Assembly: GCF_003815775.1 (NCBI RefSeq)
Contig: NZ_CP033926.1
Location: 1,488,001 to 1,552,000 of the forward strand
Length of the DNA: 64,000 nucleotides
Reading direction: 5' to 3'
Source: Chryseobacterium joostei
GTDB taxonomy: Bacteria > Bacteroidota > Bacteroidia > Flavobacteriales > Weeksellaceae
Shown: positions 1-64,000 of the stretch, piece after piece
How positions within the stretch are numbered: position 1 is the stretch's first letter
Layout of the letters: the number at the start of each line of letters is the position of its first letter
The notes under the pieces: generated by a model
Told to the model about the DNA's origin: nothing
The model's input: the letters and a program-made list of their open reading frames with translations, nothing else
Databases searched by the model: none
Program-made: the position numbers and the translations under genes

Positions 1-335
1 ATCTTTATTTTCAAAAACTGGAACTTCTTTGCAAAAATGATCACATTTATACAGACAGTACATTAAACAGAGAAAAAGTAGCTGAAAAACTGGGCATAAG
101 CGCAGGATACGTTTCACAAATTGTAAACACCATAACAGGTGACAACTTTGCTAATTATATTAATCAATATCGGGTGGAAGCTGTAAAGGAGATGATATCA
201 GATCCGGAATACGAAAACTATACTTTGTTGACGATGGGATTAGAAGCCGGGTTTACTTCAAAGACCACTTTTTATAAAGCCTTTAAAAAAGTGACCAGTC
301 AGACACCCAATGAGTATAAAAACACCAGTAAATAA
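1..335 (+). CDS. AraC family transcriptional regulator, C-terminal part (5' end outside window)
   Basis: An open frame enters from the left edge and stops with TAA at 333-335. About 110 residues are visible. They contain the two helix-turn-helix units of an AraC DNA-binding domain: the segment around VAEKLGISAGYVSQIVN, then FANYINQYRVEAVKEMI, and the second unit TMGLEAGFTSKTTFYKAFKK followed by the usual TPNEY ending. The sensor domain lies outside the window, so the ligand is unknown. The downstream outer-membrane gene at 426 is in the same direction and has an inverted repeat in front of it, so it is a possible target. The family call is firm. Confidence 0.85.
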   Translation, partial: LYFQKLELLCKNDHIYTDSTLNREKVAEKLGISAGYVSQIVNTITGDNFANYINQYRVEAVKEMISDPEYENYTLLTMGLEAGFTSKTTFYKAFKKVTSQTPNEYKNTSK

Positions 336-378
336 GTACCATTTTCTCCATTTTTAAGCTTTTGAAACCTATTCTAAC

Positions 379-413
379 TTGAATTATTTGAGTTTTGCAT
401 TTAAATAATTCAA
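379..413. promoter_or_regulatory. perfect 11-bp inverted repeat upstream of the 426 gene
   Basis: TTGAATTATTT at 379-389 and its exact reverse complement AAATAATTCAA at 403-413 are separated by 13 nt and end 12 nt before the ATG at 426. The arms lack a following T-run, so this is not a typical terminator. It could be an operator or a leader hairpin. The adjacent AraC gene is a candidate regulator by position only. Confidence 0.4.
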
Positions 414-425
414 ATTACTTTTTTT

Positions 426-968
426 ATGAAAAAGAACTTTTTACTAGCAATGATTTTGTTTGCTTTTTATTCTGTTAATGCACAAAACACCAAAACCAAT
501 GAAGATCCATCCGAGAGAAAAAATGAAATTAAACTGAATCTTATCACGCCATTATCCGGTGCCGTGGAAGCAGGTTTTGAAAGATACCTTAACAAAAATT
601 CATCACTGGGGATCTCTGCATTTATGGTTTATGATAATACAAAAGAAGATGATCTGAATTACTTCATCTCTCCCTATTACAGATATTATTTTGGAAAGAA
701 ATATGCTTCGGGATTTTTTGCTGAGGGATTTGGAATGTTTACTTCCATTGATGGAAAAAAGATATATGCGGCAGACAACATAGCATTTACTGAAAGTAAA
801 AACGTTTATGATCTTGCACTGGGTGCCGGTCTTGGCTGGAAGTTAGTTACAAAGAAAGGAATTGTTTTTGAAGCTAATGCAGCCTATGGAAGACTTGTTT
901 TCAATGCAGACAAAACAGATCACGATCAGGTTATAAAGCTAGGTTTGAGTATGGGATATAGATTTTAA
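426..968 (+). CDS. small secreted outer-membrane beta-barrel protein (DUF3575-like)
   Basis: This 180-residue protein has a clear signal peptide, with cleavage expected after residue 20 (VNAQ). The rest alternates short amphipathic strands, many Tyr/Phe/Gly residues and a terminal aromatic (GYRF), as in small outer-membrane barrels. The pattern NEIKLNLITPLSGAVEAGFE followed by YFISPYYRYYFG is typical of DUF3575-type proteins of Bacteroidota. No enzymatic motif is visible. It is probably monocistronic, since a hairpin follows at about 1006. The exact role is unknown and the family name is a moderate-confidence assignment. Confidence 0.65.
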   Translation: MKKNFLLAMILFAFYSVNAQNTKTNEDPSERKNEIKLNLITPLSGAVEAGFERYLNKNSSLGISAFMVYDNTKEDDLNYFISPYYRYYFGKKYASGFFAEGFGMFTSIDGKKIYAADNIAFTESKNVYDLALGAGLGWKLVTKKGIVFEANAAYGRLVFNADKTDHDQVIKLGLSMGYRF

Positions 969-1005
969 TGCAACTCTATCTAAAATACTAGATTGAAGAA
1001 TAAAT

Positions 1006-1040
1006 AAAATCCTGACGAGAGTTGGGATTTGTTGTTTTTT
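1006..1040 (+). terminator. probable terminator after the 426 gene
   Basis: AAATCC and GGATTT form the outer stem of a short hairpin, and TTGTTGTTTTTT follows it. The stem is short, so the call is modest. Confidence 0.35.
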
Positions 1041-1065
1041 CCCAAACTGACAAATGGTTTTTATT

Positions 1066-1073
1066 TATCTTTG
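1066..1073 (+). promoter_or_regulatory. -7 box (TATCTTTG) for the PhzF gene
   Basis: TATCTTTG matches the Bacteroidota TAnnTTTG box and lies 24 nt before the ATG at 1098. No good -33 TTTG is found at the usual spacing, so support is partial. Confidence 0.4.
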
Positions 1074-1097
1074 TTACCAACCTAAAATTTCTCAATC

Positions 1098-1886
1098 ATG
1101 AAGTTAGAATTATATCAGATAGATGCATTTACAGAAGAAATTTTCCATGGAAACCCTGCATGTGTGGTCCCGTTAAAAAACTGGCTTCCCGATGAAGTCC
1201 TCTTAAAAATAGCCCGTGAAAATGCTGTAGCAGAAACAGCCTTCTTTATTGATAATGGCAATACCATTCATCTGAGATGGTTTACACCTGAAATAGAGAT
1301 GGATTTATGCGGACATGCTACCCTTGCCACAGCCCATTGCTTAGCTTCCATCCTAAACTATGAGAAGAGCAGAATTGTTTTTGATACCAAAAGCGGTGAG
1401 TTAACAGTAGATGTAAAAGATGGATTTTACTATATGGATTTCCCATCAAGAATGCCTGAAAAATCTACTCTTCCGGATAATATAGCCCAGTCTCTCAACA
1501 TACAGCCTAAGGAAGTCTTCAAGTCCAGAGACTATGTTCTGGTATATGAGTCTGAGGAAGACATCAAAAAAATCAAAATTGAAAGATCTGTTTTCGACCT
1601 TATCAATCTGGATCCTGGAGGTGTTGTTGTAACAGCAGCGGGTACAGACAGTGATTTTGTTTCAAGATATTTTACGCCACAGTCATCCATTCTTGAAGAC
1701 CCCGTAACCGGTTCTGCCCATTGCTCACTCATTCCCTTCTGGTCATCAAGATTAGGAAAAGATAAGCTTTTTGCCCGTCAGATATCAGAAAGAGGAGGCC
1801 AGCTTTATTGTGAAAACAAGGATGAAAGAGTAATTGTGGCAGGTAAAGCCAGAACCTATTCCATGGGATATTTCTGGATAGAATAA
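1098..1886 (+). CDS. PhzF family isomerase/epimerase
   Basis: This 262-residue cytoplasmic protein has the diaminopimelate-epimerase-like fold of the PhzF family. Family landmarks are visible: the N-terminal YQIDAFTEEIFHGNPACVV, the catalytic Glu region NAVAETAFF (Glu47), the CGHATLATAH loop and the late DPVTGSAHC motif. Members isomerise small metabolites; PhzF of phenazine synthesis is the model. Most genomic copies, including this one, stand alone without other phenazine genes, so the substrate is unknown. Length is normal for the family. The gene is single, with a -7 box just upstream. Confidence 0.9.
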   Translation: MKLELYQIDAFTEEIFHGNPACVVPLKNWLPDEVLLKIARENAVAETAFFIDNGNTIHLRWFTPEIEMDLCGHATLATAHCLASILNYEKSRIVFDTKSGELTVDVKDGFYYMDFPSRMPEKSTLPDNIAQSLNIQPKEVFKSRDYVLVYESEEDIKKIKIERSVFDLINLDPGGVVVTAAGTDSDFVSRYFTPQSSILEDPVTGSAHCSLIPFWSSRLGKDKLFARQISERGGQLYCENKDERVIVAGKARTYSMGYFWIE

Positions 1887-2132
1887 CATTATTTTGGTCA
1901 ACCTGTTGGTCTAAAAATTAATCATAAGAACAACAATATTTCTGAGTGCACTTGAGATCGTTAATCTTTTGTGTTAAAAAATAGTATTCACCTAAATTAA
2001 TATAAAGACTACAAATCTGATCTAAGATCGCATCAATCTGATTGTTTTTTTCTAAAATAAGACATTAAATATCAATTTTTGAAGGCTTTAAATCATTACA
2101 TTAGCAAAGAATTAAAATGCGCTAAGATTTCT

Positions 2133-4535
2133 ATGAAAAATATATTCTGTGTATTGCTTCTTTCGATGGTACAACCTGTACTGGCACAAACTAAATTAGA
2201 AAAAGCAATTACCAATCTTGAGGATCATTACGACCAAGAAAAAGTATACTTACTTACGGACAAATCACAATATGCAGCGGGTGACAAAATTTGGTTTAAA
2301 AGCTTTGTATTTGATGGATATAACCGTTCTGCATTATCTACTACTCTATTTGTTGAATTGTACGATTCTGATAAAAAAATAATAGACTGGAAAACGATAC
2401 TTCTTACCAATGGTGAAGGCAGCGGAGATTTTCAGCTAAAGGAGAGCCTTCCTGAACAAGTGTATTATGTAAGAGCTTATACTCCTTACATGACCAATTT
2501 TAATGAAGACTTCCAGATTGTTAAAACGATTCCAGTCTACAATCCCAGCTCTACGGAATCACTAGTGATTTCTAAGAGTTCTGATTGGTCTGCAAAAGCC
2601 TTTCCGGAGGGGGGAACTTTCATCAACGGTATTCCTACAAAGTTTGCCGTAAGATTATCAAGCAATACTTCTCTGCCAGAAAACTGGACCGGAAAAGTAA
2701 TAGACACCCAGAATCCAAAAGTACCGATAACTACCTTTACATCTTTTGATAAAAATGTTGCAGCCTTTACCATAACTCCTGCTTCAGGAAAAAAATACCA
2801 GGTTGTTATCCATGACAATGCAGGAAAAGATAAAACAATAGATCTTCCACAAGTTGCAGACAGCGGGCTTCATCTGGACGTTAACAGCTCTAAAGACGGG
2901 ATTAAATATACCATAAAGGGAGCGAACCTAAAGCAACAGCTTCAAGGGTATAAAATTGTTGGAACCATCAATAACCACCTTGCATACAAAGCCAATATTA
3001 AGCAGTTGACTAATGAAGTTTCAAGTCTTATTCCTCCGAAAATCAGCAATGGAGCTAACGCTGTTTTACAATTAGCTATTTTTGATGAGCAGGACAATCT
3101 TGTGGCTCAAAGACTTTGCTTTATAAAACCTAATGATCTAAAGATTGAGAAAGCAGAAATTATAGGCCAAAGTATCAAACAAACGCCAAGATCTTTCAAT
3201 AGCATCGACCTTTCTCCAGAATCATATTTTAAAAATTATACGGTTTTGGTAAGCGAGGATGACGGCAGCAATAAGCCAGAAGAAGAAAATATTCTCAGCA
3301 GCCTTTGGTTAACAGGGGATTTTACTTCAAAAATAGACAGTCCGGCTCAGTATTTTTCTAAAAATGCCAATACAGAAGCTTTGGACGCACTTCTTATTTC
3401 TGAAAACTGGAAAAGATTTGACTGGAATGCTGTACTTAGCGGATCTGTACCCACCATTAAAAATAATCCTCAACAATTTCTTTCTTACAAAGTAAAGCCT
3501 ATTAAAAACAATGCCCTGCTGGTTAACGCCCCTGTAAGTTTAATGTTGAAATTAGGTAAAAATCAACCTGTTCTTAATCAATTTATAACGGATCAAAACG
3601 GATATGTTTATTTGAACAATCTTAACAATGATGATCCTTTGGAAGTTTCCTTATTTGTAAGTTCAGAAAATAACAAGGAAGCCAATACCGATAATTTATT
3701 TGTCACTGTAGAACCACTGGTTACTCCCACACAATTTAAGGGCAACTTTCCGGGTACGAAATATACATTGGTAAAATCCGGTGCAAACAAAGTTCTTCCT
3801 CCTGCGATTGCTAAAGCCATCAACACTCAAAAAAATAATAAAAAAATAGAGAGTGCCGAAATACAAATTGACCAGGTAAAATTAGTAGGAAAAAAGAAAG
3901 ATCCTAAAGTAGAACTGGATAAGCAATTGTCCAGCGGAATGTTTAGCGGTGAAATCAATTCTACGATATTCGACTTTGTGAATGAAGATCAGCGTGCCGC
4001 CGGAGCCAATAACATACTAGACTGGCTGCAGGGAAAAGTGGCAGGTGTAACCCTTCAAAGAAATAATTCAGGGATCAATGTACCTTATATTCGTAACAAG
4101 CCGGCCAAGCTGTATCTGGATGAAATGATTACCGATCCCGCAATGATTACCAGTATTCCTGTAAGCAATATTGCAATGGTAAAAGTTATTAAAAATTCAG
4201 GATTATTGGGTGATGCCGTAGCCATCTATACGATGAAAGGCGATCTGCAATCTAAAAATACAGGAAAAGAAGCAACGAAAGCAAATTCAGCGATTATCAA
4301 AGGATATGATAAACCATCCGAATTTCTTGTTGAAATGATAGATGAAGATTCTCCTGCCAAAATTGAAAAGGATACCAGAGAAACCCTTTACTGGAATCCT
4401 AATTTATTTGACAGCGACTACGTTCCTCCAAGAATTAAGTTCTTCAATAACGACACTGCAAAACAATTTAAAGTGTTGATCATAAGCTTTGATGAAGATG
4501 ACCATATTCTTTATCAGAATGAAATCTTTAAATAA
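2133..4535 (+). CDS. large secreted MG2/TonB-plug-domain protein
   Basis: The ATG at 2133 is preferred over an upstream TTG at 2079 because it directly starts a signal peptide ending VLAQ (residue 19), giving about 800 residues. The N-terminal part (YDQEKVYLLTDKSQYAAGDKIWFK) is the alpha-2-macroglobulin MG2-like strand pattern seen in many Bacteroidota surface proteins. Near residues 600-700 comes a TonB-receptor plug-like segment (NNILDWLQGKVAGV, then LYLDEMI and VKVIKNSGLLGDAVAIYTMKG). No outer-membrane barrel follows, so it is not a complete receptor. It is probably cell-surface or periplasmic, with unknown function. A strong terminator follows. Confidence 0.8.
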   Translation: MKNIFCVLLLSMVQPVLAQTKLEKAITNLEDHYDQEKVYLLTDKSQYAAGDKIWFKSFVFDGYNRSALSTTLFVELYDSDKKIIDWKTILLTNGEGSGDFQLKESLPEQVYYVRAYTPYMTNFNEDFQIVKTIPVYNPSSTESLVISKSSDWSAKAFPEGGTFINGIPTKFAVRLSSNTSLPENWTGKVIDTQNPKVPITTFTSFDKNVAAFTITPASGKKYQVVIHDNAGKDKTIDLPQVADSGLHLDVNSSKDGIKYTIKGANLKQQLQGYKIVGTINNHLAYKANIKQLTNEVSSLIPPKISNGANAVLQLAIFDEQDNLVAQRLCFIKPNDLKIEKAEIIGQSIKQTPRSFNSIDLSPESYFKNYTVLVSEDDGSNKPEEENILSSLWLTGDFTSKIDSPAQYFSKNANTEALDALLISENWKRFDWNAVLSGSVPTIKNNPQQFLSYKVKPIKNNALLVNAPVSLMLKLGKNQPVLNQFITDQNGYVYLNNLNNDDPLEVSLFVSSENNKEANTDNLFVTVEPLVTPTQFKGNFPGTKYTLVKSGANKVLPPAIAKAINTQKNNKKIESAEIQIDQVKLVGKKKDPKVELDKQLSSGMFSGEINSTIFDFVNEDQRAAGANNILDWLQGKVAGVTLQRNNSGINVPYIRNKPAKLYLDEMITDPAMITSIPVSNIAMVKVIKNSGLLGDAVAIYTMKGDLQSKNTGKEATKANSAIIKGYDKPSEFLVEMIDEDSPAKIEKDTRETLYWNPNLFDSDYVPPRIKFFNNDTAKQFKVLIISFDEDDHILYQNEIFK

Positions 4536-4552
4536 TATATTGTTCTACATAA

Positions 4553-4583
4553 AAAGCCTTTCAGTTCTTCTGAAAGGCTTTCT
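4553..4583 (+). terminator. intrinsic terminator
   Basis: AAAGCCTTTCAG pairs with CTGAAAGGCTTT across a 5-nt loop and is followed by TCTTATTATTTTT. It ends the 2133 gene. Confidence 0.8.
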
Positions 4584-4658
4584 TATTATTTTTAAACAAG
4601 GCTGAAAAGATTATTTAAACCAATTTCCTTGTGTTAAAAGAGTGAATATCCTCCTATT

Positions 4659-5519
4659 TTATGCACTTCTCAATTCTCCAATTTCCTTTACCAGTTTCGG
4701 GTACATGGTCTGCAGGTCAGCTCCACCCTTTGGCTCGCGGTTCATCTGCCTATCCATGCTGTCATAGTGGTTCTCGGGATAAAGCTCATCTACGGTATCC
4801 CTTATTTCCGATTCATCTTCGTTGTCATGATTGGCAGAATAGGCTTCATCAGCTACATACAACAGCCCCTCTGCCCAGCAGTCTCCAATATTAAAGCTGT
4901 ATTTCCCGCTTACAAATGCCTGTATATCTTTTTTAATATCATCAAAAAACGCCTTGCCTTTCAGTAGCAGCCAACAGCGGAAATAAATAAATCCGTCATC
5001 AGAAAGAGAGTCGTTAAAGGTATATTTCCCATTCTCAGAGCTGAATTCGCATTCCAAAACAATGGAAAGCTCCGCAATTTCAGCCGTGTAAAGGTCACTC
5101 AGTTTTTCCTGTAGTGTCTTTTCAAAAAGAACAAGCCTTTCTTTCCCAAATCTGGAGAGATACGCCGTTAGATTTTCCAGATGCTCTTCTACATCATACT
5201 CGCTCCAATGGGCGTTTTTGTATTTATTTGATTTTTCAATGGCTTCCCAGAAATAAATATCGGCTTTTTCGGTTTCAGAAAGTTCTGCTTTCTGGGGGAT
5301 TTCCTCATGTTCAGGAATTTCCGTGTATCCCTTTTTGATCTTTTGGCTGATCAGTTTTTCAGATTCTCTGATACACTCCATTTCATCTGCAAATTCTTTA
5401 ATGCTTTCACGCCCCTTGGTTCCTGTTTTTCCAAAAACTATTTTTTGGGTATTTCCAAAATATTCAATATTCCAAAATTTATCCGAGACTCCATTTTGAT
5501 TGATCAAATTCTTTTTCAT
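4659..5519 (-). CDS. WGR domain plus DUF4240 domain protein
   Basis: This 286-residue cytoplasmic protein has two recognisable parts. Residues 1-70 are a WGR domain (FWNIEYFGNTQKIVFGKTGTKG, then SEKLISQKIKKGY), a module that binds nucleic acid or partner proteins in PARP and bacterial WGR proteins. From about residue 85 it matches DUF4240 (FWEAIEKSN, LERFEKTL-like helix, FIYFRCWLLLKGKAFFDDI). In DUF4240 proteins the Trp- and Tyr-rich core is conserved, but the function is unknown. No nuclease or ADP-ribosyl transferase motif is seen. It lies 88 nt from the next minus-strand gene and may be co-transcribed with it. Confidence 0.75.
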   Translation of the reverse strand: MKKNLINQNGVSDKFWNIEYFGNTQKIVFGKTGTKGRESIKEFADEMECIRESEKLISQKIKKGYTEIPEHEEIPQKAELSETEKADIYFWEAIEKSNKYKNAHWSEYDVEEHLENLTAYLSRFGKERLVLFEKTLQEKLSDLYTAEIAELSIVLECEFSSENGKYTFNDSLSDDGFIYFRCWLLLKGKAFFDDIKKDIQAFVSGKYSFNIGDCWAEGLLYVADEAYSANHDNEDESEIRDTVDELYPENHYDSMDRQMNREPKGGADLQTMYPKLVKEIGELRSA

Positions 5520-5606
5520 AAATATATAAAAAGGTGATTTAGGTATTTAAGGAATTAAACTACAAAAAAATAAGGAACCCAGCTATTGTATTCGGTTTTA
5601 GTTTCA

Positions 5607-6131
5607 TTAAATCTTTCCTCTTCTTTCAAGAATAAGATGGGCTGCATCCAGCATTTTAATCAGGTGAATGTACGGAATCACGAGATTTCTTTCCGGTAGA
5701 TTGTCGTAGACTCCCAGTGAGAAATATACCATTCCCGAAAGAAAATAATCAAATTCCCTGATGCTATACTCTCTGAATGCCTTTTTAAAAACCAGCAGAG
5801 GGTTCCGGTATTCCTTCTCCGAAAGCAAGCCAAGAAGTAATGGAGAAACATCTCCCAACTGAGTATTCACCGTCCATTTTCTGTCTTTCAGCATGATGAG
5901 ATAACAGGCATGCACCAACGACCGCATCGACTGGTGAAACTGAAAGATAACCGCAGGATCTTCATTAATCCAGGTATTTCTCCTTACCGCGTAACTCATA
6001 ATGCTGTTTAGCCTTTCCTTAGATACGGCAAGATCATTCAGTTGAAAATAGGTCTCCATCAGCTGTAATCCTGATTGCTTTTTACTCACTGTCCAATATT
6101 GGGACTCAAAGTCTGTTCCTGTCTTTTTCAT
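5607..6131 (-). CDS. conserved-looking helical protein of unknown function
   Basis: This 174-residue protein has no signal peptide or membrane segment and is rich in predicted helix (QLMETYFQLNDLAVSKERLNSIMSYAV; FHQSMRSLVHACYLIML). I recognise no family. Codon use resembles the neighbouring housekeeping genes, which supports a real gene. It sits upstream of the WGR-DUF4240 gene on the same strand with an 87-nt gap, so a two-gene unit is possible. Confidence 0.6.
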   Translation of the reverse strand: MKKTGTDFESQYWTVSKKQSGLQLMETYFQLNDLAVSKERLNSIMSYAVRRNTWINEDPAVIFQFHQSMRSLVHACYLIMLKDRKWTVNTQLGDVSPLLLGLLSEKEYRNPLLVFKKAFREYSIREFDYFLSGMVYFSLGVYDNLPERNLVIPYIHLIKMLDAAHLILERRGKI

Positions 6132-6548
6132 GCGTTTGTATTTTTGTGATCAATTTCTTTTCATCATTTATAGATTGTATTGAATGGAGCGCAACTCTCC
6201 ACGGACCATGAAAATTTCACGATACCGATGCTAGCCAAGCTTTATTTTAGTTCTTCTGTACTAAATACTAATTGTTTTCTGTTAACGATTTTTTACAGGC
6301 TGTAAAGGAGGAAGCTCCGGCAATGGCAGAGCTTCCTGCCCATACAAACCCAAAATAATATGATAGAATTTGTGTTTTTCTGAAAGCCCGAAAGCCGCAA
6401 TGGATTGTACACCCCATTGTAACATATCATGATACTGTATGTGATAAAGCAGGCTTAGAAAAAGAGAATTGTAGAAAAGCAGAACAGCATGAAAATAAAA
6501 ACGGCATGGGACTCTACAATATCCGTAATAGAGGTACTGGTATACCCA
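6132..6548. other. non-coding stretch with a short hairpin
   Basis: No convincing gene is seen. A 9-bp inverted repeat, AGGAAGCTC (6309-6317) with GAGCTTCCT (6329-6337), encloses an 11-nt loop. The sequence GAGCTTCCTGC recurs exactly at 6582-6592 inside the larger stem-loop that follows, so the two hairpins share a motif. Confidence 0.4.
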
Positions 6549-6608
6549 ACACACAGATAAGAGAGCCCACGCCTAGGTCGTGAGCTTCCTGCTTATCGTC
6601 TTGTGTGT
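6549..6608. other. 60-nt imperfect palindrome / stem-loop
   Basis: Four segments pair in order: ACACACA (6549-6555) with TGTGTGT (6602-6608), GATAAG (6556-6561) with CTTATC (6592-6597), and AGCCCACG (6564-6571) with CGTGAGCT (6579-6586, one mismatch), around the loop CCTAGGT. A 4-nt bulge lies on the right arm. It stands about 180 nt upstream of the XRE gene. There is no T-run typical of a terminator. It may be a mobile-element end, a structured RNA or an operator-like site. Confidence 0.5.
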
Positions 6609-6790
6609 TTAAAATTACCAGTTTTCTATTACAAGATTCTAAGCAATAGCTTCTATATTTCTTTGAAGTATCGCAAAGCTACATTTATTGCAGCTTATCT
6701 TACAAATGTAATAAAAAAAACATAATACTGGCATATATCCCCATAAGATTTATTTTTTATAAATGCAATTTGCTTGAAAACATAGTATTA

Positions 6791-7042
6791 ATGGATTTTC
6801 ACGAGGACCTGCAAATTTTGATCGGAAAGCGAATTTCTGAAATTAGAATGAAAAATAATCAAACTCAACAAGATTTGGAATTTTTAACAGGTATTGATTC
6901 AGCAGAAGTAAGTAAATATGAAAAAGGGAAAAGGAATCTAACCTTAAAAACTATGATAAAATTTGCTGTAGCATTACAAGTTCATCCAAAAGAACTTTTT
7001 GATTTTGATTTTGATATCAATAGATACAACAATGAAGAATAA
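6791..7042 (+). CDS. XRE-family helix-turn-helix regulator
   Basis: This is a single-domain protein of about 83 residues. The ATG at 6791 starts MDFHEDLQ; a TTG at 6770 would add 7 residues. It has a Cro/CI-type HTH (IGKRISEIRMKNNQTQQDLEFLTGID then SAEVSKYEKGKRNLTLKTMIKFAVAL), the normal layout of such regulators. It converges tail-to-tail with the ATPase/TOPRIM pair and lies in the same AT-rich segment, so it may control that module or an element that carried it. A terminator follows directly. Confidence 0.85.
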   Translation: MDFHEDLQILIGKRISEIRMKNNQTQQDLEFLTGIDSAEVSKYEKGKRNLTLKTMIKFAVALQVHPKELFDFDFDINRYNNEE

Positions 7043-7046
7043 AGAG

Positions 7047-7077
7047 AAATCCTAACTTTATAAGAGCTAGGATTTTT
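7047..7077 (+). terminator. terminator after the XRE gene
   Basis: AAATCCTA (7047-7054) pairs with TAGGATTT (7068-7075), followed by a T-run. Confidence 0.6.
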
Positions 7078-7132
7078 TATTTAGAAGTTCATGTAAGAAG
7101 TAGTTATGGTAAGACAAACTATAGTTTTATTA

Positions 7133-8194
7133 TCAATAAGCAGTAATTCTATTACTTTTGCAAAATATCCACAATAATTTTTCACCTAGCTCCAGATATA
7201 TATGTTCTAAAAAGTCATTAATAAAAGACAAGAAATCAATTTTTTGCTGATCTATAAACAATTTTATATCATTAAAAATAGTTCTAGCCATTGGATTAAA
7301 TATAAAACAGTTGCATTCATTCTTTTTTACACATAAACATAATATATCAGAAGCAGGAATATTTAAAGCATGGCTATAATAATTCTTTGTATTTTCGGAA
7401 CTGTTTGTTAAAGTAAATTTTTTGACCCCCTTTTTAATATCTAAATATTTAAAAATTTCTGAATTTAACTCTATAATATTCAAATTCTCGTTAAGTTTCT
7501 GATCATTTTTATAATTAATATAAAGAGAATAAATTTGGCTAGGTATTAAATTTTCAATTTCGTGAGCATCCAATATCTTATAATTACCAAATAAAGTATC
7601 AGGAGTATTTAGGAACTGTGATGCTGTACCTCCCAGAGAACTATTTGGACAGATTTTATCAGAATCTAAAATTGCAAATGTATATGCTGTTTTAAGGTTG
7701 TTTAATCTTAAAAATTCAGCAAAGGAGGTTGTACCACCACCATTACGTAAATCCCATAAGTATTCTACAGTACCTAAACTATTTTTTATTTGATAATATT
7801 CTATCGATTTTGCATAAATAAAAGTGTCAACCGGATTTTCTAAAAGTAAATTGTTATAATTACAAAATGAATCATCATTTAAATTATCTAAATTATAAAA
7901 TGTAGCATTATGTTCTACTTTATCAACACTACCGATCTTGAAAAGATAATTCCCATGATTCATAATTGACGCTTCAGTTGAAAATCTTAAATAAATTTTA
8001 TTATAAATTGACTGTGCAAGTGGGGACAAACCATTTAATTTTCTGAGAATAGCAAAAATAGATTGATCACCTAATACAAAATGCTTCCCATCTCTACGGG
8101 CAATTGCTAAATTTTCAAAAAAATCTATTCTCGAGGGTTGTTGTGAATTTAATTGACACTTATCAATTAATTCCTGTAATAAATAAATAATCAT
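7133..8194 (-). CDS. putative TOPRIM nuclease partner of the adjacent ATPase
   Basis: This protein has about 353 residues from the ATG at 8194, which follows the ATPase stop codon by one nt. An ATG at 8218 would add 8 residues and overlap by 23 nt. Residue numbers here count from 8218. A TOPRIM-like core is visible: conserved acidic start LLENPVDTFIYAK (Glu127), the Gly-rich turn LRNGGGTTSFAEF (159-169), the DxD metal site AILDSDK (Asp185, Asp187), then KILDAHEIENLIP (Glu220/Glu222). This resembles DUF4435/AriB and OLD-type TOPRIM effectors. The C-terminal third is Cys- and Asn-rich and not recognised. Expected role: nuclease triggered by the ATPase in phage defence. That role is inference from motif and gene pairing. 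Confidence 0.65.
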   Translation of the reverse strand: MIIYLLQELIDKCQLNSQQPSRIDFFENLAIARRDGKHFVLGDQSIFAILRKLNGLSPLAQSIYNKIYLRFSTEASIMNHGNYLFKIGSVDKVEHNATFYNLDNLNDDSFCNYNNLLLENPVDTFIYAKSIEYYQIKNSLGTVEYLWDLRNGGGTTSFAEFLRLNNLKTAYTFAILDSDKICPNSSLGGTASQFLNTPDTLFGNYKILDAHEIENLIPSQIYSLYINYKNDQKLNENLNIIELNSEIFKYLDIKKGVKKFTLTNSSENTKNYYSHALNIPASDILCLCVKKNECNCFIFNPMARTIFNDIKLFIDQQKIDFLSFINDFLEHIYLELGEKLLWIFCKSNRITAY

Positions 8195-8195
8195 T

Positions 8196-9725
8196 TTAAA
8201 ACTCTTCAAAAAAACCATATGGCCAATTAACTAACAAACCCTCATTACTAAAACCAGCTTGAATAATATCTGTAAAGCTATCTTTTCTTTCAAATAGCAA
8301 AATGTTTACATTATCAGCAGTAATTTTCTGAGAATAGATTCTATTACCCACTGTATTAATGATAGTCTCACTATGTGTCTCAATAATAAATTTAAAATCC
8401 ATTTCTTTCGACTTACAGAAAGACAATACATTAATTAATGCATCAATAAACTTAGTTTGAAGTTTTGGATGTAAATGTAATTCCGGTTGCTCAATAACAA
8501 ATATTTTAGTGATTTTTTTTTGTCTTGAATTATTATTTTCTACGGAATTCCATATTTGGGTTATTATTGGTAAAATTTGTGAAAAACCAAATCCTAAATC
8601 AATAATATTATGCTTTAAATTAGTAGTAGAATTATCTTGCTTAAAATTGACATATATTGATATATTACCCCCATTTAGGGTCGCTTCTGGATAAAAATCA
8701 AAATTATTTAAACACCATTCTTTAAATCTATTTTTTTCCCCATCACTAAAGTTCGCTAATACTAATGCTAAATTCTTACCTTGAAAATCTACCTCATCAA
8801 TACTTAATTCTTGAGGTCGATAATATCTATCTGCAGTAGCTCTTAAAGGAGCAATATAGCTAACTGCCTTAAACATGTCAGATAAATATTGATCAATTAT
8901 ACTTACAAAATAAGCTATACTACTCGCTAACATTATACCTTTTAATTCTTTAAAAACCAATGAATCAATATTCAAATCTTTTACATTCTTTGAAAACTTC
9001 GTTGCTGCATCACTATTTTTAACAGAATTAAATAGAGTTTCATTTGAATCAAAATTAAATGTAGAAATTATTCTTGCAATAGTCTCGTCAGCATATTCCA
9101 TTTTACTAATATCCCTAATAATCTGGTGTACCTCTTTTGTTAAATGATTATAATTTCCAAGATACATTCTATCTTTTGTTATACTAAGAATTTGTGGAAT
9201 AAAACCATTCATTCCATTATATGCTTTAATATTTTCAGCTTTAACTTTATGATTATCAACAAAAATTTCAACATTTTGATTTTGATCTATTTTTACTATG
9301 ATTTCAAAATCATTTATAATAATTTTCAACTCGGAAGCATAGGTTGAATTATTTTTATCAGAATTTAATTTAATAAAAAACTGTATCTTCCTATATTTTC
9401 TCATTTTGTTTGATAATGAGTTTGTTCCTGTATAATATAATCTACTACCTCTCTCAGGCGGTAATTCAAAATCAAATGAAAATTCTATAGTTTTATCTTC
9501 AGTTTTATCCCATAATGCTGTTTTAAAATCTCCGAAGTCTACATATGACCCATACCATAGAATTGGACCTTTGGTTTTTGTTTCAACACTTTGCCGTAAA
9601 AGAGGAAAAGCCCTCAGAAATGTACTTTTACCAGAGCTATTTTGTCCTAATAGGAAAGTAAGAGATCTAATTTCATGGAACCCTGTATCTTTTAAGCTCC
9701 GTAAATTTTTAAACCCAATTTTCAT
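8196..9725 (-). CDS. AAA/ABC-type ATPase with DUF3696-like C-terminus (defence-type)
   Basis: This 509-residue cytoplasmic ATPase of the OLD/SMC-like class has a Walker A, GQNSSGKST, at residues 27-35 and a Walker B with signature His pattern, VIEQPELHLHPKLQ, around residues 405-420. The switch His lies in FIIETHSETIIN. The last residues NWPYGFFEEF match the ending of DUF3696. The middle 300 residues are AT-rich and helical, as in the coiled arm of these ATPases. Such ATPases pair with TOPRIM nucleases in PARIS, Gabija-like and split-OLD systems. Here the partner gene follows with no gap. Codon use is more AT-biased than in the flanking genes, which suggests transfer. Confidence 0.85.
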   Translation of the reverse strand: MKIGFKNLRSLKDTGFHEIRSLTFLLGQNSSGKSTFLRAFPLLRQSVETKTKGPILWYGSYVDFGDFKTALWDKTEDKTIEFSFDFELPPERGSRLYYTGTNSLSNKMRKYRKIQFFIKLNSDKNNSTYASELKIIINDFEIIVKIDQNQNVEIFVDNHKVKAENIKAYNGMNGFIPQILSITKDRMYLGNYNHLTKEVHQIIRDISKMEYADETIARIISTFNFDSNETLFNSVKNSDAATKFSKNVKDLNIDSLVFKELKGIMLASSIAYFVSIIDQYLSDMFKAVSYIAPLRATADRYYRPQELSIDEVDFQGKNLALVLANFSDGEKNRFKEWCLNNFDFYPEATLNGGNISIYVNFKQDNSTTNLKHNIIDLGFGFSQILPIITQIWNSVENNNSRQKKITKIFVIEQPELHLHPKLQTKFIDALINVLSFCKSKEMDFKFIIETHSETIINTVGNRIYSQKITADNVNILLFERKDSFTDIIQAGFSNEGLLVNWPYGFFEEF

Positions 9726-9753
9726 TTATTACTAGTTTTAGAATTTTATTGTC

Positions 9754-9761
9754 CAAATATA
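9754..9761 (-). promoter_or_regulatory. -7 box of the ATPase/TOPRIM operon
   Basis: Read on the minus strand this is TATATTTG, an exact TAnnTTTG box, 28 nt before the ATPase ATG at 9725. No clear -33 TTTG is seen at 19 nt. Beyond it, up to about 9998, the sequence is very AT-rich and I see no gene. Confidence 0.45.
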
Positions 9762-9998
9762 GGACTTCTATAAGATCTATAAAATATTCACCGATCAAAA
9801 TATATTGTTATACCTAACTAACCTTTTTATTTGTATTCAAATCTTTTATTTGGCCAAGATATATCAATAATTTTTATTATTAATTTATTTTACGCTCAAC
9901 TAGTCATTTATATATTAAACAAAATTATTAAGATGTTTTTATTGTAAAATTGATATTGGTTCATATTATATTGTTTATTTATTAAAATAACAAAATTA

Positions 9999-10220
9999 CT
10001 AAGGAAATGAATTATTTGAATTACGGGATCTCGTAATGAAATCTATTTTTTTATACAATCCTTTATAATTTCCCCCACTCCGCATGAATCCTTTTTCATC
10101 AGAATAATCCCTTGCAATGGTGTATGTGTAATCTTCCTCACAGAAAACTAAACCTGCTTCTACAGGATTTTGATGTACATAATTAATCTTCTGGTGAATC
10201 ACCTTGTTACTCCATAACAC
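9999..10220 (-). pseudogene. C-terminal fragment of a REP-associated tyrosine transposase (RAYT/Y1_Tnp)
   Basis: About 70 residues remain (LWSNKVIHQKINYVHQNPVEAG, then EDYTYTIARDYSDEKG). This is the conserved tail of RAYT transposases, whose usual form is IHNNPVEAGLV with Y.YSSARDY. The catalytic HUH and Tyr motifs upstream are missing. A stop codon lies just before the fragment in the same frame, and the repeat region begins within 50 bp. RAYTs mobilise palindromic REP sequences, and such hairpins occur elsewhere in this window. Confidence 0.75.
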
Positions 10221-10268
10221 TCAACAAACTGATTATCAAATATCTAAAATTGATATGGAGCTATATTA

Positions 10269-10646
10269 GACCATTCCAAAGTGCCGCTCGGCAATTCCTC
10301 AACCCTATCAAGGTTCTTCCCAATAGCCAATCTCCAGTTGAGGAACTGCAAATCCCCCCTTACCCAAGTGGGTAAAACAAGTTGCAAACAGCCTCAGGAC
10401 ACTTACATAACTGGCTGTAGGCGGTTCCAAAGTACCTCTAGACACTTCCCTAACCCCCTCGAGGGTCTTCCCAACCCCCTTTACCCCCTTGAGGAACGGC
10501 CTATACCCCCTTACCTAAGGGGGTAGAACCAGTTGCATAACGGGCTAGAGATACTTACTCAACGGGTTTCAGGCCGTTATTCAGAGGGTAACACCCCTTG
10601 TCATGGTCCCTTGAGGGGGTTATAAAACGGGGTGCAGAGGTTTTCT
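10269..10646. repeat. dispersed intergenic repeat, copy R1 (composite)
   Basis: This is a C/T-rich element built of short palindromic blocks (CCCCCTTACC with AAGGGGGTAG; CCCCTCGAGGG). Its first half, starting GACCATTCCAAAG, matches copy R2 at 26132. Its second half, starting with GGTTCCAAAG near 10425, matches copy R3 at 29509. It encodes no credible protein. It begins 50 bp from the broken RAYT transposase. Four tracts with CCCCC and GGGGG can fold into several hairpins. Confidence 0.75.
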
Positions 10647-10819
10647 TCTTCATACCCTATAAAATAGATGCAATATGTACACATTGTGTATAGGTTGCAT
10701 ATTTTGTGTTAATACGGGTTTCCATAATGCTGTATTACATAAATTATTTACTTTTAACCCGTAACAAAAAATCACCCGAAAAAGAATTAATTGTTATATT
10801 TACAAACACACAAATGCTT

Positions 10820-12175
10820 ATGAAGAAAAATTTAGTCTATGGGCTATTATTGCTCTGCACATTATCTGTATCCCTCAATTCCTGCAGAACCGATGAAATG
10901 CTGACAGGTACAGAACAAACCCAAAAGGAGAAAATTGCCTTTTTTGAACGCTTTGAAAAGGAAAAAAGCCTTTCCAAAAATGCAAGTTCCAATAATTACG
11001 CACTCCCTTTTAGAAACTCTATGTTAGCCTACTTTGAGAAGTATCCCGAAAAGAAAACCGAACTGGAAAACAGGTATGGAACTGTTGATTTAAAAGTTTC
11101 CTCTCAGGATATTGGAGGAGATAAGGGAGATGATAGAAAACTTCTATTTTTCCCTATGCTAAAGGATGGAAAAGTAATAGCGGTAATAGCCGGAGTGGTA
11201 AATGCAGAAAGAGACTATCTCTATTTTGACGTTCACCAAAACACAAATTCCGATGTTATTTATCTTATTAATAAATTTCAACACTATTATGACACCAAGA
11301 CAGTTTCCCGAAATAGCAATGATCCTATTGATGTGGGAGAAGTTATCATTATTGTAACAAGACCAGTAAAACTGACAATGTCTGACGTATGGAGTGGAAC
11401 TGGTGGATTTGGTAATCCCGGACATGACATGGGAGGTGGAAACGGGGATTTTGGAGGAAATGGTGGCAGTGGTGGCAATCCATACACTCCACAGAATCAA
11501 AATCCTTGTGAGCAAACGAAAAACATTGTTAATAATTCCAAATCAAAACCAGCTATAGATTCGTTAAAACAACAATCTAAATTAAGTGGTGGGAAAGAAA
11601 AAGGGTTTAAAGTAAATTCAGACGGAACTACGACTGCACAAATTGACGGCGGGGCACATCATGTAGACCTTGGAGATACCGCAGGGTATTTAGGAGGGTA
11701 TCATAATCATACTCCCTCAGGTATAAAAATGTTCTCACCACCTGATATTGCGAAGATGCTTAGCTTTGCAATGGCACAAACTAATGGAAATATTGGGAAT
11801 GGCTTTATGGGAATGATTGGGTCTGAGCCATGTTCCTCTTGCCCAGATGGCTATAAATATTATCATTATATGATTAATTTTAATGGAACCTCCCAAGAGT
11901 TGGCAGGCTTTCTGTATAATGCGAATTGGGATTTAAATAAATTAAAATATGAGTTTCAGGTTTTAGAGGGAACAATGGCACTTGACCTATCAAATGTTGA
12001 TTATTTAGGTGGGAATCTCAATACCCAAGGTCTAGAGAAACTTCTTTTTGAAACTGTAAAGGCAATGGGAATGGAAGGAAAAGTAAATCTACAAAGAATA
12101 GAAGATAACGGGACGGTACAAAAAATAACAATAAATAATGGCGGTAGTAGTACAACAGCAACACCCTGTCCATAA
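10820..12175 (+). CDS. lipoprotein with Gly-rich linker and C-terminal JAMM-like metalloprotease signature
   Basis: The start at 10820 (or ATG 10814) is chosen because it opens a lipoprotein signal, with lipobox LNSC about 22 residues in. This gives about 451 residues. The N-terminal module (FRNSMLAYFEKYPEKKTELE, LLFFPMLKDGKVIAVIAG) is followed by a linker of about 30 residues dominated by Gly near residues 190-220. The C-terminal domain carries HNHTPSGIKMFSPPD: His295, His297, Ser306, Asp309. This resembles the HxH...SxxD zinc site of JAB/JAMM proteases, with a Glu (KEKGF) upstream. Conserved head, flexible linker and enzymatic tail resemble polymorphic-toxin layouts. It is probably surface-exposed or periplasmic. 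The two following lipoprotein genes are 11 and about 600 nt away in the same unit. Confidence 0.7.
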   Translation: MKKNLVYGLLLLCTLSVSLNSCRTDEMLTGTEQTQKEKIAFFERFEKEKSLSKNASSNNYALPFRNSMLAYFEKYPEKKTELENRYGTVDLKVSSQDIGGDKGDDRKLLFFPMLKDGKVIAVIAGVVNAERDYLYFDVHQNTNSDVIYLINKFQHYYDTKTVSRNSNDPIDVGEVIIIVTRPVKLTMSDVWSGTGGFGNPGHDMGGGNGDFGGNGGSGGNPYTPQNQNPCEQTKNIVNNSKSKPAIDSLKQQSKLSGGKEKGFKVNSDGTTTAQIDGGAHHVDLGDTAGYLGGYHNHTPSGIKMFSPPDIAKMLSFAMAQTNGNIGNGFMGMIGSEPCSSCPDGYKYYHYMINFNGTSQELAGFLYNANWDLNKLKYEFQVLEGTMALDLSNVDYLGGNLNTQGLEKLLFETVKAMGMEGKVNLQRIEDNGTVQKITINNGGSSTTATPCP

Positions 12176-12186
12176 AAATCAAAATT

Positions 12187-12774
12187 ATGAAAACAACATA
12201 TTTTAAAATTATAGCAATATTAGGTATAACTATAAATTGTGTTTCTTGTAAAGCACAACAAATTCAACCATTAAACACTGATTTAAAGAGTATCACTACT
12301 AATTCTTATCTAAAAGACATAAATAATGAATTGGATGTTTATGTGGGAAATTTTACAGCAACTTATGACAATAAAATAATCAACTTATTCATAACAAAAG
12401 AATTAAAAAGAAATATAAGTTTACAGAACAAAAACTATTATCAGGATGTCCTTTCCATAAGATATATTGTTAAGAATACAAGTGGCCAAGTTTTACAGGA
12501 CACTAAAAATATGGCAATTATGGCAAATGAAATACTCCATACAATTTATAGCTTTGGTACAAGTCCAACTCAAAATTTAGTATTATTATATTATGGCGGA
12601 ACCAATTGTGGTATAGGATGGGGAAAAATAATATTAAAAAAACTCAATACAAGCCAATTATCATGGGAGTATAAACCAAATGACTCTCTTATTGATTCTG
12701 CTACATGCCCTCCAAGTACTGATAAAACCATTTATCTTCCAGAAACAAAAGACTTAATCTTCACAAAGCAATAG
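12187..12774 (+). CDS. small lipoprotein, DUF6705-like, copy 1
   Basis: This 195-residue protein has a lipobox CVSC and a mature start KAQQ. It shares the whole layout with the next gene: KDINNEL / KDLANEL, YYQDVLSIRYIVKN, GTNCGIGWGKI and an identical ending YLPETKDLIFTKQ. The family resembles DUF6705 of Chryseobacterium and relatives, with unknown function. It starts 11 nt after the JAMM-like lipoprotein gene and overlaps the next start by one base, so the three form one operon. Confidence 0.75.
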   Translation: MKTTYFKIIAILGITINCVSCKAQQIQPLNTDLKSITTNSYLKDINNELDVYVGNFTATYDNKIINLFITKELKRNISLQNKNYYQDVLSIRYIVKNTSGQVLQDTKNMAIMANEILHTIYSFGTSPTQNLVLLYYGGTNCGIGWGKIILKKLNTSQLSWEYKPNDSLIDSATCPPSTDKTIYLPETKDLIFTKQ

Positions 12775-13340
12775 TGAGAAATATACTGATCATATTAGGA
12801 ATATTTGCTGTGGTTTCTTGTAAGGCACAGCAAACATATCCACTCAATACATTCCCCGATGATGTTCCCTCTGGTTCGTATATGAAAGACCTAGCTAACG
12901 AACTAGCTTTCTTTACAGGAACTTGGGTAGCAAGCTTTAATGGAAAAAACATTACTTTAATTATTACAAAGCAAGAGCATAAAATGTTCAAGGCTCCTAA
13001 ATCAACAGATTACCATTATCAGGATATCTTGAATGTACGCTATATAGTAAAGAATTCTGATGGAGTACTATTACAAGATAACAATAATGTTCAAAATGAA
13101 TATGATAAAAATGCAATAATTAGTATGTATATTAATAATAATATTGTTAATTTTTATTATACAGGAACTCATTGTGGTATTGGCTGGGGAACCATAAACC
13201 TACAGAAAACTAATAATACGCAGATTTCGTGGTCTTACGAACCTAATGTTACTGTCTTAACAACAAAGAACTGTCCCGGAAATCCTGATTTAACGATCTA
13301 TCTTCCGGAAACAAAAGACTTAATCTTCACAAAACAATAA
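12774..13340 (+). CDS. small lipoprotein, DUF6705-like, copy 2 (GTG start)
   Basis: This is a 188-residue paralogue of the preceding gene, with lipobox VVSC and mature KAQQTYPLN. The start is GTG at 12774, sharing its first base with the TAG stop of copy 1, a typical coupling for translational re-initiation. The C-terminal 13 residues are identical to copy 1, while the middle differs considerably. Tandem diverged copies next to a putative secreted protease would fit an immunity or inhibitor role, but nothing in the sequence proves it. A strong terminator ends the operon. Confidence 0.75.
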   Translation: MRNILIILGIFAVVSCKAQQTYPLNTFPDDVPSGSYMKDLANELAFFTGTWVASFNGKNITLIITKQEHKMFKAPKSTDYHYQDILNVRYIVKNSDGVLLQDNNNVQNEYDKNAIISMYINNNIVNFYYTGTHCGIGWGTINLQKTNNTQISWSYEPNVTVLTTKNCPGNPDLTIYLPETKDLIFTKQ

Positions 13341-13358
13341 GTAACATTTTAAATACAT

Positions 13359-13388
13359 AAAAAAGCGCTCAAATTGAGCGCTTTTTTT
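13359..13388. terminator. bidirectional intrinsic terminator
   Basis: AAAAGCGCTCAA pairs with TTGAGCGCTTTT, with A-run on one side and T-run on the other. It serves the lipoprotein operon and the convergent gene at 13408. Confidence 0.9.
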
Positions 13389-13407
13389 ATACAAATAATT
13401 TATTTGT

Positions 13408-15060
13408 TTATGGCCATACTACCCCTGTCTGTCTAGGGCTTGTCCATGGTTTTCCGGAGCAGCTTGTTCCGGGGTGTGCAGCAAGGCATTCACCAACCCA
13501 TTCGCTTCCAACAGCGTGGGATTTTACCTTTTTCACAGAACAATAGGTAGTTCCGTTATTGTCTTTATACAATTGGTAGTTGGGATAGGCACCTTTAGCA
13601 AGAAGCTCAACATCACTATTGTCCTGTACAGGATAATCGACGATAGCACCAAGAACCCATGCTATGGAATCTTTATTGTTACCAGCGATCAGACTTTGAG
13701 GAGGAGTTAGCGTAATCTTGATTGTTGATTTTGAACTATCTACATTAATGGATGAAGAATAAGTAGATTCTGTAGCGCTCGCCAAAGGAATACCTAGGAA
13801 AGAAAGAGATACGGAAGAAGATTGTTCAAATGTTTTTTGAATGCTTTTGTAATCTTCACCGCTTACGGTGATCTCAACAGAAGGGTAATTAGAAATGGCC
13901 ACTCCGTTCAGTAAGCCGAAAGGCCCGTCAGGTCCAAATTTTGTAGCAGGGTTCGGAGAGAATTTGTATCCGGAAATATGCTTTTCTTCCTGTTTGTCTC
14001 TGCTGTTTTGTTCCGCCTTACGGATAGGATCAAACCATGCCCAATATAAACTGCTTGCAATATTAAAATCTGTAGGAAGGAAGGTAACAAGGGTAACTCC
14101 TGTAAAGGACATCGATATTTTGATCGAGTTTTTGCTTGTGGCAATATCTTCACTGAAATAATTCGCATTACCCCCAATTCCTAATGTAAAGAAGTCGAAG
14201 ATAGGAATAGAGAAACCTGTTTTTCCATTTACGGAAACCTGAAATCTGCTTTCAGATTCGCGGGAGATTTCCATATCGATCTGGGCATCCTGAGAAGTAT
14301 TTTTAAGACCGTTTAAAATATCGCTCAATGGTGTTGTTACCTGAAATGCCGGTAAAACACTATCGTCATTCAATAGCAGACCTCCGTTTTCTTTTTTAGG
14401 ATGCTGTACATTATTTAGTACTCTGGATAAGTAGCCATTATTCATCGTAACATTATTCTGTAAAGATATTGTGGCACCCAGTGCATTCAGATAGTTGGCT
14501 AAAACAGGAACAATAGGCTTTCCGCTTGCTGGTGTCTTATTCAGTAAACGGTCCAGGTCATCACTTTTCTGAATATCGTATAACGTAGTGGATGGCTTGG
14601 CCCACTCTGTAGCAATTTTGTCCATAATGATATCAATGGGCTGCATATTATCCTTAGCAGGAGGAAGCGAACCATAGGCACCTACCCATGCATTCAGTAA
14701 AGCCATTTGCTGATCTGTAGCATCTTTATGGGCAGTATTTAGAACTGCTGTATCTTCTTCAGATAAAGAATAGTTAACTTTTGAGAAAACATCAATAAAA
14801 TAATTGGTAAATACCTGATCAAGCTGAACCGGTTCTGTATTGGCTCTCAGGTTGGATGATATCCAGTCGTAAGTTTTTTTATTAAACTTCAGATTGGATG
14901 GATCCTGCCAGTAATAAGGGAAATTTCCTTTTCCGGTAATGGTGATTGCAGATAGATCTGTACTTAAAACACTTGATAGGATATCATTAGCCCTGTCTTT
15001 TAATTCTGTAATAATTTGTGCTGCTTCTACAAAGGGAGCAACATGTTCTGGGTTTTTCAT
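13408..15060 (-). CDS. 550-residue protein of unknown function
   Basis: No family is recognised. There is no signal peptide: the protein starts MKNPEHVAPFVEAAQIITELKD with a long helical N-terminal half (residues 1-230). A beta-rich segment follows from about 270 to 470, with many alternating Ser/Thr strands (ISMSFTGVTLVTFLP; SSVSLSFLGIPLASATEST). The end has three Cys (TYCSVKK, GECLAAHPGTSC) and a Trp-Pro terminus. The helical-then-beta layout with amphipathic strands could be a pore-former or a phage-tail/injection-type protein, but no diagnostic motif supports either. GC content and codon use match the neighbours. The upstream region 15061-15401 shows no other gene. Confidence 0.6.
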   Translation of the reverse strand: MKNPEHVAPFVEAAQIITELKDRANDILSSVLSTDLSAITITGKGNFPYYWQDPSNLKFNKKTYDWISSNLRANTEPVQLDQVFTNYFIDVFSKVNYSLSEEDTAVLNTAHKDATDQQMALLNAWVGAYGSLPPAKDNMQPIDIIMDKIATEWAKPSTTLYDIQKSDDLDRLLNKTPASGKPIVPVLANYLNALGATISLQNNVTMNNGYLSRVLNNVQHPKKENGGLLLNDDSVLPAFQVTTPLSDILNGLKNTSQDAQIDMEISRESESRFQVSVNGKTGFSIPIFDFFTLGIGGNANYFSEDIATSKNSIKISMSFTGVTLVTFLPTDFNIASSLYWAWFDPIRKAEQNSRDKQEEKHISGYKFSPNPATKFGPDGPFGLLNGVAISNYPSVEITVSGEDYKSIQKTFEQSSSVSLSFLGIPLASATESTYSSSINVDSSKSTIKITLTPPQSLIAGNNKDSIAWVLGAIVDYPVQDNSDVELLAKGAYPNYQLYKDNNGTTYCSVKKVKSHAVGSEWVGECLAAHPGTSCSGKPWTSPRQTGVVWP

Positions 15061-15401
15061 GATTAATAAGTTTTGGTTTTTTTCCTACTCTTTTGTCGGC
15101 TTTTCGGAGACCGCCATTTTTGTTCAGGGTTTCGAAGCTTCTTTTGAACATGTCAAAGTAACGCCTAAAAAGAAGTTGAGGGTAGCGTATAAATCTGTAA
15201 TTTTTATATCAGGTGTTTATACCGTAGGAAGTAGGCATTTATACTGTAGTAAAAAGTAAGTATTTGTACTTCTATAAATTAGCCATCCCGCTCATTGAAG
15301 CGATCTGACTTTGGAAATTCTATTTCATTGGGATAACCTCAGCATTCAATCTGTATTAAATTTTCTGATTCCGGTACTCCCCTACAATCAGTTCATGAAG
15401 T
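15061..15401. other. non-coding gap
   Basis: No gene or obvious structured element is seen. It must carry the promoter of the 13408 gene, but I find no clear TAnnTTTG box. Confidence 0.4.
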
Positions 15402-15902
15402 TTAATGCGAGATTAATATTTGATTAAGCGCACTCTTAAAGCAGCCCAAAATAAACTCTGTATAGTATAATTGTGCATCTAAAGCCTGGGTTTTGCTATG
15501 AAGCTCTATCCGTTTGGAAAGTATAATTTCTCCTTTATAACTAAATGAAAAGAAAGAAAATATCTTAAACCCTGAATTTCTTGTAGGGATCGCATATCCT
15601 GTAGATGCAATTCCCCAATCGGTATCAAATGATTTGGATACATTTACAGCCATTATATCTGCTATATTTTGGGTCACACAATTGTTTTCATGGCCCTCAA
15701 TCCTATCTATATTAAGGAACTTTACTTTTTCGGGTAATGTATAGGTTGTTATTCCTCCCTTGTAAAATAAGCTGGTATTGGGCATTTGAGAAAAAGCAAA
15801 CTGTATCAATCCTGAGGTCACCCCTTCTGCAATAGAAACGGTTTCGTTTACGGTAATAAGTGAATTACTTATATATTCAAGTAAATTTTGCTGGAATTTC
15901 AT
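15402..15902 (-). CDS. CinA C-terminal-like protein (degenerate)
   Basis: These 166 residues resemble the CinA/PncC nicotinamide-nucleotide amidohydrolase domain: VSIAEGVTSGLIQFAFSQMPNTSLFYKGGITTYT corresponds to the AESCTGG...GSS.F..G.VTYS region, and IADIMAVNVSKSF with GIASTGYA matches the later core. The usual AES(C/N)TGG motif is altered to AEGVTSG and the later GIAGP(T/D)GG to GYAIPTRN, so the enzyme may be inactive or changed. Free-standing CinA domains of this kind occur in stress clusters of Flavobacteriia. It lies 51 nt downstream of the small gene at 15954 and is likely co-transcribed with it. Confidence 0.6.
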   Translation of the reverse strand: MKFQQNLLEYISNSLITVNETVSIAEGVTSGLIQFAFSQMPNTSLFYKGGITTYTLPEKVKFLNIDRIEGHENNCVTQNIADIMAVNVSKSFDTDWGIASTGYAIPTRNSGFKIFSFFSFSYKGEIILSKRIELHSKTQALDAQLYYTEFILGCFKSALNQILISH

Positions 15903-15953
15903 GGCTCATCTTTTTATCTAAGTTCAACTTTATAAAATCATTAAATCCTGCCT

Positions 15954-16223
15954 TCAAATAACATCATAGTCATTTAGTTCGGTTATAAAATAATGTTCAA
16001 TAATTTCTTTAGCATTTTTGCACATCTTTAAAAGATCTTCTCTTGAGGCATCTTCAAAAATGAAATCCTCGTGAACCTCAATGATAAACTCAGTCACTTT
16101 TTCTGTATTCATTAGGTCATAGGTCATTAAATCATTCAAATTATCCAATTTACTTTCTTCCCTAAAAAAAGGAATTTTACGGGAAATGGAATTTTTGAAC
16201 TGATAGAGGTGTATTGTTTTCAT
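15954..16223 (-). CDS. small protein of unknown family, paralogue of the 24154 gene
   Basis: This 89-residue protein starts MKTIHLYQFKNSISRKIPFF. Its homologue at 24154 shares the start MKTIHLFQFKNSI, the IVEVHEDFIFE-like core (here IIEVHEDFIFEDAS) and the ending IEHYF...LN.YD.I. There is no signal peptide or membrane segment, and the family was not recognised. It heads a two-gene minus-strand unit with the CinA-like gene. Two conserved paralogues within 8 kb, in opposite orientation, suggest both are real genes. Confidence 0.75.
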   Translation of the reverse strand: MKTIHLYQFKNSISRKIPFFREESKLDNLNDLMTYDLMNTEKVTEFIIEVHEDFIFEDASREDLLKMCKNAKEIIEHYFITELNDYDVI

Positions 16224-16641
16224 GACTTTGGATATTTTGTGTTCGGTGTAAGGTTTGTTTTTTGCTTTAAAATACTCTATTGCCTACAGACTATCTTTCT
16301 CTTACAAAGGATTTATCTTTCAGAAACAATAGCAAAAGTTTCTTGTAAATTAGTCTGTGTACGCAGATAAAGTATGAGTAAAAAGGACAGAGACCATTGG
16401 TTTCTATCCCTTAGTTAATTAAAATCTCTTGCCAATAGATATCCTATTTTCTGATTTTAATAAGCTCATTATGAAAATTGAGTATATTCAAGGGATGTTA
16501 ATCACCTTTCATGGTTTGTGTCTGGTATCTTAAAATTTTGTAATATAGGTATCTTTATGCTCATACTACAATACAAAGATGGCTGTTTCTACCTACAGTA
16601 AGCTATATATATTTATAATAATCTTACATATATCACACCTT
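16224..16641. other. non-coding gap
   Basis: About 418 nt of AT-rich sequence without a credible gene, strong hairpin or repeat. It presumably holds the promoter for the 15954 unit. Confidence 0.4.
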
Positions 16642-17202
16642 TTACAGATCTTCCAGGTTTCCAAGACGTTTTTGCTTCAATTGCTTATAAAACGAAGGCG
16701 AAAGGCCGGTTATTTTTTTAAACTGATTAGATAAATGAGCAACACTGCTATAGTTGAGCTTATAGGAGATCTCTGTAAGGTTAAGCTCATCATACAATAA
16801 TAATTCTTTTACTTTCTCTACTTTATTAATAATGATAAAATGCTGCAGAGTCATTCCTTTTACCTCAGAAAACGTATTGGCGAGATAAGTATAGTCATAG
16901 CCAAGCTTTTCACTTATATAATCTGAAAAATTTTCCTTTGGAAGAGAATCCGAATAGTGAATCATTTCTATGACTACATTTTTTATTTTTTCTATCAGGA
17001 TGCTTTTTTTGTCATCCAATATTTCAAGGCCGGTTTTAAGCAGGTTCTTTTTCAGTATATCCCTTTGTTCAGTGCTGATGTCATCCAATAATTCTACCGT
17101 ACCCAGATCTACAACAGCATTTTTAATGCCCAATCTTTCCAATTCCTGATAGACAACCATTTTGCAGCGCAAACTTACCATATATTTTATATACAACTTC
17201 AT
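16642..17202 (-). CDS. AraC family regulator with short N-terminal domain
   Basis: This 186-residue protein has a C-terminal AraC HTH pair visible from about residue 95: YISEKLGYDYTYLANTFSEVKG, then ISYKLNYSSVAHLSNQFKKITG ending LSPSFYKQLK. The N-terminal segment (MVSLRCKMVVYQELERLG, VDLGTVELLDDIS) is the compact, Cys-containing domain typical of a Bacteroidota subgroup of AraC proteins, with unknown signal. It is divergent from the small basic gene and GH130/GT4 operon at 17369, so it may regulate that operon across the shared 166-nt intergenic region. Confidence 0.85.
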   Translation of the reverse strand: MKLYIKYMVSLRCKMVVYQELERLGIKNAVVDLGTVELLDDISTEQRDILKKNLLKTGLEILDDKKSILIEKIKNVVIEMIHYSDSLPKENFSDYISEKLGYDYTYLANTFSEVKGMTLQHFIIINKVEKVKELLLYDELNLTEISYKLNYSSVAHLSNQFKKITGLSPSFYKQLKQKRLGNLEDL

Positions 17203-17368
17203 TACCCTTACATTTTACAAACCGTCAATTATTTCATTTTCAGTTATTTATTCAAAGTTACTCCTTTAAATTAGAAATATCTATGATTTATATAACAAAT
17301 TAAAAGACTATTACAAAGCCGTCCTTTTTTAATGATCGAAATTTACCGTTAACAAAAAATATTTTACA

Positions 17369-17500
17369 ATGTCAAAAGAAAAAGACGGAAAAAAGAAATC
17401 GGACAAAACCCCACCCTCAAAATCTGCAAAAGAAAAACGAGAAGATAAAATAACCAAAAGAAAAGATAAAGAAAACGAAGGCCGAAATGCCAGCACTTAA
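17369..17500 (+). CDS. 43-residue lysine-rich basic peptide
   Basis: The frame opens with ATG at 17369 and stops with TAA at 17498-17500, immediately before the ATG of the GH130 gene. The product starts MSKEKDGKKKSDKT and is nearly all charged or polar (Lys, Glu, Asp, Ser), with no hydrophobic core, so it is probably disordered. Gapless coupling to the next gene supports a real reading frame. Function is unknown. Nucleic-acid binding or a purely translational role in the operon are both possible. Confidence 0.55.
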   Translation: MSKEKDGKKKSDKTPPSKSAKEKREDKITKRKDKENEGRNAST

Positions 17501-18529
17501 ATGGTAACCATAAAAAAAGAAGGAATTATACTCAGGAAAACAACACTGGACTTTGAGAGCGAAGGTGTTTTGAACCCTGCAGTTATTCAGGATAATGGTA
17601 AGATACATTTGTTTTACAGAGCTGTAGCAAAGAATAATTACTCCAGCGTTGGACATTGCATACTATCAGATTATCAGACTATAGAAATCAGGTTTCACAG
17701 TCCTATTATGATTCCGGAGTTTGAATACGAAAAACATGGTGTTGAAGATCCAAGAATTGTAAAAATTGATGATTTATTCTACCTTACCTACACCAGCTAT
17801 GACGGGATAAATGCATTAGGAACATTAGCTATCTCTAAAGACCTGAAATCATGGCAAAAAACAGGAATAATTGTTCCTAGAATTTCCTATAAAAACTTTA
17901 AGCTTTTATCCGAAACCCAGGGAATAATAGCAGAGAAATACAAACGGTTCAATGAACTGCCACCAAGTCAAAAAGACAATAAGGAGGTATTTCTATGGGA
18001 TAAAAATGTAGTGTTCTTTCCAAGAAGAATAAATGGTAAATTATACTTTCTTCATCGTATAAGACCGGACATTCAACTTGTAGGTATAGAAAATATGGGG
18101 GACCTGAATCCTGATTTCTGGAAAGATTATCTTCTGAACTTCAAAGATCATATACTGCTATCTCCAAAGTATGATCATGAGCTAAGTTATATCGGCGGTG
18201 GATGTCCGCCAATAGAAACCGAGCATGGATGGCTTATGATCTACCATGGCGTTCATGATACCATTGAGGGATATGTTTACAGTGCATGTGCCGCTTTATT
18301 GGATCTTAACAATCCTGAAAAAGAAATCTCAAGACTACCCTATCCCCTATTCAAGCCCGAAGAAAAATGGGAATTGAAAGGTGAGGTCAATAATGTGTGC
18401 TTCCCGACAGGAACAGTTGTAGAAGGTGATGTACTCTATATTTATTACGGAGCTGCAGACAAAAGAATTGCTGTTGCTTCTTTAAGTATCTCAGAACTAT
18501 TGAAAGAGTTACTGCATTACGCTTCATAA
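17501..18529 (+). CDS. GH130 family glycosidase/phosphorylase
   Basis: This 342-residue enzyme has a five-bladed propeller pattern and family GH130 landmarks: VLNPAVIQDNGKIHLFYRA at 23-41, the central HGVEDPRIVKIDD (Asp83), then GGGCPPIETEHGWLMIYHGV and the late FPTGTVVEGDVLYIYYGAADKR. GH130 enzymes act on beta-mannosides by phosphorolysis or hydrolysis. No signal peptide is present, so it acts in the cytoplasm. It lies 43 nt before a glycosyltransferase gene, and such GH130-GT4 pairs recur in Bacteroidota, suggesting synthesis or turnover of a mannose-containing glycan. The substrate is not determined. Confidence 0.85.
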   Translation: MVTIKKEGIILRKTTLDFESEGVLNPAVIQDNGKIHLFYRAVAKNNYSSVGHCILSDYQTIEIRFHSPIMIPEFEYEKHGVEDPRIVKIDDLFYLTYTSYDGINALGTLAISKDLKSWQKTGIIVPRISYKNFKLLSETQGIIAEKYKRFNELPPSQKDNKEVFLWDKNVVFFPRRINGKLYFLHRIRPDIQLVGIENMGDLNPDFWKDYLLNFKDHILLSPKYDHELSYIGGGCPPIETEHGWLMIYHGVHDTIEGYVYSACAALLDLNNPEKEISRLPYPLFKPEEKWELKGEVNNVCFPTGTVVEGDVLYIYYGAADKRIAVASLSISELLKELLHYAS

Positions 18530-18572
18530 TGAACCATCCATAAGAAGTATCGGACTTTAAATAAAAATTAAA

Positions 18573-20840
18573 ATGAATAAGAATATAAATTCAGACGTGG
18601 AGGAGAAGATAAAAAGACGATCTGCCCAAAATAAAAAAAACACAATTTATTATAGACCCGAAATTGTCTTCATCAGTACTTTTCCTCCTAAGGTGTGTGG
18701 TATTGCAACGTATTGCCAGGACTTGGTAACATCTCTTCAGCTAAAGTTTAAAGAATCATTTAAAATAATTATTTGTCCTATGGAGACTGAGGATGAAAAG
18801 TATCAGTATACTGAAAAGATTGAGTATAGCCTGAATACATCAGATGCAATATCCTATTTGGAGCTGGCTGAAAGAATTAATAAAAATGACAATATACAGC
18901 TGGTTATGCTCCAGCATGAGTTCGGCTTTTTCAATGAAACCAAAAATGGGTTATCTCTTTTTCTCCAAAATTTAAAAAAAGATATCATCACTACTTTCCA
19001 TACCGTTCTGCCCAAACCAAATCAGGAATTAAAAGAAAAGGTAAAGGAAATCAGCAGATTGTCCAAGTCCATTATTGTAATGACTGGTATTTCTTCGGAC
19101 ATCTTATCCAATGACTATGGTATTTCTTCTGATAAAATTACAGTAATACCCCATGGCACCCATTTATTGCCATTTATTGATAAAGTTTCATTGAAAACGA
19201 AGTATGGCCTTACGGACAAAAAGGTGCTTTCCACATTTGGCTTACTAGGTTCCGGTAAAAATATTGAAACAACGCTGGAAGCATTGCCTGAAATCATTTC
19301 CCAAAATCCGGATGTAATGTTTTTGATTATTGGAAAGACGCATCCTACCATCATAAAAAACGAGGGTGAAAAGTATCGGGATTTTTTGCAGGAAACCATT
19401 AAAAGGCTTCATTTGGAAATGCACACCTGCTTTATCAATCAGTATTTACCTTTGGATGAGCTATTGGATTACCTCCAGCTTACCAATGTGTATCTTTTTA
19501 CTTCAAAGGACAGAAATCAGGCTGTAAGCGGTACTTTCTCCTATGCCATCAGCTGTGGATGTCCCATTGTTTCAACGCCAATTCCGCATGCTTTGGAAGT
19601 ATTAAAAGAAGACACCGGTATTATCATTGATTTTGAAGCTCCGGAACAGCTCGCAGCAGCAGTGAATAGCTTATTGAAAAATGAGAATGTACAGGAAAAA
19701 CTACGGTCAAAAAGTCTGGAAAAAATGGCTCCGACAGCCTGGGAAAATTCTTCCATTTTACATGCACTGCTATTTCAGCAGCACAGCAAAAATAAGATAA
19801 AACTCAATTACACTCTGCCTACCATCAATCTTAGCCATATCAAAAATATGACAACAGATTTTGGAATGATTCAGTTTTCTAAAATCAACAAACCGGATAT
19901 AGATTCGGGGTATACGTTAGATGATAATGCTCGAGCCATGATTGTTGTATGCAGGCATTATGAACTAAGCAAAGATGAATCAGACCTTGAATTGATTTCA
20001 ACTTACCTGAATGCCATTAAGTTTTGCCAACAAGCCGATGGAAATTTCCTCAATTACGTGGATCAGCATAAAAAATTTGCCCAGCAGAATTATGAAACCA
20101 ACCTTGAAGATTCCAATGGAAGAGCCATCTGGTCATTAGGCTACTTACTTTCACTCAAGGAAATTTTACCTCAACAGTTTTCTGATGAAGCAGAAGAAAT
20201 CATACAAAAAAGTCTTCCCTCTCTGGAAAAAATTCACTCCACAAGAGCCATGGCTTTTATTATAAAGGGATTGCATTATCAAAATGCTGAAAAAAATATT
20301 CCACTATTAAAAAAACTGGCCAATCGATTGGTAAAAATGTATCAGCATGAAAAACATAATGACTGGCATTGGTTTGAAAGCTACCTAACCTATGGCAACA
20401 GTTTATTACCCGAAGCTTTGCTATGTGCATGGATCACCACTAAAGAAGATATTTATAAGCAAGTTGCAAATGAATCCTTTCAGTTTCTGCTTTCTAAAAT
20501 ATTCATCAAAGGAAACATCAAAGTAATATCTAACAAAGGATGGCTGCAAAAAGAAACCGCTAAAACCTCTGAAACAATTGGTGGAGAACAACCCATTGAC
20601 GTTGCTTATACCATCTTGGCATTATCTACATTCTATAAGGTCTTTAAGGACGAAAAGTACTTGTACATGATGAAAACAGCCTTTAATTGGTTTCTAGGCA
20701 AGAACCATTTACATCAAATAATATATAACCCTGCAACAGGCGGATGCTATGACGGACTTGAGGAAAAGAATGTGAATCTTAACCAAGGTGCTGAATCCAC
20801 CGTTAGTTATCTTATGGCGCGACTTTGCTTCCCAACGTAA
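18573..20840 (+). CDS. GT4 glycosyltransferase fused to a C-terminal toroid-like domain
   Basis: This 755-residue protein starts with a glycosyltransferase family 4 half: FISTFPPKVCGIATYCQDLV near residue 30 (GG-like donor loop), ITVIPHGTH, and the donor-binding QAVSGTFSYAISCGCPIVSTPIPHALEVL around 310-340. The C-terminal half (from about 410) has paired helices with Trp and Glu/Asp (GYTLDDNARAMIVV, NGRAIWSLGYLLS, HWFESYLTYGNSLLPEALL), resembling an alpha/alpha toroid of the six-hairpin glycosidase type. Fusion of a synthetic and a toroid domain is unusual but is known from such operons. No transmembrane segment is present. It lies downstream of GH130 in one operon. Confidence 0.8.
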   Translation: MNKNINSDVEEKIKRRSAQNKKNTIYYRPEIVFISTFPPKVCGIATYCQDLVTSLQLKFKESFKIIICPMETEDEKYQYTEKIEYSLNTSDAISYLELAERINKNDNIQLVMLQHEFGFFNETKNGLSLFLQNLKKDIITTFHTVLPKPNQELKEKVKEISRLSKSIIVMTGISSDILSNDYGISSDKITVIPHGTHLLPFIDKVSLKTKYGLTDKKVLSTFGLLGSGKNIETTLEALPEIISQNPDVMFLIIGKTHPTIIKNEGEKYRDFLQETIKRLHLEMHTCFINQYLPLDELLDYLQLTNVYLFTSKDRNQAVSGTFSYAISCGCPIVSTPIPHALEVLKEDTGIIIDFEAPEQLAAAVNSLLKNENVQEKLRSKSLEKMAPTAWENSSILHALLFQQHSKNKIKLNYTLPTINLSHIKNMTTDFGMIQFSKINKPDIDSGYTLDDNARAMIVVCRHYELSKDESDLELISTYLNAIKFCQQADGNFLNYVDQHKKFAQQNYETNLEDSNGRAIWSLGYLLSLKEILPQQFSDEAEEIIQKSLPSLEKIHSTRAMAFIIKGLHYQNAEKNIPLLKKLANRLVKMYQHEKHNDWHWFESYLTYGNSLLPEALLCAWITTKEDIYKQVANESFQFLLSKIFIKGNIKVISNKGWLQKETAKTSETIGGEQPIDVAYTILALSTFYKVFKDEKYLYMMKTAFNWFLGKNHLHQIIYNPATGGCYDGLEEKNVNLNQGAESTVSYLMARLCFPT

Positions 20841-20891
20841 TTATTACATTATAACGGAGATGGTTTAATCTGATATTTACAGAAGTAAGAT

Positions 20892-22040
20892 CTAAGGGAC
20901 AATGGTAATAAAAAGGTAAATTAAAAATATACCTATAAGTACCACTCCCTGCATAATATTGGTTCTGCCGGTTGCCAGTGAAACGGTAATAATAAAAAGA
21001 GACAGCCCCAGAAGGATGGTTGATTTGATATCTATCCCTAATGACATTCTTATCCCTGTTATTACAGAAATAATGGCGATGGCAGGAATACTCAGTCCAA
21101 TACTTGCCAAAGCAGAGCCAAACGCCAGATTTAAGGAGGTTTGAATTTGGTCACTTTTTGCTGCCCTTACTGCAGCCAAACCCTCCGGAAGAAGCACAAT
21201 ACCGGCAATAATAATACCTACCAAGGATCTTGGCGCTCCTGCTGATACCACTATATGCTCAACATCTTTTGAAAGAAGCTTTGCCAATAAAACAACCACT
21301 CCCAAACATAAAATTAACAATATACAACTGATATACAGCTCTTTTTTGGAAGATTTTTCAGGATGATCATGTGCTGATTGCTTTCCTGAAATTTTGTTTT
21401 GTGGAGAGATGAAAAAGCTTCGGTGCCTCATCGTCTGGATCATTGTAAAGCCCAGATAAAGCCCTAAAGAAATTAATGCGATAAAAAGCAGCTGAAAAGA
21501 GGTATACTCCCCTCCGCGGTGGCTTACCGTATAATTGGGCAGGATAAGGACAAAAATAATGACAGACGTAAGCGTAATCAAAGCTGTGCTTACTCCCTGC
21601 AATGTAAAGCTTTGTTCTCTATACCTTAAAGAACCTATGACAATACAGCTTCCGATAATTCCGTTAAGGATAATCATTACAGCTGCAAAAACAGTATCTC
21701 TGGCAAGAGTAATGGTTTCTAGACCTTTGGCACCCATCATAATGGAAATAATTAATCCAACTTCTATTACCGTAATGGCAAAGGCCAGAAGCAGGGTTCC
21801 GAAAGGTTCACCCAAACGGTGGGCGATGACTTCTGAATGATAAACTGCGGCAAGAACACTTCCCATTAGAAACAAGGCAAGAATCGCAGAATAATATCCT
21901 GAAGCAAAAACAGGGTTTCCAAAATAAAAGAGCCATGCCAAAATGGGAACCAAAAACGTCCACATTCCTAAATATTTTTTTTTATTCATAAAAAACAGTA
22001 ATAATTTTTGTACGGTTGAGTGGTCTTTAGAGAAAATCAA
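20892..22040 (-). CDS. chaA: calcium/sodium:proton antiporter, ChaA type
   Basis: This 382-residue inner-membrane protein has about eleven hydrophobic segments. The cation/Ca2+ exchanger signatures are present: HRLGEPFGTLLLAFAITVIEVGLI near residue 80 and the second-half repeat LLPEGLAAVRAAKSDQIQTSLNLAFGSALASIGLSIP. The Glu residues in AITVIEV and LLPEG are the ion-binding sites of the family. It exchanges Ca2+ or Na+/K+ for protons at alkaline pH or high salt. The gene is convergent with the GT4 gene and is expressed from its own region upstream of 22040. Confidence 0.85.
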   Translation of the reverse strand: MIFSKDHSTVQKLLLFFMNKKKYLGMWTFLVPILAWLFYFGNPVFASGYYSAILALFLMGSVLAAVYHSEVIAHRLGEPFGTLLLAFAITVIEVGLIISIMMGAKGLETITLARDTVFAAVMIILNGIIGSCIVIGSLRYREQSFTLQGVSTALITLTSVIIFVLILPNYTVSHRGGEYTSFQLLFIALISLGLYLGFTMIQTMRHRSFFISPQNKISGKQSAHDHPEKSSKKELYISCILLILCLGVVVLLAKLLSKDVEHIVVSAGAPRSLVGIIIAGIVLLPEGLAAVRAAKSDQIQTSLNLAFGSALASIGLSIPAIAIISVITGIRMSLGIDIKSTILLGLSLFIITVSLATGRTNIMQGVVLIGIFLIYLFITIVP

Positions 22041-22394
22041 CCGGTTTATATTTCCTTTGTGAAAAAGCTTTTGTTAATGGTTTGAAGCTGTTAATAGATG
22101 GGTGTAACGGAAATATAAAATAATGAAAAGAAGTAAACTATGCCTGAACTTAAAACTCATATTAGCCAGTTCAAGACAGTAAAGTAGCAAGATACGAATT
22201 ATCAACCACTTATCAGAATTATAGAGGACATACTTTTCTTTTTATATGCATAACCTGATGTCAAGAACAAAAACAACCGAAAGATTCTTAAAAAGTGTGA
22301 TATGTGCAATATTAAAATAATAATCTATAATACAATACATTATAAAAGAATCACCTTTGTATAGTAACAATTAAGTTATACCAAAATCCACATT
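22041..22394. other. non-coding divergent promoter region
   Basis: This AT-rich gap separates chaA and the CsbD-like gene, which are transcribed away from each other. It contains no gene. No fully consensus TTTG-TAnnTTTG promoter was found. Confidence 0.4.
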
Positions 22395-22613
22395 ATGGAC
22401 ACAAATCACAACAAAGGTGACAAATCTTTTAAAATTACGAAAGACTGGGCTACCCAATCTAAGCAGCTGAGAGAAAAATTTTCAACATTAACGGATTATG
22501 ATCTAAAGCTTGAAGAAGGTAAAGAAAAGGAAATGCTTGAAAGAATTGGCAACAGGTTAAGAAAAAACCGTGAAGAGGTTCTCAATATTATTAAAGAAAT
22601 TAATCTTTCGTAA
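22395..22613 (+). CDS. CsbD-like stress protein
   Basis: This 72-residue, highly charged, soluble protein follows the CsbD pattern: KDWATQSKQLREKFSTLTDYDLKLEEGKE then LERIGNRLRKNREEVLNIIKEI, matching the usual K-W-.-.-K-G-K-L-T-D-D-D-L..eGk.eeL.g.iq...gk..ee. CsbD proteins accumulate under general stress, and their molecular role is unclear. Position near ferritin-like and antiporter genes fits a stress cluster. Confidence 0.75.
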   Translation: MDTNHNKGDKSFKITKDWATQSKQLREKFSTLTDYDLKLEEGKEKEMLERIGNRLRKNREEVLNIIKEINLS

Positions 22614-22754
22614 ACCACTTTTCAGATACAGTTAAAATCGTTGGAAAAGTATATTTATCAAGAGTTTTAACTGGAAAAAGGGATGGAAAAATCAGGCAGT
22701 TCTATCCCTTTTATATACACTACCCCTACTCTTTTTGTTATTAAATGAACTGTG

Positions 22755-23093
22755 ATGAATGATAAAGAACTTGAGAAATCAAAAGTATATATTACCAGCC
22801 ATATTGTAGAGTATCTTTCAAACTCTGTTGTAACCAGAACAATACTTGAAAAGTTAACTGGTACTATCAGTGCCCTATCGTTTGATGAAGGAGAAGGATT
22901 GCCAGAAAAAATTTCTCCTTTTGATGCTGTTGTACAGGTAATTGAAGGTAAGGCAGAAATAATTATAGAGGGCGGGTGCTATTTTCTGGAAGGCGGAGAA
23001 TCTATCATTCTTCCGGCACACAAGCCCAATTCTATAAAAGGAAATAAACGCTTTAAAATGATTCTAACCATAATAAAAAGCGGCTATGAATAA
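22755..23093 (+). CDS. cupin-domain protein
   Basis: This protein has about 112 residues. The ATG at 22755 directly follows an in-frame GTG at 22752. The C-terminal half has a cupin fold pattern: FDAVVQVIEGKAEIIIEGGCYFLEGGESIILPAHKPNSIKG. The usual metal-binding His pair (HxH) of motif 1 is absent, so it may not bind a metal in the standard way. The N-terminal part (VEYLSNSVVTRTILEKLTG) is helical. Its stop codon overlaps the start of the next gene by 8 nt, so the two are translationally coupled. Confidence 0.75.
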   Translation: MNDKELEKSKVYITSHIVEYLSNSVVTRTILEKLTGTISALSFDEGEGLPEKISPFDAVVQVIEGKAEIIIEGGCYFLEGGESIILPAHKPNSIKGNKRFKMILTIIKSGYE

Positions 23094-23271
23094 AATAAAT
23101 TACATATCGAGCTTAACAACAAAGATATTTAAAACCACTGCCGAAATTCAAAAAGAATTTCCGGAATTGTATGAGCTTTTAGATGAGACCCCCTTATTTT
23201 TTTCCTTTGCAGAAAAGAATATCACCATTAAGGATCTGCATTTCACTAAGAATGCAACAAAAATCCTTTGA
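23086..23271 (+). CDS. 61-residue protein of unknown function
   Basis: It starts 8 nt inside the end of the cupin gene. The protein has the helical segment TTAEIQKEFPELYELLDETPLFFSF. It has no Cys, signal peptide or membrane helix. I do not recognise the family. Its overlap with the cupin gene and close spacing to the 277-residue gene make it a likely real member of this small operon. Confidence 0.6.
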   Translation: MNKINYISSLTTKIFKTTAEIQKEFPELYELLDETPLFFSFAEKNITIKDLHFTKNATKIL

Positions 23272-23292
23272 AAAAGAGACGATAAAAAAAAC

Positions 23293-24126
23293 ATGATATA
23301 CACTAAAGTTCTAATGAAAAAACTGAATAAACATCCAAAGAGCAGGTTTCAGCTTAGAAATAAAAAAAATATTTCAAGAAGAGCCTATTACTCTCAGTTT
23401 GTCTCCTTGTTCTATATCAGAAATACCAATATCACCCTGGAAAAGGATGCCACAGAAATTCTTAGAATGTTAAAGGAATTACAGAATCTTAATAACAAAT
23501 CCAGATTGGTATTCAGTACGCACTGCAGCTTAAGCAAGCATAACCTGTGGCAGTCTGTTTTAGTCAATTTAAGTGATAACATACACTATTTTAAGCTACA
23601 GTTTGAGTATATACTGGAGAATATTGTTAAAAAAAATAAAACCAATTCATTCATATTCTGGCAGCAAAACAAATTCTATATTAATGATCTGGAAGAGAAC
23701 TATGAAAAACTGATACAACTGGCTGATCAACTTTTACCTGAAGAAGAAAAGTTATCATGGAAAACTACCATATGTAACTTTTATGATGAAATTTTCTCCT
23801 TGCTCATTCCCCTTACAAGTATATGCAGGCTTGAATCAGATTTTATTGAAAAATATACCCCTAAAATCTTCAACAGGATCACAATGGATATTATCAAAAA
23901 TATCCCGAAAGATTACAACTTAAAAGAAGCAAGAGAATACGAGCAGGAGTATTTGAATATACTTACAGATTACAGCCATGAATTCAGTAAAAAAAGCAAC
24001 TTTTGGGACAACTTATTGAATATCCTTTCAGCAGGTATATACAGGTTGCCGTCAGAACACGCCATGCTTAAAAGATGGATTACCGGAAAAATGAAAGATA
24101 AATTTCCGAAATTACCATCAGCCTAA
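23293..24126 (+). CDS. 277-residue helical protein of unknown function
   Basis: There are two plausible starts, ATG 23293 and ATG 23314 (MKKLNKHPKSRF). The protein is soluble and mostly helical, with a basic start and no signal peptide. It contains HYFKLQFEYILENIVKKNK, an IFWQQNKFYINDLEENYEKL helix and LLIPLTSICRLESDFIEKYTP. Helix length and acidic clusters are reminiscent of a four-helix hemerythrin-like bundle, but only isolated His residues are seen, so this is not supported. It is followed 27 nt later by the small paralogue gene, in the same direction. Confidence 0.6.
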   Translation: MIYTKVLMKKLNKHPKSRFQLRNKKNISRRAYYSQFVSLFYIRNTNITLEKDATEILRMLKELQNLNNKSRLVFSTHCSLSKHNLWQSVLVNLSDNIHYFKLQFEYILENIVKKNKTNSFIFWQQNKFYINDLEENYEKLIQLADQLLPEEEKLSWKTTICNFYDEIFSLLIPLTSICRLESDFIEKYTPKIFNRITMDIIKNIPKDYNLKEAREYEQEYLNILTDYSHEFSKKSNFWDNLLNILSAGIYRLPSEHAMLKRWITGKMKDKFPKLPSA

Positions 24127-24153
24127 ACCTACAATTTATTACTCATTTGTGCT

Positions 24154-24417
24154 ATGAAAACAATACATCTTTTTCAGTTCAAAAATTCCATTTTCCGCAA
24201 TACTCCATTCTTTAAAGAAGAAGATAGGCTGAAAGCTGATTGTGCAGAATTCGATTTAATAGACATTGAAATCGTAACAGAGTATATCGTTAAAACTCAG
24301 GACGACTTTATCTTTGAAAACACCTCCATGGATCATCTTTTATCCATGTGCAAAAAAGCTCAAAAAACAATTGAACATTACTTTGTGGCAAAGCTAAATG
24401 CCTATGATATGATCTGA
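24154..24417 (+). CDS. small protein of unknown family, paralogue of the 15954 gene
   Basis: This 87-residue protein starts MKTIHLFQFKNSIFRNTPFF. It is homologous over its full length to the minus-strand gene at 15954: the start, the central DDFIFENTS block, the MCKKAQKTIEHYF helix and the YD.I end are shared. It is the last gene of the run starting at 22755 and is followed by a bidirectional terminator. Function is unknown. Confidence 0.75.
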   Translation: MKTIHLFQFKNSIFRNTPFFKEEDRLKADCAEFDLIDIEIVTEYIVKTQDDFIFENTSMDHLLSMCKKAQKTIEHYFVAKLNAYDMI

Positions 24418-24460
24418 ACAAGTTAGGGTAAATAGTTTTTCTACAAAAAATAAACCTAAA

Positions 24461-24498
24461 TAAAACAGCACCATTGAAATAAATGGTGCTGTTTTATT
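24461..24498. terminator. bidirectional intrinsic terminator
   Basis: AAAACAGCACCATT pairs exactly with AATGGTGCTGTTTT, flanked by A-rich and T-rich tails, between two convergent genes. Confidence 0.9.
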
Positions 24499-24525
24499 GA
24501 TTATTGATTATTCTACATTTTATAT

Positions 24526-25074
24526 TTACTTATTCAATATCGAGTAAATGATTGTGTCAAGAAATTGTCCGTTGTAGAATTCATTTTCCTTAAAATAGCT
24601 TTCCTTAATAAAGTTACACTTCTCCAATACTTTGGCTGAAGCTACATTCTCAGGGTCAATTACAGCTTCTATAGAATGCAGGTTCATGGTAGTGAACGCG
24701 TAGTTAACAACTTTAGTAATCGCCTCGGTAACATACCCTTTTCCCTGGTAATCAGGAAGCAGCATATAGCCAATTTCTGCCCGATAATGTTCGGGTTTTA
24801 TATGATAATACCCTATAGTACCAATCATTTTGGGATCATCCTTTAAGGTAATTGCCCAATTAATCATCTCATTACTGGTAATTTTTTCATCCATTATTTT
24901 GAGATGCGTTGAGGCTTCTTCAAGGTCTGTGGCTAAAGGTCTGGGAATATATTTCATCATATCCGGATCAGAACGCATGGCAAATAATTCATTAATATCA
25001 TTTACATCAGCACGTCTGAGTTTCAGTCTGTCCGTTTCAAGTTCAGGAAATACTGAAAAATTGATTTCAAGCAT
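24526..25074 (-). CDS. GNAT N-acetyltransferase (RimJ/RimL type)
   Basis: This 182-residue cytoplasmic protein has the GNAT fold: LETDRLKLRRADVNDINELFAMRSDPDMMKYIPRP at the N-terminus, acetyl-CoA motif MLLPDYQGKGYVTEAI near residue 105-120, then SIEAVIDPENVASAKVLEKCNF. RimJ/RimL relatives acetylate ribosomal protein N-termini, but most such genes act on unknown amines. It stands alone, convergent with the preceding operon. Confidence 0.85.
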   Translation of the reverse strand: MLEINFSVFPELETDRLKLRRADVNDINELFAMRSDPDMMKYIPRPLATDLEEASTHLKIMDEKITSNEMINWAITLKDDPKMIGTIGYYHIKPEHYRAEIGYMLLPDYQGKGYVTEAITKVVNYAFTTMNLHSIEAVIDPENVASAKVLEKCNFIKESYFKENEFYNGQFLDTIIYSILNK

Positions 25075-25232
25075 ATTAGTTTTATAAGGATGTAAAAATA
25101 GAAAATTTCAGCCTTAATCTGCTATAGCAATTCCGAACTTTCACAAACCGTAGATGCATACAGGCTCAGCCCACCAAAACAAGGTGGTCTTATAATTGTA
25201 CTTAGTAAGGAAACAACACTAAATATAATAGT

Positions 25233-25805
25233 ATGGCTACTAAAACATTAACAAAGAAAGCAAACGCTAAAAAATCGGCACCACCAAAAAAAACCTCAAA
25301 AACACCTGCTAAAAAAAATGCAGCCAAAGAACTAAAGGATTTATTTGAAGATTCATTAAAAGACATTTATTGGGCAGAAAAAGCACTGGTAAAATCATTA
25401 CCGAAAATGCAGAAAAATGCAACCGATAAAAAGCTTAAGGCTGCCATTGAAAACCATTTAATGGAAACCATTGTTCACGTAAAAAGGCTTGAAGAATGCT
25501 TTAAATCATTGAAAAAAAGGGCTCAGGCAAAAAAATGTGATGCCATGCAGGGGCTTTTGGATGAGGGTAAAAGTATTTTGGAAGAAACAAAACCAGGAGC
25601 CGTGAGAGATGCCGGTATTATAGCAGCCGCACAGAAAGTAGAGCATTATGAAATTGCTACCTACGGAACATTGGCTGCCTATGCCAAGGTTTTAAAAGAA
25701 GAGGTATGCCTTAAAAACTTTCTGGCAACCCTTAACGAGGAGAAGAAATGCAATAATCTCCTGACAAAAGTAGCTGATACCAGACTTAATAGCAAAGCAT
25801 TATAG
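25233..25805 (+). CDS. ferritin-like DUF892 (YciE/YciF-type) protein with Lys/Ala/Pro tail
   Basis: This protein has 190 residues. Residues 33-185 are a DUF892 four-helix bundle (LKDLFEDSLKDIYWAEKAL, HLMETIVHVKRLEECF, AGIIAAAQKVEHYEIATYGTL). The Glu and His residues of these helices are the candidate di-iron ligands. The first 32 residues are KKANAKKSAPPKKTSK-type low-complexity sequence, like histone H1 or Dps tails, suggesting nucleic-acid contact. YciE-type proteins are linked to oxidative and envelope stress. A hairpin terminator follows. Confidence 0.85.
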   Translation: MATKTLTKKANAKKSAPPKKTSKTPAKKNAAKELKDLFEDSLKDIYWAEKALVKSLPKMQKNATDKKLKAAIENHLMETIVHVKRLEECFKSLKKRAQAKKCDAMQGLLDEGKSILEETKPGAVRDAGIIAAAQKVEHYEIATYGTLAAYAKVLKEEVCLKNFLATLNEEKKCNNLLTKVADTRLNSKAL

Positions 25806-25826
25806 CAATATATATTATTTGTAAGA

Positions 25827-25858
25827 TGAAAAAGAGATCCAATTGGGTCTCTTTTTCA
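25827..25858 (+). terminator. intrinsic terminator
   Basis: GAAAAAGAGA and TCTCTTTTTC form a stem around TCCAATTGGG, with a T-rich tail. It ends the DUF892 gene. Confidence 0.8.
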
Positions 25859-26012
25859 TTTTAAAGATGATACATAAAGACAATCTTGAAGCAACAAAAG
25901 ATTGCTCAATAAAAACCATTGAGTCATAGTGCCTATTGTAAATGAAAATCCTTTATCATTAATATTTGAACTTGAAAAAATGAAAAACTTGATTAAACTC
26001 TCCCTGCTACCG

Positions 26013-26028
26013 CACTAATCCTTTCGTG
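26013..26028. repeat. REP-like hairpin, copy a
   Basis: CACTAATCCTTTCGTG is a hairpin with one mismatch, within a longer shared block (GCTACCGCAC before it, TG..GTTT after it). The same block occurs at 27312 in the same orientation. The surrounding context CCTGCTACCGCAC follows a 12-codon frame starting MKNLIKLSLL that ends inside the element. Confidence 0.6.
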
Positions 26029-26097
26029 TGGTTTTTAGTATTACCCTGCTCGTCAAAGTCTATCAACTTCGGAGATTCTATTTAAAACAAAAACATA

Positions 26098-26305
26098 CAA
26101 CTCATTAAAAACCATCACCATAAAGACTGTAGACCGTTCCAAAGTACTGATCAGTAATTCCTCAACTATTCTTAAGTTCTTCCCAACAGCTAATAGCCAG
26201 TTGAAGAACTGCAATTATCCACTTAAACCAAAGGGGGTAGAATAAGTTGCAACAGCCTTGAGGCACTTACATAAATGGTTGTAAATGGTTCCAAAGAGCC
26301 TCTAT
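26098..26305. repeat. dispersed intergenic repeat, copy R2
   Basis: The segment from GACTGTAGACCGTTCC to AAAGAGCCTCT aligns with the first half of R1 (10269) and the start of R3 (29480). It ends 8 bp before the LRR gene stop codon. It has no coding potential. Confidence 0.7.
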
Positions 26306-26312
26306 TCAGAAT

Positions 26313-27161
26313 TTAATCTTGTGGCTCTATATAGACTTTAGAGTCATCAAATTCACATTTGGAGTTTAAAAGTTTATATTCTTTAATTTGATTGTCTCCA
26401 AGTTGTTTTGGAGAATAAGCTATTAATCTTAAATTTTCCCCCTCAATTATTTCATTTGGAATATTTTTTATTCCAGTTTCCATAATATACAATTCTGTAA
26501 GATAACGAAGATTATTAAAACTTTTAGGAATTTCCGTAATTTTGTTGGCCCTTAGAAACAGGACTTTTAAAGAAGTGTTGTCATGGTTTAATATAGGTAA
26601 AACTTCAATTTTATTTCTATTTAAATCCAAATAAAATAAGCTTTCCATGTTGAAAATATCTTCTGTAATTTGGCTTATTTCATTTCTGCCTAAACGTAAA
26701 TCTTTTAAATACTTAAGTTCATTGATCTTTTCGGGAAGTTGTTTTATTTTGTTATTGTTTGCATAAATTTTTCTTAAATTAGAAAGTTTATGAAAACTCT
26801 TGGGAAAGCTTTCAATAGTGTTAAATGAGATTATGAGATTTTCTAAATCACTAAGGTTGGCAATTGATTCGGGAAGTTTTTCAATTTGATTATCAGCTAG
26901 CCATAATTCATAGATATTTTTAAGATTACCAATTTTTTCAGGAATTTCTTTTATATTATTTTGGCTTAAATCTAATATTTCTAAATTTTTACATGTAAAA
27001 ATTATATCAGGGATTTTATTTAAATTTTGCTTAGATAAATTAATACGATAAACTAGCTCAGGATTTTTTTCAATTTCACTAATTGAAGTATATGTATTGT
27101 TTTTTTGGGCTGAAACAACAATGGAAAAAAGAAGTAAAATATTTAAATATAATGTTTTCAT
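26313..27161 (-). CDS. secreted leucine-rich repeat protein
   Basis: The start at 27161 is chosen because it opens a signal peptide (LLLFSIVVSAQ, about 19 residues). An upstream in-frame ATG at 27224 would add 21 non-signal residues. The mature protein has about eight consecutive LRRs of about 23 residues with the bacterial pattern L..L.L..N.I..iP..i (for example LEILDLSQNNIKEIPEKIG and LRKIYANNNKIKQLPEKI). These form a curved binding scaffold outside the cell. The last 35 residues (YSPKQLGDNQIKEY) lie outside the repeats. There is no T9SS domain. It is flanked by R2 and two REP-like hairpins, so it may have moved as a unit. Confidence 0.85.
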   Translation of the reverse strand: MKTLYLNILLLFSIVVSAQKNNTYTSISEIEKNPELVYRINLSKQNLNKIPDIIFTCKNLEILDLSQNNIKEIPEKIGNLKNIYELWLADNQIEKLPESIANLSDLENLIISFNTIESFPKSFHKLSNLRKIYANNNKIKQLPEKINELKYLKDLRLGRNEISQITEDIFNMESLFYLDLNRNKIEVLPILNHDNTSLKVLFLRANKITEIPKSFNNLRYLTELYIMETGIKNIPNEIIEGENLRLIAYSPKQLGDNQIKEYKLLNSKCEFDDSKVYIEPQD

Positions 27162-27311
27162 AATCTTTCGGCTATTGGGTTTAGGCTTTGTAAAGTGACA
27201 GAAAATCGAAGTGAAGACTTTCAATTTACATATAACTTAACAAAAACCAATTTCTATTTGCTAAATTATAAAAAAAGCCTATAAAATTGATTAATAAATC
27301 CTCAGCTACCG

Positions 27312-27327
27312 CACGAATCCTTTCGTG
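27312..27327. repeat. REP-like hairpin, copy b
   Basis: CACGAATCCTTTCGTG is a perfect 6-bp stem (CACGAA with TTCGTG) around TCCT. The flanking GCTACCG and GTAGTTT are as in copy a at 26013. The two copies bracket the LRR gene. Confidence 0.7.
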
Positions 27328-27521
27328 TAGTTTAAATATTATAAATTAAGCATTCTCATTATATAATCTACAGCTAAAGCCACACGATACAATCATACGA
27401 TAATGAAGATTAAGTTTAAATATTGGTTCAAAATCAGGAGATTTTGCCCAGCACAGATAAAAAAAAAAGCATCTTTCAAAAGAAACTTCTAAATATTCCG
27501 TTTAATTGTTAAATTTGGCTC

Positions 27522-27974
27522 ATGCGAAAGAATCTTTATTTCATCATTATATCATTATCTCTTACCAGTTGCTATACTTATCAGGTAAAAAAGCCAGTGG
27601 ATCCTGCAACTGACAATAAAAAGAATGCTGCCAATAGTACTTCTACACAAATGAAAAGTACCCCTGTAGGCTCCCAAATCCCAAATGCACAACCAACGCC
27701 TATTCCAGTTAATATTCAGGAGAAACTGGCGCCTAATAAAAATGTTAAGATTGATGTGAATGGCAAGTCCTATAAAGTAATCGTAGACCGATGGGAAAGC
27801 GACAGTCTGGTGGCGCACCCAGTTCATCAACCTAAAAAGATTCTGAAATTCCATAAGAACCAGATCAATGCCGAGAAAATTGCAGAAAAACGCTTTTCAC
27901 AACCCATAGCTGATATTATTACGGTTACGGCTTATGCCGGAATTGGTGCTTTAATCTGGTATCTTGTTCACTAG
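27522..27974 (+). CDS. small lipoprotein with C-terminal membrane segment
   Basis: This 150-residue protein has a lipobox LTSC at about residue 17 (mature CYTYQVKKP). A Ser/Thr/Pro/Asn-rich stretch of about 50 residues precedes a small domain that starts near IDVNGKSYKVIVDRWESD. The last 20 residues (ITVTAYAGIGALIWYLVH) are hydrophobic, an uncommon addition for a lipoprotein. I recognise no family. It is a single gene. Confidence 0.65.
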   Translation: MRKNLYFIIISLSLTSCYTYQVKKPVDPATDNKKNAANSTSTQMKSTPVGSQIPNAQPTPIPVNIQEKLAPNKNVKIDVNGKSYKVIVDRWESDSLVAHPVHQPKKILKFHKNQINAEKIAEKRFSQPIADIITVTAYAGIGALIWYLVH

Positions 27975-28115
27975 TTTTTAATTTTTTTACTCATTATAAA
28001 ATATATTTTTATTCTTTAAAGCGTCATGCCTTTCTGACTATAATTCAAACATTCATGGAGAGCAAAATCATCATGATGAATTTTGATGTATCTTTATGCT
28101 AATTAACCAATAGCC

Positions 28116-28568
28116 ATGAAAATCATCCAATACACTAAAATTTTCAGAAAAGACTGCATCGAAATCTTTAATAGTAACGTACCCAAATTTTTTTCGCCGG
28201 AAGAGTTACCGCTCTTTGAAAGCTTTCTGGATGATGATACCGAAGAGAACTACTTTGTAGTAAAAATGGATGGTCCGGTAATAGGATGTGGTGGCTTCTT
28301 TTTAAATGCCCAAAATAATATTGCAGGATTATCCTGGGGAATGATTCACTCCAACTACCATGGAAAAGGAATTGGAAGAGCATTAACCCAATACAGGATT
28401 GATTTGTTAAAACAAAACTACCCTACTCTCCCCTACAAAATTGAAACCTCACAGCATACCGCTGAGTTTTATCAAAAAAATGGTTTTAAAACGGTAGAGA
28501 TTGTACCGGACGGATTTGGGAAGGGAATTGACAAATACACCATGATCATGGAAGTGATGCAGCCATAA
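28116..28568 (+). CDS. GNAT N-acetyltransferase
   Basis: This 150-residue cytoplasmic acetyltransferase has a GNAT core, LSWGMIHSNYHGKGIGRALTQYRI (acetyl-CoA loop), and the following KIETSQHTAEFYQKNGFKTVEIV. The substrate cannot be told. It is a single gene. Confidence 0.85.
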   Translation: MKIIQYTKIFRKDCIEIFNSNVPKFFSPEELPLFESFLDDDTEENYFVVKMDGPVIGCGGFFLNAQNNIAGLSWGMIHSNYHGKGIGRALTQYRIDLLKQNYPTLPYKIETSQHTAEFYQKNGFKTVEIVPDGFGKGIDKYTMIMEVMQP

Positions 28569-28685
28569 TGTGTTCCTCACTCACTACGAATTCTCCAAGT
28601 TCAAAGATCTTATTCCAAGCAGACATAACAAAAACAATAGTTGAAAAAACATCCAAAGATTAAAAAAAAGACTGATGTATTTGTC

Positions 28686-28693
28686 TATATTTG
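28686..28693 (+). promoter_or_regulatory. -7 box (TATATTTG) for the 28734 gene
   Basis: An exact TAnnTTTG box lies 40 nt before the ATG. No clear -33 box is present at standard spacing. Confidence 0.4.
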
Positions 28694-28733
28694 AGCGTTA
28701 TCGGAAATTATAGAATTCCATAGCACCTACCCT

Positions 28734-29414
28734 ATGAAAATAATACTGAGCTATCTGTTTATTTCACTATACACCCTTGTAAGCTGTCAGGAAAAATCAA
28801 TCGTTAATGATCTGAAATTTTCTAACTATGAAGGACATCCCAAAAAAATTACGGAGATCGTTACTTTTTCTAACCAGGATGTTGATAAAAGTATTTCTTA
28901 TTTTGACAAAGATGGCTTTCTTACAAAAATTGAATCCTATAACACCATCAACAGCGAATTTCCGGATAGAAGGCTGATTAGTGATATTCTCATCTATGAT
29001 ATAAAGAATAAAGCCAAACGCACTTTCAAATCCATGAATGCTGAAAGCAAAAAGGTAGATGTTACAGGCTATTTTGAAAAAGTTTCAGATTCGCTGTACA
29101 GAAGAATTTCAATATCTGATACACCCCCTATGTCACTCAATAAGTTATTGTATCTGGACAAAAATAACCGCCTTATAAAAACAGAAGAAACCGGAAACTT
29201 TAATGGAACCCCCGTTAATAATACCATGGTTTATACCTACACCAACGGCATAAAAAGCGGAATGCTTGTTGAAGATAGGGCCAAACATAAAAAAAAAAAG
29301 CTCACCTATAAAAATGTAAAGTCTGACCCACAGGGCAATTTTCTTTATGAAGAGCTAGTGGATGATCACGGAACTTTAGAACTGAAAATAGAAAGAGTAT
29401 TTGAATATTATTAA
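28734..29414 (+). CDS. lipoprotein of unknown function
   Basis: This 226-residue protein has a lipobox LVSC near residue 18. The mature part shows repeated strand pairs (ISYFDKDGFLTKIESY, LYLDKNNRLIKTEETG, LTYKNVKSDPQGNFLYEELV), as in YD/RHS-like or wall-associated beta sheets. No enzyme motif is seen. It is followed by repeat R3. Confidence 0.65.
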   Translation: MKIILSYLFISLYTLVSCQEKSIVNDLKFSNYEGHPKKITEIVTFSNQDVDKSISYFDKDGFLTKIESYNTINSEFPDRRLISDILIYDIKNKAKRTFKSMNAESKKVDVTGYFEKVSDSLYRRISISDTPPMSLNKLLYLDKNNRLIKTEETGNFNGTPVNNTMVYTYTNGIKSGMLVEDRAKHKKKKLTYKNVKSDPQGNFLYEELVDDHGTLELKIERVFEYY

Positions 29415-29479
29415 TGGATTTCTATAGGTAACAGGTAAGCAAAATAGCAGATTCAGCGCCTACATAAGAACTATAAAAT

Positions 29480-29733
29480 TCATAAAAAACGCCACTACAA
29501 AGGCTGTAGACCGTTCCAAAGGGCCTCTGGGTACTTCCCTAACCCCCTCGAAGGTCTTCCCAACCACCTTTACCCCCTTGAGGAAGTACCTACCCCCCCT
29601 TACCTAAGGGGATAGAACCGGTTACATAACGGGCTAGAGACACTTATTCAAAGGGCTTTAGGACGTTATTTATAGGGTAGCCCCCCTTATCATAGCCCCT
29701 GGAGGGGGTTATGATAAGGGATGCAGAGATATC
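29480..29733. repeat. dispersed intergenic repeat, copy R3
   Basis: It starts with TTCATAAAAAACGCC, then GACCGTTCCAAAG as in R2, and from about 29525 follows the second half of R1. It ends with a strong hairpin: CCCTTATCATA (29684-29694) with TATGATAAGGG (29710-29720) around GCCCCTGGAGGGGGT. It is non-coding. Confidence 0.75.
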
Positions 29734-29910
29734 ATGATCTATTGTTTTGTTCTTTCCAATACCACAAAGTCTGGTATAATAGTCAGCCGGACATCTCATA
29801 TCCTTATTTTATTCTTTCATCTATTCTTACCCATAGGAAAAGATCCAAGCCTTATCTTTTAACTTATATATTCAACGGAGAATTTCCTTTCCTCACCTCA
29901 GCTTAGAGGA

Positions 29911-30321
29911 TTAATCAAACTTAAAAAAGAAATACACCACCGCTGCCCATTCTTTTTTAATTCCTTTCGCATAGCCAATCGTACTTCGACTGCTATTTTC
30001 TACCGTTCCATCATCTTTGATATACCCAAGGGTTGAGCGACTGCTACTCTCTACTGTACCGTCTTTTTTCACGTAGCCTACGGTGGAACGGCTGCTATTT
30101 TCTATGGTCCCATCACTTTTGATATAGCCGATTGTAGAACGATTTTTATTCTCGATCGTACCGTCTGACTTGATATACCCTGCTGTAGAACGGTTGCTGT
30201 TTTCAATTGTGCCATCCGACTTAATATAGCCCTTAGTACTGCGATTTCCCGATTCTATAACTTGTGCACTGACAACTGAAAGGTTGAAGAGAAAGAAACA
30301 AATGAATGCTATTTTTTTCAT
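29911..30321 (-). CDS. secreted protein of six 19-residue repeats (5-fold beta-flower-like)
   Basis: This 136-residue protein has a signal peptide ending SAQ at about residue 20. The mature part is six near-identical units of about 19 residues, each with RST(x)GYIKSDGTIEN. The last unit runs into a hydrophobic end VVYFFFKFD. Such repeats build a small toroidal beta structure, and NCBI names a family of this type the 5-fold beta-flower protein. Assignment is by pattern. It lies downstream of the duplicated RCC1 module. Confidence 0.65.
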   Translation of the reverse strand: MKKIAFICFFLFNLSVVSAQVIESGNRSTKGYIKSDGTIENSNRSTAGYIKSDGTIENKNRSTIGYIKSDGTIENSSRSTVGYVKKDGTVESSSRSTLGYIKDDGTVENSSRSTIGYAKGIKKEWAAVVYFFFKFD

Positions 30322-30368
30322 GGTTTTTAAATGTTAATTGGTTATTGCTTTTGGTTCACTTAATGTAT

Positions 30369-30376
30369 CAAAAATA
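30369..30376 (-). promoter_or_regulatory. -7 box (TATTTTTG, minus strand) of the beta-flower gene
   Basis: CAAAAATA on the plus strand reads TATTTTTG on the minus strand, about 48 nt before the start at 30321 and just after the terminator of the RCC1 gene. Confidence 0.4.
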
Positions 30377-30387
30377 TTGATTAGTTT

Positions 30388-30424
30388 TAAAAAAAAGCGC
30401 CACTTAAAAAATAAGTGACGCTAT
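30388..30424 (-). terminator. terminator of the RCC1 gene, unit 2
   Basis: AGCGCCACTTA pairs with TAAGTGACGCT (one mismatch). Read on the minus strand it is followed by a long T-run. The same hairpin, perfect, ends unit 1 at 35689. Confidence 0.8.
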
Positions 30425-30475
30425 GTTGAAAGATTTCAAATCTCAAGAAATCTTTTAGTATTAAAATTTTAAGGA

Positions 30476-33400
30476 TTATCGCTTAATCACTTTTACCGTT
30501 TTCACGAAGTCATTCGCTGCATTTACTTTAACTAAGTAAATTCCTGAAGTGAAAGCAGAACAATCAATTGTTCCTTTAGTATCATTGATTGCTTTCGTAA
30601 GTACCAGCTGCCCTGCTGCATTGTAAACCGTTACCGAAAGAATCTTTTGATCAAAAGAAACCGTTAAATCATTCTGTACCGGATTTGGATATACTTTCAG
30701 CTGATCTGTCTTTGTTAAAACATTATCAACTGCTAGATTAGCATTTGTTGGACAAGCTAGAGGTACAAAAATTTTCTTTTGAAGAGCACTGCCGTCTCCT
30801 ATCTGACCATACTCATTACGGCCACAGCCTGATAAAAACCCATTAGTATTGATAACGAATGTATTATAGCTTCCTAATGCAATACTTTGTTTATCATTAG
30901 ATGTTCCTATTTGCGTTGGAGTAAATCTTCTGTTTTTGGTTCCGTCTCCCAGTTGCCCATAATCATTATAACCCCATGCCCAAAGTGTTCCATCTGCTTT
31001 GATTCCCATAGAAGAATGATAACGGTTGGCATCAACATCTTTCCAATTGGTTTCGGTTCCTATTTGTGTAGGAGTCGTTTTATAGGCTGTAGCTCCATCG
31101 CCTAATTGGCCATCAGAATTATGTCCCCAACCCCATAGCGTTCCATCAGTTTTCACACCTACTGAATGAAGATATCCTGCACCAACACTTTTCCAATCCG
31201 TCGCTGTTTCTATTTGAATAGGGCTGGTTATTTCTATCGTCGTTGAAATTCCATTACCTAATCTTCCATAAGTGGTACTTCCCCAGGCCCATAATGTTCC
31301 ATTGGTTTTCAAGGCAAGAGTATGCATTACTCCTGGTGCTACCATTTTCCAATCTGTAGCTGTTCCTATTTGTGTAGGTACCGTTTTATTGATGGTAGTA
31401 CCATCTCCTAATTGGCCATACTCATTACGTCCCCAGCCCCAAAGGGTACCATTGGATTTTATAGCCAGTATATAATCATTCCCACTGGCAATACTTACCC
31501 AGTCTGTTGCTGTTCCAATTTGAGCCGGGGTCATTCTATTGATTGTAGTTCCATCGCCTAATTGGCCATCCAGATTACTACCCCATGCCCATAGTGTTCC
31601 ATCTGTTCTGAGCCCTGCCGAAAAAGAACTTCCGGCAATGATTTTCGACCAGTTATTAGAGGTCCCGATTTGCATAGGAGTATCTTTTGAACTTGTAGTT
31701 CCATCTCCCAATTGTCCAACTTCATTAAGCCCCCATGTCCATAATGTACCATCTGTTTTGAGTCCTACAGAATGAAAACCACCAGTACTCACACTTTTCC
31801 AACAGCCTGTTGTAGCGGCAGGAAGTGTTTTAAATGAGCCTCCCTGCATCCAATTACTCTGGCTGGATCCGCAATGAGATGCCACCCACCAATAGTAAGT
31901 GGTGTTAGGTAATAAATTGCTCAAATTTGCTGTTGTAGTAGAAGTCGTTCCGTCTATACCTCCTACAATTGGATTTGTACTGTAGATATACAAATACCCT
32001 CCATTAGGAGCTGAACTTGATGCTGTCCAGTTAAGGGTAGCCGTTGCAGCAGTAATATTGGATGTTGAAAATTGCATTGGTGAAGCGCAATTAGAAGGAC
32101 AGGCAGTATAAGCAAACGTATTTTTTTGAATATTGGTATCATCACCTAACTGTCCAAAATCATTTCGTCCGCAAACTTTTAAAAATCCATCAACATTTTT
32201 TACAAGAACATGATTACCTCCGGCATAAATCAGCATATTGTCTGAAGAGGAACCAACCTGTGCAGGTGATAAAACATTCACGGCTCCATTTGTACCGTCA
32301 CCCAGCTGTCCATAGGAGCTATTGCCCCATGACCAAAGTGTTCCATCTGTTTTATTCGCATAAGTAAAAGTACTTCCGGCATCTATATTGGCCCAATTGG
32401 TGTCAGTTCCTATCTGTGTTGGACTACTTTTTTCGCCTGTAGTTCCATTACCCAACTGTCCATTAGAGTTATTCCCCCATGCCCATAGTGTTCCATCTGT
32501 TTTAAGTCCTACAGAGTGACTGTTACCGGCATCTATACTTTTCCAATTCGTAGCGGTTCCTATTTGCTTTGGAGTATTCTTTGAAGTAGCGGTTCCATCA
32601 CCTAACTGGCCATCAGCATTATATCCCCATGCCCATAATGTTCCGTCTGTTTTAATGGCAAGAGTATGCACTATACCTTGTGCTACACTTTTCCAATTTG
32701 TTGCTGTTCCTATTTGTGCAGGAACAATTGTATTGGTGTTTGCACCATTTCCTAATTGTCCAAATACGTTATGCCCCCAACCCCATAATGTCCCATCGGT
32801 TTTGATAGCTAACATATGATTAACTCCGGCACTGATGCTTTTCCAATTCGTTGCTGTTCCTATTTGAACAGGGCTCAATCTGTTGACTTTAGTTCCATCT
32901 CCCAGTTGTCCATCATAATTATATCCCCATGCCCAAAGGGTACCATCGGATTTAATAGCAAATGTTTGACGACCTGCGGCACTCACACTTTGCCAGTTTG
33001 TTGCTGTTCCTATTTGTATAGGGACCTTTCTATCAACAGTGGTTCTATCCCCTAACTGCCCTTCAGAATTACTACCCCATGTCCATAGTGTACCATCTGC
33101 TTTTATTCCCACTGAATGCAGACTTCCTGCACTAAAACTTTCCCAGCAGCCTGAGGTAATTGGAGTTCCTACATTAATAACATTTCTAAAAACAGGACTC
33201 CAAACACCCGCATTGTCTTTGATACGGATATTAAATACATGCAAACCGTTAGAAGGTAAAGCAATGCCTGTTTTGATCAGTTGTTCATAAGTACTGTTGA
33301 AGCTACCATCAGCAGCCAATACCGGAGTACCGTTTCCTGCTCCCGGATCGGTATCCCAAAAATACTCGGCCTGTGCAAGAGCCATTAGCGTAGATGTCGG

Positions 33401-33925
33401 ATTTTGCTGAACATTAATTACATTGGTAAAAACAGGTCCCCAAACACCCGTATTATCTTTAATACGAACAGAGAATTTGTGCAAACCATTACCTGGTGTA
33501 ACAATGTCTGTTTTGGTTAATTGTTCAAAAACACTATTAAAACTTCCATCAGTGGCCAATACCGGAGTTCCGTTTCCGGTTCCAGGATCATTATCCCAGA
33601 AATACTCGGCTTGTGCAAGAGCCATTAGCGCTGTTGTTGGATTTTGCTGAACATCAATAACGTTGGTGAAAACAGGTCCCCAAACCCCAGTATTATCTTT
33701 AATACGAACAGAGAATTTGTGCAAACCGCTACCCGGTGTAGCAATCCCTGTTTTGGTGAGTTGTTCAAAAACGCTGTTAAAACTCCCATCAGCTGCCAAT
33801 ACAGGAGTTCCGTTTCCTGTTCCCGGGTCGGTATCCCAGAAATATTCGGCCTGACTTACGAACACTTGTGCAGGGCACAGCATGACCATAAGCAAAGCGA
33901 TGATACTATAGATATAATTCTTCAT
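30476..33925 (-). CDS. large secreted RCC1-repeat protein with T9SS sorting domain, unit 2
   Basis: This 1,149-residue protein has a signal peptide at about residues 1-19 (CPAQV). In order come three near-identical modules of about 80 residues starting AEYFWDTDPG and ending GVWGPVFTNVI; about seven RCC1 repeats of about 50 residues (LWTWGSNSEGQLGD and similar); a fibronectin type III domain (AATATLNWTASSSAPNGG, TTYYWWVASHCG) near residue 630; a second block of about seven RCC1 repeats; and a type IX secretion sorting domain (KVYPNPVQNDL to VKTVKVIKR). It is therefore exported and cell-surface or released. RCC1 propellers bind ligands; the target here is unknown. It forms an operon with the 33945 gene (19-nt gap). 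Confidence 0.9.
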   Translation of the reverse strand: MKNYIYSIIALLMVMLCPAQVFVSQAEYFWDTDPGTGNGTPVLAADGSFNSVFEQLTKTGIATPGSGLHKFSVRIKDNTGVWGPVFTNVIDVQQNPTTALMALAQAEYFWDNDPGTGNGTPVLATDGSFNSVFEQLTKTDIVTPGNGLHKFSVRIKDNTGVWGPVFTNVINVQQNPTSTLMALAQAEYFWDTDPGAGNGTPVLAADGSFNSTYEQLIKTGIALPSNGLHVFNIRIKDNAGVWSPVFRNVINVGTPITSGCWESFSAGSLHSVGIKADGTLWTWGSNSEGQLGDRTTVDRKVPIQIGTATNWQSVSAAGRQTFAIKSDGTLWAWGYNYDGQLGDGTKVNRLSPVQIGTATNWKSISAGVNHMLAIKTDGTLWGWGHNVFGQLGNGANTNTIVPAQIGTATNWKSVAQGIVHTLAIKTDGTLWAWGYNADGQLGDGTATSKNTPKQIGTATNWKSIDAGNSHSVGLKTDGTLWAWGNNSNGQLGNGTTGEKSSPTQIGTDTNWANIDAGSTFTYANKTDGTLWSWGNSSYGQLGDGTNGAVNVLSPAQVGSSSDNMLIYAGGNHVLVKNVDGFLKVCGRNDFGQLGDDTNIQKNTFAYTACPSNCASPMQFSTSNITAATATLNWTASSSAPNGGYLYIYSTNPIVGGIDGTTSTTTANLSNLLPNTTYYWWVASHCGSSQSNWMQGGSFKTLPAATTGCWKSVSTGGFHSVGLKTDGTLWTWGLNEVGQLGDGTTSSKDTPMQIGTSNNWSKIIAGSSFSAGLRTDGTLWAWGSNLDGQLGDGTTINRMTPAQIGTATDWVSIASGNDYILAIKSNGTLWGWGRNEYGQLGDGTTINKTVPTQIGTATDWKMVAPGVMHTLALKTNGTLWAWGSTTYGRLGNGISTTIEITSPIQIETATDWKSVGAGYLHSVGVKTDGTLWGWGHNSDGQLGDGATAYKTTPTQIGTETNWKDVDANRYHSSMGIKADGTLWAWGYNDYGQLGDGTKNRRFTPTQIGTSNDKQSIALGSYNTFVINTNGFLSGCGRNEYGQIGDGSALQKKIFVPLACPTNANLAVDNVLTKTDQLKVYPNPVQNDLTVSFDQKILSVTVYNAAGQLVLTKAINDTKGTIDCSAFTSGIYLVKVNAANDFVKTVKVIKR

Positions 33926-33944
33926 ATTGTTATATCATTTAGTA

Positions 33945-35135
33945 TTACTTAGAAAAACCGGATCCGTTAATATTCAAAGTACCACCGTTAATAGATCTTG
34001 GAGTTACCAAATAGTTTACCTGAGGTTTATTGCCAACATTTGCCGGCCAATAATTAGCCCAGCTGTTAGAACCACCATAGTGTCCTGCATCGTTTCTTGT
34101 TAAATCTAAGTCTGTATATTTTATATCAGGACTTCCAGCATTCTCATTCATTCCAGTTACAGTATATGCAACATTATCAAAGTTCATATTCACCGATCCT
34201 GAATTGTTACTTTGGATCATGTTACCTTGCGTTACAAACGGATTGGTAGATAAATTGTAGCTGGCCGTCACGTTAACATTATTATGATTGTTTTGAATAC
34301 AGATATTGCTTTGACCCGGCACAAAAGAAACAGCATTATTCATAATGGCAAGGTCTCCTGTGTTTGTAAGACTATTATCATATAAACCAATGTAAATAAC
34401 AGCTGGATAAAAGTTAGCGGCAGCAGGTCTATAAACTGTATTGTTAATGATTTCATTAGAACTTCCGTCTTTTATACCACGTATCCAAAAAGCGTCACAA
34501 AAATTATTGTGGAACTTAAAAGCATAATAGGGTTGAGAGTTAGCTATTGCTCCTGTAGATATATTACCATAAACCTCAGCATCAGATGTAGCCATGGAAG
34601 TTTCCTGCTGGAAAGAATAGACGGTAATAAACGATGCTTTGTTAGCCGTACATATTCCATGGGAAATCTGCAAAGGTCCATTAATATTACAACCGGAAAT
34701 ATTTGTAGTAGTATTGGCGGTAGTGGTAGACACACTAATCAAGTCACAGTTCAAAATATTGATTGTCGTTCTTCCTCCAACTGCTGCTCCTGTTGTCAAT
34801 ATACCATTAATAGAGTTTACTGTCTTCAGATTGTTAATGGTAATCACTCTTCCCGCTGCCAGGTCAATGTTAACACCTCCCTGAAGAATGTATTTGCTAT
34901 AATTAGTTTCAGAAACAAAAGTCAGGGATTTATTTATTGTCAAATTTTCTATATAAGCTTCTCCATTCGCTTTAGGTTGAACAATGATACGATCTCCGTT
35001 TGAAGCAGCTGTGATAGCTGCACTTATAGTAGAATAAGCTCCGCCGGCTCCGGCATTTCTAACATACAGATCGGCTGCAAAAGCCATGGTACTCGATAAG
35101 CCTGCAAAGGCAATGATTAGTAGTTTTTTTGTCAT
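33945..35135 (-). CDS. secreted beta-helix-like protein, unit 2
   Basis: This 396-residue protein has a signal peptide ending AFAA at about residue 21. The mature chain has the repetitive Asn/Ile/Val strands of a right-handed parallel beta-helix (TINNLKTVNSINGILTTG, IINNTVYRP, LAIMNNAVSF), as in pectate-lyase-like and adhesin proteins. No catalytic triad or T9SS domain is seen. The N-terminus (DLYVRNAGAGGAYSTISAA) matches paralogue 39238 closely. First gene of the two-gene unit. Confidence 0.8.
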   Translation of the reverse strand: MTKKLLIIAFAGLSSTMAFAADLYVRNAGAGGAYSTISAAITAASNGDRIIVQPKANGEAYIENLTINKSLTFVSETNYSKYILQGGVNIDLAAGRVITINNLKTVNSINGILTTGAAVGGRTTINILNCDLISVSTTTANTTTNISGCNINGPLQISHGICTANKASFITVYSFQQETSMATSDAEVYGNISTGAIANSQPYYAFKFHNNFCDAFWIRGIKDGSSNEIINNTVYRPAAANFYPAVIYIGLYDNSLTNTGDLAIMNNAVSFVPGQSNICIQNNHNNVNVTASYNLSTNPFVTQGNMIQSNNSGSVNMNFDNVAYTVTGMNENAGSPDIKYTDLDLTRNDAGHYGGSNSWANYWPANVGNKPQVNYLVTPRSINGGTLNINGSGFSK

Positions 35136-35584
35136 AATCGTATAAAAATTGATTGGTTTAATAATGATATTTTTTGATTTTTAAATTGGATTCATTGAAA
35201 AACAAGAGTTTTAATCAATGAATAAACATTGATCTTGGAATTATTTTCGTTGATAGAATAGTGTAACATCAGAACTCATATAACATCAAACTTCTCAGAT
35301 ATTGCTCAAAGCTTTTGTCATTCCCAAATTGATTTAACCTGCTATGATCTTTTTACAGTATAGCATGCTTTCAGAAAAGAATCATATAGATTCAATACGA
35401 CTTGCTACTTTAAGTAAGTCTCAAAGTTTTAATGCTGTTATTAATTGTTGAAACAATTAGTTGTGATGAATTAGTAAAATAAATGTAGTGTAGTTCATGG
35501 TTTAATTAGTTTTCGTGTTTAGTTTTTAGTTTTTAGTTTTTAAGAAAACAATATAAAGCCATTATGGCTTTATATTGTTGATTG
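35136..35584 (-). promoter_or_regulatory. long 5' leader of unit 2
   Basis: About 450 nt separate the promoter from the beta-helix start. The leader is partly conserved in unit 1 (ATTGATTGGTTT, AATGATATTTTTT, CATGGTTTAATTAGTTTT) and has TTTAGTTTT direct repeats near 35515. It contains no credible gene. Confidence 0.5.
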
Positions 35585-35615
35585 CAAAAGTATTGTTTTA
35601 TTATGGATTTTGAAA
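35585..35615 (-). promoter_or_regulatory. promoter of unit 2 (TACTTTTG box)
   Basis: CAAAAGTA at 35585-35592 reads TACTTTTG on the minus strand. The -33 position, 19 nt away, reads TTTC instead of TTTG (GAAA at 35612-35615). The matching promoter in unit 1 has a perfect TTTG. Confidence 0.55.
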
Positions 35616-35688
35616 TAATAAATCAAGAATAATACTACTAAATATCAGCACTATGCCCTTTGATAAGCTGAGAAACAGAATAGTAAAG

Positions 35689-35720
35689 AATAGCGCCACT
35701 TATTTTTAAGTGGCGCTATT
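35689..35720. terminator. terminator of the RCC1 gene, unit 1
   Basis: AATAGCGCCACTTA pairs exactly with TAAGTGGCGCTATT. The degenerate copy lies at the same place behind unit 2. Confidence 0.85.
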
Positions 35721-35774
35721 ATGAAAGATTTCAAATTTCAAGAGATCTTAGCTATTGTATTAAAACTTTAATGC

Positions 35775-38700
35775 TTATCGCTTAATCACTTTTACCGTTT
35801 TCACGAAGTCATTGGCTGCATTTACTTTAACCAGATAAACTCCTGATGGTAAAGCAGAAACATTAATCGTTCCTTTAGTATCATTGATTGCTTTTGTAAG
35901 TACCAGCTGTCCTGCAGCATTGTAAACTGTTACCGAAAGAATCTTTTGATCAAAAGAAACCATTAAGTCATTCTGTACCGGATTTGGATATACCTTCAGT
36001 TGATCCGACTGTGTTGAAACAGCATCGACTCTTAAAACATCACTCGTAGGGCAACCAACAGGTACAAAAATTGTTCTATTAATAGTTATTCCATCTCCTA
36101 TCTGACCGTAATCATTAAAACCACAGCCCGATAAAAATCCATTGGTACTTATTACAAGTGTGTTAAATGAATTTGCTGCAACAATTTTTCTATCAGTAGA
36201 TGTTCCTATTTTTGTAGGAATATTTTTTGGAACTTTTGTACCATCACCTAGGTGACCATAGGTATTATATCCCCAACTCCAAAGAGTCCCATCTGTTTTG
36301 ATTGCTATGGAAGAGCCATAATAGTCCCCTTTCACACTCTGCCAATCTGTTGCGGTTCCGATTTGTGTTGGATTCAATTTAGCCGTTGTAGTTCCATCGC
36401 CTAATTGTCCAGAGGAATTATCCCCCCAGGTCCAAAGTGTACCATCGGTTTTGATGGCAATAGTATGAGAAACTCCACCAGAAGCATTTTTCCAATTTGT
36501 AGCTGTTCCGACTTTTGTTGGAATAAGTTTTTCCGTTTTAGTTCCATTTCCCAGTTGTCCATTCGTATTACTTCCCCAAGTCCACAGTGTTCCATCGGTT
36601 TTAGTGGCTATAGTATGATTTACAACAGCCGCTATGGTTTTCCAATCATTTGCTGTTCCAATTTGTATGGGGATAGTTTTGTTTATTTTTGTTCCATCTC
36701 CTAGCTGCCCATCTATATTAAGTCCCCAAGCCCAAAGTGTTCCATTTGATTTTAGAGCTACTGTATAATGATCCCCAGCAGCAATATTTGCCCAATCAGT
36801 TGCAGTTCCGATTTGTGTTGGAATATTTTTTGAAATTGTGGTTCCATCGCCCACCTGCGCACTTGCATTATATCCCCAACTCCATAGTGTTCCGTCAGCT
36901 TTAATGGCTACAGTGTGTGCGTATCCGGCTGCTATTTTTACCCAATTTTTCCCGGTTCCTAGTTGTGTTGGGGTAGTTCTCGTAATTGTAGTTCCATCTC
37001 CTAACTGTCCAGCACCATTTTTACCCCAAGTCCATAGCGTTCCGTCTGTTTTGATTCCTATCGAATGATAATTACCAACACTCACACTTTCCCAACAGCC
37101 AGTTTCAGTTGTAGGAAGTGTAGTAAAGGAACCTGCTGGTATCCAATTAACCTGACCAGATCCACAATTAGATGCTACCCACCAATAGTATGTAGTGTTC
37201 GGTAATAAATTTGTCAAATTGGTTGTAGCAGCAGAAGTAACTCCCTCTATACCTCCAAGAACTGAGTTTGTGCTATAAAGATACGAATAGCCTCCACTAG
37301 GAGCTCCAGTTGATCCTGTCCAGCTAAGAGTAGCCGTTTTTGAAGTAACATTTGTTGTTGAAAATTGTGTTGGAAGAGAGCAAATTGTAGGACAAGCAAT
37401 AGAAATAAACGAATTTATATTATTATTAGCACCATTACCTAGCTGTCCAAAATAATTTTCTCCACAAACTTTTAAATATCCATCAATAGTCTTTACAAGA
37501 ACATGATTCTCCCCCACAAAACTCTGCATATTGTCTGATGATGATCCTACTTGTGTAGGTAGCGTAGTATTAATACTTCCAGTTGTACCATTACCTAATA
37601 ACCCTTTGGAATTGTTACCCCATGACCATAATGTTCCATTTGTTTTTGTGGCGAATGTAACACCGTTACCAGCAGATATATTGTTCCAGTTTGTTTCCGT
37701 TCCTATTTGTATAGGTAAACTTTTATTAATGATAGTTCCGTCACCTAAATTACCAAAAGTATTACTTCCCCAGGCCCATAATGCCCCATTTGCTTTTAGT
37801 GCGATTGAGTGATAACTACCAGCAGCAGCACTTTTCCAATCCGTTGCTGTTCCGATTTGAACTGGAGACAATCTACTGACTTGAGTTCCATCTCCTAATT
37901 GGCCATAATAATTATATCCCCATCCCCAAAGTGTTCCATCTGTTTTGAGAGCAAAAGTATGCAGTGAACCTGGTTCTATACTTTTCCAATTAGTAGCTGT
38001 TCCTATTTGAGCTGGCACAAGCTTATTAGTAGTAGTCCCATCACCTAGTTGCCCATAATAATTAAATCCCCAGCTCCAGAGTGTTCCATCTGTTTTTATA
38101 GCAAACGTCTGATTGAATGAAACATGGATACTTTTCCAATCTGATGCATTTCCTATTTGGGTAGGTACTTTTCTGGCTATTGTAGTTCCATCTCCCAGTT
38201 GCCCATAATCATTTCTACCCCAGCCCCATAATGTACCATCTGTTTTTAGTGCTATAGTGTGGCTAAAGCCAATACTAACGCTTTTCCAATCTGTTGCTGT
38301 TCCTATTAGGATCGGTGTATTTCTATCAATTGTAGTTCCGTTTCCTATTTGTCCAGAATCATTGCTACCCCAAATCCATAAGGTTCCATCTGCTTTTATT
38401 CCTGCGGAAAACCCATTTCCTACACTAAGACTCTGCCAACATCCTGTAGGAGTTGGAGTTTCTACATTAATAACATTTTTAAAAACAGGACCCCAAACAC
38501 CAGCATTGTCTTTAATACGGATATTAAATACATGCAAGCCATTAGAAGGTAAAGCAATTCCTGTTTTGGTCAGTTGCTCAAAAGAACTGTCAAAGTTCCC
38601 ATCGGCAGCCAATACCGGAGTACCATTTCCTGCTCCCGGATCGGTATCCCAAAAATATTCGGCCTGTGCAAGAGCCATTAGCGTAGAGGTCTGGTTTTGC

Positions 38701-39218
38701 TGAACACTAATAACATTGGTAAAAACTGGTCCCCAAACACCCGTATTGTCTTTGATACGGACAGAGAATTTGTGCAAACCATTACCAGGTGTAACAATAT
38801 CTGTTTTGGTAAGTTGTTCGAAAACGCTATTGAAATTACCATCAGCTGCCAATACAGGAGTTCCATTACCGGCTCCAGGATCGGCATCCCAGAAATACTC
38901 GGCCTGCGCAAGAGCAATTAGCGTAGAGGTCTGGTTTTGCTGAACATCAATAACATTGGTAAAAACAGGTCCCCAAACTCCCGTATTATCCTTAATACGG
39001 ATGGAGAATTTATGCAAGCCGTTACCCGGTGTGGCGATCCCCGTTTTGGTGAGTTGTTCAAATGCACTGTTGAAATTTCCATCAGTGGCCAATACAGGAA
39101 TACCGTTTCCGGCTCCAGGATCGGCATCCCAGAAATATTCGGCCTGGCTTACGAACACTTGTGCAGGGCACAATATGACCATAAGCAAAGCGATGATACT
39201 ATAGATATAATTCTTCAT
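35775..39218 (-). CDS. large secreted RCC1-repeat protein with T9SS sorting domain, unit 1
   Basis: This 1,147-residue paralogue of the 30476 gene has the same order: signal peptide, three AEYFWD modules, RCC1 block, fibronectin type III domain (KTATLSWTGSTGAPSGG), second RCC1 block, T9SS domain ending VKTVKVIKR. The signal peptide, AEYFWD modules and sorting domain are almost identical to the other copy. The RCC1 blades differ much more, so the exposed propellers appear to diversify while the ends are kept alike. It is exported by type IX secretion. Confidence 0.9.
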   Translation of the reverse strand: MKNYIYSIIALLMVILCPAQVFVSQAEYFWDADPGAGNGIPVLATDGNFNSAFEQLTKTGIATPGNGLHKFSIRIKDNTGVWGPVFTNVIDVQQNQTSTLIALAQAEYFWDADPGAGNGTPVLAADGNFNSVFEQLTKTDIVTPGNGLHKFSVRIKDNTGVWGPVFTNVISVQQNQTSTLMALAQAEYFWDTDPGAGNGTPVLAADGNFDSSFEQLTKTGIALPSNGLHVFNIRIKDNAGVWGPVFKNVINVETPTPTGCWQSLSVGNGFSAGIKADGTLWIWGSNDSGQIGNGTTIDRNTPILIGTATDWKSVSIGFSHTIALKTDGTLWGWGRNDYGQLGDGTTIARKVPTQIGNASDWKSIHVSFNQTFAIKTDGTLWSWGFNYYGQLGDGTTTNKLVPAQIGTATNWKSIEPGSLHTFALKTDGTLWGWGYNYYGQLGDGTQVSRLSPVQIGTATDWKSAAAGSYHSIALKANGALWAWGSNTFGNLGDGTIINKSLPIQIGTETNWNNISAGNGVTFATKTNGTLWSWGNNSKGLLGNGTTGSINTTLPTQVGSSSDNMQSFVGENHVLVKTIDGYLKVCGENYFGQLGNGANNNINSFISIACPTICSLPTQFSTTNVTSKTATLSWTGSTGAPSGGYSYLYSTNSVLGGIEGVTSAATTNLTNLLPNTTYYWWVASNCGSGQVNWIPAGSFTTLPTTETGCWESVSVGNYHSIGIKTDGTLWTWGKNGAGQLGDGTTITRTTPTQLGTGKNWVKIAAGYAHTVAIKADGTLWSWGYNASAQVGDGTTISKNIPTQIGTATDWANIAAGDHYTVALKSNGTLWAWGLNIDGQLGDGTKINKTIPIQIGTANDWKTIAAVVNHTIATKTDGTLWTWGSNTNGQLGNGTKTEKLIPTKVGTATNWKNASGGVSHTIAIKTDGTLWTWGDNSSGQLGDGTTTAKLNPTQIGTATDWQSVKGDYYGSSIAIKTDGTLWSWGYNTYGHLGDGTKVPKNIPTKIGTSTDRKIVAANSFNTLVISTNGFLSGCGFNDYGQIGDGITINRTIFVPVGCPTSDVLRVDAVSTQSDQLKVYPNPVQNDLMVSFDQKILSVTVYNAAGQLVLTKAINDTKGTINVSALPSGVYLVKVNAANDFVKTVKVIKR

Positions 39219-39237
39219 ATTGTTATATCATTAAGTA

Positions 39238-40419
39238 TTATTTAGAAAAACCAGATCCATTGATATTTAATGTACCACCACTGATTATTCGTGGAGTAAC
39301 CAGATAGTTTATCTGTGGTTTAGTATCAGCATTTGCAGGCCAATAATTTGCCCAACTATTTGATCCGCCGTAGTGGCCTGCGTCATTTCTTGTTAAGTCC
39401 AAATCTGTGTATTTTATATCAGGATTTCCGGCATTTGCATTCATTCCGGTTACTGTATATGCTACATTATCGAAGTTCATATTTACTGATCCTGAATTGT
39501 TGCTTTGGGTCATATTACCTTGTGTTACAAACGGATTGGTAAATACATTGTAGCTGGCTGTCACAGTCGCATTCGTACTGTTGTTTTGAATACAAGCATT
39601 GGTTTGACCTACCGCAAAAGAAACAGCATTATTCATAATGGCAATATTTCCGGTAATTGTATTACTATTTAAACTAATGTATAAAGGAGCCACATCACCA
39701 ATATTGGGGTCATAAACGGTATTGTTAATAATTTCGTTAAAACTGCCTGCTTTAATCCCATGAACAGAGATACGAGAGCAAAAATTATTATAGATTTTGA
39801 AAACATAACTTGTTTGTGTGTATGATAACACATTATCAATAGCATTCCCATAAATTTCAACGTCAGATGTAGCAGGGCTGGTATCTGCAGCAAGAGCATA
39901 GACGGCAATAAACTGTGCTTTGTTAGCAGTAACTCTTCCATGGGTAAAATTAATACTTCCTCTAACTGTACAACCTGAAATGTTGGTGGTAGTATTGATT
40001 TGATTAGTATAGACATTATTCAAATCACAGTTCAAAAGATTGATGGTTGTTCTGCCTCCAGACGTAGGTCCGCTAGCCGTGATATCGTTGATAGTATAAT
40101 TCCCAGAGGTCAGGTTACTGATGGTTACCACTCTCCCTACAGCCGGATTGATGGCAATAGTTCCTTTAATGAAATATCTACTATAATTAGTTTCGGAAAC
40201 AAATGTCAGCGACTTATTGATCGTAAGGTTTTCTATATAAGGGTCCCCGTTTGTTTTGGGCTGAATGATGATTCTATCTCCATCTGAAGCAGCTGTGATG
40301 GCTGCACTTACCGTAGAATAAGCTCCGCCTGTTCCTCCATTTCTAACATATAAATCGGCTGCAAAAGCCATAGTACTCGATAGACCTGCAAAGGCAACGA
40401 TTAGTAGTTTTTTTGTCAT
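39238..40419 (-). CDS. secreted beta-helix-like protein, unit 1
   Basis: This 393-residue paralogue of the 33945 gene has a signal peptide ending AFAA. The first 70 residues and last 100 residues are close to the paralogue (DLDLTRNDAGHYGGSNSWAN shared), while the centre differs. It shows a beta-helix pattern with many IxNN turns. First gene of the unit, 19 nt upstream of the RCC1 gene. Confidence 0.8.
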   Translation of the reverse strand: MTKKLLIVAFAGLSSTMAFAADLYVRNGGTGGAYSTVSAAITAASDGDRIIIQPKTNGDPYIENLTINKSLTFVSETNYSRYFIKGTIAINPAVGRVVTISNLTSGNYTINDITASGPTSGGRTTINLLNCDLNNVYTNQINTTTNISGCTVRGSINFTHGRVTANKAQFIAVYALAADTSPATSDVEIYGNAIDNVLSYTQTSYVFKIYNNFCSRISVHGIKAGSFNEIINNTVYDPNIGDVAPLYISLNSNTITGNIAIMNNAVSFAVGQTNACIQNNSTNATVTASYNVFTNPFVTQGNMTQSNNSGSVNMNFDNVAYTVTGMNANAGNPDIKYTDLDLTRNDAGHYGGSNSWANYWPANADTKPQINYLVTPRIISGGTLNINGSGFSK

Positions 40420-40880
40420 AATAGTGTAAAAATTGATTGGTTTTATAATGATATTTTTTTGATTTTAAGCTGAATTCATACAAAAACAAAAGCCTTAATC
40501 AATGAATAAACGTTGATCTTGAAATTATTTTCGTCGATAAAATTGTGTTGCATCATAACTGGTAAAACAGCAATCTTCTTCACATCCTTTTTCACTAATT
40601 GATAGTGGAATACCTGTTATGATTTCCATAACTCAATATCATTTCCATATGATTGGAAAAAATAATCAAATAAGCTATATTTAGTTAAATACAACTTGTT
40701 GACTTAAAGGAGTTTTAAAGATTTACTTTGTTTTAAATTGTTGGAAACAATTAACTGTTATGAATTAGCAGATACCGTATAGTTTGGTTCATTTTCATGG
40801 TTTAATTAGTTTTCAGGTTTTGTTTTTAGTTTTAGTTTTTTGTAATAACATCATCAGTCATGATTCCATGTTATTGACTG
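40420..40880 (-). promoter_or_regulatory. long 5' leader of unit 1
   Basis: About 460 nt are transcribed before the start codon if the promoter at 40881-40911 is used. Homologous blocks to the unit 2 leader are seen. It has no credible gene. Confidence 0.5.
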
Positions 40881-40911
40881 CAAAAGTATATTTTTCTTAT
40901 TAAACATCAAA
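40881..40911 (-). promoter_or_regulatory. consensus promoter of unit 1
   Basis: On the minus strand, TTTG at 40911-40908, a 19-nt spacer, and TACTTTTG at 40888-40881. This is the full Bacteroidota -33/-7 consensus. Confidence 0.75.
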
Positions 40912-41031
40912 TACTTAATAAAAAATAATAGTAATTTTATTACTATTTGAAATAAATAATAAATTTAGAACAACTTGGTTAAAAAATTTGCAATCCAATC
41001 TCTGAATTCAAAATATTTCCAGAATATTCAA

Positions 41032-41190
41032 TTAATTAAATGATGCCCTGAATTCCAGTGGAGAAACTGATGTACGGTTTTTAAATAAACGATGAAAGGA
41101 TTGTGGATGCTCGAATCCTTGCCGGCAGGCAATTTCAGACACTGACATTTCATAGGTGCTATCAAAGAAATTTTCTTGATTTTCATGCAT
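41032..41190 (-). pseudogene. AraC regulator C-terminal remnant
   Basis: A frame of about 52 codons gives the second HTH of an AraC domain: MSVSEIACRQGFEHPQSFHRLFKNRT then VSPLEFRASFN. Stop TAA at 41034-41032. The rest of the regulator is absent, so this is a decayed gene. It lies directly upstream of the serine hydrolase promoter. Confidence 0.75.
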
Positions 41191-41211
41191 AATTTAAAGT
41201 TGATTTAGTGT

Positions 41212-41242
41212 TTTGAAGTTAGATTATTAATCGATAGCTTTG
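41212..41242 (+). promoter_or_regulatory. consensus promoter of the serine hydrolase gene
   Basis: TTTG at 41212-41215, exactly 19 nt, then TAGCTTTG at 41235-41242. The start codon follows about 70 nt later. Confidence 0.75.
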
Positions 41243-41312
41243 GTTTTGCTAATATTCACTTTCCTCAAATCGTGAGGTTAGTGAGAAATAAAACCATGAA
41301 AAATATTCCATT

Positions 41313-42881
41313 ATGACAAAAATAAAATTGTCTCTATTCATTATTACCATTACCACATTATTTGCAAGCAGCAATTTATCCGGCCAAATAACCTCTAAAG
41401 AAGTTGATGCACTTGTAGGTAATGCAATAGAAAAGTTCCATGTTGCAGGGGCAGCTGTAGCCATTGTAAAGGATGGGAAAGTAATTCACAAAAAAGGCTA
41501 TGGTGTAAAATCAATAGACACCAAATCTCTTATTGATGAGCATACAAACTTTGAAATTGCCTCCAACAGCAAGGCTTTTACGACGGCTGCTTTATCCATT
41601 TTAGTAGATGAAGGAAAACTTTCCTGGGATGATCATGTCAAAAAATACATCCCTGAATTTAAAATGTATAATGATTATGTGACAGAAAACTTTACGATAG
41701 AAGATTTATTGTGCCACCGTAGTGGGCTTGGTTTAGGAGCTGGTGACTTAATGATGTTTCCTGATGGTACAGACTTTACCATTAAGGATGTAATAAAGTC
41801 TTTCCAGTATTTCGCGCCTGTTTCTGGTTTTCGAACCCAATTTAATTATGACAATCAATTGTATTTGGTGGCGGGTGAAGTCGTTGCAAGAATAAGTGGA
41901 ATGAGCTGGGAGGCTTTTATCCAAAAACGTATTATGGAACCACTGCAAATGCAAAATTCTTTTAGTTCTATAAACCAGGTAAAAGATATTAGCTTAATGG
42001 CTTCTCCCCATTCCTCAGAATCAGGCAGTATTAAAAAAATATCTTTATACGGGGCAATGGTAAATGGTGCTGCCGGAGGAATAGTCTCCAATGTTGATGA
42101 CATGTCCAAATGGATGCTTGTTCAGCTAAACAAAGGGAAATATGGTTCCGGTTTAGATAAACAGCTTTTTAGCAAAGAAAGACAAAATGAAATGTGGACC
42201 ATCCATACGGTTGATCAAGTTAATCCTAACCCAAGATATAACCAGCATTTCAACGGGTATGGTTTAGGCTGGAATTTATCTGATATGAAAGGAAATTTGA
42301 GTGTTTCTCACACTGGTGGCCTACCTGGAATGCTTTCTATTGTTACTATGATTCCTGATTTAAATCTGGGGATTGTTATTCTTACCAATACAGAAAATGG
42401 AGGTTCCGGAGTTTTCTCATCGGTTAGCCAAACCATTATCGACAGTTATTTAGGACTTAATGATTTCGGTTGGGTAGATAAGTATGCCGCTTATTTTAAG
42501 TCTCAAAAAGAATCCGGGGATGATATAACTAAAAAGGTTTGGGAAACGGTAAGCAAAGCAAAAAACACAGCCATAAAAAACGAGGATTTAATTGGATTGT
42601 ATGAGGATAAATGGTTTGGGAAAATTGAAATTTTCTTAAAAGGAAATCAACTGTGGTTCAAATCTTATCGCTCACCAAAGCTAAATGGTCCAATGAGCTT
42701 TTATAAAGCAAATACTTTTGCCATTAAATGGGATTATAAAGATATGAACTGTGATGCCTTTGCCATGTTTAATTTAGATGAAGATGGAAAAGCACAAAGC
42801 ATAAAAATGAAAGGAATTTCTCCCAATATAGACTTTAGCTTCGACTTTCAGGATCTGAATTTGCAAAGAATAAAAAATTAA
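41313..42881 (+). CDS. secreted serine hydrolase, beta-lactamase class C family
   Basis: This 522-residue protein has a signal peptide ending about residue 25 (NLSGQ). Class C fold motifs are visible: nucleophile SNSK (Ser84, Lys87), YDN (in FNYDNQLY) and HTGG near residue 337. Residues from about 400 form a DUF3471-like C-terminal domain. Members include esterases, D-aminopeptidases and beta-lactamases. The substrate is not determined. It is a single gene with its own consensus promoter and a strong terminator. Confidence 0.9.
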   Translation: MTKIKLSLFIITITTLFASSNLSGQITSKEVDALVGNAIEKFHVAGAAVAIVKDGKVIHKKGYGVKSIDTKSLIDEHTNFEIASNSKAFTTAALSILVDEGKLSWDDHVKKYIPEFKMYNDYVTENFTIEDLLCHRSGLGLGAGDLMMFPDGTDFTIKDVIKSFQYFAPVSGFRTQFNYDNQLYLVAGEVVARISGMSWEAFIQKRIMEPLQMQNSFSSINQVKDISLMASPHSSESGSIKKISLYGAMVNGAAGGIVSNVDDMSKWMLVQLNKGKYGSGLDKQLFSKERQNEMWTIHTVDQVNPNPRYNQHFNGYGLGWNLSDMKGNLSVSHTGGLPGMLSIVTMIPDLNLGIVILTNTENGGSGVFSSVSQTIIDSYLGLNDFGWVDKYAAYFKSQKESGDDITKKVWETVSKAKNTAIKNEDLIGLYEDKWFGKIEIFLKGNQLWFKSYRSPKLNGPMSFYKANTFAIKWDYKDMNCDAFAMFNLDEDGKAQSIKMKGISPNIDFSFDFQDLNLQRIKN

Positions 42882-42925
42882 GCACAATTCAAATAAAGAA
42901 AACCAATATTGTAAAGTTTGCAGAT

Positions 42926-42963
42926 ACAAAATAAGGTGAGTTTAGTAACTCACCTTATTTTGT
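42926..42963. terminator. bidirectional intrinsic terminator
   Basis: A perfect 17-bp stem: ACAAAATAAGGTGAGTT and AACTCACCTTATTTTGT around TAGT, between two convergent genes. Confidence 0.9.
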
Positions 42964-43025
42964 ATAGGTATATCCGGTATTATCACAATAACTTTCTTAT
43001 CATCAAAATACCCGGTTTTCTAATA

Positions 43026-44531
43026 TTAGTTTAATTTCTTATTGGCTTGCTGGATAAAATCGTTCCATTGCTTATTCAAATGCTCTACGGCATTCTTCTT
43101 TTCATTCTTACTCATAGAAGAATAATTTATGGAATTGAAGACAAGTTTTTTCAGGGCTTTTACATCCAGTTCCCAGTATACAAAAGCTACCCAAAAATCA
43201 TAGCTAAGGCCGTCGTACCCATATACAGAAGGATCATCACTATTAATGGAGCATTGCACCCCATTGCTCATTAAAACTCTGGCAGGGTGATTTCTCAAAT
43301 CGCTCACGTATCCTAAAATCTGATTACTGATTGGACTTACCTCAACCAGCTTATCCTGCTTTTTGATCAGCTCCATTGTTTTTGGAAAATAGATCAGATT
43401 AAGACCATGACCAATTCTCTGGTTATTCAGTAATGCAATATCCAGAACATTTTTATTAAAGACAGAATTACTTTCGCCTGCATGAAGAAAAAGAGGCAGC
43501 TCTACCCCATATTTTTTATTGAGTTCATTGAGTTTTGCCCAATTGTCCTGAAAGAAATTAATGCTTTTTCCTGCAGCCTCATCGGCAACCAGATCAAAGC
43601 CAGAGATCATATCCGGAAATTCTTTCTTGAGTTTAAAGGCCGTTTCCAGTTCTTTTTCAATTCTTTCCTTATCGAAAAACTTAAAGCTTGAGTAAATTAA
43701 CTTCAGACTAAACTCAGGGTTGGACTTGTGTATTTCTTTAACAAGATCCTGTAAGTCTGTGATCGAGGTTTTTAAAGGATACTTTCCATGTTGAAAATCA
43801 TAAAGTTCTTCAAAAATATATCTGATTTCTACATGCTGTACTTTATCCTTTGCCAGATCCTGAAAGCCTTTTAAATAGTATTCCTTGAAAAAAGGACGGT
43901 AAGGTAAAAGCAGGTTAATTCTTTGAAAACGCTTTTCAAATTCAATCCAATAGTCTGTATAGGAACACAGATTATCTCTTTTCAGGATAAGAAGCTCTGT
44001 TAATTCTTTCTCAAAATCAGGGTTTGAAGCTAATTTCTGGTTAAGATTTACAAATCCTTTTGGAACTTTTCCAGTTTCAAAGAAAGCCATCTGACCAAAG
44101 ATGAATTCTTTAGTATCTTCCTGATCATAAACATAACATTCTTTGTATTTTCTTGCTGCTGCAATCACCCATTTGGCATTTGCCAAACCACCACTGTGGG
44201 TATGCAAAAGGCCTCCTTTCGGCATGGTTTGAAATAGACTGAACAGTTTACTGTCTTCTATTAATGGCTTTATTTCATTAAAAGAACGGTTATATAAAGG
44301 TATTTTTTGCTTTTTTGTTTCATCAAGGAAGTCATTTCTTAGCTGAAATAGTTTTTTATCCAATATTGTTTCCGCATCAGATAATTTTACATCGGCATCA
44401 AAAGCCATGGCCTCATTTTCCTGCTCTAATAACGTCCAGCTCTGTTGATAGCCGGAATTTTCAATCGATCTATTTTGAGCTCCTAGCAAAGGAAACCCCA
44501 ATAGTATAATATAAGTAAAGTATTTTTTCAT
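43026..44531 (-). CDS. secreted adenosine-deaminase-like metalloenzyme
   Basis: This 501-residue protein has a signal peptide ending GAQ (about residue 19). The amidohydrolase signatures of adenosine deaminases are present: LLHTHSGG (His110, His112, metal ligands), FLHAGESNS, IGHGLNL and SINSDDPSVYG. The roughly 90-residue N-terminal extension and secretion match the ADGF-type adenosine deaminases. It converts adenosine or related nucleosides to inosine outside the cytoplasm, giving purines for salvage. It is a single gene. Confidence 0.85.
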   Translation of the reverse strand: MKKYFTYIILLGFPLLGAQNRSIENSGYQQSWTLLEQENEAMAFDADVKLSDAETILDKKLFQLRNDFLDETKKQKIPLYNRSFNEIKPLIEDSKLFSLFQTMPKGGLLHTHSGGLANAKWVIAAARKYKECYVYDQEDTKEFIFGQMAFFETGKVPKGFVNLNQKLASNPDFEKELTELLILKRDNLCSYTDYWIEFEKRFQRINLLLPYRPFFKEYYLKGFQDLAKDKVQHVEIRYIFEELYDFQHGKYPLKTSITDLQDLVKEIHKSNPEFSLKLIYSSFKFFDKERIEKELETAFKLKKEFPDMISGFDLVADEAAGKSINFFQDNWAKLNELNKKYGVELPLFLHAGESNSVFNKNVLDIALLNNQRIGHGLNLIYFPKTMELIKKQDKLVEVSPISNQILGYVSDLRNHPARVLMSNGVQCSINSDDPSVYGYDGLSYDFWVAFVYWELDVKALKKLVFNSINYSSMSKNEKKNAVEHLNKQWNDFIQQANKKLN

Positions 44532-44683
44532 AATAGTATTGAGCTTGCATTTGACAAAAAGGCTTTGTAAATACAGCTATTCAAAAATATAATTATTTTT
44601 TTTTGTAAAAGAATTTCAACCTGAAAAACATATAACAAAAAGGATGTAATGACAATATCATTTGTAATCCACAGGTTTTTCCT

Positions 44684-44770
44684 AGCCCCGATAGTAACGG
44701 TTACCCCGCAATGGGCAACGGCTTTCTATGCAGGCGTGAGGAGTATGAGTGGATAGCGGGATAAAGCTCC
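44684..44770 (+). ncRNA. structured intergenic RNA candidate
   Basis: This 87-nt element starts AGCCCCGATAGTAACGG and ends GGATAGCGGGATAAAGCTCC. AGC with CCCG near 44684-44690 can pair with CGGG and GCT near the end. Inside, GTTACCC and GGGCAAC form a hairpin (about 44699-44719). The two conserved ends resemble a recurrent intergenic motif of Flavobacteriia, possibly the Flavo-1 RNA. I cannot confirm this. Confidence 0.4.
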
Positions 44771-45006
44771 CTTAAAATTATTGGGGCACAAAATACGTAA
44801 AAAGTCTATAAAATCAATAGACTAATATTATTAATTTTTATTCATGTGTTAAAATCCATTTTTTTTATTTTTTTTGAAGATTTTCAGCACACAATTCAAA
44901 ATACTGACATACAATAAGTTAAATCATTTTAAATTGATAATAGAATTCAATTTTACAATTACCCTACTAAATTAGTAGACTTATATGATATTTCTCATAT
45001 GCCCTA

Positions 45007-45040
45007 TTTGCAGGGGTTCACGAATAAATAAATAATTTTG
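45007..45040 (+). promoter_or_regulatory. promoter of the leader peptide / SusCD operon
   Basis: TTTG at 45007-45010 and TAATTTTG at 45033-45040, 22 nt apart (slightly long). The start would be about 45047, giving a leader of about 375 nt before susC. Confidence 0.55.
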
Positions 45041-45069
45041 ACCCAGTTAAAAAAATAAACTCTATTCTC

Positions 45070-45225
45070 ATGAATAAGAATGACTTTAATTCTTACCTAT
45101 ACACTATCGTGGCTAAACCGTCTGTTCAACTTCAATGTTCTACAGAAAACGGTCTTTCAAAACACAAAATCGGTTCTAAGGACATGTGTTTTGGATCTAT
45201 GATGTGTAAAATGATGATGCCATAA
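45070..45225 (+). CDS. 51-residue Met/Cys-rich leader peptide
   Basis: The frame starts 30 nt after the promoter -7 box and ends at 45225. The product MNKNDFNSYLYTIVAKPSVQ continues to an unusual end, DMCFGSMMCKMMMP: 6 Met and 2 Cys in the last 14 residues. This resembles attenuation leader peptides that sense charged tRNA, here Met and Cys. No signal peptide is present. Hairpins follow before susC. Whether it acts as a sensor or has a protein role is not settled. Confidence 0.6.
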   Translation: MNKNDFNSYLYTIVAKPSVQLQCSTENGLSKHKIGSKDMCFGSMMCKMMMP

Positions 45226-45263
45226 ATCCCAAAGAAATATGCACATTATTGTAGGAATTAAAG

Positions 45264-45372
45264 CCCGATAAGCTCAAGGCCTATTTAATCCGGGTACATC
45301 TCCTCTATTTTAACATTTTCTTTCTAGCACCTCCCTGAAAAAGGAGGCTGGGGATCTATTTTCCTAATCGGG
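45264..45372 (+). promoter_or_regulatory. mutually exclusive hairpins between leader peptide and susC
   Basis: CCCGAT (45264-45269) can pair with ATCCGGG (45288-45294, with a bulge) or with ATCGGG (45367-45372), not both. CCTCC (45330-45334) and GGAGG (45343-45347) form a further stem. Together with the Met/Cys leader this is the layout of an attenuator. Inferred from sequence only. Confidence 0.45.
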
Positions 45373-45423
45373 AAGATAAATAGTAATACACACATTCAAT
45401 TTTTTAAACCTAAGATTAATATA

Positions 45424-48378
45424 ATGAGAAAAAAACAATGCAAACTTGGTGTATTGGCTGTGCTCTTATTCGCGGAATATGGCTTTGCACAGAAAAAAGA
45501 CAGTCTTTCTCAGGAGACCTCCATCAAGGAAGTGGTGGTGGTAGCCTTTGGAAAGCAGAAAAAGGAAGAAATAACAGGGTCGGTACAGTCTTTAAAGACG
45601 AAAGACCTGTCTAATCTTCAAAATGGAAATGTACTTCAGGGAATTGGAGGTAAGGTTGCCGGTGTACAGGTAATTTCTTCCGGACAGCCCGGCTCCCAGC
45701 CTACGATAAGAATGAGAGGAATTGGTTCTATCAATGCTTCCAGTGATCCTTTAATAGTTTTGGACGGTATTCCTTACAACGGGGACCTGAACAGTATTTC
45801 TTCATCAGATATTGAAAGTATTTCCTTTCTTGAGGATGCTTCTTCCAACGCATTATACGGTTCCAGAGGAGCCAACGGAGTTATTATTGTGAATACCAAG
45901 AGAGGTAAAAGCAAAGGACTGCATATTGAAGCAGATGTAAAAACCGGAGTCAATTTCAGATCTATTGAGGATTATTCGGTGTATACTTCACCTCAGGATT
46001 ATTATACTGCGTATTATAACAGAGCAAGAATTGGAGAGATTGCAAGGTTAAGCCAACCAGGAGCAACTCCATCAGTCAATACTCCTCATGAAGAGGCACT
46101 TAAAGCACTAAATGGTCTGGGATACAATGTATACAATGTTCCTTTTAACAAGTTAATAAGACAGGACGGATCCTTTAATCCTGATGCTCAGTTATTGTAC
46201 CAAGATGACTGGAAGAAGTTACTTTTCAAACCTGCATTAAGGAGAGAAGCTACCGTGGGAATCAATGCCAGTAGTGATCAGTTGAAATCTTACACATCAC
46301 TTAATTATCTGGATGACAAGGGTTATCTTATTTCTTCAGGATTCGAAAGATTTGGGATAAGATCTAACCTGGATTATACGATTACTCCAAAGCTGAAATT
46401 AACAAGTGCTCTGTCTTATACCTATAGCCAACAGAATTTTGGAGAAACAGGTGGTTTTTCTAACCCGTTTCAGTTTGCCAGAAATATATCTCCTTTCTAT
46501 CCTGTTTTTCTTAGGGACGACAATTATCAGATGCTATATGATGCTGGCGGAAATCCTTTATACGACTATGGAGACGGGCAAGGTCCCAATGGCGCCACAA
46601 GATCCTATGCCGTTTTTGAAAATCCTGTAGGAAATCTACAAAAAGATAAGTCTCAAACCACCAGCAATATTGCCAATATCAATCTGGGGTTAAACTATGA
46701 AATTGTTAAGGGATTAGATTTCACTTATAATTTTGGAGCCTATCTTGAAAACTTAAAGAATCTTCAGTTTGGAAATACAGAAGGAGGAACTTCTTCATCG
46801 GTAGGAGGAACTATTTCTAAGGGATCTATATTTAAGTACACCTTGAATCACCAGCAATTGCTTACCTATCAAAAGAAACTGGATAAGCACAGCTTTAATA
46901 TCCTTATTGGTCATGAATTAAACAAGATAAAAAGTGAGGGATTCTCCGGAACAAAGCAACAGCTTTTATTACCTAACTCATTGTCTTTTGATAATGCCGT
47001 AAAGATCACAGACCTCTCAGGAAACGGCTATGAATATGCTGTGGAAGGATATTTCTCCAGGTTACTTTATAATTATGATGGTAAGTATTTCTTTAATGCC
47101 AATATTCGTAGAGATGGTTCTTCTGTTTTTTCTCCGGAGAGCAGATGGGGTAATTTTTATGGATTGGGTGTGGCATGGAACGTTACTAAAGAGGACTTCC
47201 TTAAAGACAACTCTGTAATTAACAATTTAAAATTAAAGGCTTCCTATGGACAGCAGGGAAATGACAACATCCTTCTGGACAGCACCACAAGAGACTACTA
47301 TGCGTATCAGGATATTTATGGAATCAACAATTTTGGGGATGATAAACCTGTTCTGTCTCTAAAAAAACAAGGAAATAAAGATTTAAAATGGGAAACCTCT
47401 AAAAACCTGAATGCCGGTTTTGAGCTCTCTCTTTTAAACAACAGAATCAACTTAAATGCTGATTATTTTGAAAGAAAAGTATCAGATATGATCTATACGC
47501 TTCCTTTGCCTATATCTAATGCGGGTTCTTATGTGAAGTATGGGAATATCGGGGACATGACCAACAGAGGAGTTCAGGCTAACATTACTATAGATTTGGT
47601 TCATACAGAACAACTTCAATGGAATGTGTATGCCAATGCCACTCATTATAAAAACAAAATCACAAAGCTTCCTGCTGAACAAAGAAATACAGGGCTTGTA
47701 ACAGGATTATTCATCTTAGCTGAGGGTGGAGACAGATATACCTATTACTTAAAAGAGTTTGCAGGAGTAAATCCTAAGAATGGAGATGCTTTATGGTATC
47801 GTACTTCCATCAATCCTACTACTCAACAGGCAGAGAAAACCATTACCAACAATTATAAGGAAGCAACCGATTATAATACAGGGAAATCAGCAATTCCAAA
47901 GGTATATGGTGGATTTGGAACGGATATTACCTACAAAAGATTTAGTCTGGCCGTTAATTTTGCCTACCAGTTTGGCGGATATGGTTATGATGATATTTAC
48001 AGAAGCTTATTCCATTCTAATACTTACGGTTCTAATTACACAACTGATCTGGATAAAACCTGGACTCCGGAAAATCCAAATGCAGCCTTGCCACGTGTTG
48101 ACCTGACTTCCACTAGCCAGAACGAAAACTCAACACTTTATCTGATAAAATCGGATTATATCAGTCTTCAGGATGTTACATTAGGATATCAGCTTCCGGA
48201 TGGTTTTGCTCAACAGGCAGGCTTATCGGGATTAAAAATTTATTTGACAGGAAACAATCTTTATCTATGGTCTAAAAGAAAGGGATATGATCCAAGAGCT
48301 TCCTTAACAGGAGTATCTGATCCATACAAATACTCTCTCTTATCAAGTGTTTCCCTTGGCTTTAAACTAACATTTTAA
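45424..48378 (+). CDS. SusC/RagA family TonB-dependent outer-membrane transporter
   Basis: This 984-residue protein has a signal peptide ending AQ at residue 23. The plug domain begins almost at once (KEVVVVAFGKQKKEEITGSVQSLKTKDL, GKVAGVQVISSGQPGSQPTIRMRGIGS, then DPLIVLDGIPYNG), so the usual roughly 90-residue carboxypeptidase-like N-terminal domain is missing. The rest is a 22-strand barrel ending in the aromatic LTF. It imports a nutrient across the outer membrane with the SusD protein encoded 8 nt downstream. The Met/Cys leader suggests a sulphur-related substrate. That is inference. Confidence 0.92.
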   Translation: MRKKQCKLGVLAVLLFAEYGFAQKKDSLSQETSIKEVVVVAFGKQKKEEITGSVQSLKTKDLSNLQNGNVLQGIGGKVAGVQVISSGQPGSQPTIRMRGIGSINASSDPLIVLDGIPYNGDLNSISSSDIESISFLEDASSNALYGSRGANGVIIVNTKRGKSKGLHIEADVKTGVNFRSIEDYSVYTSPQDYYTAYYNRARIGEIARLSQPGATPSVNTPHEEALKALNGLGYNVYNVPFNKLIRQDGSFNPDAQLLYQDDWKKLLFKPALRREATVGINASSDQLKSYTSLNYLDDKGYLISSGFERFGIRSNLDYTITPKLKLTSALSYTYSQQNFGETGGFSNPFQFARNISPFYPVFLRDDNYQMLYDAGGNPLYDYGDGQGPNGATRSYAVFENPVGNLQKDKSQTTSNIANINLGLNYEIVKGLDFTYNFGAYLENLKNLQFGNTEGGTSSSVGGTISKGSIFKYTLNHQQLLTYQKKLDKHSFNILIGHELNKIKSEGFSGTKQQLLLPNSLSFDNAVKITDLSGNGYEYAVEGYFSRLLYNYDGKYFFNANIRRDGSSVFSPESRWGNFYGLGVAWNVTKEDFLKDNSVINNLKLKASYGQQGNDNILLDSTTRDYYAYQDIYGINNFGDDKPVLSLKKQGNKDLKWETSKNLNAGFELSLLNNRINLNADYFERKVSDMIYTLPLPISNAGSYVKYGNIGDMTNRGVQANITIDLVHTEQLQWNVYANATHYKNKITKLPAEQRNTGLVTGLFILAEGGDRYTYYLKEFAGVNPKNGDALWYRTSINPTTQQAEKTITNNYKEATDYNTGKSAIPKVYGGFGTDITYKRFSLAVNFAYQFGGYGYDDIYRSLFHSNTYGSNYTTDLDKTWTPENPNAALPRVDLTSTSQNENSTLYLIKSDYISLQDVTLGYQLPDGFAQQAGLSGLKIYLTGNNLYLWSKRKGYDPRASLTGVSDPYKYSLLSSVSLGFKLTF

Positions 48379-48386
48379 AAGAAATT

Positions 48387-49850
48387 ATGAAAACAATAAA
48401 ATACTTTATAGCAGCCATAGGTATTGGCCTCCTTACCAACAGTTGCGCCAATGATCTGAATACTTTACCGGAAAGTGATATTTCTGGTGAACAACTGAAT
48501 GACGATCAATCTAAACCTGAAAAAATCCTAGGCGGGATTTATCTGGATCTTCGAAGCAACGGAGCCGGAGGGACAACTCTTCATTCTGACTTTGGAATTA
48601 TGGCTATAAAAGCAGGTGCAGACCTGATGTCTAATGATGTGATACAAGCTAAAAACCAGCATTTGGGAATGTTCTATAATTATGACGCCACCAATGCCAG
48701 CAATTCTGCCTCAGAGATTGTTTGGACCACTTTTTATGCAAGGATATTTGTAATTAATAAGCTTCTTGATGATTTAAAAAATGATAATAGTTCTAAAAAT
48801 AGAGCCATTAAAGGACAACTCCTTGCCTTAAGAGCCTATTCCTACTTTTATCTCGTTCGCTTTTACGCCAATGATTATAAAGGACACCAATCGGAACCGG
48901 GAGTACCACTTGTTCTTACAAGCAGCAATCCTAACCAAGGACTTCCAAGATCAACAGTATCCGAGGTATACACACAAATCGCCAAGGACATAGAAGAATC
49001 TATTGTACTATTGGATAGCTTTGCACGTCCGTCCAGAGCCCAGATAGATCAAAGAACGGCAAAAGCCATTGCATCTGAGATATTTCTGCAAACCGGAGAC
49101 TATGCTAAAGCAGGAAAGTATGCCGAAGAAAGTAAGCAGGGTGTTGCTCTGATGACAGAAAATGAGTACACCTCTACAGGATTTTCCACCATCAATAACC
49201 CTGAAGTTATTTGGGGATTCCATAATACCATTTCTACGATGAGTATCGGAAACTATTATGCTTCTTTCTTCTCGATGTTTGATAATACCAATGAAGGATA
49301 TGCCGGAGCTGCCCAAATCTACAAACTGATAGATAAGCGTCTGTATGAAGCCATTCCGGAAACAGATTACCGTAAAAAAGTATTTAACGGAAGTCAGGGA
49401 GCCAAGTATACCTTTAACGGAAAGACAAAAAACTATCCTGCCTATGTAAGCTGGAAGTTTAAGGATCCTAGTCTTTTTGAGGGTGATTATATTTACATCA
49501 GAGCCTCTTCTTTATATTATGTACAAGCAGAAGCCCTTGCAAGACAAGGAAGAGAAACAGAAGCCAAGCAGGTATTATTTGAAATTGCCTCCAAAAGAGA
49601 TAAGGCCTATACCCTATCTTCAAAAACAGGGAGTGAGCTGATTAATGAAATCATCCTTCAAAAAAGAATTGAGCTTTGGGGCGAAGGTTACGCTTGGTTT
49701 GATATGAAAAGACTCAACACTCCTTTAGAAAGAGTATATACCGGAACGAACCATACTTTTGGAAGATTTAACCTCACACCGGATAAATTCAGGTTCCAAA
49801 TACCGAATAAAGAGATTAATAATAACCCGCAAATCAAGCAGAATGAATAG
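48387..49850 (+). CDS. SusD/RagB family substrate-binding lipoprotein
   Basis: This 487-residue protein has a lipobox LLTNSC near residue 20. It shows the SusD helical TPR fold with typical blocks: RAIKGQLLALRAYSYFYLVRFYA, VPLVLTSSNPNQGLPRSTVSEVYTQIAKDIEES, and the C-terminal IILQKRIELWGEGYAWFDMKRLN and FRFQIPNKEINNNPQIKQNE end. It caps the SusC pore on the cell surface. It is 8 nt after susC and ends the operon with a strong terminator. Confidence 0.92.
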   Translation: MKTIKYFIAAIGIGLLTNSCANDLNTLPESDISGEQLNDDQSKPEKILGGIYLDLRSNGAGGTTLHSDFGIMAIKAGADLMSNDVIQAKNQHLGMFYNYDATNASNSASEIVWTTFYARIFVINKLLDDLKNDNSSKNRAIKGQLLALRAYSYFYLVRFYANDYKGHQSEPGVPLVLTSSNPNQGLPRSTVSEVYTQIAKDIEESIVLLDSFARPSRAQIDQRTAKAIASEIFLQTGDYAKAGKYAEESKQGVALMTENEYTSTGFSTINNPEVIWGFHNTISTMSIGNYYASFFSMFDNTNEGYAGAAQIYKLIDKRLYEAIPETDYRKKVFNGSQGAKYTFNGKTKNYPAYVSWKFKDPSLFEGDYIYIRASSLYYVQAEALARQGRETEAKQVLFEIASKRDKAYTLSSKTGSELINEIILQKRIELWGEGYAWFDMKRLNTPLERVYTGTNHTFGRFNLTPDKFRFQIPNKEINNNPQIKQNE

Positions 49851-49891
49851 ATAAAAATTAGCAAAAATTACAATTTTAATATATTTCAAGT

Positions 49892-49924
49892 AAGACACCA
49901 TTTGTATTGAAATGGTGTCTTTTT
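49892..49924. terminator. bidirectional intrinsic terminator
   Basis: AAGACACCATTT pairs exactly with AAATGGTGTCTT around GTATTG, T-run on the right and A-rich on the left. Confidence 0.9.
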
Positions 49925-49936
49925 ATTTAAATTTGG

Positions 49937-50491
49937 TTATTTTTCAGTGAGAAACCTGTATCGGACAATCAAAATATCAAGAATTCCAACACAGAAATAA
50001 TAGAAGCCACCAAACAGCATATTCATCAGGATATCCCTGTCTGAATAAAATGTAAGCGAAAGCATGGACAACAGTAATACTACAAACCATAGCAACAGCT
50101 TTACAGCAAAAACACTGGCAATTCGTGCAATCATTTCCCCGTCCTTTACCCTGAATGACTGAATCAGGCACTGAACTAATGTGATCACATATCCGTAAAA
50201 AAGTTCTTTTTGTTCAAAAAGATCGAAAGTATAAAAATAGAGAACGGGCCCTGAAAGAATCAAAAGACAAATAAGTCCTTTCAGCAGAATGTTTGCTTTA
50301 AATTCCTTAGAAAAAATAAAGGAAGCAAAAATAAATAAAGGATATACCAGAAAAACCGAATACAACATGTATTTGTACGTCAGAAGTTCCTCCGTTTCCT
50401 TTCCATCCGAAAGCCAAAACAATCGAAAATATAAAAAAGAAAGGTAGAATGAATTCAACCAAAAAACAACTGATAACGGTCTATTTCTCAT
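49937..50491 (-). CDS. inner-membrane protein of unknown function
   Basis: This 184-residue protein has about five hydrophobic helices (LNSFYLSFLYFRLFWL, MLYSVFLVYPLFIFASFIF, LLKGLICLLILSGPVLYFYTF, LLLWFVVLLLSMLSLTFY, MLFGGFYYFCVGILDILIV). The pattern is that of a small polytopic protein. No family was recognised. It lies between two similar hairpins (49892 and 50631). It is a single gene. Confidence 0.65.
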   Translation of the reverse strand: MRNRPLSVVFWLNSFYLSFLYFRLFWLSDGKETEELLTYKYMLYSVFLVYPLFIFASFIFSKEFKANILLKGLICLLILSGPVLYFYTFDLFEQKELFYGYVITLVQCLIQSFRVKDGEMIARIASVFAVKLLLWFVVLLLSMLSLTFYSDRDILMNMLFGGFYYFCVGILDILIVRYRFLTEK

Positions 50492-50630
50492 AGAATATGA
50501 TCATAAAATTATGCCTAATGAAAATAGTAAACGATCCTCAAGAAGGTTTGATCAATTTATAAAAAAGATTATTCATAAAGTAATTAAATTTATAAAACAT
50601 TCGTGGTTATAGGTTATCGTAAAAAAACAA

Positions 50631-50661
50631 ATGACACCATTTATTTGAAATGATGTCATTT
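50631..50661. other. orphan hairpin similar to the 49892 terminator
   Basis: ATGACACCATTT (50631-50642) pairs imperfectly with AAATGATGTCAT (50648-50659), followed by TTTTAT. It resembles the terminator at 49892 (GACACCATTT shared), but no plus-strand gene ends here. It lies upstream of the membrane protein gene. Confidence 0.5.
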
Positions 50662-50935
50662 TATACAATCTTGATTATCAATAGAAATCTCTTTTTCTCA
50701 ATATCTATTGAATTTACAGCTAGAAAAACTTATAGCCACAACTATATGTATAACGCTCAATAAGTACTTTTCGTATTAATATTTATTATTTTCACAATTA
50801 ATACTTCTGAAACTGGTATCAAACATTGGTTTAATAGATTTATAAATATGACAATCAACTTATCATTAAAAATAACCTGAATCTATTTACAAAATTTATT
50901 AATAAAAAACCATTAAAAGAAGAACAGGAAATACA

Positions 50936-50943
50936 TATATTTG
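50936..50943 (+). promoter_or_regulatory. -7 box (TATATTTG) of the beta-lactamase operon
   Basis: An exact TAnnTTTG box 26 nt before the ATG at 50969. No good -33 TTTG is seen at 19 nt. Confidence 0.45.
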
Positions 50944-50968
50944 AAATCAAAAGCCACTGTAAATAGCC

Positions 50969-51871
50969 ATGCACAAAATGAAGCCAAGAAAAATTATTTT
51001 CACCCTGTTTATCCTACTTTTAAGTCTACCCCTTTTTTCACAAACCCATACTAATCCGGAACTAAAAAAGATCATTGAGTCCATCATTGTCAATAAGAAG
51101 GCAGATGTAGGAGTATCCATTATGGAGATTCCCAAAAAAGAGGTCGTACAGATTAATGGAAATAAGTTTTATCCCATGCTGAGTACTGTAAAGTTCCACA
51201 TTGCCTTAGCCATTCTTCATAAGGTAGAAAAAGGTGAACTTTCTCTACAACAAAAGATTTACATCAAAAAAGAAGAACTTTTGGAAAACACATGGAGCCC
51301 ATTTCAAAAAGAACATCCTGAAGGTAATATTGAACTGACCTTAGAGGAAACAATGAAATGGATGGTTTCCTACAGTGATAATAATCTAACGGATATCCTT
51401 CTACGATTAATAGGTGGTCCTGAACCTGTTCAAAAATTCATTAACAGTAAAAATTTCGTCATTAAAAATAATGAAGAAGACATGCACAAGGATTGGGATT
51501 CTCAATTTATCAATACAATAACACCCAACGAAGCCAACAGATTACTTGAAAAATTCTACAATGGAAAACTTCTGAACAAGGAACACACAAAGTGGCTGTA
51601 CACCGCCATGCTTAATAATGCATCAGGTGCCAAAAGACTCAAGGCCCATCTTCCCAAAGGTGTTAAGATAGCCCATCGCACAGGAACGTCTTTTACCAAC
51701 GAATCTGGAATGACCGGGGCTATAAATGATTTCGGGATCATTGAACTTTCAGATAAAAAAAGAATATACATTGCCGTTTTTGTACACGACACCTATGAAA
51801 AGTTTGAAAATGCAGAAGCCATCATTGCAGATATCTCCAAGGCAACCTATGATTATTACAACAAAAAATAA
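50969..51871 (+). CDS. class A beta-lactamase (A2-like)
   Basis: This 300-residue protein has a signal peptide ending FSQ at about residue 25. Catalytic motifs: STVK (Ser72, Lys75), SDN (Ser136-Asn138), a Glu-rich omega loop NNEEDMHKDW near residue 170, and RTG (237-239) where most members have KTG. The order and the EEDMHKDW loop fit the A2 subclass typical of Chryseobacterium chromosomal enzymes. It is exported, hydrolyses beta-lactams and would contribute to intrinsic resistance. The spectrum cannot be read from sequence. It heads a two-gene operon with a 4-nt gap. Confidence 0.9.
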   Translation: MHKMKPRKIIFTLFILLLSLPLFSQTHTNPELKKIIESIIVNKKADVGVSIMEIPKKEVVQINGNKFYPMLSTVKFHIALAILHKVEKGELSLQQKIYIKKEELLENTWSPFQKEHPEGNIELTLEETMKWMVSYSDNNLTDILLRLIGGPEPVQKFINSKNFVIKNNEEDMHKDWDSQFINTITPNEANRLLEKFYNGKLLNKEHTKWLYTAMLNNASGAKRLKAHLPKGVKIAHRTGTSFTNESGMTGAINDFGIIELSDKKRIYIAVFVHDTYEKFENAEAIIADISKATYDYYNKK

Positions 51872-51875
51872 CCTC

Positions 51876-52913
51876 ATGATGAAGACAAAATTATTTTTCG
51901 CATTAACTATTTCTACACTATTATCCATCAATACAAAAGCACAAAAGAATAATCAATATTCCCATAAAATAGACAGCATAATAACCGCTTCTACTCCATT
52001 GAAATTTAATGGTGTTGTTTTCGTTTCTCAAAATGGAAAAACAAAATACCTGAAAGCCAATGGTTATAAGGATTTTGAAAAGAAAATTGCTTTAAAAATT
52101 GATGATCAGTTTGAAGTCATGTCGAACTCAAAACAAGTTACCGCTGTTTTAATTTTACAGGCAGCAGAACAAGGAAAGGTTGATCTTCAGACACCTATTA
52201 AAAAATATTTACCTACCATTACCCAATCCTGGGCAGATTCCGTAACCATACACCATCTTCTGAACCACACACACGGAATTGTAGATCTTGATAAACCCGT
52301 TGCATTCAAAACCGGCTCACAATTCAAATACGGTAACTTATCCTACATGCTTTTAGGTGAAATTCTTCAAAATACCACCGGTAAAAGCTTTACAAAACTT
52401 GCAAGTTCTCTTTTCAAAAAGCTGAAAATGGAGAAAACATTTATTTATAATACTAAAGACAAGCAATCTCTTGTTCCCGGTTATATGAGTGAGAATAATC
52501 AGTTCAAGAAAGTTGAAAACTCCTTTTTAAATGATAAAATTGCCCCTGCTGCAGGAGTTATATCCACCGTTCAGGATCTTGCAAAATGGGATGATGCCTT
52601 ATTTAAAGGAAAACTTCTTTCTCCAAAATTCCAAAAGTTGATTCTTACCCCTTCTACAACCTCTCAACATAATGTTTTTGGAAAAGAAAGCATGGGATTT
52701 GGCTACAACATCAGGTTCATCAAAGAAGCAGGTCTTGATTATTATGCTGTGACAGGTCTTGGAGACGGATTTACATGCCTCAATGTATACTTCCCATCCA
52801 CAGATACCAGTTTGATTGTTCTTGAAAATCAAATGCCGAAAAGCAGTGAACATTGGAGTTTTAAGGAAGCTGCCATCAAAAATGCAGTTCTGAAAGGTAT
52901 TACTTCAAAATAG
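51876..52913 (+). CDS. secreted serine hydrolase, class C beta-lactamase-like family
   Basis: The start at 51876 or 51879 is used because it opens a signal peptide (LLSINTKAQ). Longer in-frame starts lie inside the previous gene. The protein has about 345 residues. Motifs: SNSK (Ser83, Lys86), YGN (in FKYGNLSYM) and an LNHTHGIVD region. Relatives are esterases and DD-peptidase-like enzymes rather than proven lactamases. It is coupled to the class A lactamase gene by a 4-nt gap. Confidence 0.85.
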   Translation: MMKTKLFFALTISTLLSINTKAQKNNQYSHKIDSIITASTPLKFNGVVFVSQNGKTKYLKANGYKDFEKKIALKIDDQFEVMSNSKQVTAVLILQAAEQGKVDLQTPIKKYLPTITQSWADSVTIHHLLNHTHGIVDLDKPVAFKTGSQFKYGNLSYMLLGEILQNTTGKSFTKLASSLFKKLKMEKTFIYNTKDKQSLVPGYMSENNQFKKVENSFLNDKIAPAAGVISTVQDLAKWDDALFKGKLLSPKFQKLILTPSTTSQHNVFGKESMGFGYNIRFIKEAGLDYYAVTGLGDGFTCLNVYFPSTDTSLIVLENQMPKSSEHWSFKEAAIKNAVLKGITSK

Positions 52914-52931
52914 ATCAGAAACAACAATATA

Positions 52932-52963
52932 AAAAGGCAGTTCCCATTTCGGGGCTGCCTTTT
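52932..52963 (+). terminator. intrinsic terminator
   Basis: AAAAGGCAG pairs with CTGCCTTTT around TTCCCATTTCGGGG, itself partly paired (CCC with GGG). Confidence 0.85.
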
Positions 52964-53000
52964 CCTTATCTTAAATATTTTTATTTTCCTGCATTTCTAC

Positions 53001-53663
53001 AATCCCTGCTGAAAATCAATGATTTTCCTGCATCTTAAAAACAGTAAGCTATTATAATTTCTTGCGCCTTTGCGTTGATCCAAAAACAAATCTTTCAAAA
53101 AGAAACTATTCAAGATTATCTTGTGATTACCTCATTTTTTCTCACAGATTTTTAGGATTGTTGGAAAAATGCAAAGACGCGAAGATTTTGAAAAAAAGAC
53201 TTTGATAAGGCGCAAAGATTTTATCTCCGATAAAATTGAACATTGTATATTTTAGCTTCTAATCATTTTATTTAAGCTAAAAACCATTCATAATCCTTGC
53301 TGAAAATCAATGATTTTCTTGCGTCTTAAAAACAGTAAGCCATTACAATTTCTTGCGCCTTTGCGTTGATCCAAAAACAAATCTTTCAAAAAGAAACTAT
53401 TCAAGATTATCTTGTGATTACCTCATTTTTTCTCACAGATTTTTAGGATTGTTGGAAAAATGCAAAGACGCGAAGATTTTGAAAAAAACGACTTTGATAA
53501 GGCGCAAAGATTTTATCTCCGATAAAATTGAACATTGTATATTTTAGGTTCTAATCATTTTATTTAAGCTAAAAACCATCCATAATCCTTGCTGAAAATC
53601 AATGATTTTCTTGCGTCTTAAAAACAGTAAGTCATTGCCTTTGCGTTTTCCAAAAACAAATCT
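53001..53663. repeat. 292-bp tandem intergenic repeat, 2.2 copies
   Basis: Unit 1 runs about 53001-53291, unit 2 about 53292-53583, and a partial third 53584-53663 with an internal deletion. Each begins AATCC(C/T)TGCTGAAAATCAATG, with palindrome GAAAATCA-A-TGATTTTC, and contains the CGCCTTTGCGTTGATCC and GGCGCAAAGATTTTAT blocks common between Flavobacteriia genes. Units 1 and 2 differ by few bases, so the duplication is recent. No gene. Confidence 0.85.
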
Positions 53664-53672
53664 TTGAATAAA

Positions 53673-54794
53673 TTACAGAAAATGATCTTTCAATACTTTT
53701 GACTTAATCACTGTAAAGGGCTTTTCAATCACAAACCTATACACTAAGCCGCCTGCAATACATGCTAGAAAACAGACAATCAAACATACACCATCCGAAG
53801 TCGGAATATCAAAACGTTCAAAAATATTCTGAACAATATGAATAATCCCCTTATGCGAAAGGTAAATAGCATAGGACAAAGCTGCCAATTGTGAGGTAAT
53901 ATAAAGTTTCTTCCGCGAAAGAAATGAAGATTCTGAAATAGCTGACATAACGATCATTCCGTAGCTCATAGCCACCAACGTGAACCCAAATACAGAAGCA
54001 TTCTTTGAAGCCTGTTCATTGCAAATCCAAAAGGAAATTCCCAGAAATACCATCCCAAAAAGAAAGAGCCTATTCCCATGACGATGAACCCTATTTTTAA
54101 AAAGCGAAGAATATTGTATTAAATACCCAATCAGAACACCAACTCCAAGTCCATCCAGCCTTGCATGGGTCGGATAATATATTTTCATGTACCACAAACA
54201 CCAGAATTCCAGAGAATTATCATCCAAGACAGCAATAGTTTCATTCCAGGTCACCCACCTTAGCATCATCGAAAAGGCAATAAGAAAAACAATTAAAACA
54301 GCAAGATATTTAAACAGTTTTATGGGCATTAAAATCAAGAGCAGTAAAGGAAGTATAAGATAAAACTGTTCTTCAATACACAAAGACCACGCATGGGAAA
54401 ACGTTCCCTGATCAATGACATTCAACCCATAATTTTGAGTAAATGTAACAAACTTCCATAAAGGTGGCAGCGCTTCCCTTTCTCTGAAAAAAGGAATGGT
54501 AAAATAAAGGAAAACAGTAAAAAGATAAGAGGGAATAATCCTAAAAAAACGCTTAATATAAAATGTTTTCAAGCTAATTGTCCCTCTACTTTCCATCTCT
54601 CTAAACAGCTGACTCGAAATAAGGAAACCGCTTAAAACAAAAAACAGATCAACACCAGTCCAGCCAAACTTCCCAACGGTTTCAACCCAAACAGGATGTT
54701 TAAAGGCACGATAATGATATAATAAAACCAGTAAAATAGCTAGGGCTCTCAGATTATCCAATCCATAAAGCCTTTCAGGTCGTTCTGTTCTCAT
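53673..54794 (-). CDS. acyltransferase 3 family membrane protein
   Basis: From ATG at 54794 (an in-frame ATG 54824 would add 10 residues) the protein has about 373 residues. The acyltransferase 3 pattern is YGLDNLRALAILLVLLYHYR with Arg and His, then GVDLFFVLSGFLISSQLF and a later FSHAWSLCIEEQFYLILP. About ten membrane helices. Such enzymes O-acylate surface polysaccharides or peptidoglycan, or other lipids. It stands alone beside the tandem repeat. Confidence 0.9.
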   Translation of the reverse strand: MRTERPERLYGLDNLRALAILLVLLYHYRAFKHPVWVETVGKFGWTGVDLFFVLSGFLISSQLFREMESRGTISLKTFYIKRFFRIIPSYLFTVFLYFTIPFFREREALPPLWKFVTFTQNYGLNVIDQGTFSHAWSLCIEEQFYLILPLLLLILMPIKLFKYLAVLIVFLIAFSMMLRWVTWNETIAVLDDNSLEFWCLWYMKIYYPTHARLDGLGVGVLIGYLIQYSSLFKNRVHRHGNRLFLFGMVFLGISFWICNEQASKNASVFGFTLVAMSYGMIVMSAISESSFLSRKKLYITSQLAALSYAIYLSHKGIIHIVQNIFERFDIPTSDGVCLIVCFLACIAGGLVYRFVIEKPFTVIKSKVLKDHFL

Positions 54795-54976
54795 ATTTTT
54801 TACTGCAAATATTACTAGATTCATTTATATTTTTTCAGTAGAGATACAGAAAGCAGCCAATTCAATTTTAATGGTAAAATATGCAGTTTGCATGCTCACC
54901 GTTGTTATTGGTCATTATTTTATTGTTGTTTACTTCAAATTCATACACTCTATTTTAAGTTTTCCTATTTTTGAAG

Positions 54977-56038
54977 ATGATGAAAACCGGAATAGGAATA
55001 CATTTCAGACAAACTTTATACTTCCAGCTATTCTTCTGGGTTGCCCTATTTTTGTTTGGAATTGCAAGATCCTATGGCGAATATAGCGATGGCATCCTTA
55101 AGGAGCTGGTTATTTACAATTTCTGCCACTGGATTTTTCAGATTATGGGAGCCAATTTTATTTACTATATCTTGATTAGTCATTTTTTTGACAGAAAAAA
55201 GTATGTTGAATTTTCAATTGCTCTTATGGTAAGTCTGTATGCCATTTCGGTGATCAACAGGATTTTTATTGTTTATATGGCAGAACCTTTTTTCATCAAT
55301 GAAACCAAAGACAGCCTTATGAGTATTTTTACAGACATTAGGTATCTTTTACTGCATTATACATTCCCGATTATCAGTGGAGCTTTTATCTTTATTTCGA
55401 TCATGTTTTTCATACGATATAAAGATGAAAAGGAAAATACCATGAAGCTACAAAAGGAAAAGGCCGAACTGGAGCTAAAGTCTCTTAAATCCCAGCTTAA
55501 TCCTCATTTTTTGTTCAATACATTAAATAATATTTATTCACTTTCAATTACTCATTCTGAAAAGACTTCTCAATCTATCAGCCAGCTTTCGGATATCTTG
55601 GATTACATTTTATACAAAGGACAGAAAAAATGGGTGCCTATTGCTGATGAGCTTACTATTATTGACCATTATATTGCTCTGGAAAGTCTTCGGTATCCTG
55701 ATAAAAGGCTAAAAATAACAAAACATGTCAATATAAAATCCTCCAGTTCTGTTCCACCACTTCTCTATCTTACCCTCGTAGAAAATGCCTTTAAGCATGG
55801 CGCAGGAAAAAGTTCAGAACCAACAGAAATAAAGATAACAGCAGAAACCAATAACAAGCAGTCCATTTTTAAAATTGAAAATACCTTTGAAAGTAATGAC
55901 AACAATGAAAAAGGAATTGGATTGCAAAACGTAAGAAAACAGCTGCAGTATCACTACCAAGAGCATTTTTTCTTTAATATTTCTCAGGAAAACAATATTT
56001 TTAACGTTGAAATAATCACTCCTGCACACTATGATTAA
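54977..56038 (+). CDS. LytS-like sensor histidine kinase
   Basis: The ATG at 54977 or 54980 is used; a TTG at 54971 adds 2 residues. About 353 residues with four membrane helices in the first 150 residues (LFFWVALFLFGIA, IMGANFIYYILISHFF and later). The phospho-acceptor domain has LKSQLNPHFLFNTLNNIYSL (acceptor His), and ATP binding is at LTLVENAFKHG and GIGLQNVRKQL. This is the LytS/YehU group that signals to a LytTR regulator. The next gene, overlapping by 8 nt, encodes that regulator. Confidence 0.9.
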   Translation: MMKTGIGIHFRQTLYFQLFFWVALFLFGIARSYGEYSDGILKELVIYNFCHWIFQIMGANFIYYILISHFFDRKKYVEFSIALMVSLYAISVINRIFIVYMAEPFFINETKDSLMSIFTDIRYLLLHYTFPIISGAFIFISIMFFIRYKDEKENTMKLQKEKAELELKSLKSQLNPHFLFNTLNNIYSLSITHSEKTSQSISQLSDILDYILYKGQKKWVPIADELTIIDHYIALESLRYPDKRLKITKHVNIKSSSSVPPLLYLTLVENAFKHGAGKSSEPTEIKITAETNNKQSIFKIENTFESNDNNEKGIGLQNVRKQLQYHYQEHFFFNISQENNIFNVEIITPAHYD

Positions 56039-56723
56039 CTGTATCATTGTAGATGATGAACCTCTGGCAGCAACATTACTGGAAAACCATATTTCCAAAA
56101 TTGACCATTTTAAACTGGTCGGAAAAGCTGAAAATGCCATGGAAGCCTATAAATTACTTCAGAACCAGAAAGTAGATCTGATGTTCCTTGATATTCATAT
56201 GCCTCACTTAAACGGTATTGATTTTTTGAGATCACTTTCTCAGAAACCAAAGACCATTTTCACAACAGCTTATCGTGATTTTGCCATTGAAGGCTTTGAA
56301 CTGGAGGCTGTAGATTACCTTTTGAAACCTATTACCTTTGAACGATTTTTCAAGTCTGTGGAACGCGTACTAAGAAATTCTGATCCCAAAGATGATTTTA
56401 TCATTCTAAAAACAGAGGGAATGCATCAGAAACTTACACTTTCAGAAATTGTTTATATAGAAAGTCAGGGAAATGACATTAAGGTAACAATGGCTTCCAA
56501 TGTGAGTTTTATCTCAAAGAGTAAAATAACAGATCTTGAATTTGCTCTTGTATCAAAGGGATTTGTTAGGATTCATAGATCCTTTATTATTAATGCAAGA
56601 TTTGTTTCTGCTTACAATAATAATGAAGTTCATCTGGGAGACCATAAGATTCCGATTGGTAGAAGTTATAAACAAGAATTTGATACTTTTACATCCTTTG
56701 TTTCAAAAAATAAATTATTATAA
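56031..56723 (+). CDS. LytTR family response regulator
   Basis: This 230-residue protein has a receiver domain with acidic VDDE at 8-10 and phospho-acceptor Asp54 in MFLDIHMPHL, and KP..F at 100-105. A LytTR DNA-binding domain follows from about residue 125 (IVYIESQGNDIKVTM, GFVRIHRSFIINARFVSAY). It is translated from an overlapping start with the histidine kinase gene. The pair is a two-component system. Targets are unknown. Confidence 0.92.
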   Translation: MINCIIVDDEPLAATLLENHISKIDHFKLVGKAENAMEAYKLLQNQKVDLMFLDIHMPHLNGIDFLRSLSQKPKTIFTTAYRDFAIEGFELEAVDYLLKPITFERFFKSVERVLRNSDPKDDFIILKTEGMHQKLTLSEIVYIESQGNDIKVTMASNVSFISKSKITDLEFALVSKGFVRIHRSFIINARFVSAYNNNEVHLGDHKIPIGRSYKQEFDTFTSFVSKNKLL

Positions 56724-57002
56724 TTAACCTTTAATAATTTATAATCATTTACTAATGGTTATTTTACATTTTTTCATTTAAGCTCATTGGTTTTCTATTG
56801 CTCTAAATATTTTTTTATTTCACACTTTAAAAATCTTTTTTCAAACTGTTTTTCAATACATTATATTGAAACACTCCCCCTACATCCGAGTGGAAACATC
56901 TTTACCCATCCTAAATTAAAACACTGTATAACAATACATTACATTTCTTAAACTTATTATTTAACCAATCTTTAACACCTTACAGATATTAAAAAAAAGT
57001 AT

Positions 57003-57010
57003 TACTTTTG
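57003..57010 (+). promoter_or_regulatory. -7 box (TACTTTTG) of the 57092 gene
   Basis: An exact TAnnTTTG box 82 nt before the ATG. No standard -33 box is seen. The rest of the 56724-57091 gap is AT-rich and without genes. Confidence 0.45.
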
Positions 57011-57091
57011 CGTAAATGAATAAAATTGCTTTTTAGCATTTTTATTAGTAAATTTATGTGCACCAATTTATAAAACATTAAAATTCATCTT

Positions 57092-57652
57092 ATGAGAAAA
57101 ATAATTCTACTTATTACATGCATGTTCAGTATTTCAGTTTTCTCTCAGATTAAAGTGTTGAAAAATGAAAGTTTGGTGGAAATAGGCAAAGACAACTCTG
57201 TTGGTTTATATAAAAAAGAAGACAAGTTTACTGTCAACTACCAGGACCTGAACACCAGCAACCTGAATACGATCAGATCTTTTTCATTTCAAAACCTGAA
57301 TGGGGACGTCGCAGGACTATATAAACTCATTCTGGACGGCTTTATATCTGCTCCCGAGGAAAATATAGTACTTGAGCTTCCTAATGACATTATTGAGCTT
57401 CATTATGAAAAGAACTATGGTAAGCCAACCGTACAATTCATCCAATACATTAACAAAAACCGTAAATACGTTGGAAAATCACAGTTTCTAACACAAAAAC
57501 AGGTTGACAAAATTTTCGGAAGAACCAACGGTAAGTATTCTATGTATGACAAGCCCGCTACCATTAACCAAGGTACAGCTACAAAAAGCACTAATACAGC
57601 TTCTACTGCTACCCCTGCGTCTGGTGGAGCCAAGAAAAAAGCAAGAAAATAA
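57092..57652 (+). CDS. secreted protein of unknown function with Thr/Ala/Lys tail
   Basis: This 186-residue protein has a signal peptide ending VFSQ at residue 19. The central part (KVLKNESLVEIGKDNSVGLYKKED, DIIELHYEKNYGKPTVQFIQY) has no recognised motif. The last 40 residues are low-complexity Thr/Ala/Lys and end AKKKARK, probably disordered. It is followed by a terminator and then the GldA-like gene. Confidence 0.65.
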   Translation: MRKIILLITCMFSISVFSQIKVLKNESLVEIGKDNSVGLYKKEDKFTVNYQDLNTSNLNTIRSFSFQNLNGDVAGLYKLILDGFISAPEENIVLELPNDIIELHYEKNYGKPTVQFIQYINKNRKYVGKSQFLTQKQVDKIFGRTNGKYSMYDKPATINQGTATKSTNTASTATPASGGAKKKARK

Positions 57653-57673
57653 CTATTATTTAAAAATATTGCG

Positions 57674-57702
57674 AAACTCATTCCATCGAATGAGTTTTTT
57701 AT
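57674..57702 (+). terminator. intrinsic terminator
   Basis: AAACTCATTC pairs with GAATGAGTTT around CATC, followed by T's. Confidence 0.85.
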
Positions 57703-57731
57703 TTTATTTTTGCAGAAAGACATTAAAAATT

Positions 57732-58436
57732 ATGCCGCTTCAGATAATCAATTTAACCAAAAAATTTGGTGAACAGACTGCCCTAGACAACATCAATATT
57801 TCTATTGAAAAAAATGAGATCATTGGTCTTCTTGGTCCCAACGGTGCCGGAAAGTCGACATTGATGAAATCCATTGTAGGCGCACTGAAAATTGATCAGG
57901 GAGAGATTATTTTTAATGGTTTAAATATTTCTGAAAATGAAATCCAGAGTAAGCAAAAAATAGGTTTTCTTCCTGAAAACAATCCGCTTTATCTGGAAAT
58001 GTATGTAAAGGAATATCTTCAGTTTGTAGCCAACATCCATAAAATCTCTGAAGCCAGAGTAGATGAAGTGATTGAACTGGTAGGAATTACTCCTGAAAAA
58101 TCAAAAAAAATCGGACAACTTTCCAAAGGATACAAACAACGTGTCGGATTGGCGCAAGCCATTATCCATCAGCCGGATCTGTTGATTCTTGATGAACCTA
58201 CCAACGGTTTGGATCCTAATCAGATTCTGGAAATCAGAAATGTGGTAAAAGAGATTGGCCAGCAAAAGACAGTTCTGCTTTCCACCCACATTATGCAGGA
58301 AGTGGAAGCGCTTTGCTCAAGGGTAATTCTTATTCATAAGGGAAATATTCTTCAGGACTGCCCTATTGATGAGTTCAAGGGGAAATTCAACAGCCTGGAA
58401 GAGGCATTTGCCAGCTATACTGCTGTTTCCAATTAA
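57732..58436 (+). CDS. gldA: ABC transporter ATP-binding protein, GldA-like
   Basis: The start at 57732 (MPLQIINLTKKFGEQTALD) gives 234 residues. Upstream ATGs reach back into the preceding gene and are unlikely. Complete ABC motifs: Walker A GPNGAGKST, Q-loop FLPENNPLYLEMYVKEYLQF, signature LSKGYKQRV, Walker B LLILDEPTNGLDPNQ, H-loop STHIM. The PENNPLY segment and layout resemble GldA of the gliding machinery, but it is shorter at the C-terminus. GldA works with GldF and GldG, which are not in this window, so the assignment is tentative. Confidence 0.75.
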   Translation: MPLQIINLTKKFGEQTALDNINISIEKNEIIGLLGPNGAGKSTLMKSIVGALKIDQGEIIFNGLNISENEIQSKQKIGFLPENNPLYLEMYVKEYLQFVANIHKISEARVDEVIELVGITPEKSKKIGQLSKGYKQRVGLAQAIIHQPDLLILDEPTNGLDPNQILEIRNVVKEIGQQKTVLLSTHIMQEVEALCSRVILIHKGNILQDCPIDEFKGKFNSLEEAFASYTAVSN

Positions 58437-58675
58437 AAATTCAACAGCTTTAAAAAGTTCCAAATTTTCTTTTAACACTTAAAATTATTTAAGTGACAAT
58501 CATTATGGAGGTAAAGTACAGCTAAGTATTTGAAATTTGAAACATCCTATTTCTCGGGAATGGTGGAAAATCAAAAGATTTGAAAATATTTTCAGCACCT
58601 ATCTCATCATAATAATCCTAAAAAATGGCGTCATATTTGATGGTGTTTGAAATGTTAACCAATAACCATTATAAT

Positions 58676-59116
58676 ATGATTAAGTATTTATTATTAGGAG
58701 CTTTTTCATTAGCTCAGTTTTCTTTTGCCTATGCAAAGGAAATCCCGAATGACTTAAAAACCACCAGTGTTTCTCTTCATTCAACTTTTCAAAAAATACC
58801 TAAGACGGTAATCATTAAAACCAAAAAGTTTAAGATCAGAATTGATAAGCAGCCTAACGGTAAATATCTTTATCAATCCTGGAATGCCAATGCAAAAATT
58901 ACGGCCAAACCAAGCATGATTATCAGTGATGGTGAACTGATTCCTGATGGAACGGGAGGAAATTATTATATCAACTTCAATAATGATGGCCATAGCTACC
59001 AGATTTGGAGAAATTACCTTACTGATTCAGCCAAGAAAGCACCTTACACCCTAGTTGTTTACGATACAAATGATCAGGAAATTGTACGCCAGGACGGACA
59101 GGTAGTAAAAAATTAA
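58676..59116 (+). CDS. small secreted protein of unknown function
   Basis: The start at 58676 opens a signal peptide (LLLGAFSLAQFSFAYAKE), giving about 146 residues. Longer in-frame starts lack one. The mature chain is beta-rich (KKFKIRIDKQPNGKYLYQSWNANAK, GGNYYINFNNDGHSYQIWRNYL). I recognise no family. It ends with a hairpin terminator at 59136. Confidence 0.65.
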   Translation: MIKYLLLGAFSLAQFSFAYAKEIPNDLKTTSVSLHSTFQKIPKTVIIKTKKFKIRIDKQPNGKYLYQSWNANAKITAKPSMIISDGELIPDGTGGNYYINFNNDGHSYQIWRNYLTDSAKKAPYTLVVYDTNDQEIVRQDGQVVKN

Positions 59117-59135
59117 TTTCAGATTAGTTTGAACA

Positions 59136-59171
59136 GATGCTGGAAGAGAAGCTCCTTTTCCGGCATCTTTT
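59136..59171. terminator. terminator
   Basis: GATGCTGGAA pairs with TTCCGGCATC (one T-G wobble) around a GA-rich loop, followed by TTTTTATT. It lies between convergent genes. Confidence 0.8.
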
Positions 59172-59173
59172 TA

Positions 59174-59974
59174 TTATGCACCGGATTGACTTAATCCTAT
59201 CAGAAAACGACTGCCATCATAACTTTCTTTTGCAGCTTCATATCCGATATTAAAAATCTGTTCAAGACGGTCCTTTCCGCGTTCAAATGTCCCGTAGGTT
59301 GCCAACTTTTGGGAAGATATGAACCAGTCACAGTAATCGAACTTTACTTTTTCTATTCTATAAGAAAGAAGATCATAAGAACGGGAGACAATAGCCTTAA
59401 TTGAATTCAGATCTTTGATCTTGGCTTCATTGGGCGGTGACACAAATACACCAATAAGTTTATCACATTCATCCCTTATGATATCTGCAGGAAAATTATT
59501 CAGAACACCTCCGTCACAATACATTTCCTCTCCAATAATGTAAGGGGTTGTAATTCCGGGGATAGAACATGAAGCAATAATGGCATCCACGACTTCAAAA
59601 TCTCTATCAAAAATCTTCTGGGTTCCACCCACCAGTTCTGTGGCTACAATCTTCACTTCAATATCCAAATCACCCAATTTCATATCATGAAAAATAGGTC
59701 TTAAATAGTTCCTGAAAATAACTGATGACACCAATCCCGGCTGGTTAAAAGCAAAATGCTTCCAGTTGAAAAAATATACAGAATTGAAAAATTCCAGAAT
59801 TTCATCCGGAGTTTTTCCGATAGCATGAAGGCAACCAACAATAGAGCCCGCGCTACAGCATGAAAGAGTATCTACTTCTATATTCTTTTCCTTTAAGAAT
59901 TTTAATACCCCTGCATGAGCGATGCCCTTGGTACCGCCGCCTGACAAAACTAGTCCTACTTTCTCAAAATTCAT
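59174..59974 (-). CDS. patatin-like phospholipase
   Basis: This 266-residue protein has patatin motifs: oxyanion GGGTKGIAHAGVL at 12-24, the nucleophile elbow SCCSAGSIV near residue 39 (a GxSxG motif with Cys in place of the first Gly), and the catalytic Asp in DGGVLNNFP near 153. There is no signal peptide. Such enzymes hydrolyse acyl chains from lipids. The Cys-for-Gly substitution is unusual and may reduce or alter activity. It is a single gene. Confidence 0.85.
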   Translation of the reverse strand: MNFEKVGLVLSGGGTKGIAHAGVLKFLKEKNIEVDTLSCCSAGSIVGCLHAIGKTPDEILEFFNSVYFFNWKHFAFNQPGLVSSVIFRNYLRPIFHDMKLGDLDIEVKIVATELVGGTQKIFDRDFEVVDAIIASCSIPGITTPYIIGEEMYCDGGVLNNFPADIIRDECDKLIGVFVSPPNEAKIKDLNSIKAIVSRSYDLLSYRIEKVKFDYCDWFISSQKLATYGTFERGKDRLEQIFNIGYEAAKESYDGSRFLIGLSQSGA

Positions 59975-60163
59975 AGAATAAATGTATGAAAACGGCTTGA
60001 TATAATGAGGTTAATTTTTATAAATATGCTGATTTTAAAGTTATTTTAACAAAAACTTGTTTTTAAAAATGAATGAAAATAACTGTTTTTAAAATTTACT
60101 TAACTTAACTGATCATAAAATACGCTGGTATTTTGATACAAAACGGGCATCTATAATAAAAAA

Positions 60164-60213
60164 ATACGCTCATAAATATTCAATGAAATATTCATGAGCG
60201 TAAAAAGATTTTA
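60164..60213 (-). terminator. terminator of the S9 peptidase gene
   Basis: TACGCTCAT...AATATT pairs with AATATT...ATGAGCGTA around CAATGA. Read on the minus strand, T's follow. Confidence 0.8.
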
Positions 60214-60237
60214 GACTGATAATTTTAGCTTGACATC

Positions 60238-62181
60238 TTATTTCAAAAGATATTCCTGCATAAATCTGATCATTGCCAGACGCTGGAAATCTACATTTTC
60301 TTTTTTCCTGAACCCATGTCCTTCATTTTTAGCCTCAAGGTACCATACTGTTTTTCCTTGTCCTTTTAGTTTATCACGCATTTGAATAGCTTCTGAAACG
60401 GGAACTCTTGGATCATTGGTTCCCTGTACAATAAACATTGGCTTTTTAATCTTGTCAATATTATTGAGAGGAGCGATTTTAGTAAAGAATTCGGCCATTT
60501 TAGGGATTCTTTCATCACCATATTCTACTCTTCTTAGATCACGTCTGTACTCTTCTGTATTTTTAAGGAACGTATTAAAGTCAGATATTCCTACTACATC
60601 CATTGAACATCTAATTCTATCCGCATACTCATATGCTGTAGCCAGTGTCATAAATCCGCCGTAGCTTCCACCTGTAATCATAATTCTATCCTTATCCAGT
60701 TCCGGTTGCTGAGCAATCCAATCTAATAAGGCTCCGATATCTTTCACAGAATTCATTCTCAGATATCCGTTATCTGCCGCGATATAAGTTTTTCCAAACC
60801 CTGAAGACCCTCTTACGTTAGGATAGATCAGCGCAATTCCCATCTCATTGGAGAAATAATTGGATCCTCCCAAAGAACTCGCCATGGATTGCCCCTCCGG
60901 ACCGCCATGAATGGAGATTAAAACCGGTCTTTTTCCCGTGAACTTAGCCGATGCAGGATAATAAAAGCCTGTAATTTTCATTCCGTCAAAGCTTTTCCAG
61001 TCGATCAATTTTGGAATAGCCATATCTGCGGGCTGCATTTCACCAAGTTCACTGTCCGTCCATCTTTCAATATTCTGAGAAGCAATATCCAACTTATAGA
61101 TATCTGAACCGGAATTGGCTGTAGACTGTGAAAAATAAATATTTTTCCCATCTCCGGAAAACTTACCTCCTCCGATAAGTCCTACAGGAATTTTACTTAC
61201 AGCTGCATATTTCTGTGTATTTGTATCTAAAATATACAGTTTATTGATCCCGCTTTCATTGGTAATAAAGGTAAGCTTAGACTTATCCTTAGATAAATCA
61301 TAACTTTCAACATTCCAAGGAATAGAAGTCGTTAGGTAATTATTTTTTTTAGTCTTTAAATTAAATATAGCCAATCGGCTGAATTCATTGTCACGGTCCG
61401 TAACATAGTAAATTTCATCTGGATTTTTTCCGAAGGAAGCATTAAGCTGAACAATTCCTTTTTCTTTTCGGTCTGTAATAGGTTCTAGCTTTTTCGTATC
61501 TAAATCATAGATATATAGATAGGAATCATTAGCAGAAACATATTCTGTGATCAATAATTTTTTATTGTCATCAGAAATATCATTGATTCCCCATCCACCG
61601 CCTTTCAGTTCCAAAACAGATTGTGTTTCTTCCGGTTTTAAAGGGTTCATATAATAAATATCACGATCTCCTCCATTTCTTTTTGTGGAAGTAAAATAAA
61701 AACCGGAACCATCTTTTTTCCAGGTAACTCCGCCGTTTTGAGACCTCCCGCCATCGGTAAGAAGCTTAGACTCCATCGTTTTCAAATTCAGGCTGTAAAG
61801 CTGTCCAAATTCATTCCCGCCTGTATCCTTCGAATACACAAGATATTCTCCTTTTGTAGGTTCATAGGAAGCGGTATTCACTGGTTCTTCAAAGAATGTA
61901 ATTTGCTTTCTTGCACCCATTGGTGTGATTATTTTATGCAATTGATTTGTAGAACCAAAACGGGTAACTGCAAGAATCTCTTTACCATTAGGATGAATAT
62001 CTGCAAGGCTTGCATTTCTTCCTTCTGAATATTTTTTAATGGCCTGCCCCAAAGACTTTGGAATAGGCAATATATTTTCCGCGATTAGATTTTCGTTGGA
62101 AGTTACGAATTCATTTTTATTTTGTGCCTGGGAAAATATTCCCGCCAGCATAAAAAGGGCTATGATAGATTTATTTCTCAT
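60238..62181 (-). CDS. secreted S9 family (prolyl oligopeptidase-like) peptidase
   Basis: This 647-residue protein has a signal peptide ending SQAQ at about residue 20. The N-terminal half is a WD-like/TolB propeller (GVTWKKDGSGFYFTSTKRNG). The C-terminal half is an alpha/beta hydrolase with GGSYGGF (nucleophile Ser), GTNDPRVPVSEA (Asp) and NEGHGF (His) in order. Family S9 peptidases cleave short peptides, often after Pro. It is a periplasmic peptide digester. Single gene with its own terminator. Confidence 0.92.
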   Translation of the reverse strand: MRNKSIIALFMLAGIFSQAQNKNEFVTSNENLIAENILPIPKSLGQAIKKYSEGRNASLADIHPNGKEILAVTRFGSTNQLHKIITPMGARKQITFFEEPVNTASYEPTKGEYLVYSKDTGGNEFGQLYSLNLKTMESKLLTDGGRSQNGGVTWKKDGSGFYFTSTKRNGGDRDIYYMNPLKPEETQSVLELKGGGWGINDISDDNKKLLITEYVSANDSYLYIYDLDTKKLEPITDRKEKGIVQLNASFGKNPDEIYYVTDRDNEFSRLAIFNLKTKKNNYLTTSIPWNVESYDLSKDKSKLTFITNESGINKLYILDTNTQKYAAVSKIPVGLIGGGKFSGDGKNIYFSQSTANSGSDIYKLDIASQNIERWTDSELGEMQPADMAIPKLIDWKSFDGMKITGFYYPASAKFTGKRPVLISIHGGPEGQSMASSLGGSNYFSNEMGIALIYPNVRGSSGFGKTYIAADNGYLRMNSVKDIGALLDWIAQQPELDKDRIMITGGSYGGFMTLATAYEYADRIRCSMDVVGISDFNTFLKNTEEYRRDLRRVEYGDERIPKMAEFFTKIAPLNNIDKIKKPMFIVQGTNDPRVPVSEAIQMRDKLKGQGKTVWYLEAKNEGHGFRKKENVDFQRLAMIRFMQEYLLK

Positions 62182-62213
62182 GTTAAATTTTTACCGAAAT
62201 TAGTTATTTTTCA

Positions 62214-62241
62214 CAAAAAAACCACAGATAAAATCTGTGAT
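62214..62241 (-). terminator. terminator of the 62286 gene
   Basis: CACAGAT pairs with ATCTGTG around AAA. The flanking A-run becomes a T-run on the minus strand. Confidence 0.7.
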
Positions 62242-62285
62242 TGTGTAAGTAGAATCTATACTTATGTACCTTTCAAGTAGGTATA

Positions 62286-62888
62286 TTATTTATTATTATA
62301 TAATTCCAAAACTTTGATAAGATCTTCATCTTTTTTTGATTTATCAATTAATGCCAAAAGTTCAGGGTAATCTTTCAGTTTTTCTTTAAGATTATTTTTA
62401 ATACTAGGATTAAAAAAGCCGGATTCATTGGTGAGTTTTCCATCTTTCTTATCAATTAGAAAATCTACTTTATTCATTTTGTAGCCAACCAGCCCAACGT
62501 AAAAGTAATCTCTGTACCAGCTTATTTTACCGTGATATATTATTTCTATAAGACCAAAATCATTTTTAGCAAGATGAAGTGATGTTGAAGAAGTAAATTT
62601 TCTTATGACATTCTGAGGATCTGTAACTTCCATATAATCAATATCAAATTCACTTATCACATTCTTGTTTCCCAAAGAATCCAACATATTCACTTGTTTG
62701 ATATAAGTGGCTGCTGAAAATTTTTTATTAGTAAAAATCCCAATATTCTGAACTCTTGTTTTAATTGTATCTGTAGAGTTTTTCAATACATATTTTACAG
62801 GAAAATGATTTTCTTTATACTGAAACTGCTTCTGAGAAAACACAAATACAAAGCAGAGTAAAGAAAATAAAAATGTAATTTTTTTCAT
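62286..62888 (-). CDS. secreted protein of unknown function
   Basis: This protein has about 200 residues. The start at 62888 (MKKITFLFSLLCFVFVFSQ) gives a clean signal peptide; an ATG at 62897 adds three residues. The mature part has beta strands (AATYIKQVNMLDSLGNKNVISEFDIDYMEV) and the lysine-rich helical end LKDYPELLALIDKSKKDEDLIKVLE. No motif is recognised. It is immediately downstream of the lpd terminator on the same strand. Confidence 0.65.
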   Translation of the reverse strand: MKKITFLFSLLCFVFVFSQKQFQYKENHFPVKYVLKNSTDTIKTRVQNIGIFTNKKFSAATYIKQVNMLDSLGNKNVISEFDIDYMEVTDPQNVIRKFTSSTSLHLAKNDFGLIEIIYHGKISWYRDYFYVGLVGYKMNKVDFLIDKKDGKLTNESGFFNPSIKNNLKEKLKDYPELLALIDKSKKDEDLIKVLELYNNK

Positions 62889-62901
62889 GAAAATCAATTA
62901 A

Positions 62902-62930
62902 AAAAGCTCAGAAAAATCTGAGCTTTTGTT
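62902..62930 (-). terminator. terminator of the lpd gene
   Basis: AAAAGCTCAG pairs with CTGAGCTTTT around AAAAAT. The minus-strand read has T's after it. Confidence 0.85.
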
Positions 62931-62955
62931 ATATAAATTTCTGTATAATTTCAGA

Positions 62956-64000
62956 TTAGATGTGAATTACTTCACCGTAAGCTGCTGCTGCTGCTTCCAT
63001 AATTGCTTCAGAAACTGTTGGGTGTGGGTGGATTGATTTGATGATTTCGTGACCTGTAGTTTCCAGTTTTCTTGCTACTACAGCTTCTGCAACCATATCA
63101 GTTACTCCTTCACCAATCATGTGGCATCCTAACCACTCGCCATATTTAGCATCAAAAATTACTTTGATAAACCCATCCGTATTTCCGTTGGCAGTAGCTT
63201 TACCACTTGCAGAAAGAGGGAATTTACCAACTTTGATTTCGTATCCTTTTTCTTTAGCCTGCTTTTCTGTAAGACCTACAGAAGCTACTTCAGGGTGACA
63301 GTATGTGCATCCAGGGATATTGCCATAGTCGATTTTCTCAACATGCATTCCTTTAATTTTCTCAACACAAGTGATTCCTTCTGCAGAAGCAACGTGAGCC
63401 AATGCCTGAGTTGGGATAATATCTCCGATTGCATAGTAACCAGGTACTGAAGTTTCGTACCATTCGTTTACTAAAACTCTACCTTTATCTGTTTGGATAC
63501 CTACTTCTTCTAAACCAATGTTTTCGATGTTTGCAGCAATACCTACAGCAGATAACAATACATCAGCTTCAAGAGTAATATTTCCGTTAGCAGTTTTAAC
63601 GTTAGCTTTTACTCCTTCTCCTGTAGTATCCACGCTTTCTACTGAAGCATTTGTCATGATCTCAATTCCTGATTTTTTCAGAGACTTCTCTAAGTGCTTA
63701 GAGATCTCCTCATCTTCTACAGGAACGATGTTTGGCATAAATTCTACAACAGTCACCTTTGTTCCCATTGTATTATAGAAATCAGCAAATTCTACTCCGA
63801 TAGCTCCAGAACCTACAACGATCATAGATTTTGGTTGTTCAGGAAGAGATAATGCCTGTCTGTATCCGATTACTTTTTTACCATCCTGTGGCAAGTTTGG
63901 TAATTCTCTTGAGCGTGCACCTGTTGCAATAATGATATTGCTTGCAGTATATTCTACTACTTTACCGTCTTTATCTGTAACAGAAACTTTTTTACCTTTC
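62956..64000 (-). CDS. lpdA: dihydrolipoyl dehydrogenase, C-terminal part (5' end outside window)
   Basis: The frame runs off the right edge at 64000. About 348 residues are seen. They contain the NAD-binding motif VVGSGAIGVEFADF, GYYAIGDII with the FAD-binding Asp, and the dimerisation end HPHPTVSEAIMEAAAAAYG with the active-site His. The upstream FAD-binding dinucleotide fold and redox CysxxxxCys lie outside. It is the E3 subunit of 2-oxoacid dehydrogenase complexes and the glycine cleavage system. A terminator follows at 62902. Confidence 0.93.
   Translation of the reverse strand, partial: KGKKVSVTDKDGKVVEYTASNIIIATGARSRELPNLPQDGKKVIGYRQALSLPEQPKSMIVVGSGAIGVEFADFYNTMGTKVTVVEFMPNIVPVEDEEISKHLEKSLKKSGIEIMTNASVESVDTTGEGVKANVKTANGNITLEADVLLSAVGIAANIENIGLEEVGIQTDKGRVLVNEWYETSVPGYYAIGDIIPTQALAHVASAEGITCVEKIKGMHVEKIDYGNIPGCTYCHPEVASVGLTEKQAKEKGYEIKVGKFPLSASGKATANGNTDGFIKVIFDAKYGEWLGCHMIGEGVTDMVAEAVVARKLETTGHEIIKSIHPHPTVSEAIMEAAAAAYGEVIHI

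Follow-up and report, generated by a model that had tools for sequence, protein, structure and literature searches.

A conserved Met/Cys-rich leader peptide ahead of a SusCD operon suggests leader-peptide control within a putative sulfur regulon of Chryseobacterium

Introduction

In tRNA-charge attenuation of the trp, his, and ilv type, a short ORF just past the promoter carries a series of codons specifying the limiting amino acid, and conserved hairpins precede the first structural gene. Polycysteine short ORFs of mycobacteria, the subject of a 2020 study by Canestrari, reportedly use their Cys codons to sense cysteine, to judge by its title. In Streptomyces lividans, the metL leader MSTTSDRTPATEATTTPGARCMCRRMCAF precedes metNIQ, and no typical terminator is reported there (PMC8079986). 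A copper-responsive uORF, CruR/DUF2946, lies before the gene for the TonB-dependent transporter BfrG; CruR is described as a 145-residue protein with CXXC and RAPP motifs that senses copper, with Rho-dependent termination (PMC9426467). Closer to the organism studied here, the transcriptome of Flavobacterium psychrophilum reportedly provides strong clues for leader-peptide attenuation before amino-acid biosynthesis operons (PMC9723704), and leader-peptide attenuation is therefore plausible in this group.

The locus described here lies in a 64-kb segment (hereafter the window) of a 4.89-Mb genome. It shares with the trp/his/ilv systems the position of the ORF, the run of control codons, and the conserved hairpins, but differs in having an outer-membrane SusCD system downstream, two amino acids (Met and Cys) in the control codons, no canonical intrinsic terminator, and a switch that is predicted rather than proved. 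The mycobacterial ORFs, by title, are leaderless and polycysteine and belong to another phylum. The metL leader resembles ours in its Met/Cys-containing tail and in the sulfur amino-acid importer downstream (predicted for our locus), but it is unrelated in sequence, comes from another phylum, and precedes an ABC transporter rather than SusCD. With CruR, our locus shares a uORF ahead of a gene for a TonB-dependent transporter. Among the matches listed in the open-access literature, with subscription papers mostly outside this scope, we found no Met/Cys leader before SusCD or another TonB-dependent importer, nor the regulon described below.

Results

The plus strand of the window encodes a 984-aa SusC/RagA TonB-linked outer-membrane protein (45424-48378; TIGR04056, 635.8 bits compared to a cut-off of 368.25) and a 487-aa SusD/RagB lipoprotein (48387-49850; PF14322 and PF07980), and thus has the TonB-linked barrel and adjoining SusD of a SusCD importer. 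The solved structures closest by sequence are those of a SusC homologue (8aa4) and RagA (6sli) for SusC and of several SusD-like proteins for SusD. Bacteroidota carry many SusCD pairs, which are usually assigned to glycans or peptides from neighboring enzymes. At this locus, neighboring genes vary among the 14 loci that we compared, with none kept across all 14. Thus, the leader, susC, and susD constitute the conserved unit, and it is chiefly the control region that hints at the SusCD substrate.

A 51-codon ATG frame (45070-45225, plus strand) encodes MNKNDFNSYLYTIVAKPSVQLQCSTENGLSKHKIGSKDMCFGSMMCKMMMP and ends 198 nt before the susC start codon. A Bacteroidota-type -7 promoter box, TAATTTTG (TAnnTTTG; 45033-45040, plus strand), ends 29 nt before this ATG, and transcription is expected to start near 45045. 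Similar boxes were present 20-60 nt ahead of 66/66 orthologous leaders, and TAnnTTTG is given as the sigma-A consensus in the F. psychrophilum study (PMC9723704). The original prediction of a 51-residue frame just after a promoter, with 6 Met and 2 Cys in its final 14 residues, therefore held: these residues are DMCFGSMMCKMMMP. When we compared the 439 frames of 20-120 aa that begin with ATG in any of the six reading frames of the window, the leader had 8 Met+Cys in its last 14 residues and the others had at most 4. The candidate control codons, M-C-F-G-S-M-M-C-K-M-M-M (45184-45219, plus strand), were assigned by conservation of the Cys residues and enrichment of Met+Cys in the tail.

The leader peptide is present in 66 of 173 genus genomes (E<1e-3), and Chryseobacterium accounts for all nine named relatives whose peptides are most similar; a 67th locus (G107, E 0.055, an unrelated frame) was removed before counting. 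The SusC search covered 171 genomes, and the leader is present in 64/64 of those with SusC at ≥73% identity. The remaining two leader genomes are G089, in which SusC is present but was missing from the SusC search results, and G015, which has the 5′ part of susC only. The long SusC frame begins 160-208 nt past the leader stop in 63/66 loci, and the exceptions (G052, G128, and G015) are interrupted susC copies. At the G015 locus (L093), susC is truncated to its 5′ part, yet the leader and the operator described below are retained in front of it.

Over the 66 aligned leader genes, dN/dS was 0.51, with values of 0.37 for residues 2-13, 0.75 for residues 14-37, and 0.23 for residues 38-51. It was thus below 1 in all three parts, and the start codon was kept in 66/66 genes. 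Cys occupies the first main Cys position in 66/66 peptides (TGC 38, TGT 28) and the second in 59/66 (TGC 32, TGT 27). This alternation of TGC and TGT, together with the dN/dS values, indicates that the amino acids, and not the RNA alone, are under selection. Met+Cys account for 529 of 924 tail residues in the 66 peptides, compared to 220 of 2355 residues elsewhere, and each of the 66 peptides has 5-10 Met+Cys in its last 14 residues, with number and spacing that differ (for example, MMCKMMM, MMCMCTMMM, and MMGMMMMC). The Met/Cys tail of the leader is thus under purifying selection, and conservation of the peptide among relatives, which the original prediction had proposed as a check, was found both in its occurrence (66/173 genomes) and in its C-terminal dN/dS.

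SusC at 84-85% identity was carried by 4 of 246 sampled genomes of the family, all from a sister genus (g23). The leaders at all four loci occupy the same place, read MNTS....FTFQCMCYMYSM, and end in FQCMCYMYSM, with 5 Met+Cys in the tail and little else alike. The sister-genus peptide is thus largely different from the Chryseobacterium leader, yet the Met/Cys end is retained. No comparable leader was found in the 520 nt before SusC at nine loci outside the genus (≤58% identity) and two paralogues within it, several of these stretches being partly coding.

The same data bear on the idea that the frame codes for an independently functioning small protein, such as a metal carrier or membrane peptide, with regulation by the operator alone. 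Purifying selection at the N- and C-terminus would agree with this idea, but the middle of the peptide is relaxed (dN/dS 0.75), the sister-genus peptide differs over most of its length, the peptide was found at E<1e-3 only ahead of this SusC, and it has no Pfam or NCBIfam match; we therefore regard such a function as very improbable. No relative of the peptide was found in viral contigs either.

The original prediction also proposed mutually exclusive pairing downstream of the leader, of CCCGAT with ATCCGGG or ATCGGG. The three segments are present in the window (45264-45269, 45288-45294, and 45367-45372, respectively) and cannot all pair at once, but they are mostly not conserved: in the 215 nt past the stop of the 66 orthologous leaders, CCCGAT occurred in 15, ATCCGGG in 44, and ATCGGG in 3. 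The CCCG:CGGG part of these pairs persists as the inner helix of a hairpin, A, in the clade of the window. We analyzed RNA structure in alignments of 65 genus loci and 4 sister-genus loci, leaving out G128, for which no SusC start was found. Hairpin A (45250-45304, plus strand), which consists of TGTAGGA (45250-45256) with TCCT (45301-45304) of the strand TCCTGTA and an inner GCC/GGG helix, here GCCCG (45263-45267) with CGGGT (45291-45295), was paired in 84.9% of alignment cells compared to 35-53% in slid controls; double-sided changes occurred in 13 cells, compared to 3.4 in shuffled and 7-16 in slid controls, a slide of -2 being as high or higher. Hairpin P4 (45330-45347, plus strand), formed by CCTCC (45330-45334) and GGAGG (45343-45347), was paired in 92.8% of cells over 67 distinct sequences, including the 4 of the sister genus, with double-sided changes at three of its five pairs. 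A local hairpin, P3, was paired in 72.3% of cells, and P4 and P3 together in 82.7% compared to 46-69% in slid controls, although a slide of -3 gave 22 double-sided cells compared to 16 unslid and raised the covariation score slightly. For the entire leader past the ORF, the RNAalifold consensus retained P4 only. Hence, of the covariation expected for the hairpins, pairing of P4 and A far above slid controls was observed, and covariation exceeded shuffles, but double-sided changes were not clearly above the slid controls. The level of pairing suggests that the fold of the susC leader RNA probably matters.

CTCCT in the 3′ strand of hairpin A could pair with AGGAG of P4 in 94.3% of cells, with covariation that was not above shuffles. 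Alternative pairings thus appear possible in most orthologues, and a switch between them is a prediction of these models. Other candidate pairings were rejected. A long-range helix from single-sequence folds, ATTACTG/CAGTAAT, had its outermost pair in 47/69 sequences and uncompensated changes of the 3′ strand in the clade of the window; helix P2 (GGAATTAAAG/CTTTAATCC) was paired in 35/69 to 67/69 sequences, depending on the pair; and a helix between the run of Met codons and a CATTA immediately past the stop, suggested by single-sequence folds with different ribosome positions at 16 loci, varied between clades. An AAGGAGG resembling a Shine-Dalgarno sequence lies 76 nt ahead of the SusC start, paired with CCTCC in P4, and by eye no useful start codon is close. 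The leader had no Rfam match at gathering thresholds, and at E values up to 10 only tsr31 (E 0.94) matched, on the other strand.

We found 0 terminator-like sites in the leader of the window, and a terminator-like stem was present in 3/65 susC leaders, compared to 30/30 leaders of the metNI operon described below (the best 30 of 85). The proposed layout of tRNA-charge attenuation is therefore present as a translated leader with a Met/Cys run but lacks an intrinsic terminator. This absence, in the window and in most orthologues, would be expected if the leader were solely a translation gate, in which translation shields the RNA from Rho or decay and the Met/Cys codons slow starved ribosomes, with no need for a terminator or a specific alternative fold. 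A translated uORF with a gap of ~200 nt and the weak covariation are also consistent with a gate. Pairing of P4 and A far above slid controls, however, argues that the fold probably matters, and we consider a pure translation gate unlikely, although it deserves weight.

A second leader in the same genome precedes an operon of an EamA-like transporter gene, metN, and metI. MetI matched NF008049 above cut-off, and MetN matched TIGR02314 with 447 bits, below the cut-off of 499.7. This leader is a 32-codon ORF ending ...KIMMMCNCMPIHKELRG (MMMCNCM; L213:2978-3204, C1 near 1598578-1598804), followed by GGCTCTACCACGTGTAGGGCC-TTTTT, where one terminator-like pattern was found compared to 0.0 expected. 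Its peptide is present in 85 of 171 genomes (E≤1e-3, counted by hand). Among the best 30 of these 85 loci, the 8-bp terminator stem was fully paired in 30/30, with three pair types each at pairs 4 and 5 and GU once at pairs 1 and 2; the arm positions were chosen as the best among six offsets, a procedure that favors pairing. The end of the leader (C/TGTGG) could base-pair with the terminator segment CCACG at 28 of the same best 30 loci, and the other two have ACAAC. In our genome, the antiterminator that could form before the 3′ arm exists had a calculated energy of -10 kcal/mol with the leader end free and -0.2 kcal/mol with a ribosome on the stop region. Whichever ribosome position was tried, the full-length leader had the terminator as its minimum-energy fold, and an antiterminator would therefore have to win kinetically; ViennaRNA folds leave kinetics out. 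The metNI leader has the layout of classical attenuation with Met and Cys control codons, and its antiterminator is a possible structure.

Upstream of the susC leader promoter, we identified a putative operator, ACCCTACTAAATTAGTAGACT (44961-44981), whose core, CTACTAAATTAGTAG (44964-44978), is conserved ahead of the leaders. With ≤3/15 mismatches, this core was found ahead of 66/66 leaders, compared to 9 of 1320 stretches of 100 nt taken at random from these loci, some of which may overlap true operator sites. A second, upstream copy, AGTCTATAAAATCAATAGACT (44803-44823), has counterparts with ≤4/21 mismatches 236-271 nt upstream of the leader ATG at 53/66 loci; the remaining 13 have no site closer than 8 or 9 mismatches. 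Between operator and promoter lies an inverted repeat, TATGA-N6-TCATA (44984-44999), which recurs as TATGA-N6-TCATR in 65/66 loci and at a sister-genus locus (L279) is a perfect palindrome, ATATGATATATATCATAT. We take its spacing to resemble that of a CRP/FNR-family site.

Related operator sites, sometimes degenerate, occur in the same genome before the EamA-metN-metI operon, a SusCD operon with a SAM-I riboswitch, a NIL-domain gene, a 1-Cys peroxiredoxin/MscS pair, kbl/cupin, and a TonB receptor gene, and between Rrf2 and TauE/SafE genes. A 24-mer operator with 3 mismatches allowed gave 1-5 sites per strand in 11 of 12 genus genomes, including our own, and 2 and 0 in the twelfth (G019), compared to one control match over all 12 genomes. 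The 30 matches listed, several of which are the two strands of one site, all adjoin NIL, peroxiredoxin, kbl/cupin, or this SusC. Sites of the metNI operon are more degenerate, yet they can be recognized by eye ahead of 30/30 metNI leaders (the best 30 of 85). In our genome, looser patterns did not exceed the reversed control (51/47 compared to 70/65, and 14/21 compared to 14/18), and the weaker sites, at the TonB receptor and Rrf2/TauE, are thus uncertain; the case for the operator depends on the 24-mer with 3 mismatches and on conservation ahead of orthologues. An order-wide scan matched the operator in 16 genus genomes and 12 others, and outside the genus the matches were not above control.

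In the second SusCD operon (L210:5026-5263), a SAM-I riboswitch (RF00162, 64.7 bits) comes after a related operator. Of the three SAM-I riboswitches in this genome, one has the operator inside its 3.1-kb locus. Like the SusCD operon of the window, the second operon combines a related operator, SusCD genes, and RNA-level sensing of sulfur amino-acid supply (proposed for the window), although an aptamer takes the place of the leader peptide; it is a candidate sulfur-source importer. The shared operator, the metNI leader, and this riboswitch-linked SusCD together make a role in sulfur nutrition for the SusCD of the window, part of the original prediction, a well-supported proposal.

The company of these sites also bears on whether the nascent peptide itself might be the sensor, its Met/Cys-rich tail binding Cu(I) or another thiophilic ligand and changing ribosome stalling, as in CruR. 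The Met/Cys/His-rich residues, the location before a TonB-dependent importer, and the long gap to the next gene would suit this model, for which CruR is a precedent (PMC9426467). However, the leader has no DUF2946 match, the CXXC-RAPP arrangement is absent from the peptides, and the number and spacing of Met and Cys vary among them. The related operator sites point instead to methionine transport and a SAM riboswitch, and none of the genes typed beside them was recognized, short of a targeted search, as a copper gene. Direct sensing of copper or a similar ligand is thus improbable in our judgment.

At the uncertain Rrf2/TauE site, an Rrf2-family regulator with a Cys cluster, CVSLNFYEKCEDCNEDHCGLH (L209:7080-7484), adjoins the possible operator site and TauE/SafE; by its adjacency, this protein may perhaps be the factor or sensor of the regulon. 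The other uncertain site (L211:5050-5140) lies directly ahead of the gene for a TonB-dependent receptor of 930 aa and was seen in our own genome only.

Discussion

The reading that we favor, with odds somewhat better than even, is that the leader acts as a Met/Cys-responsive leader-peptide attenuator, without a canonical terminator, of a SusCD operon that belongs to a sulfur regulon. Control would operate on two levels, at promoter initiation and then in the leader RNA. Low sulfur would relieve or activate the promoter via the operator common to methionine-transport and other sulfur-linked genes, and RNA polymerase would transcribe the 51-codon leader, which ends largely in codons for Met and Cys. 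If the supply of charged tRNA for Met or Cys ran short, a ribosome would stall on the leader tail and alter the fold of the ~200-nt leader, in which hairpin A would compete with pairing of its 3′ strand to the GGAGG arm of P4, and more SusCD mRNA would be completed or translated as a result. Since no terminator was found, the leader may exert its effect through Rho-dependent termination, through the stability of the RNA, or at the translation of susC. In this scheme, we infer that tRNA charge rather than the nascent peptide would be sensed, with stalling on uncharged tRNA as the signal, induction following starvation, the fold acting without a canonical terminator, and the SusCD operon supplying Met or Cys.

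Two further points count against this reading. The control codons reach the stop codon, and stalled and finishing ribosomes therefore differ by few codons; moreover, the switch as drawn would have the wrong sign if P4 were a terminator. We hold more tentatively, as a possibility with somewhat less than even odds, that charge of tRNA-Met and tRNA-Cys controls SusCD through the terminator-less leader as part of a regulon that pairs one operator with interchangeable RNA sensors, which would be a leader without a terminator (SusCD), a leader with one (metNI), and a SAM-I riboswitch (the other SusCD).

If true, the attenuator reading would name a sulfur-source importer, would mean that translation-coupled amino-acid sensing governs outer-membrane uptake, and would make such leaders a route to assigning substrates of orphan SusCD operons, with the metNI leader of the same regulon as a ready positive control. 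RagAB is a peptide importer, and by analogy our guess is that the SusCD substrate might be Met- or Cys-containing peptides.

Elsewhere in the window, a class A (subclass A2) beta-lactamase gene lies at 50969-51871 (NCBIfam), and the Rfam cis-regulatory RNA DUF805b matches at 15082-15117 on the minus strand (39.4 bits).
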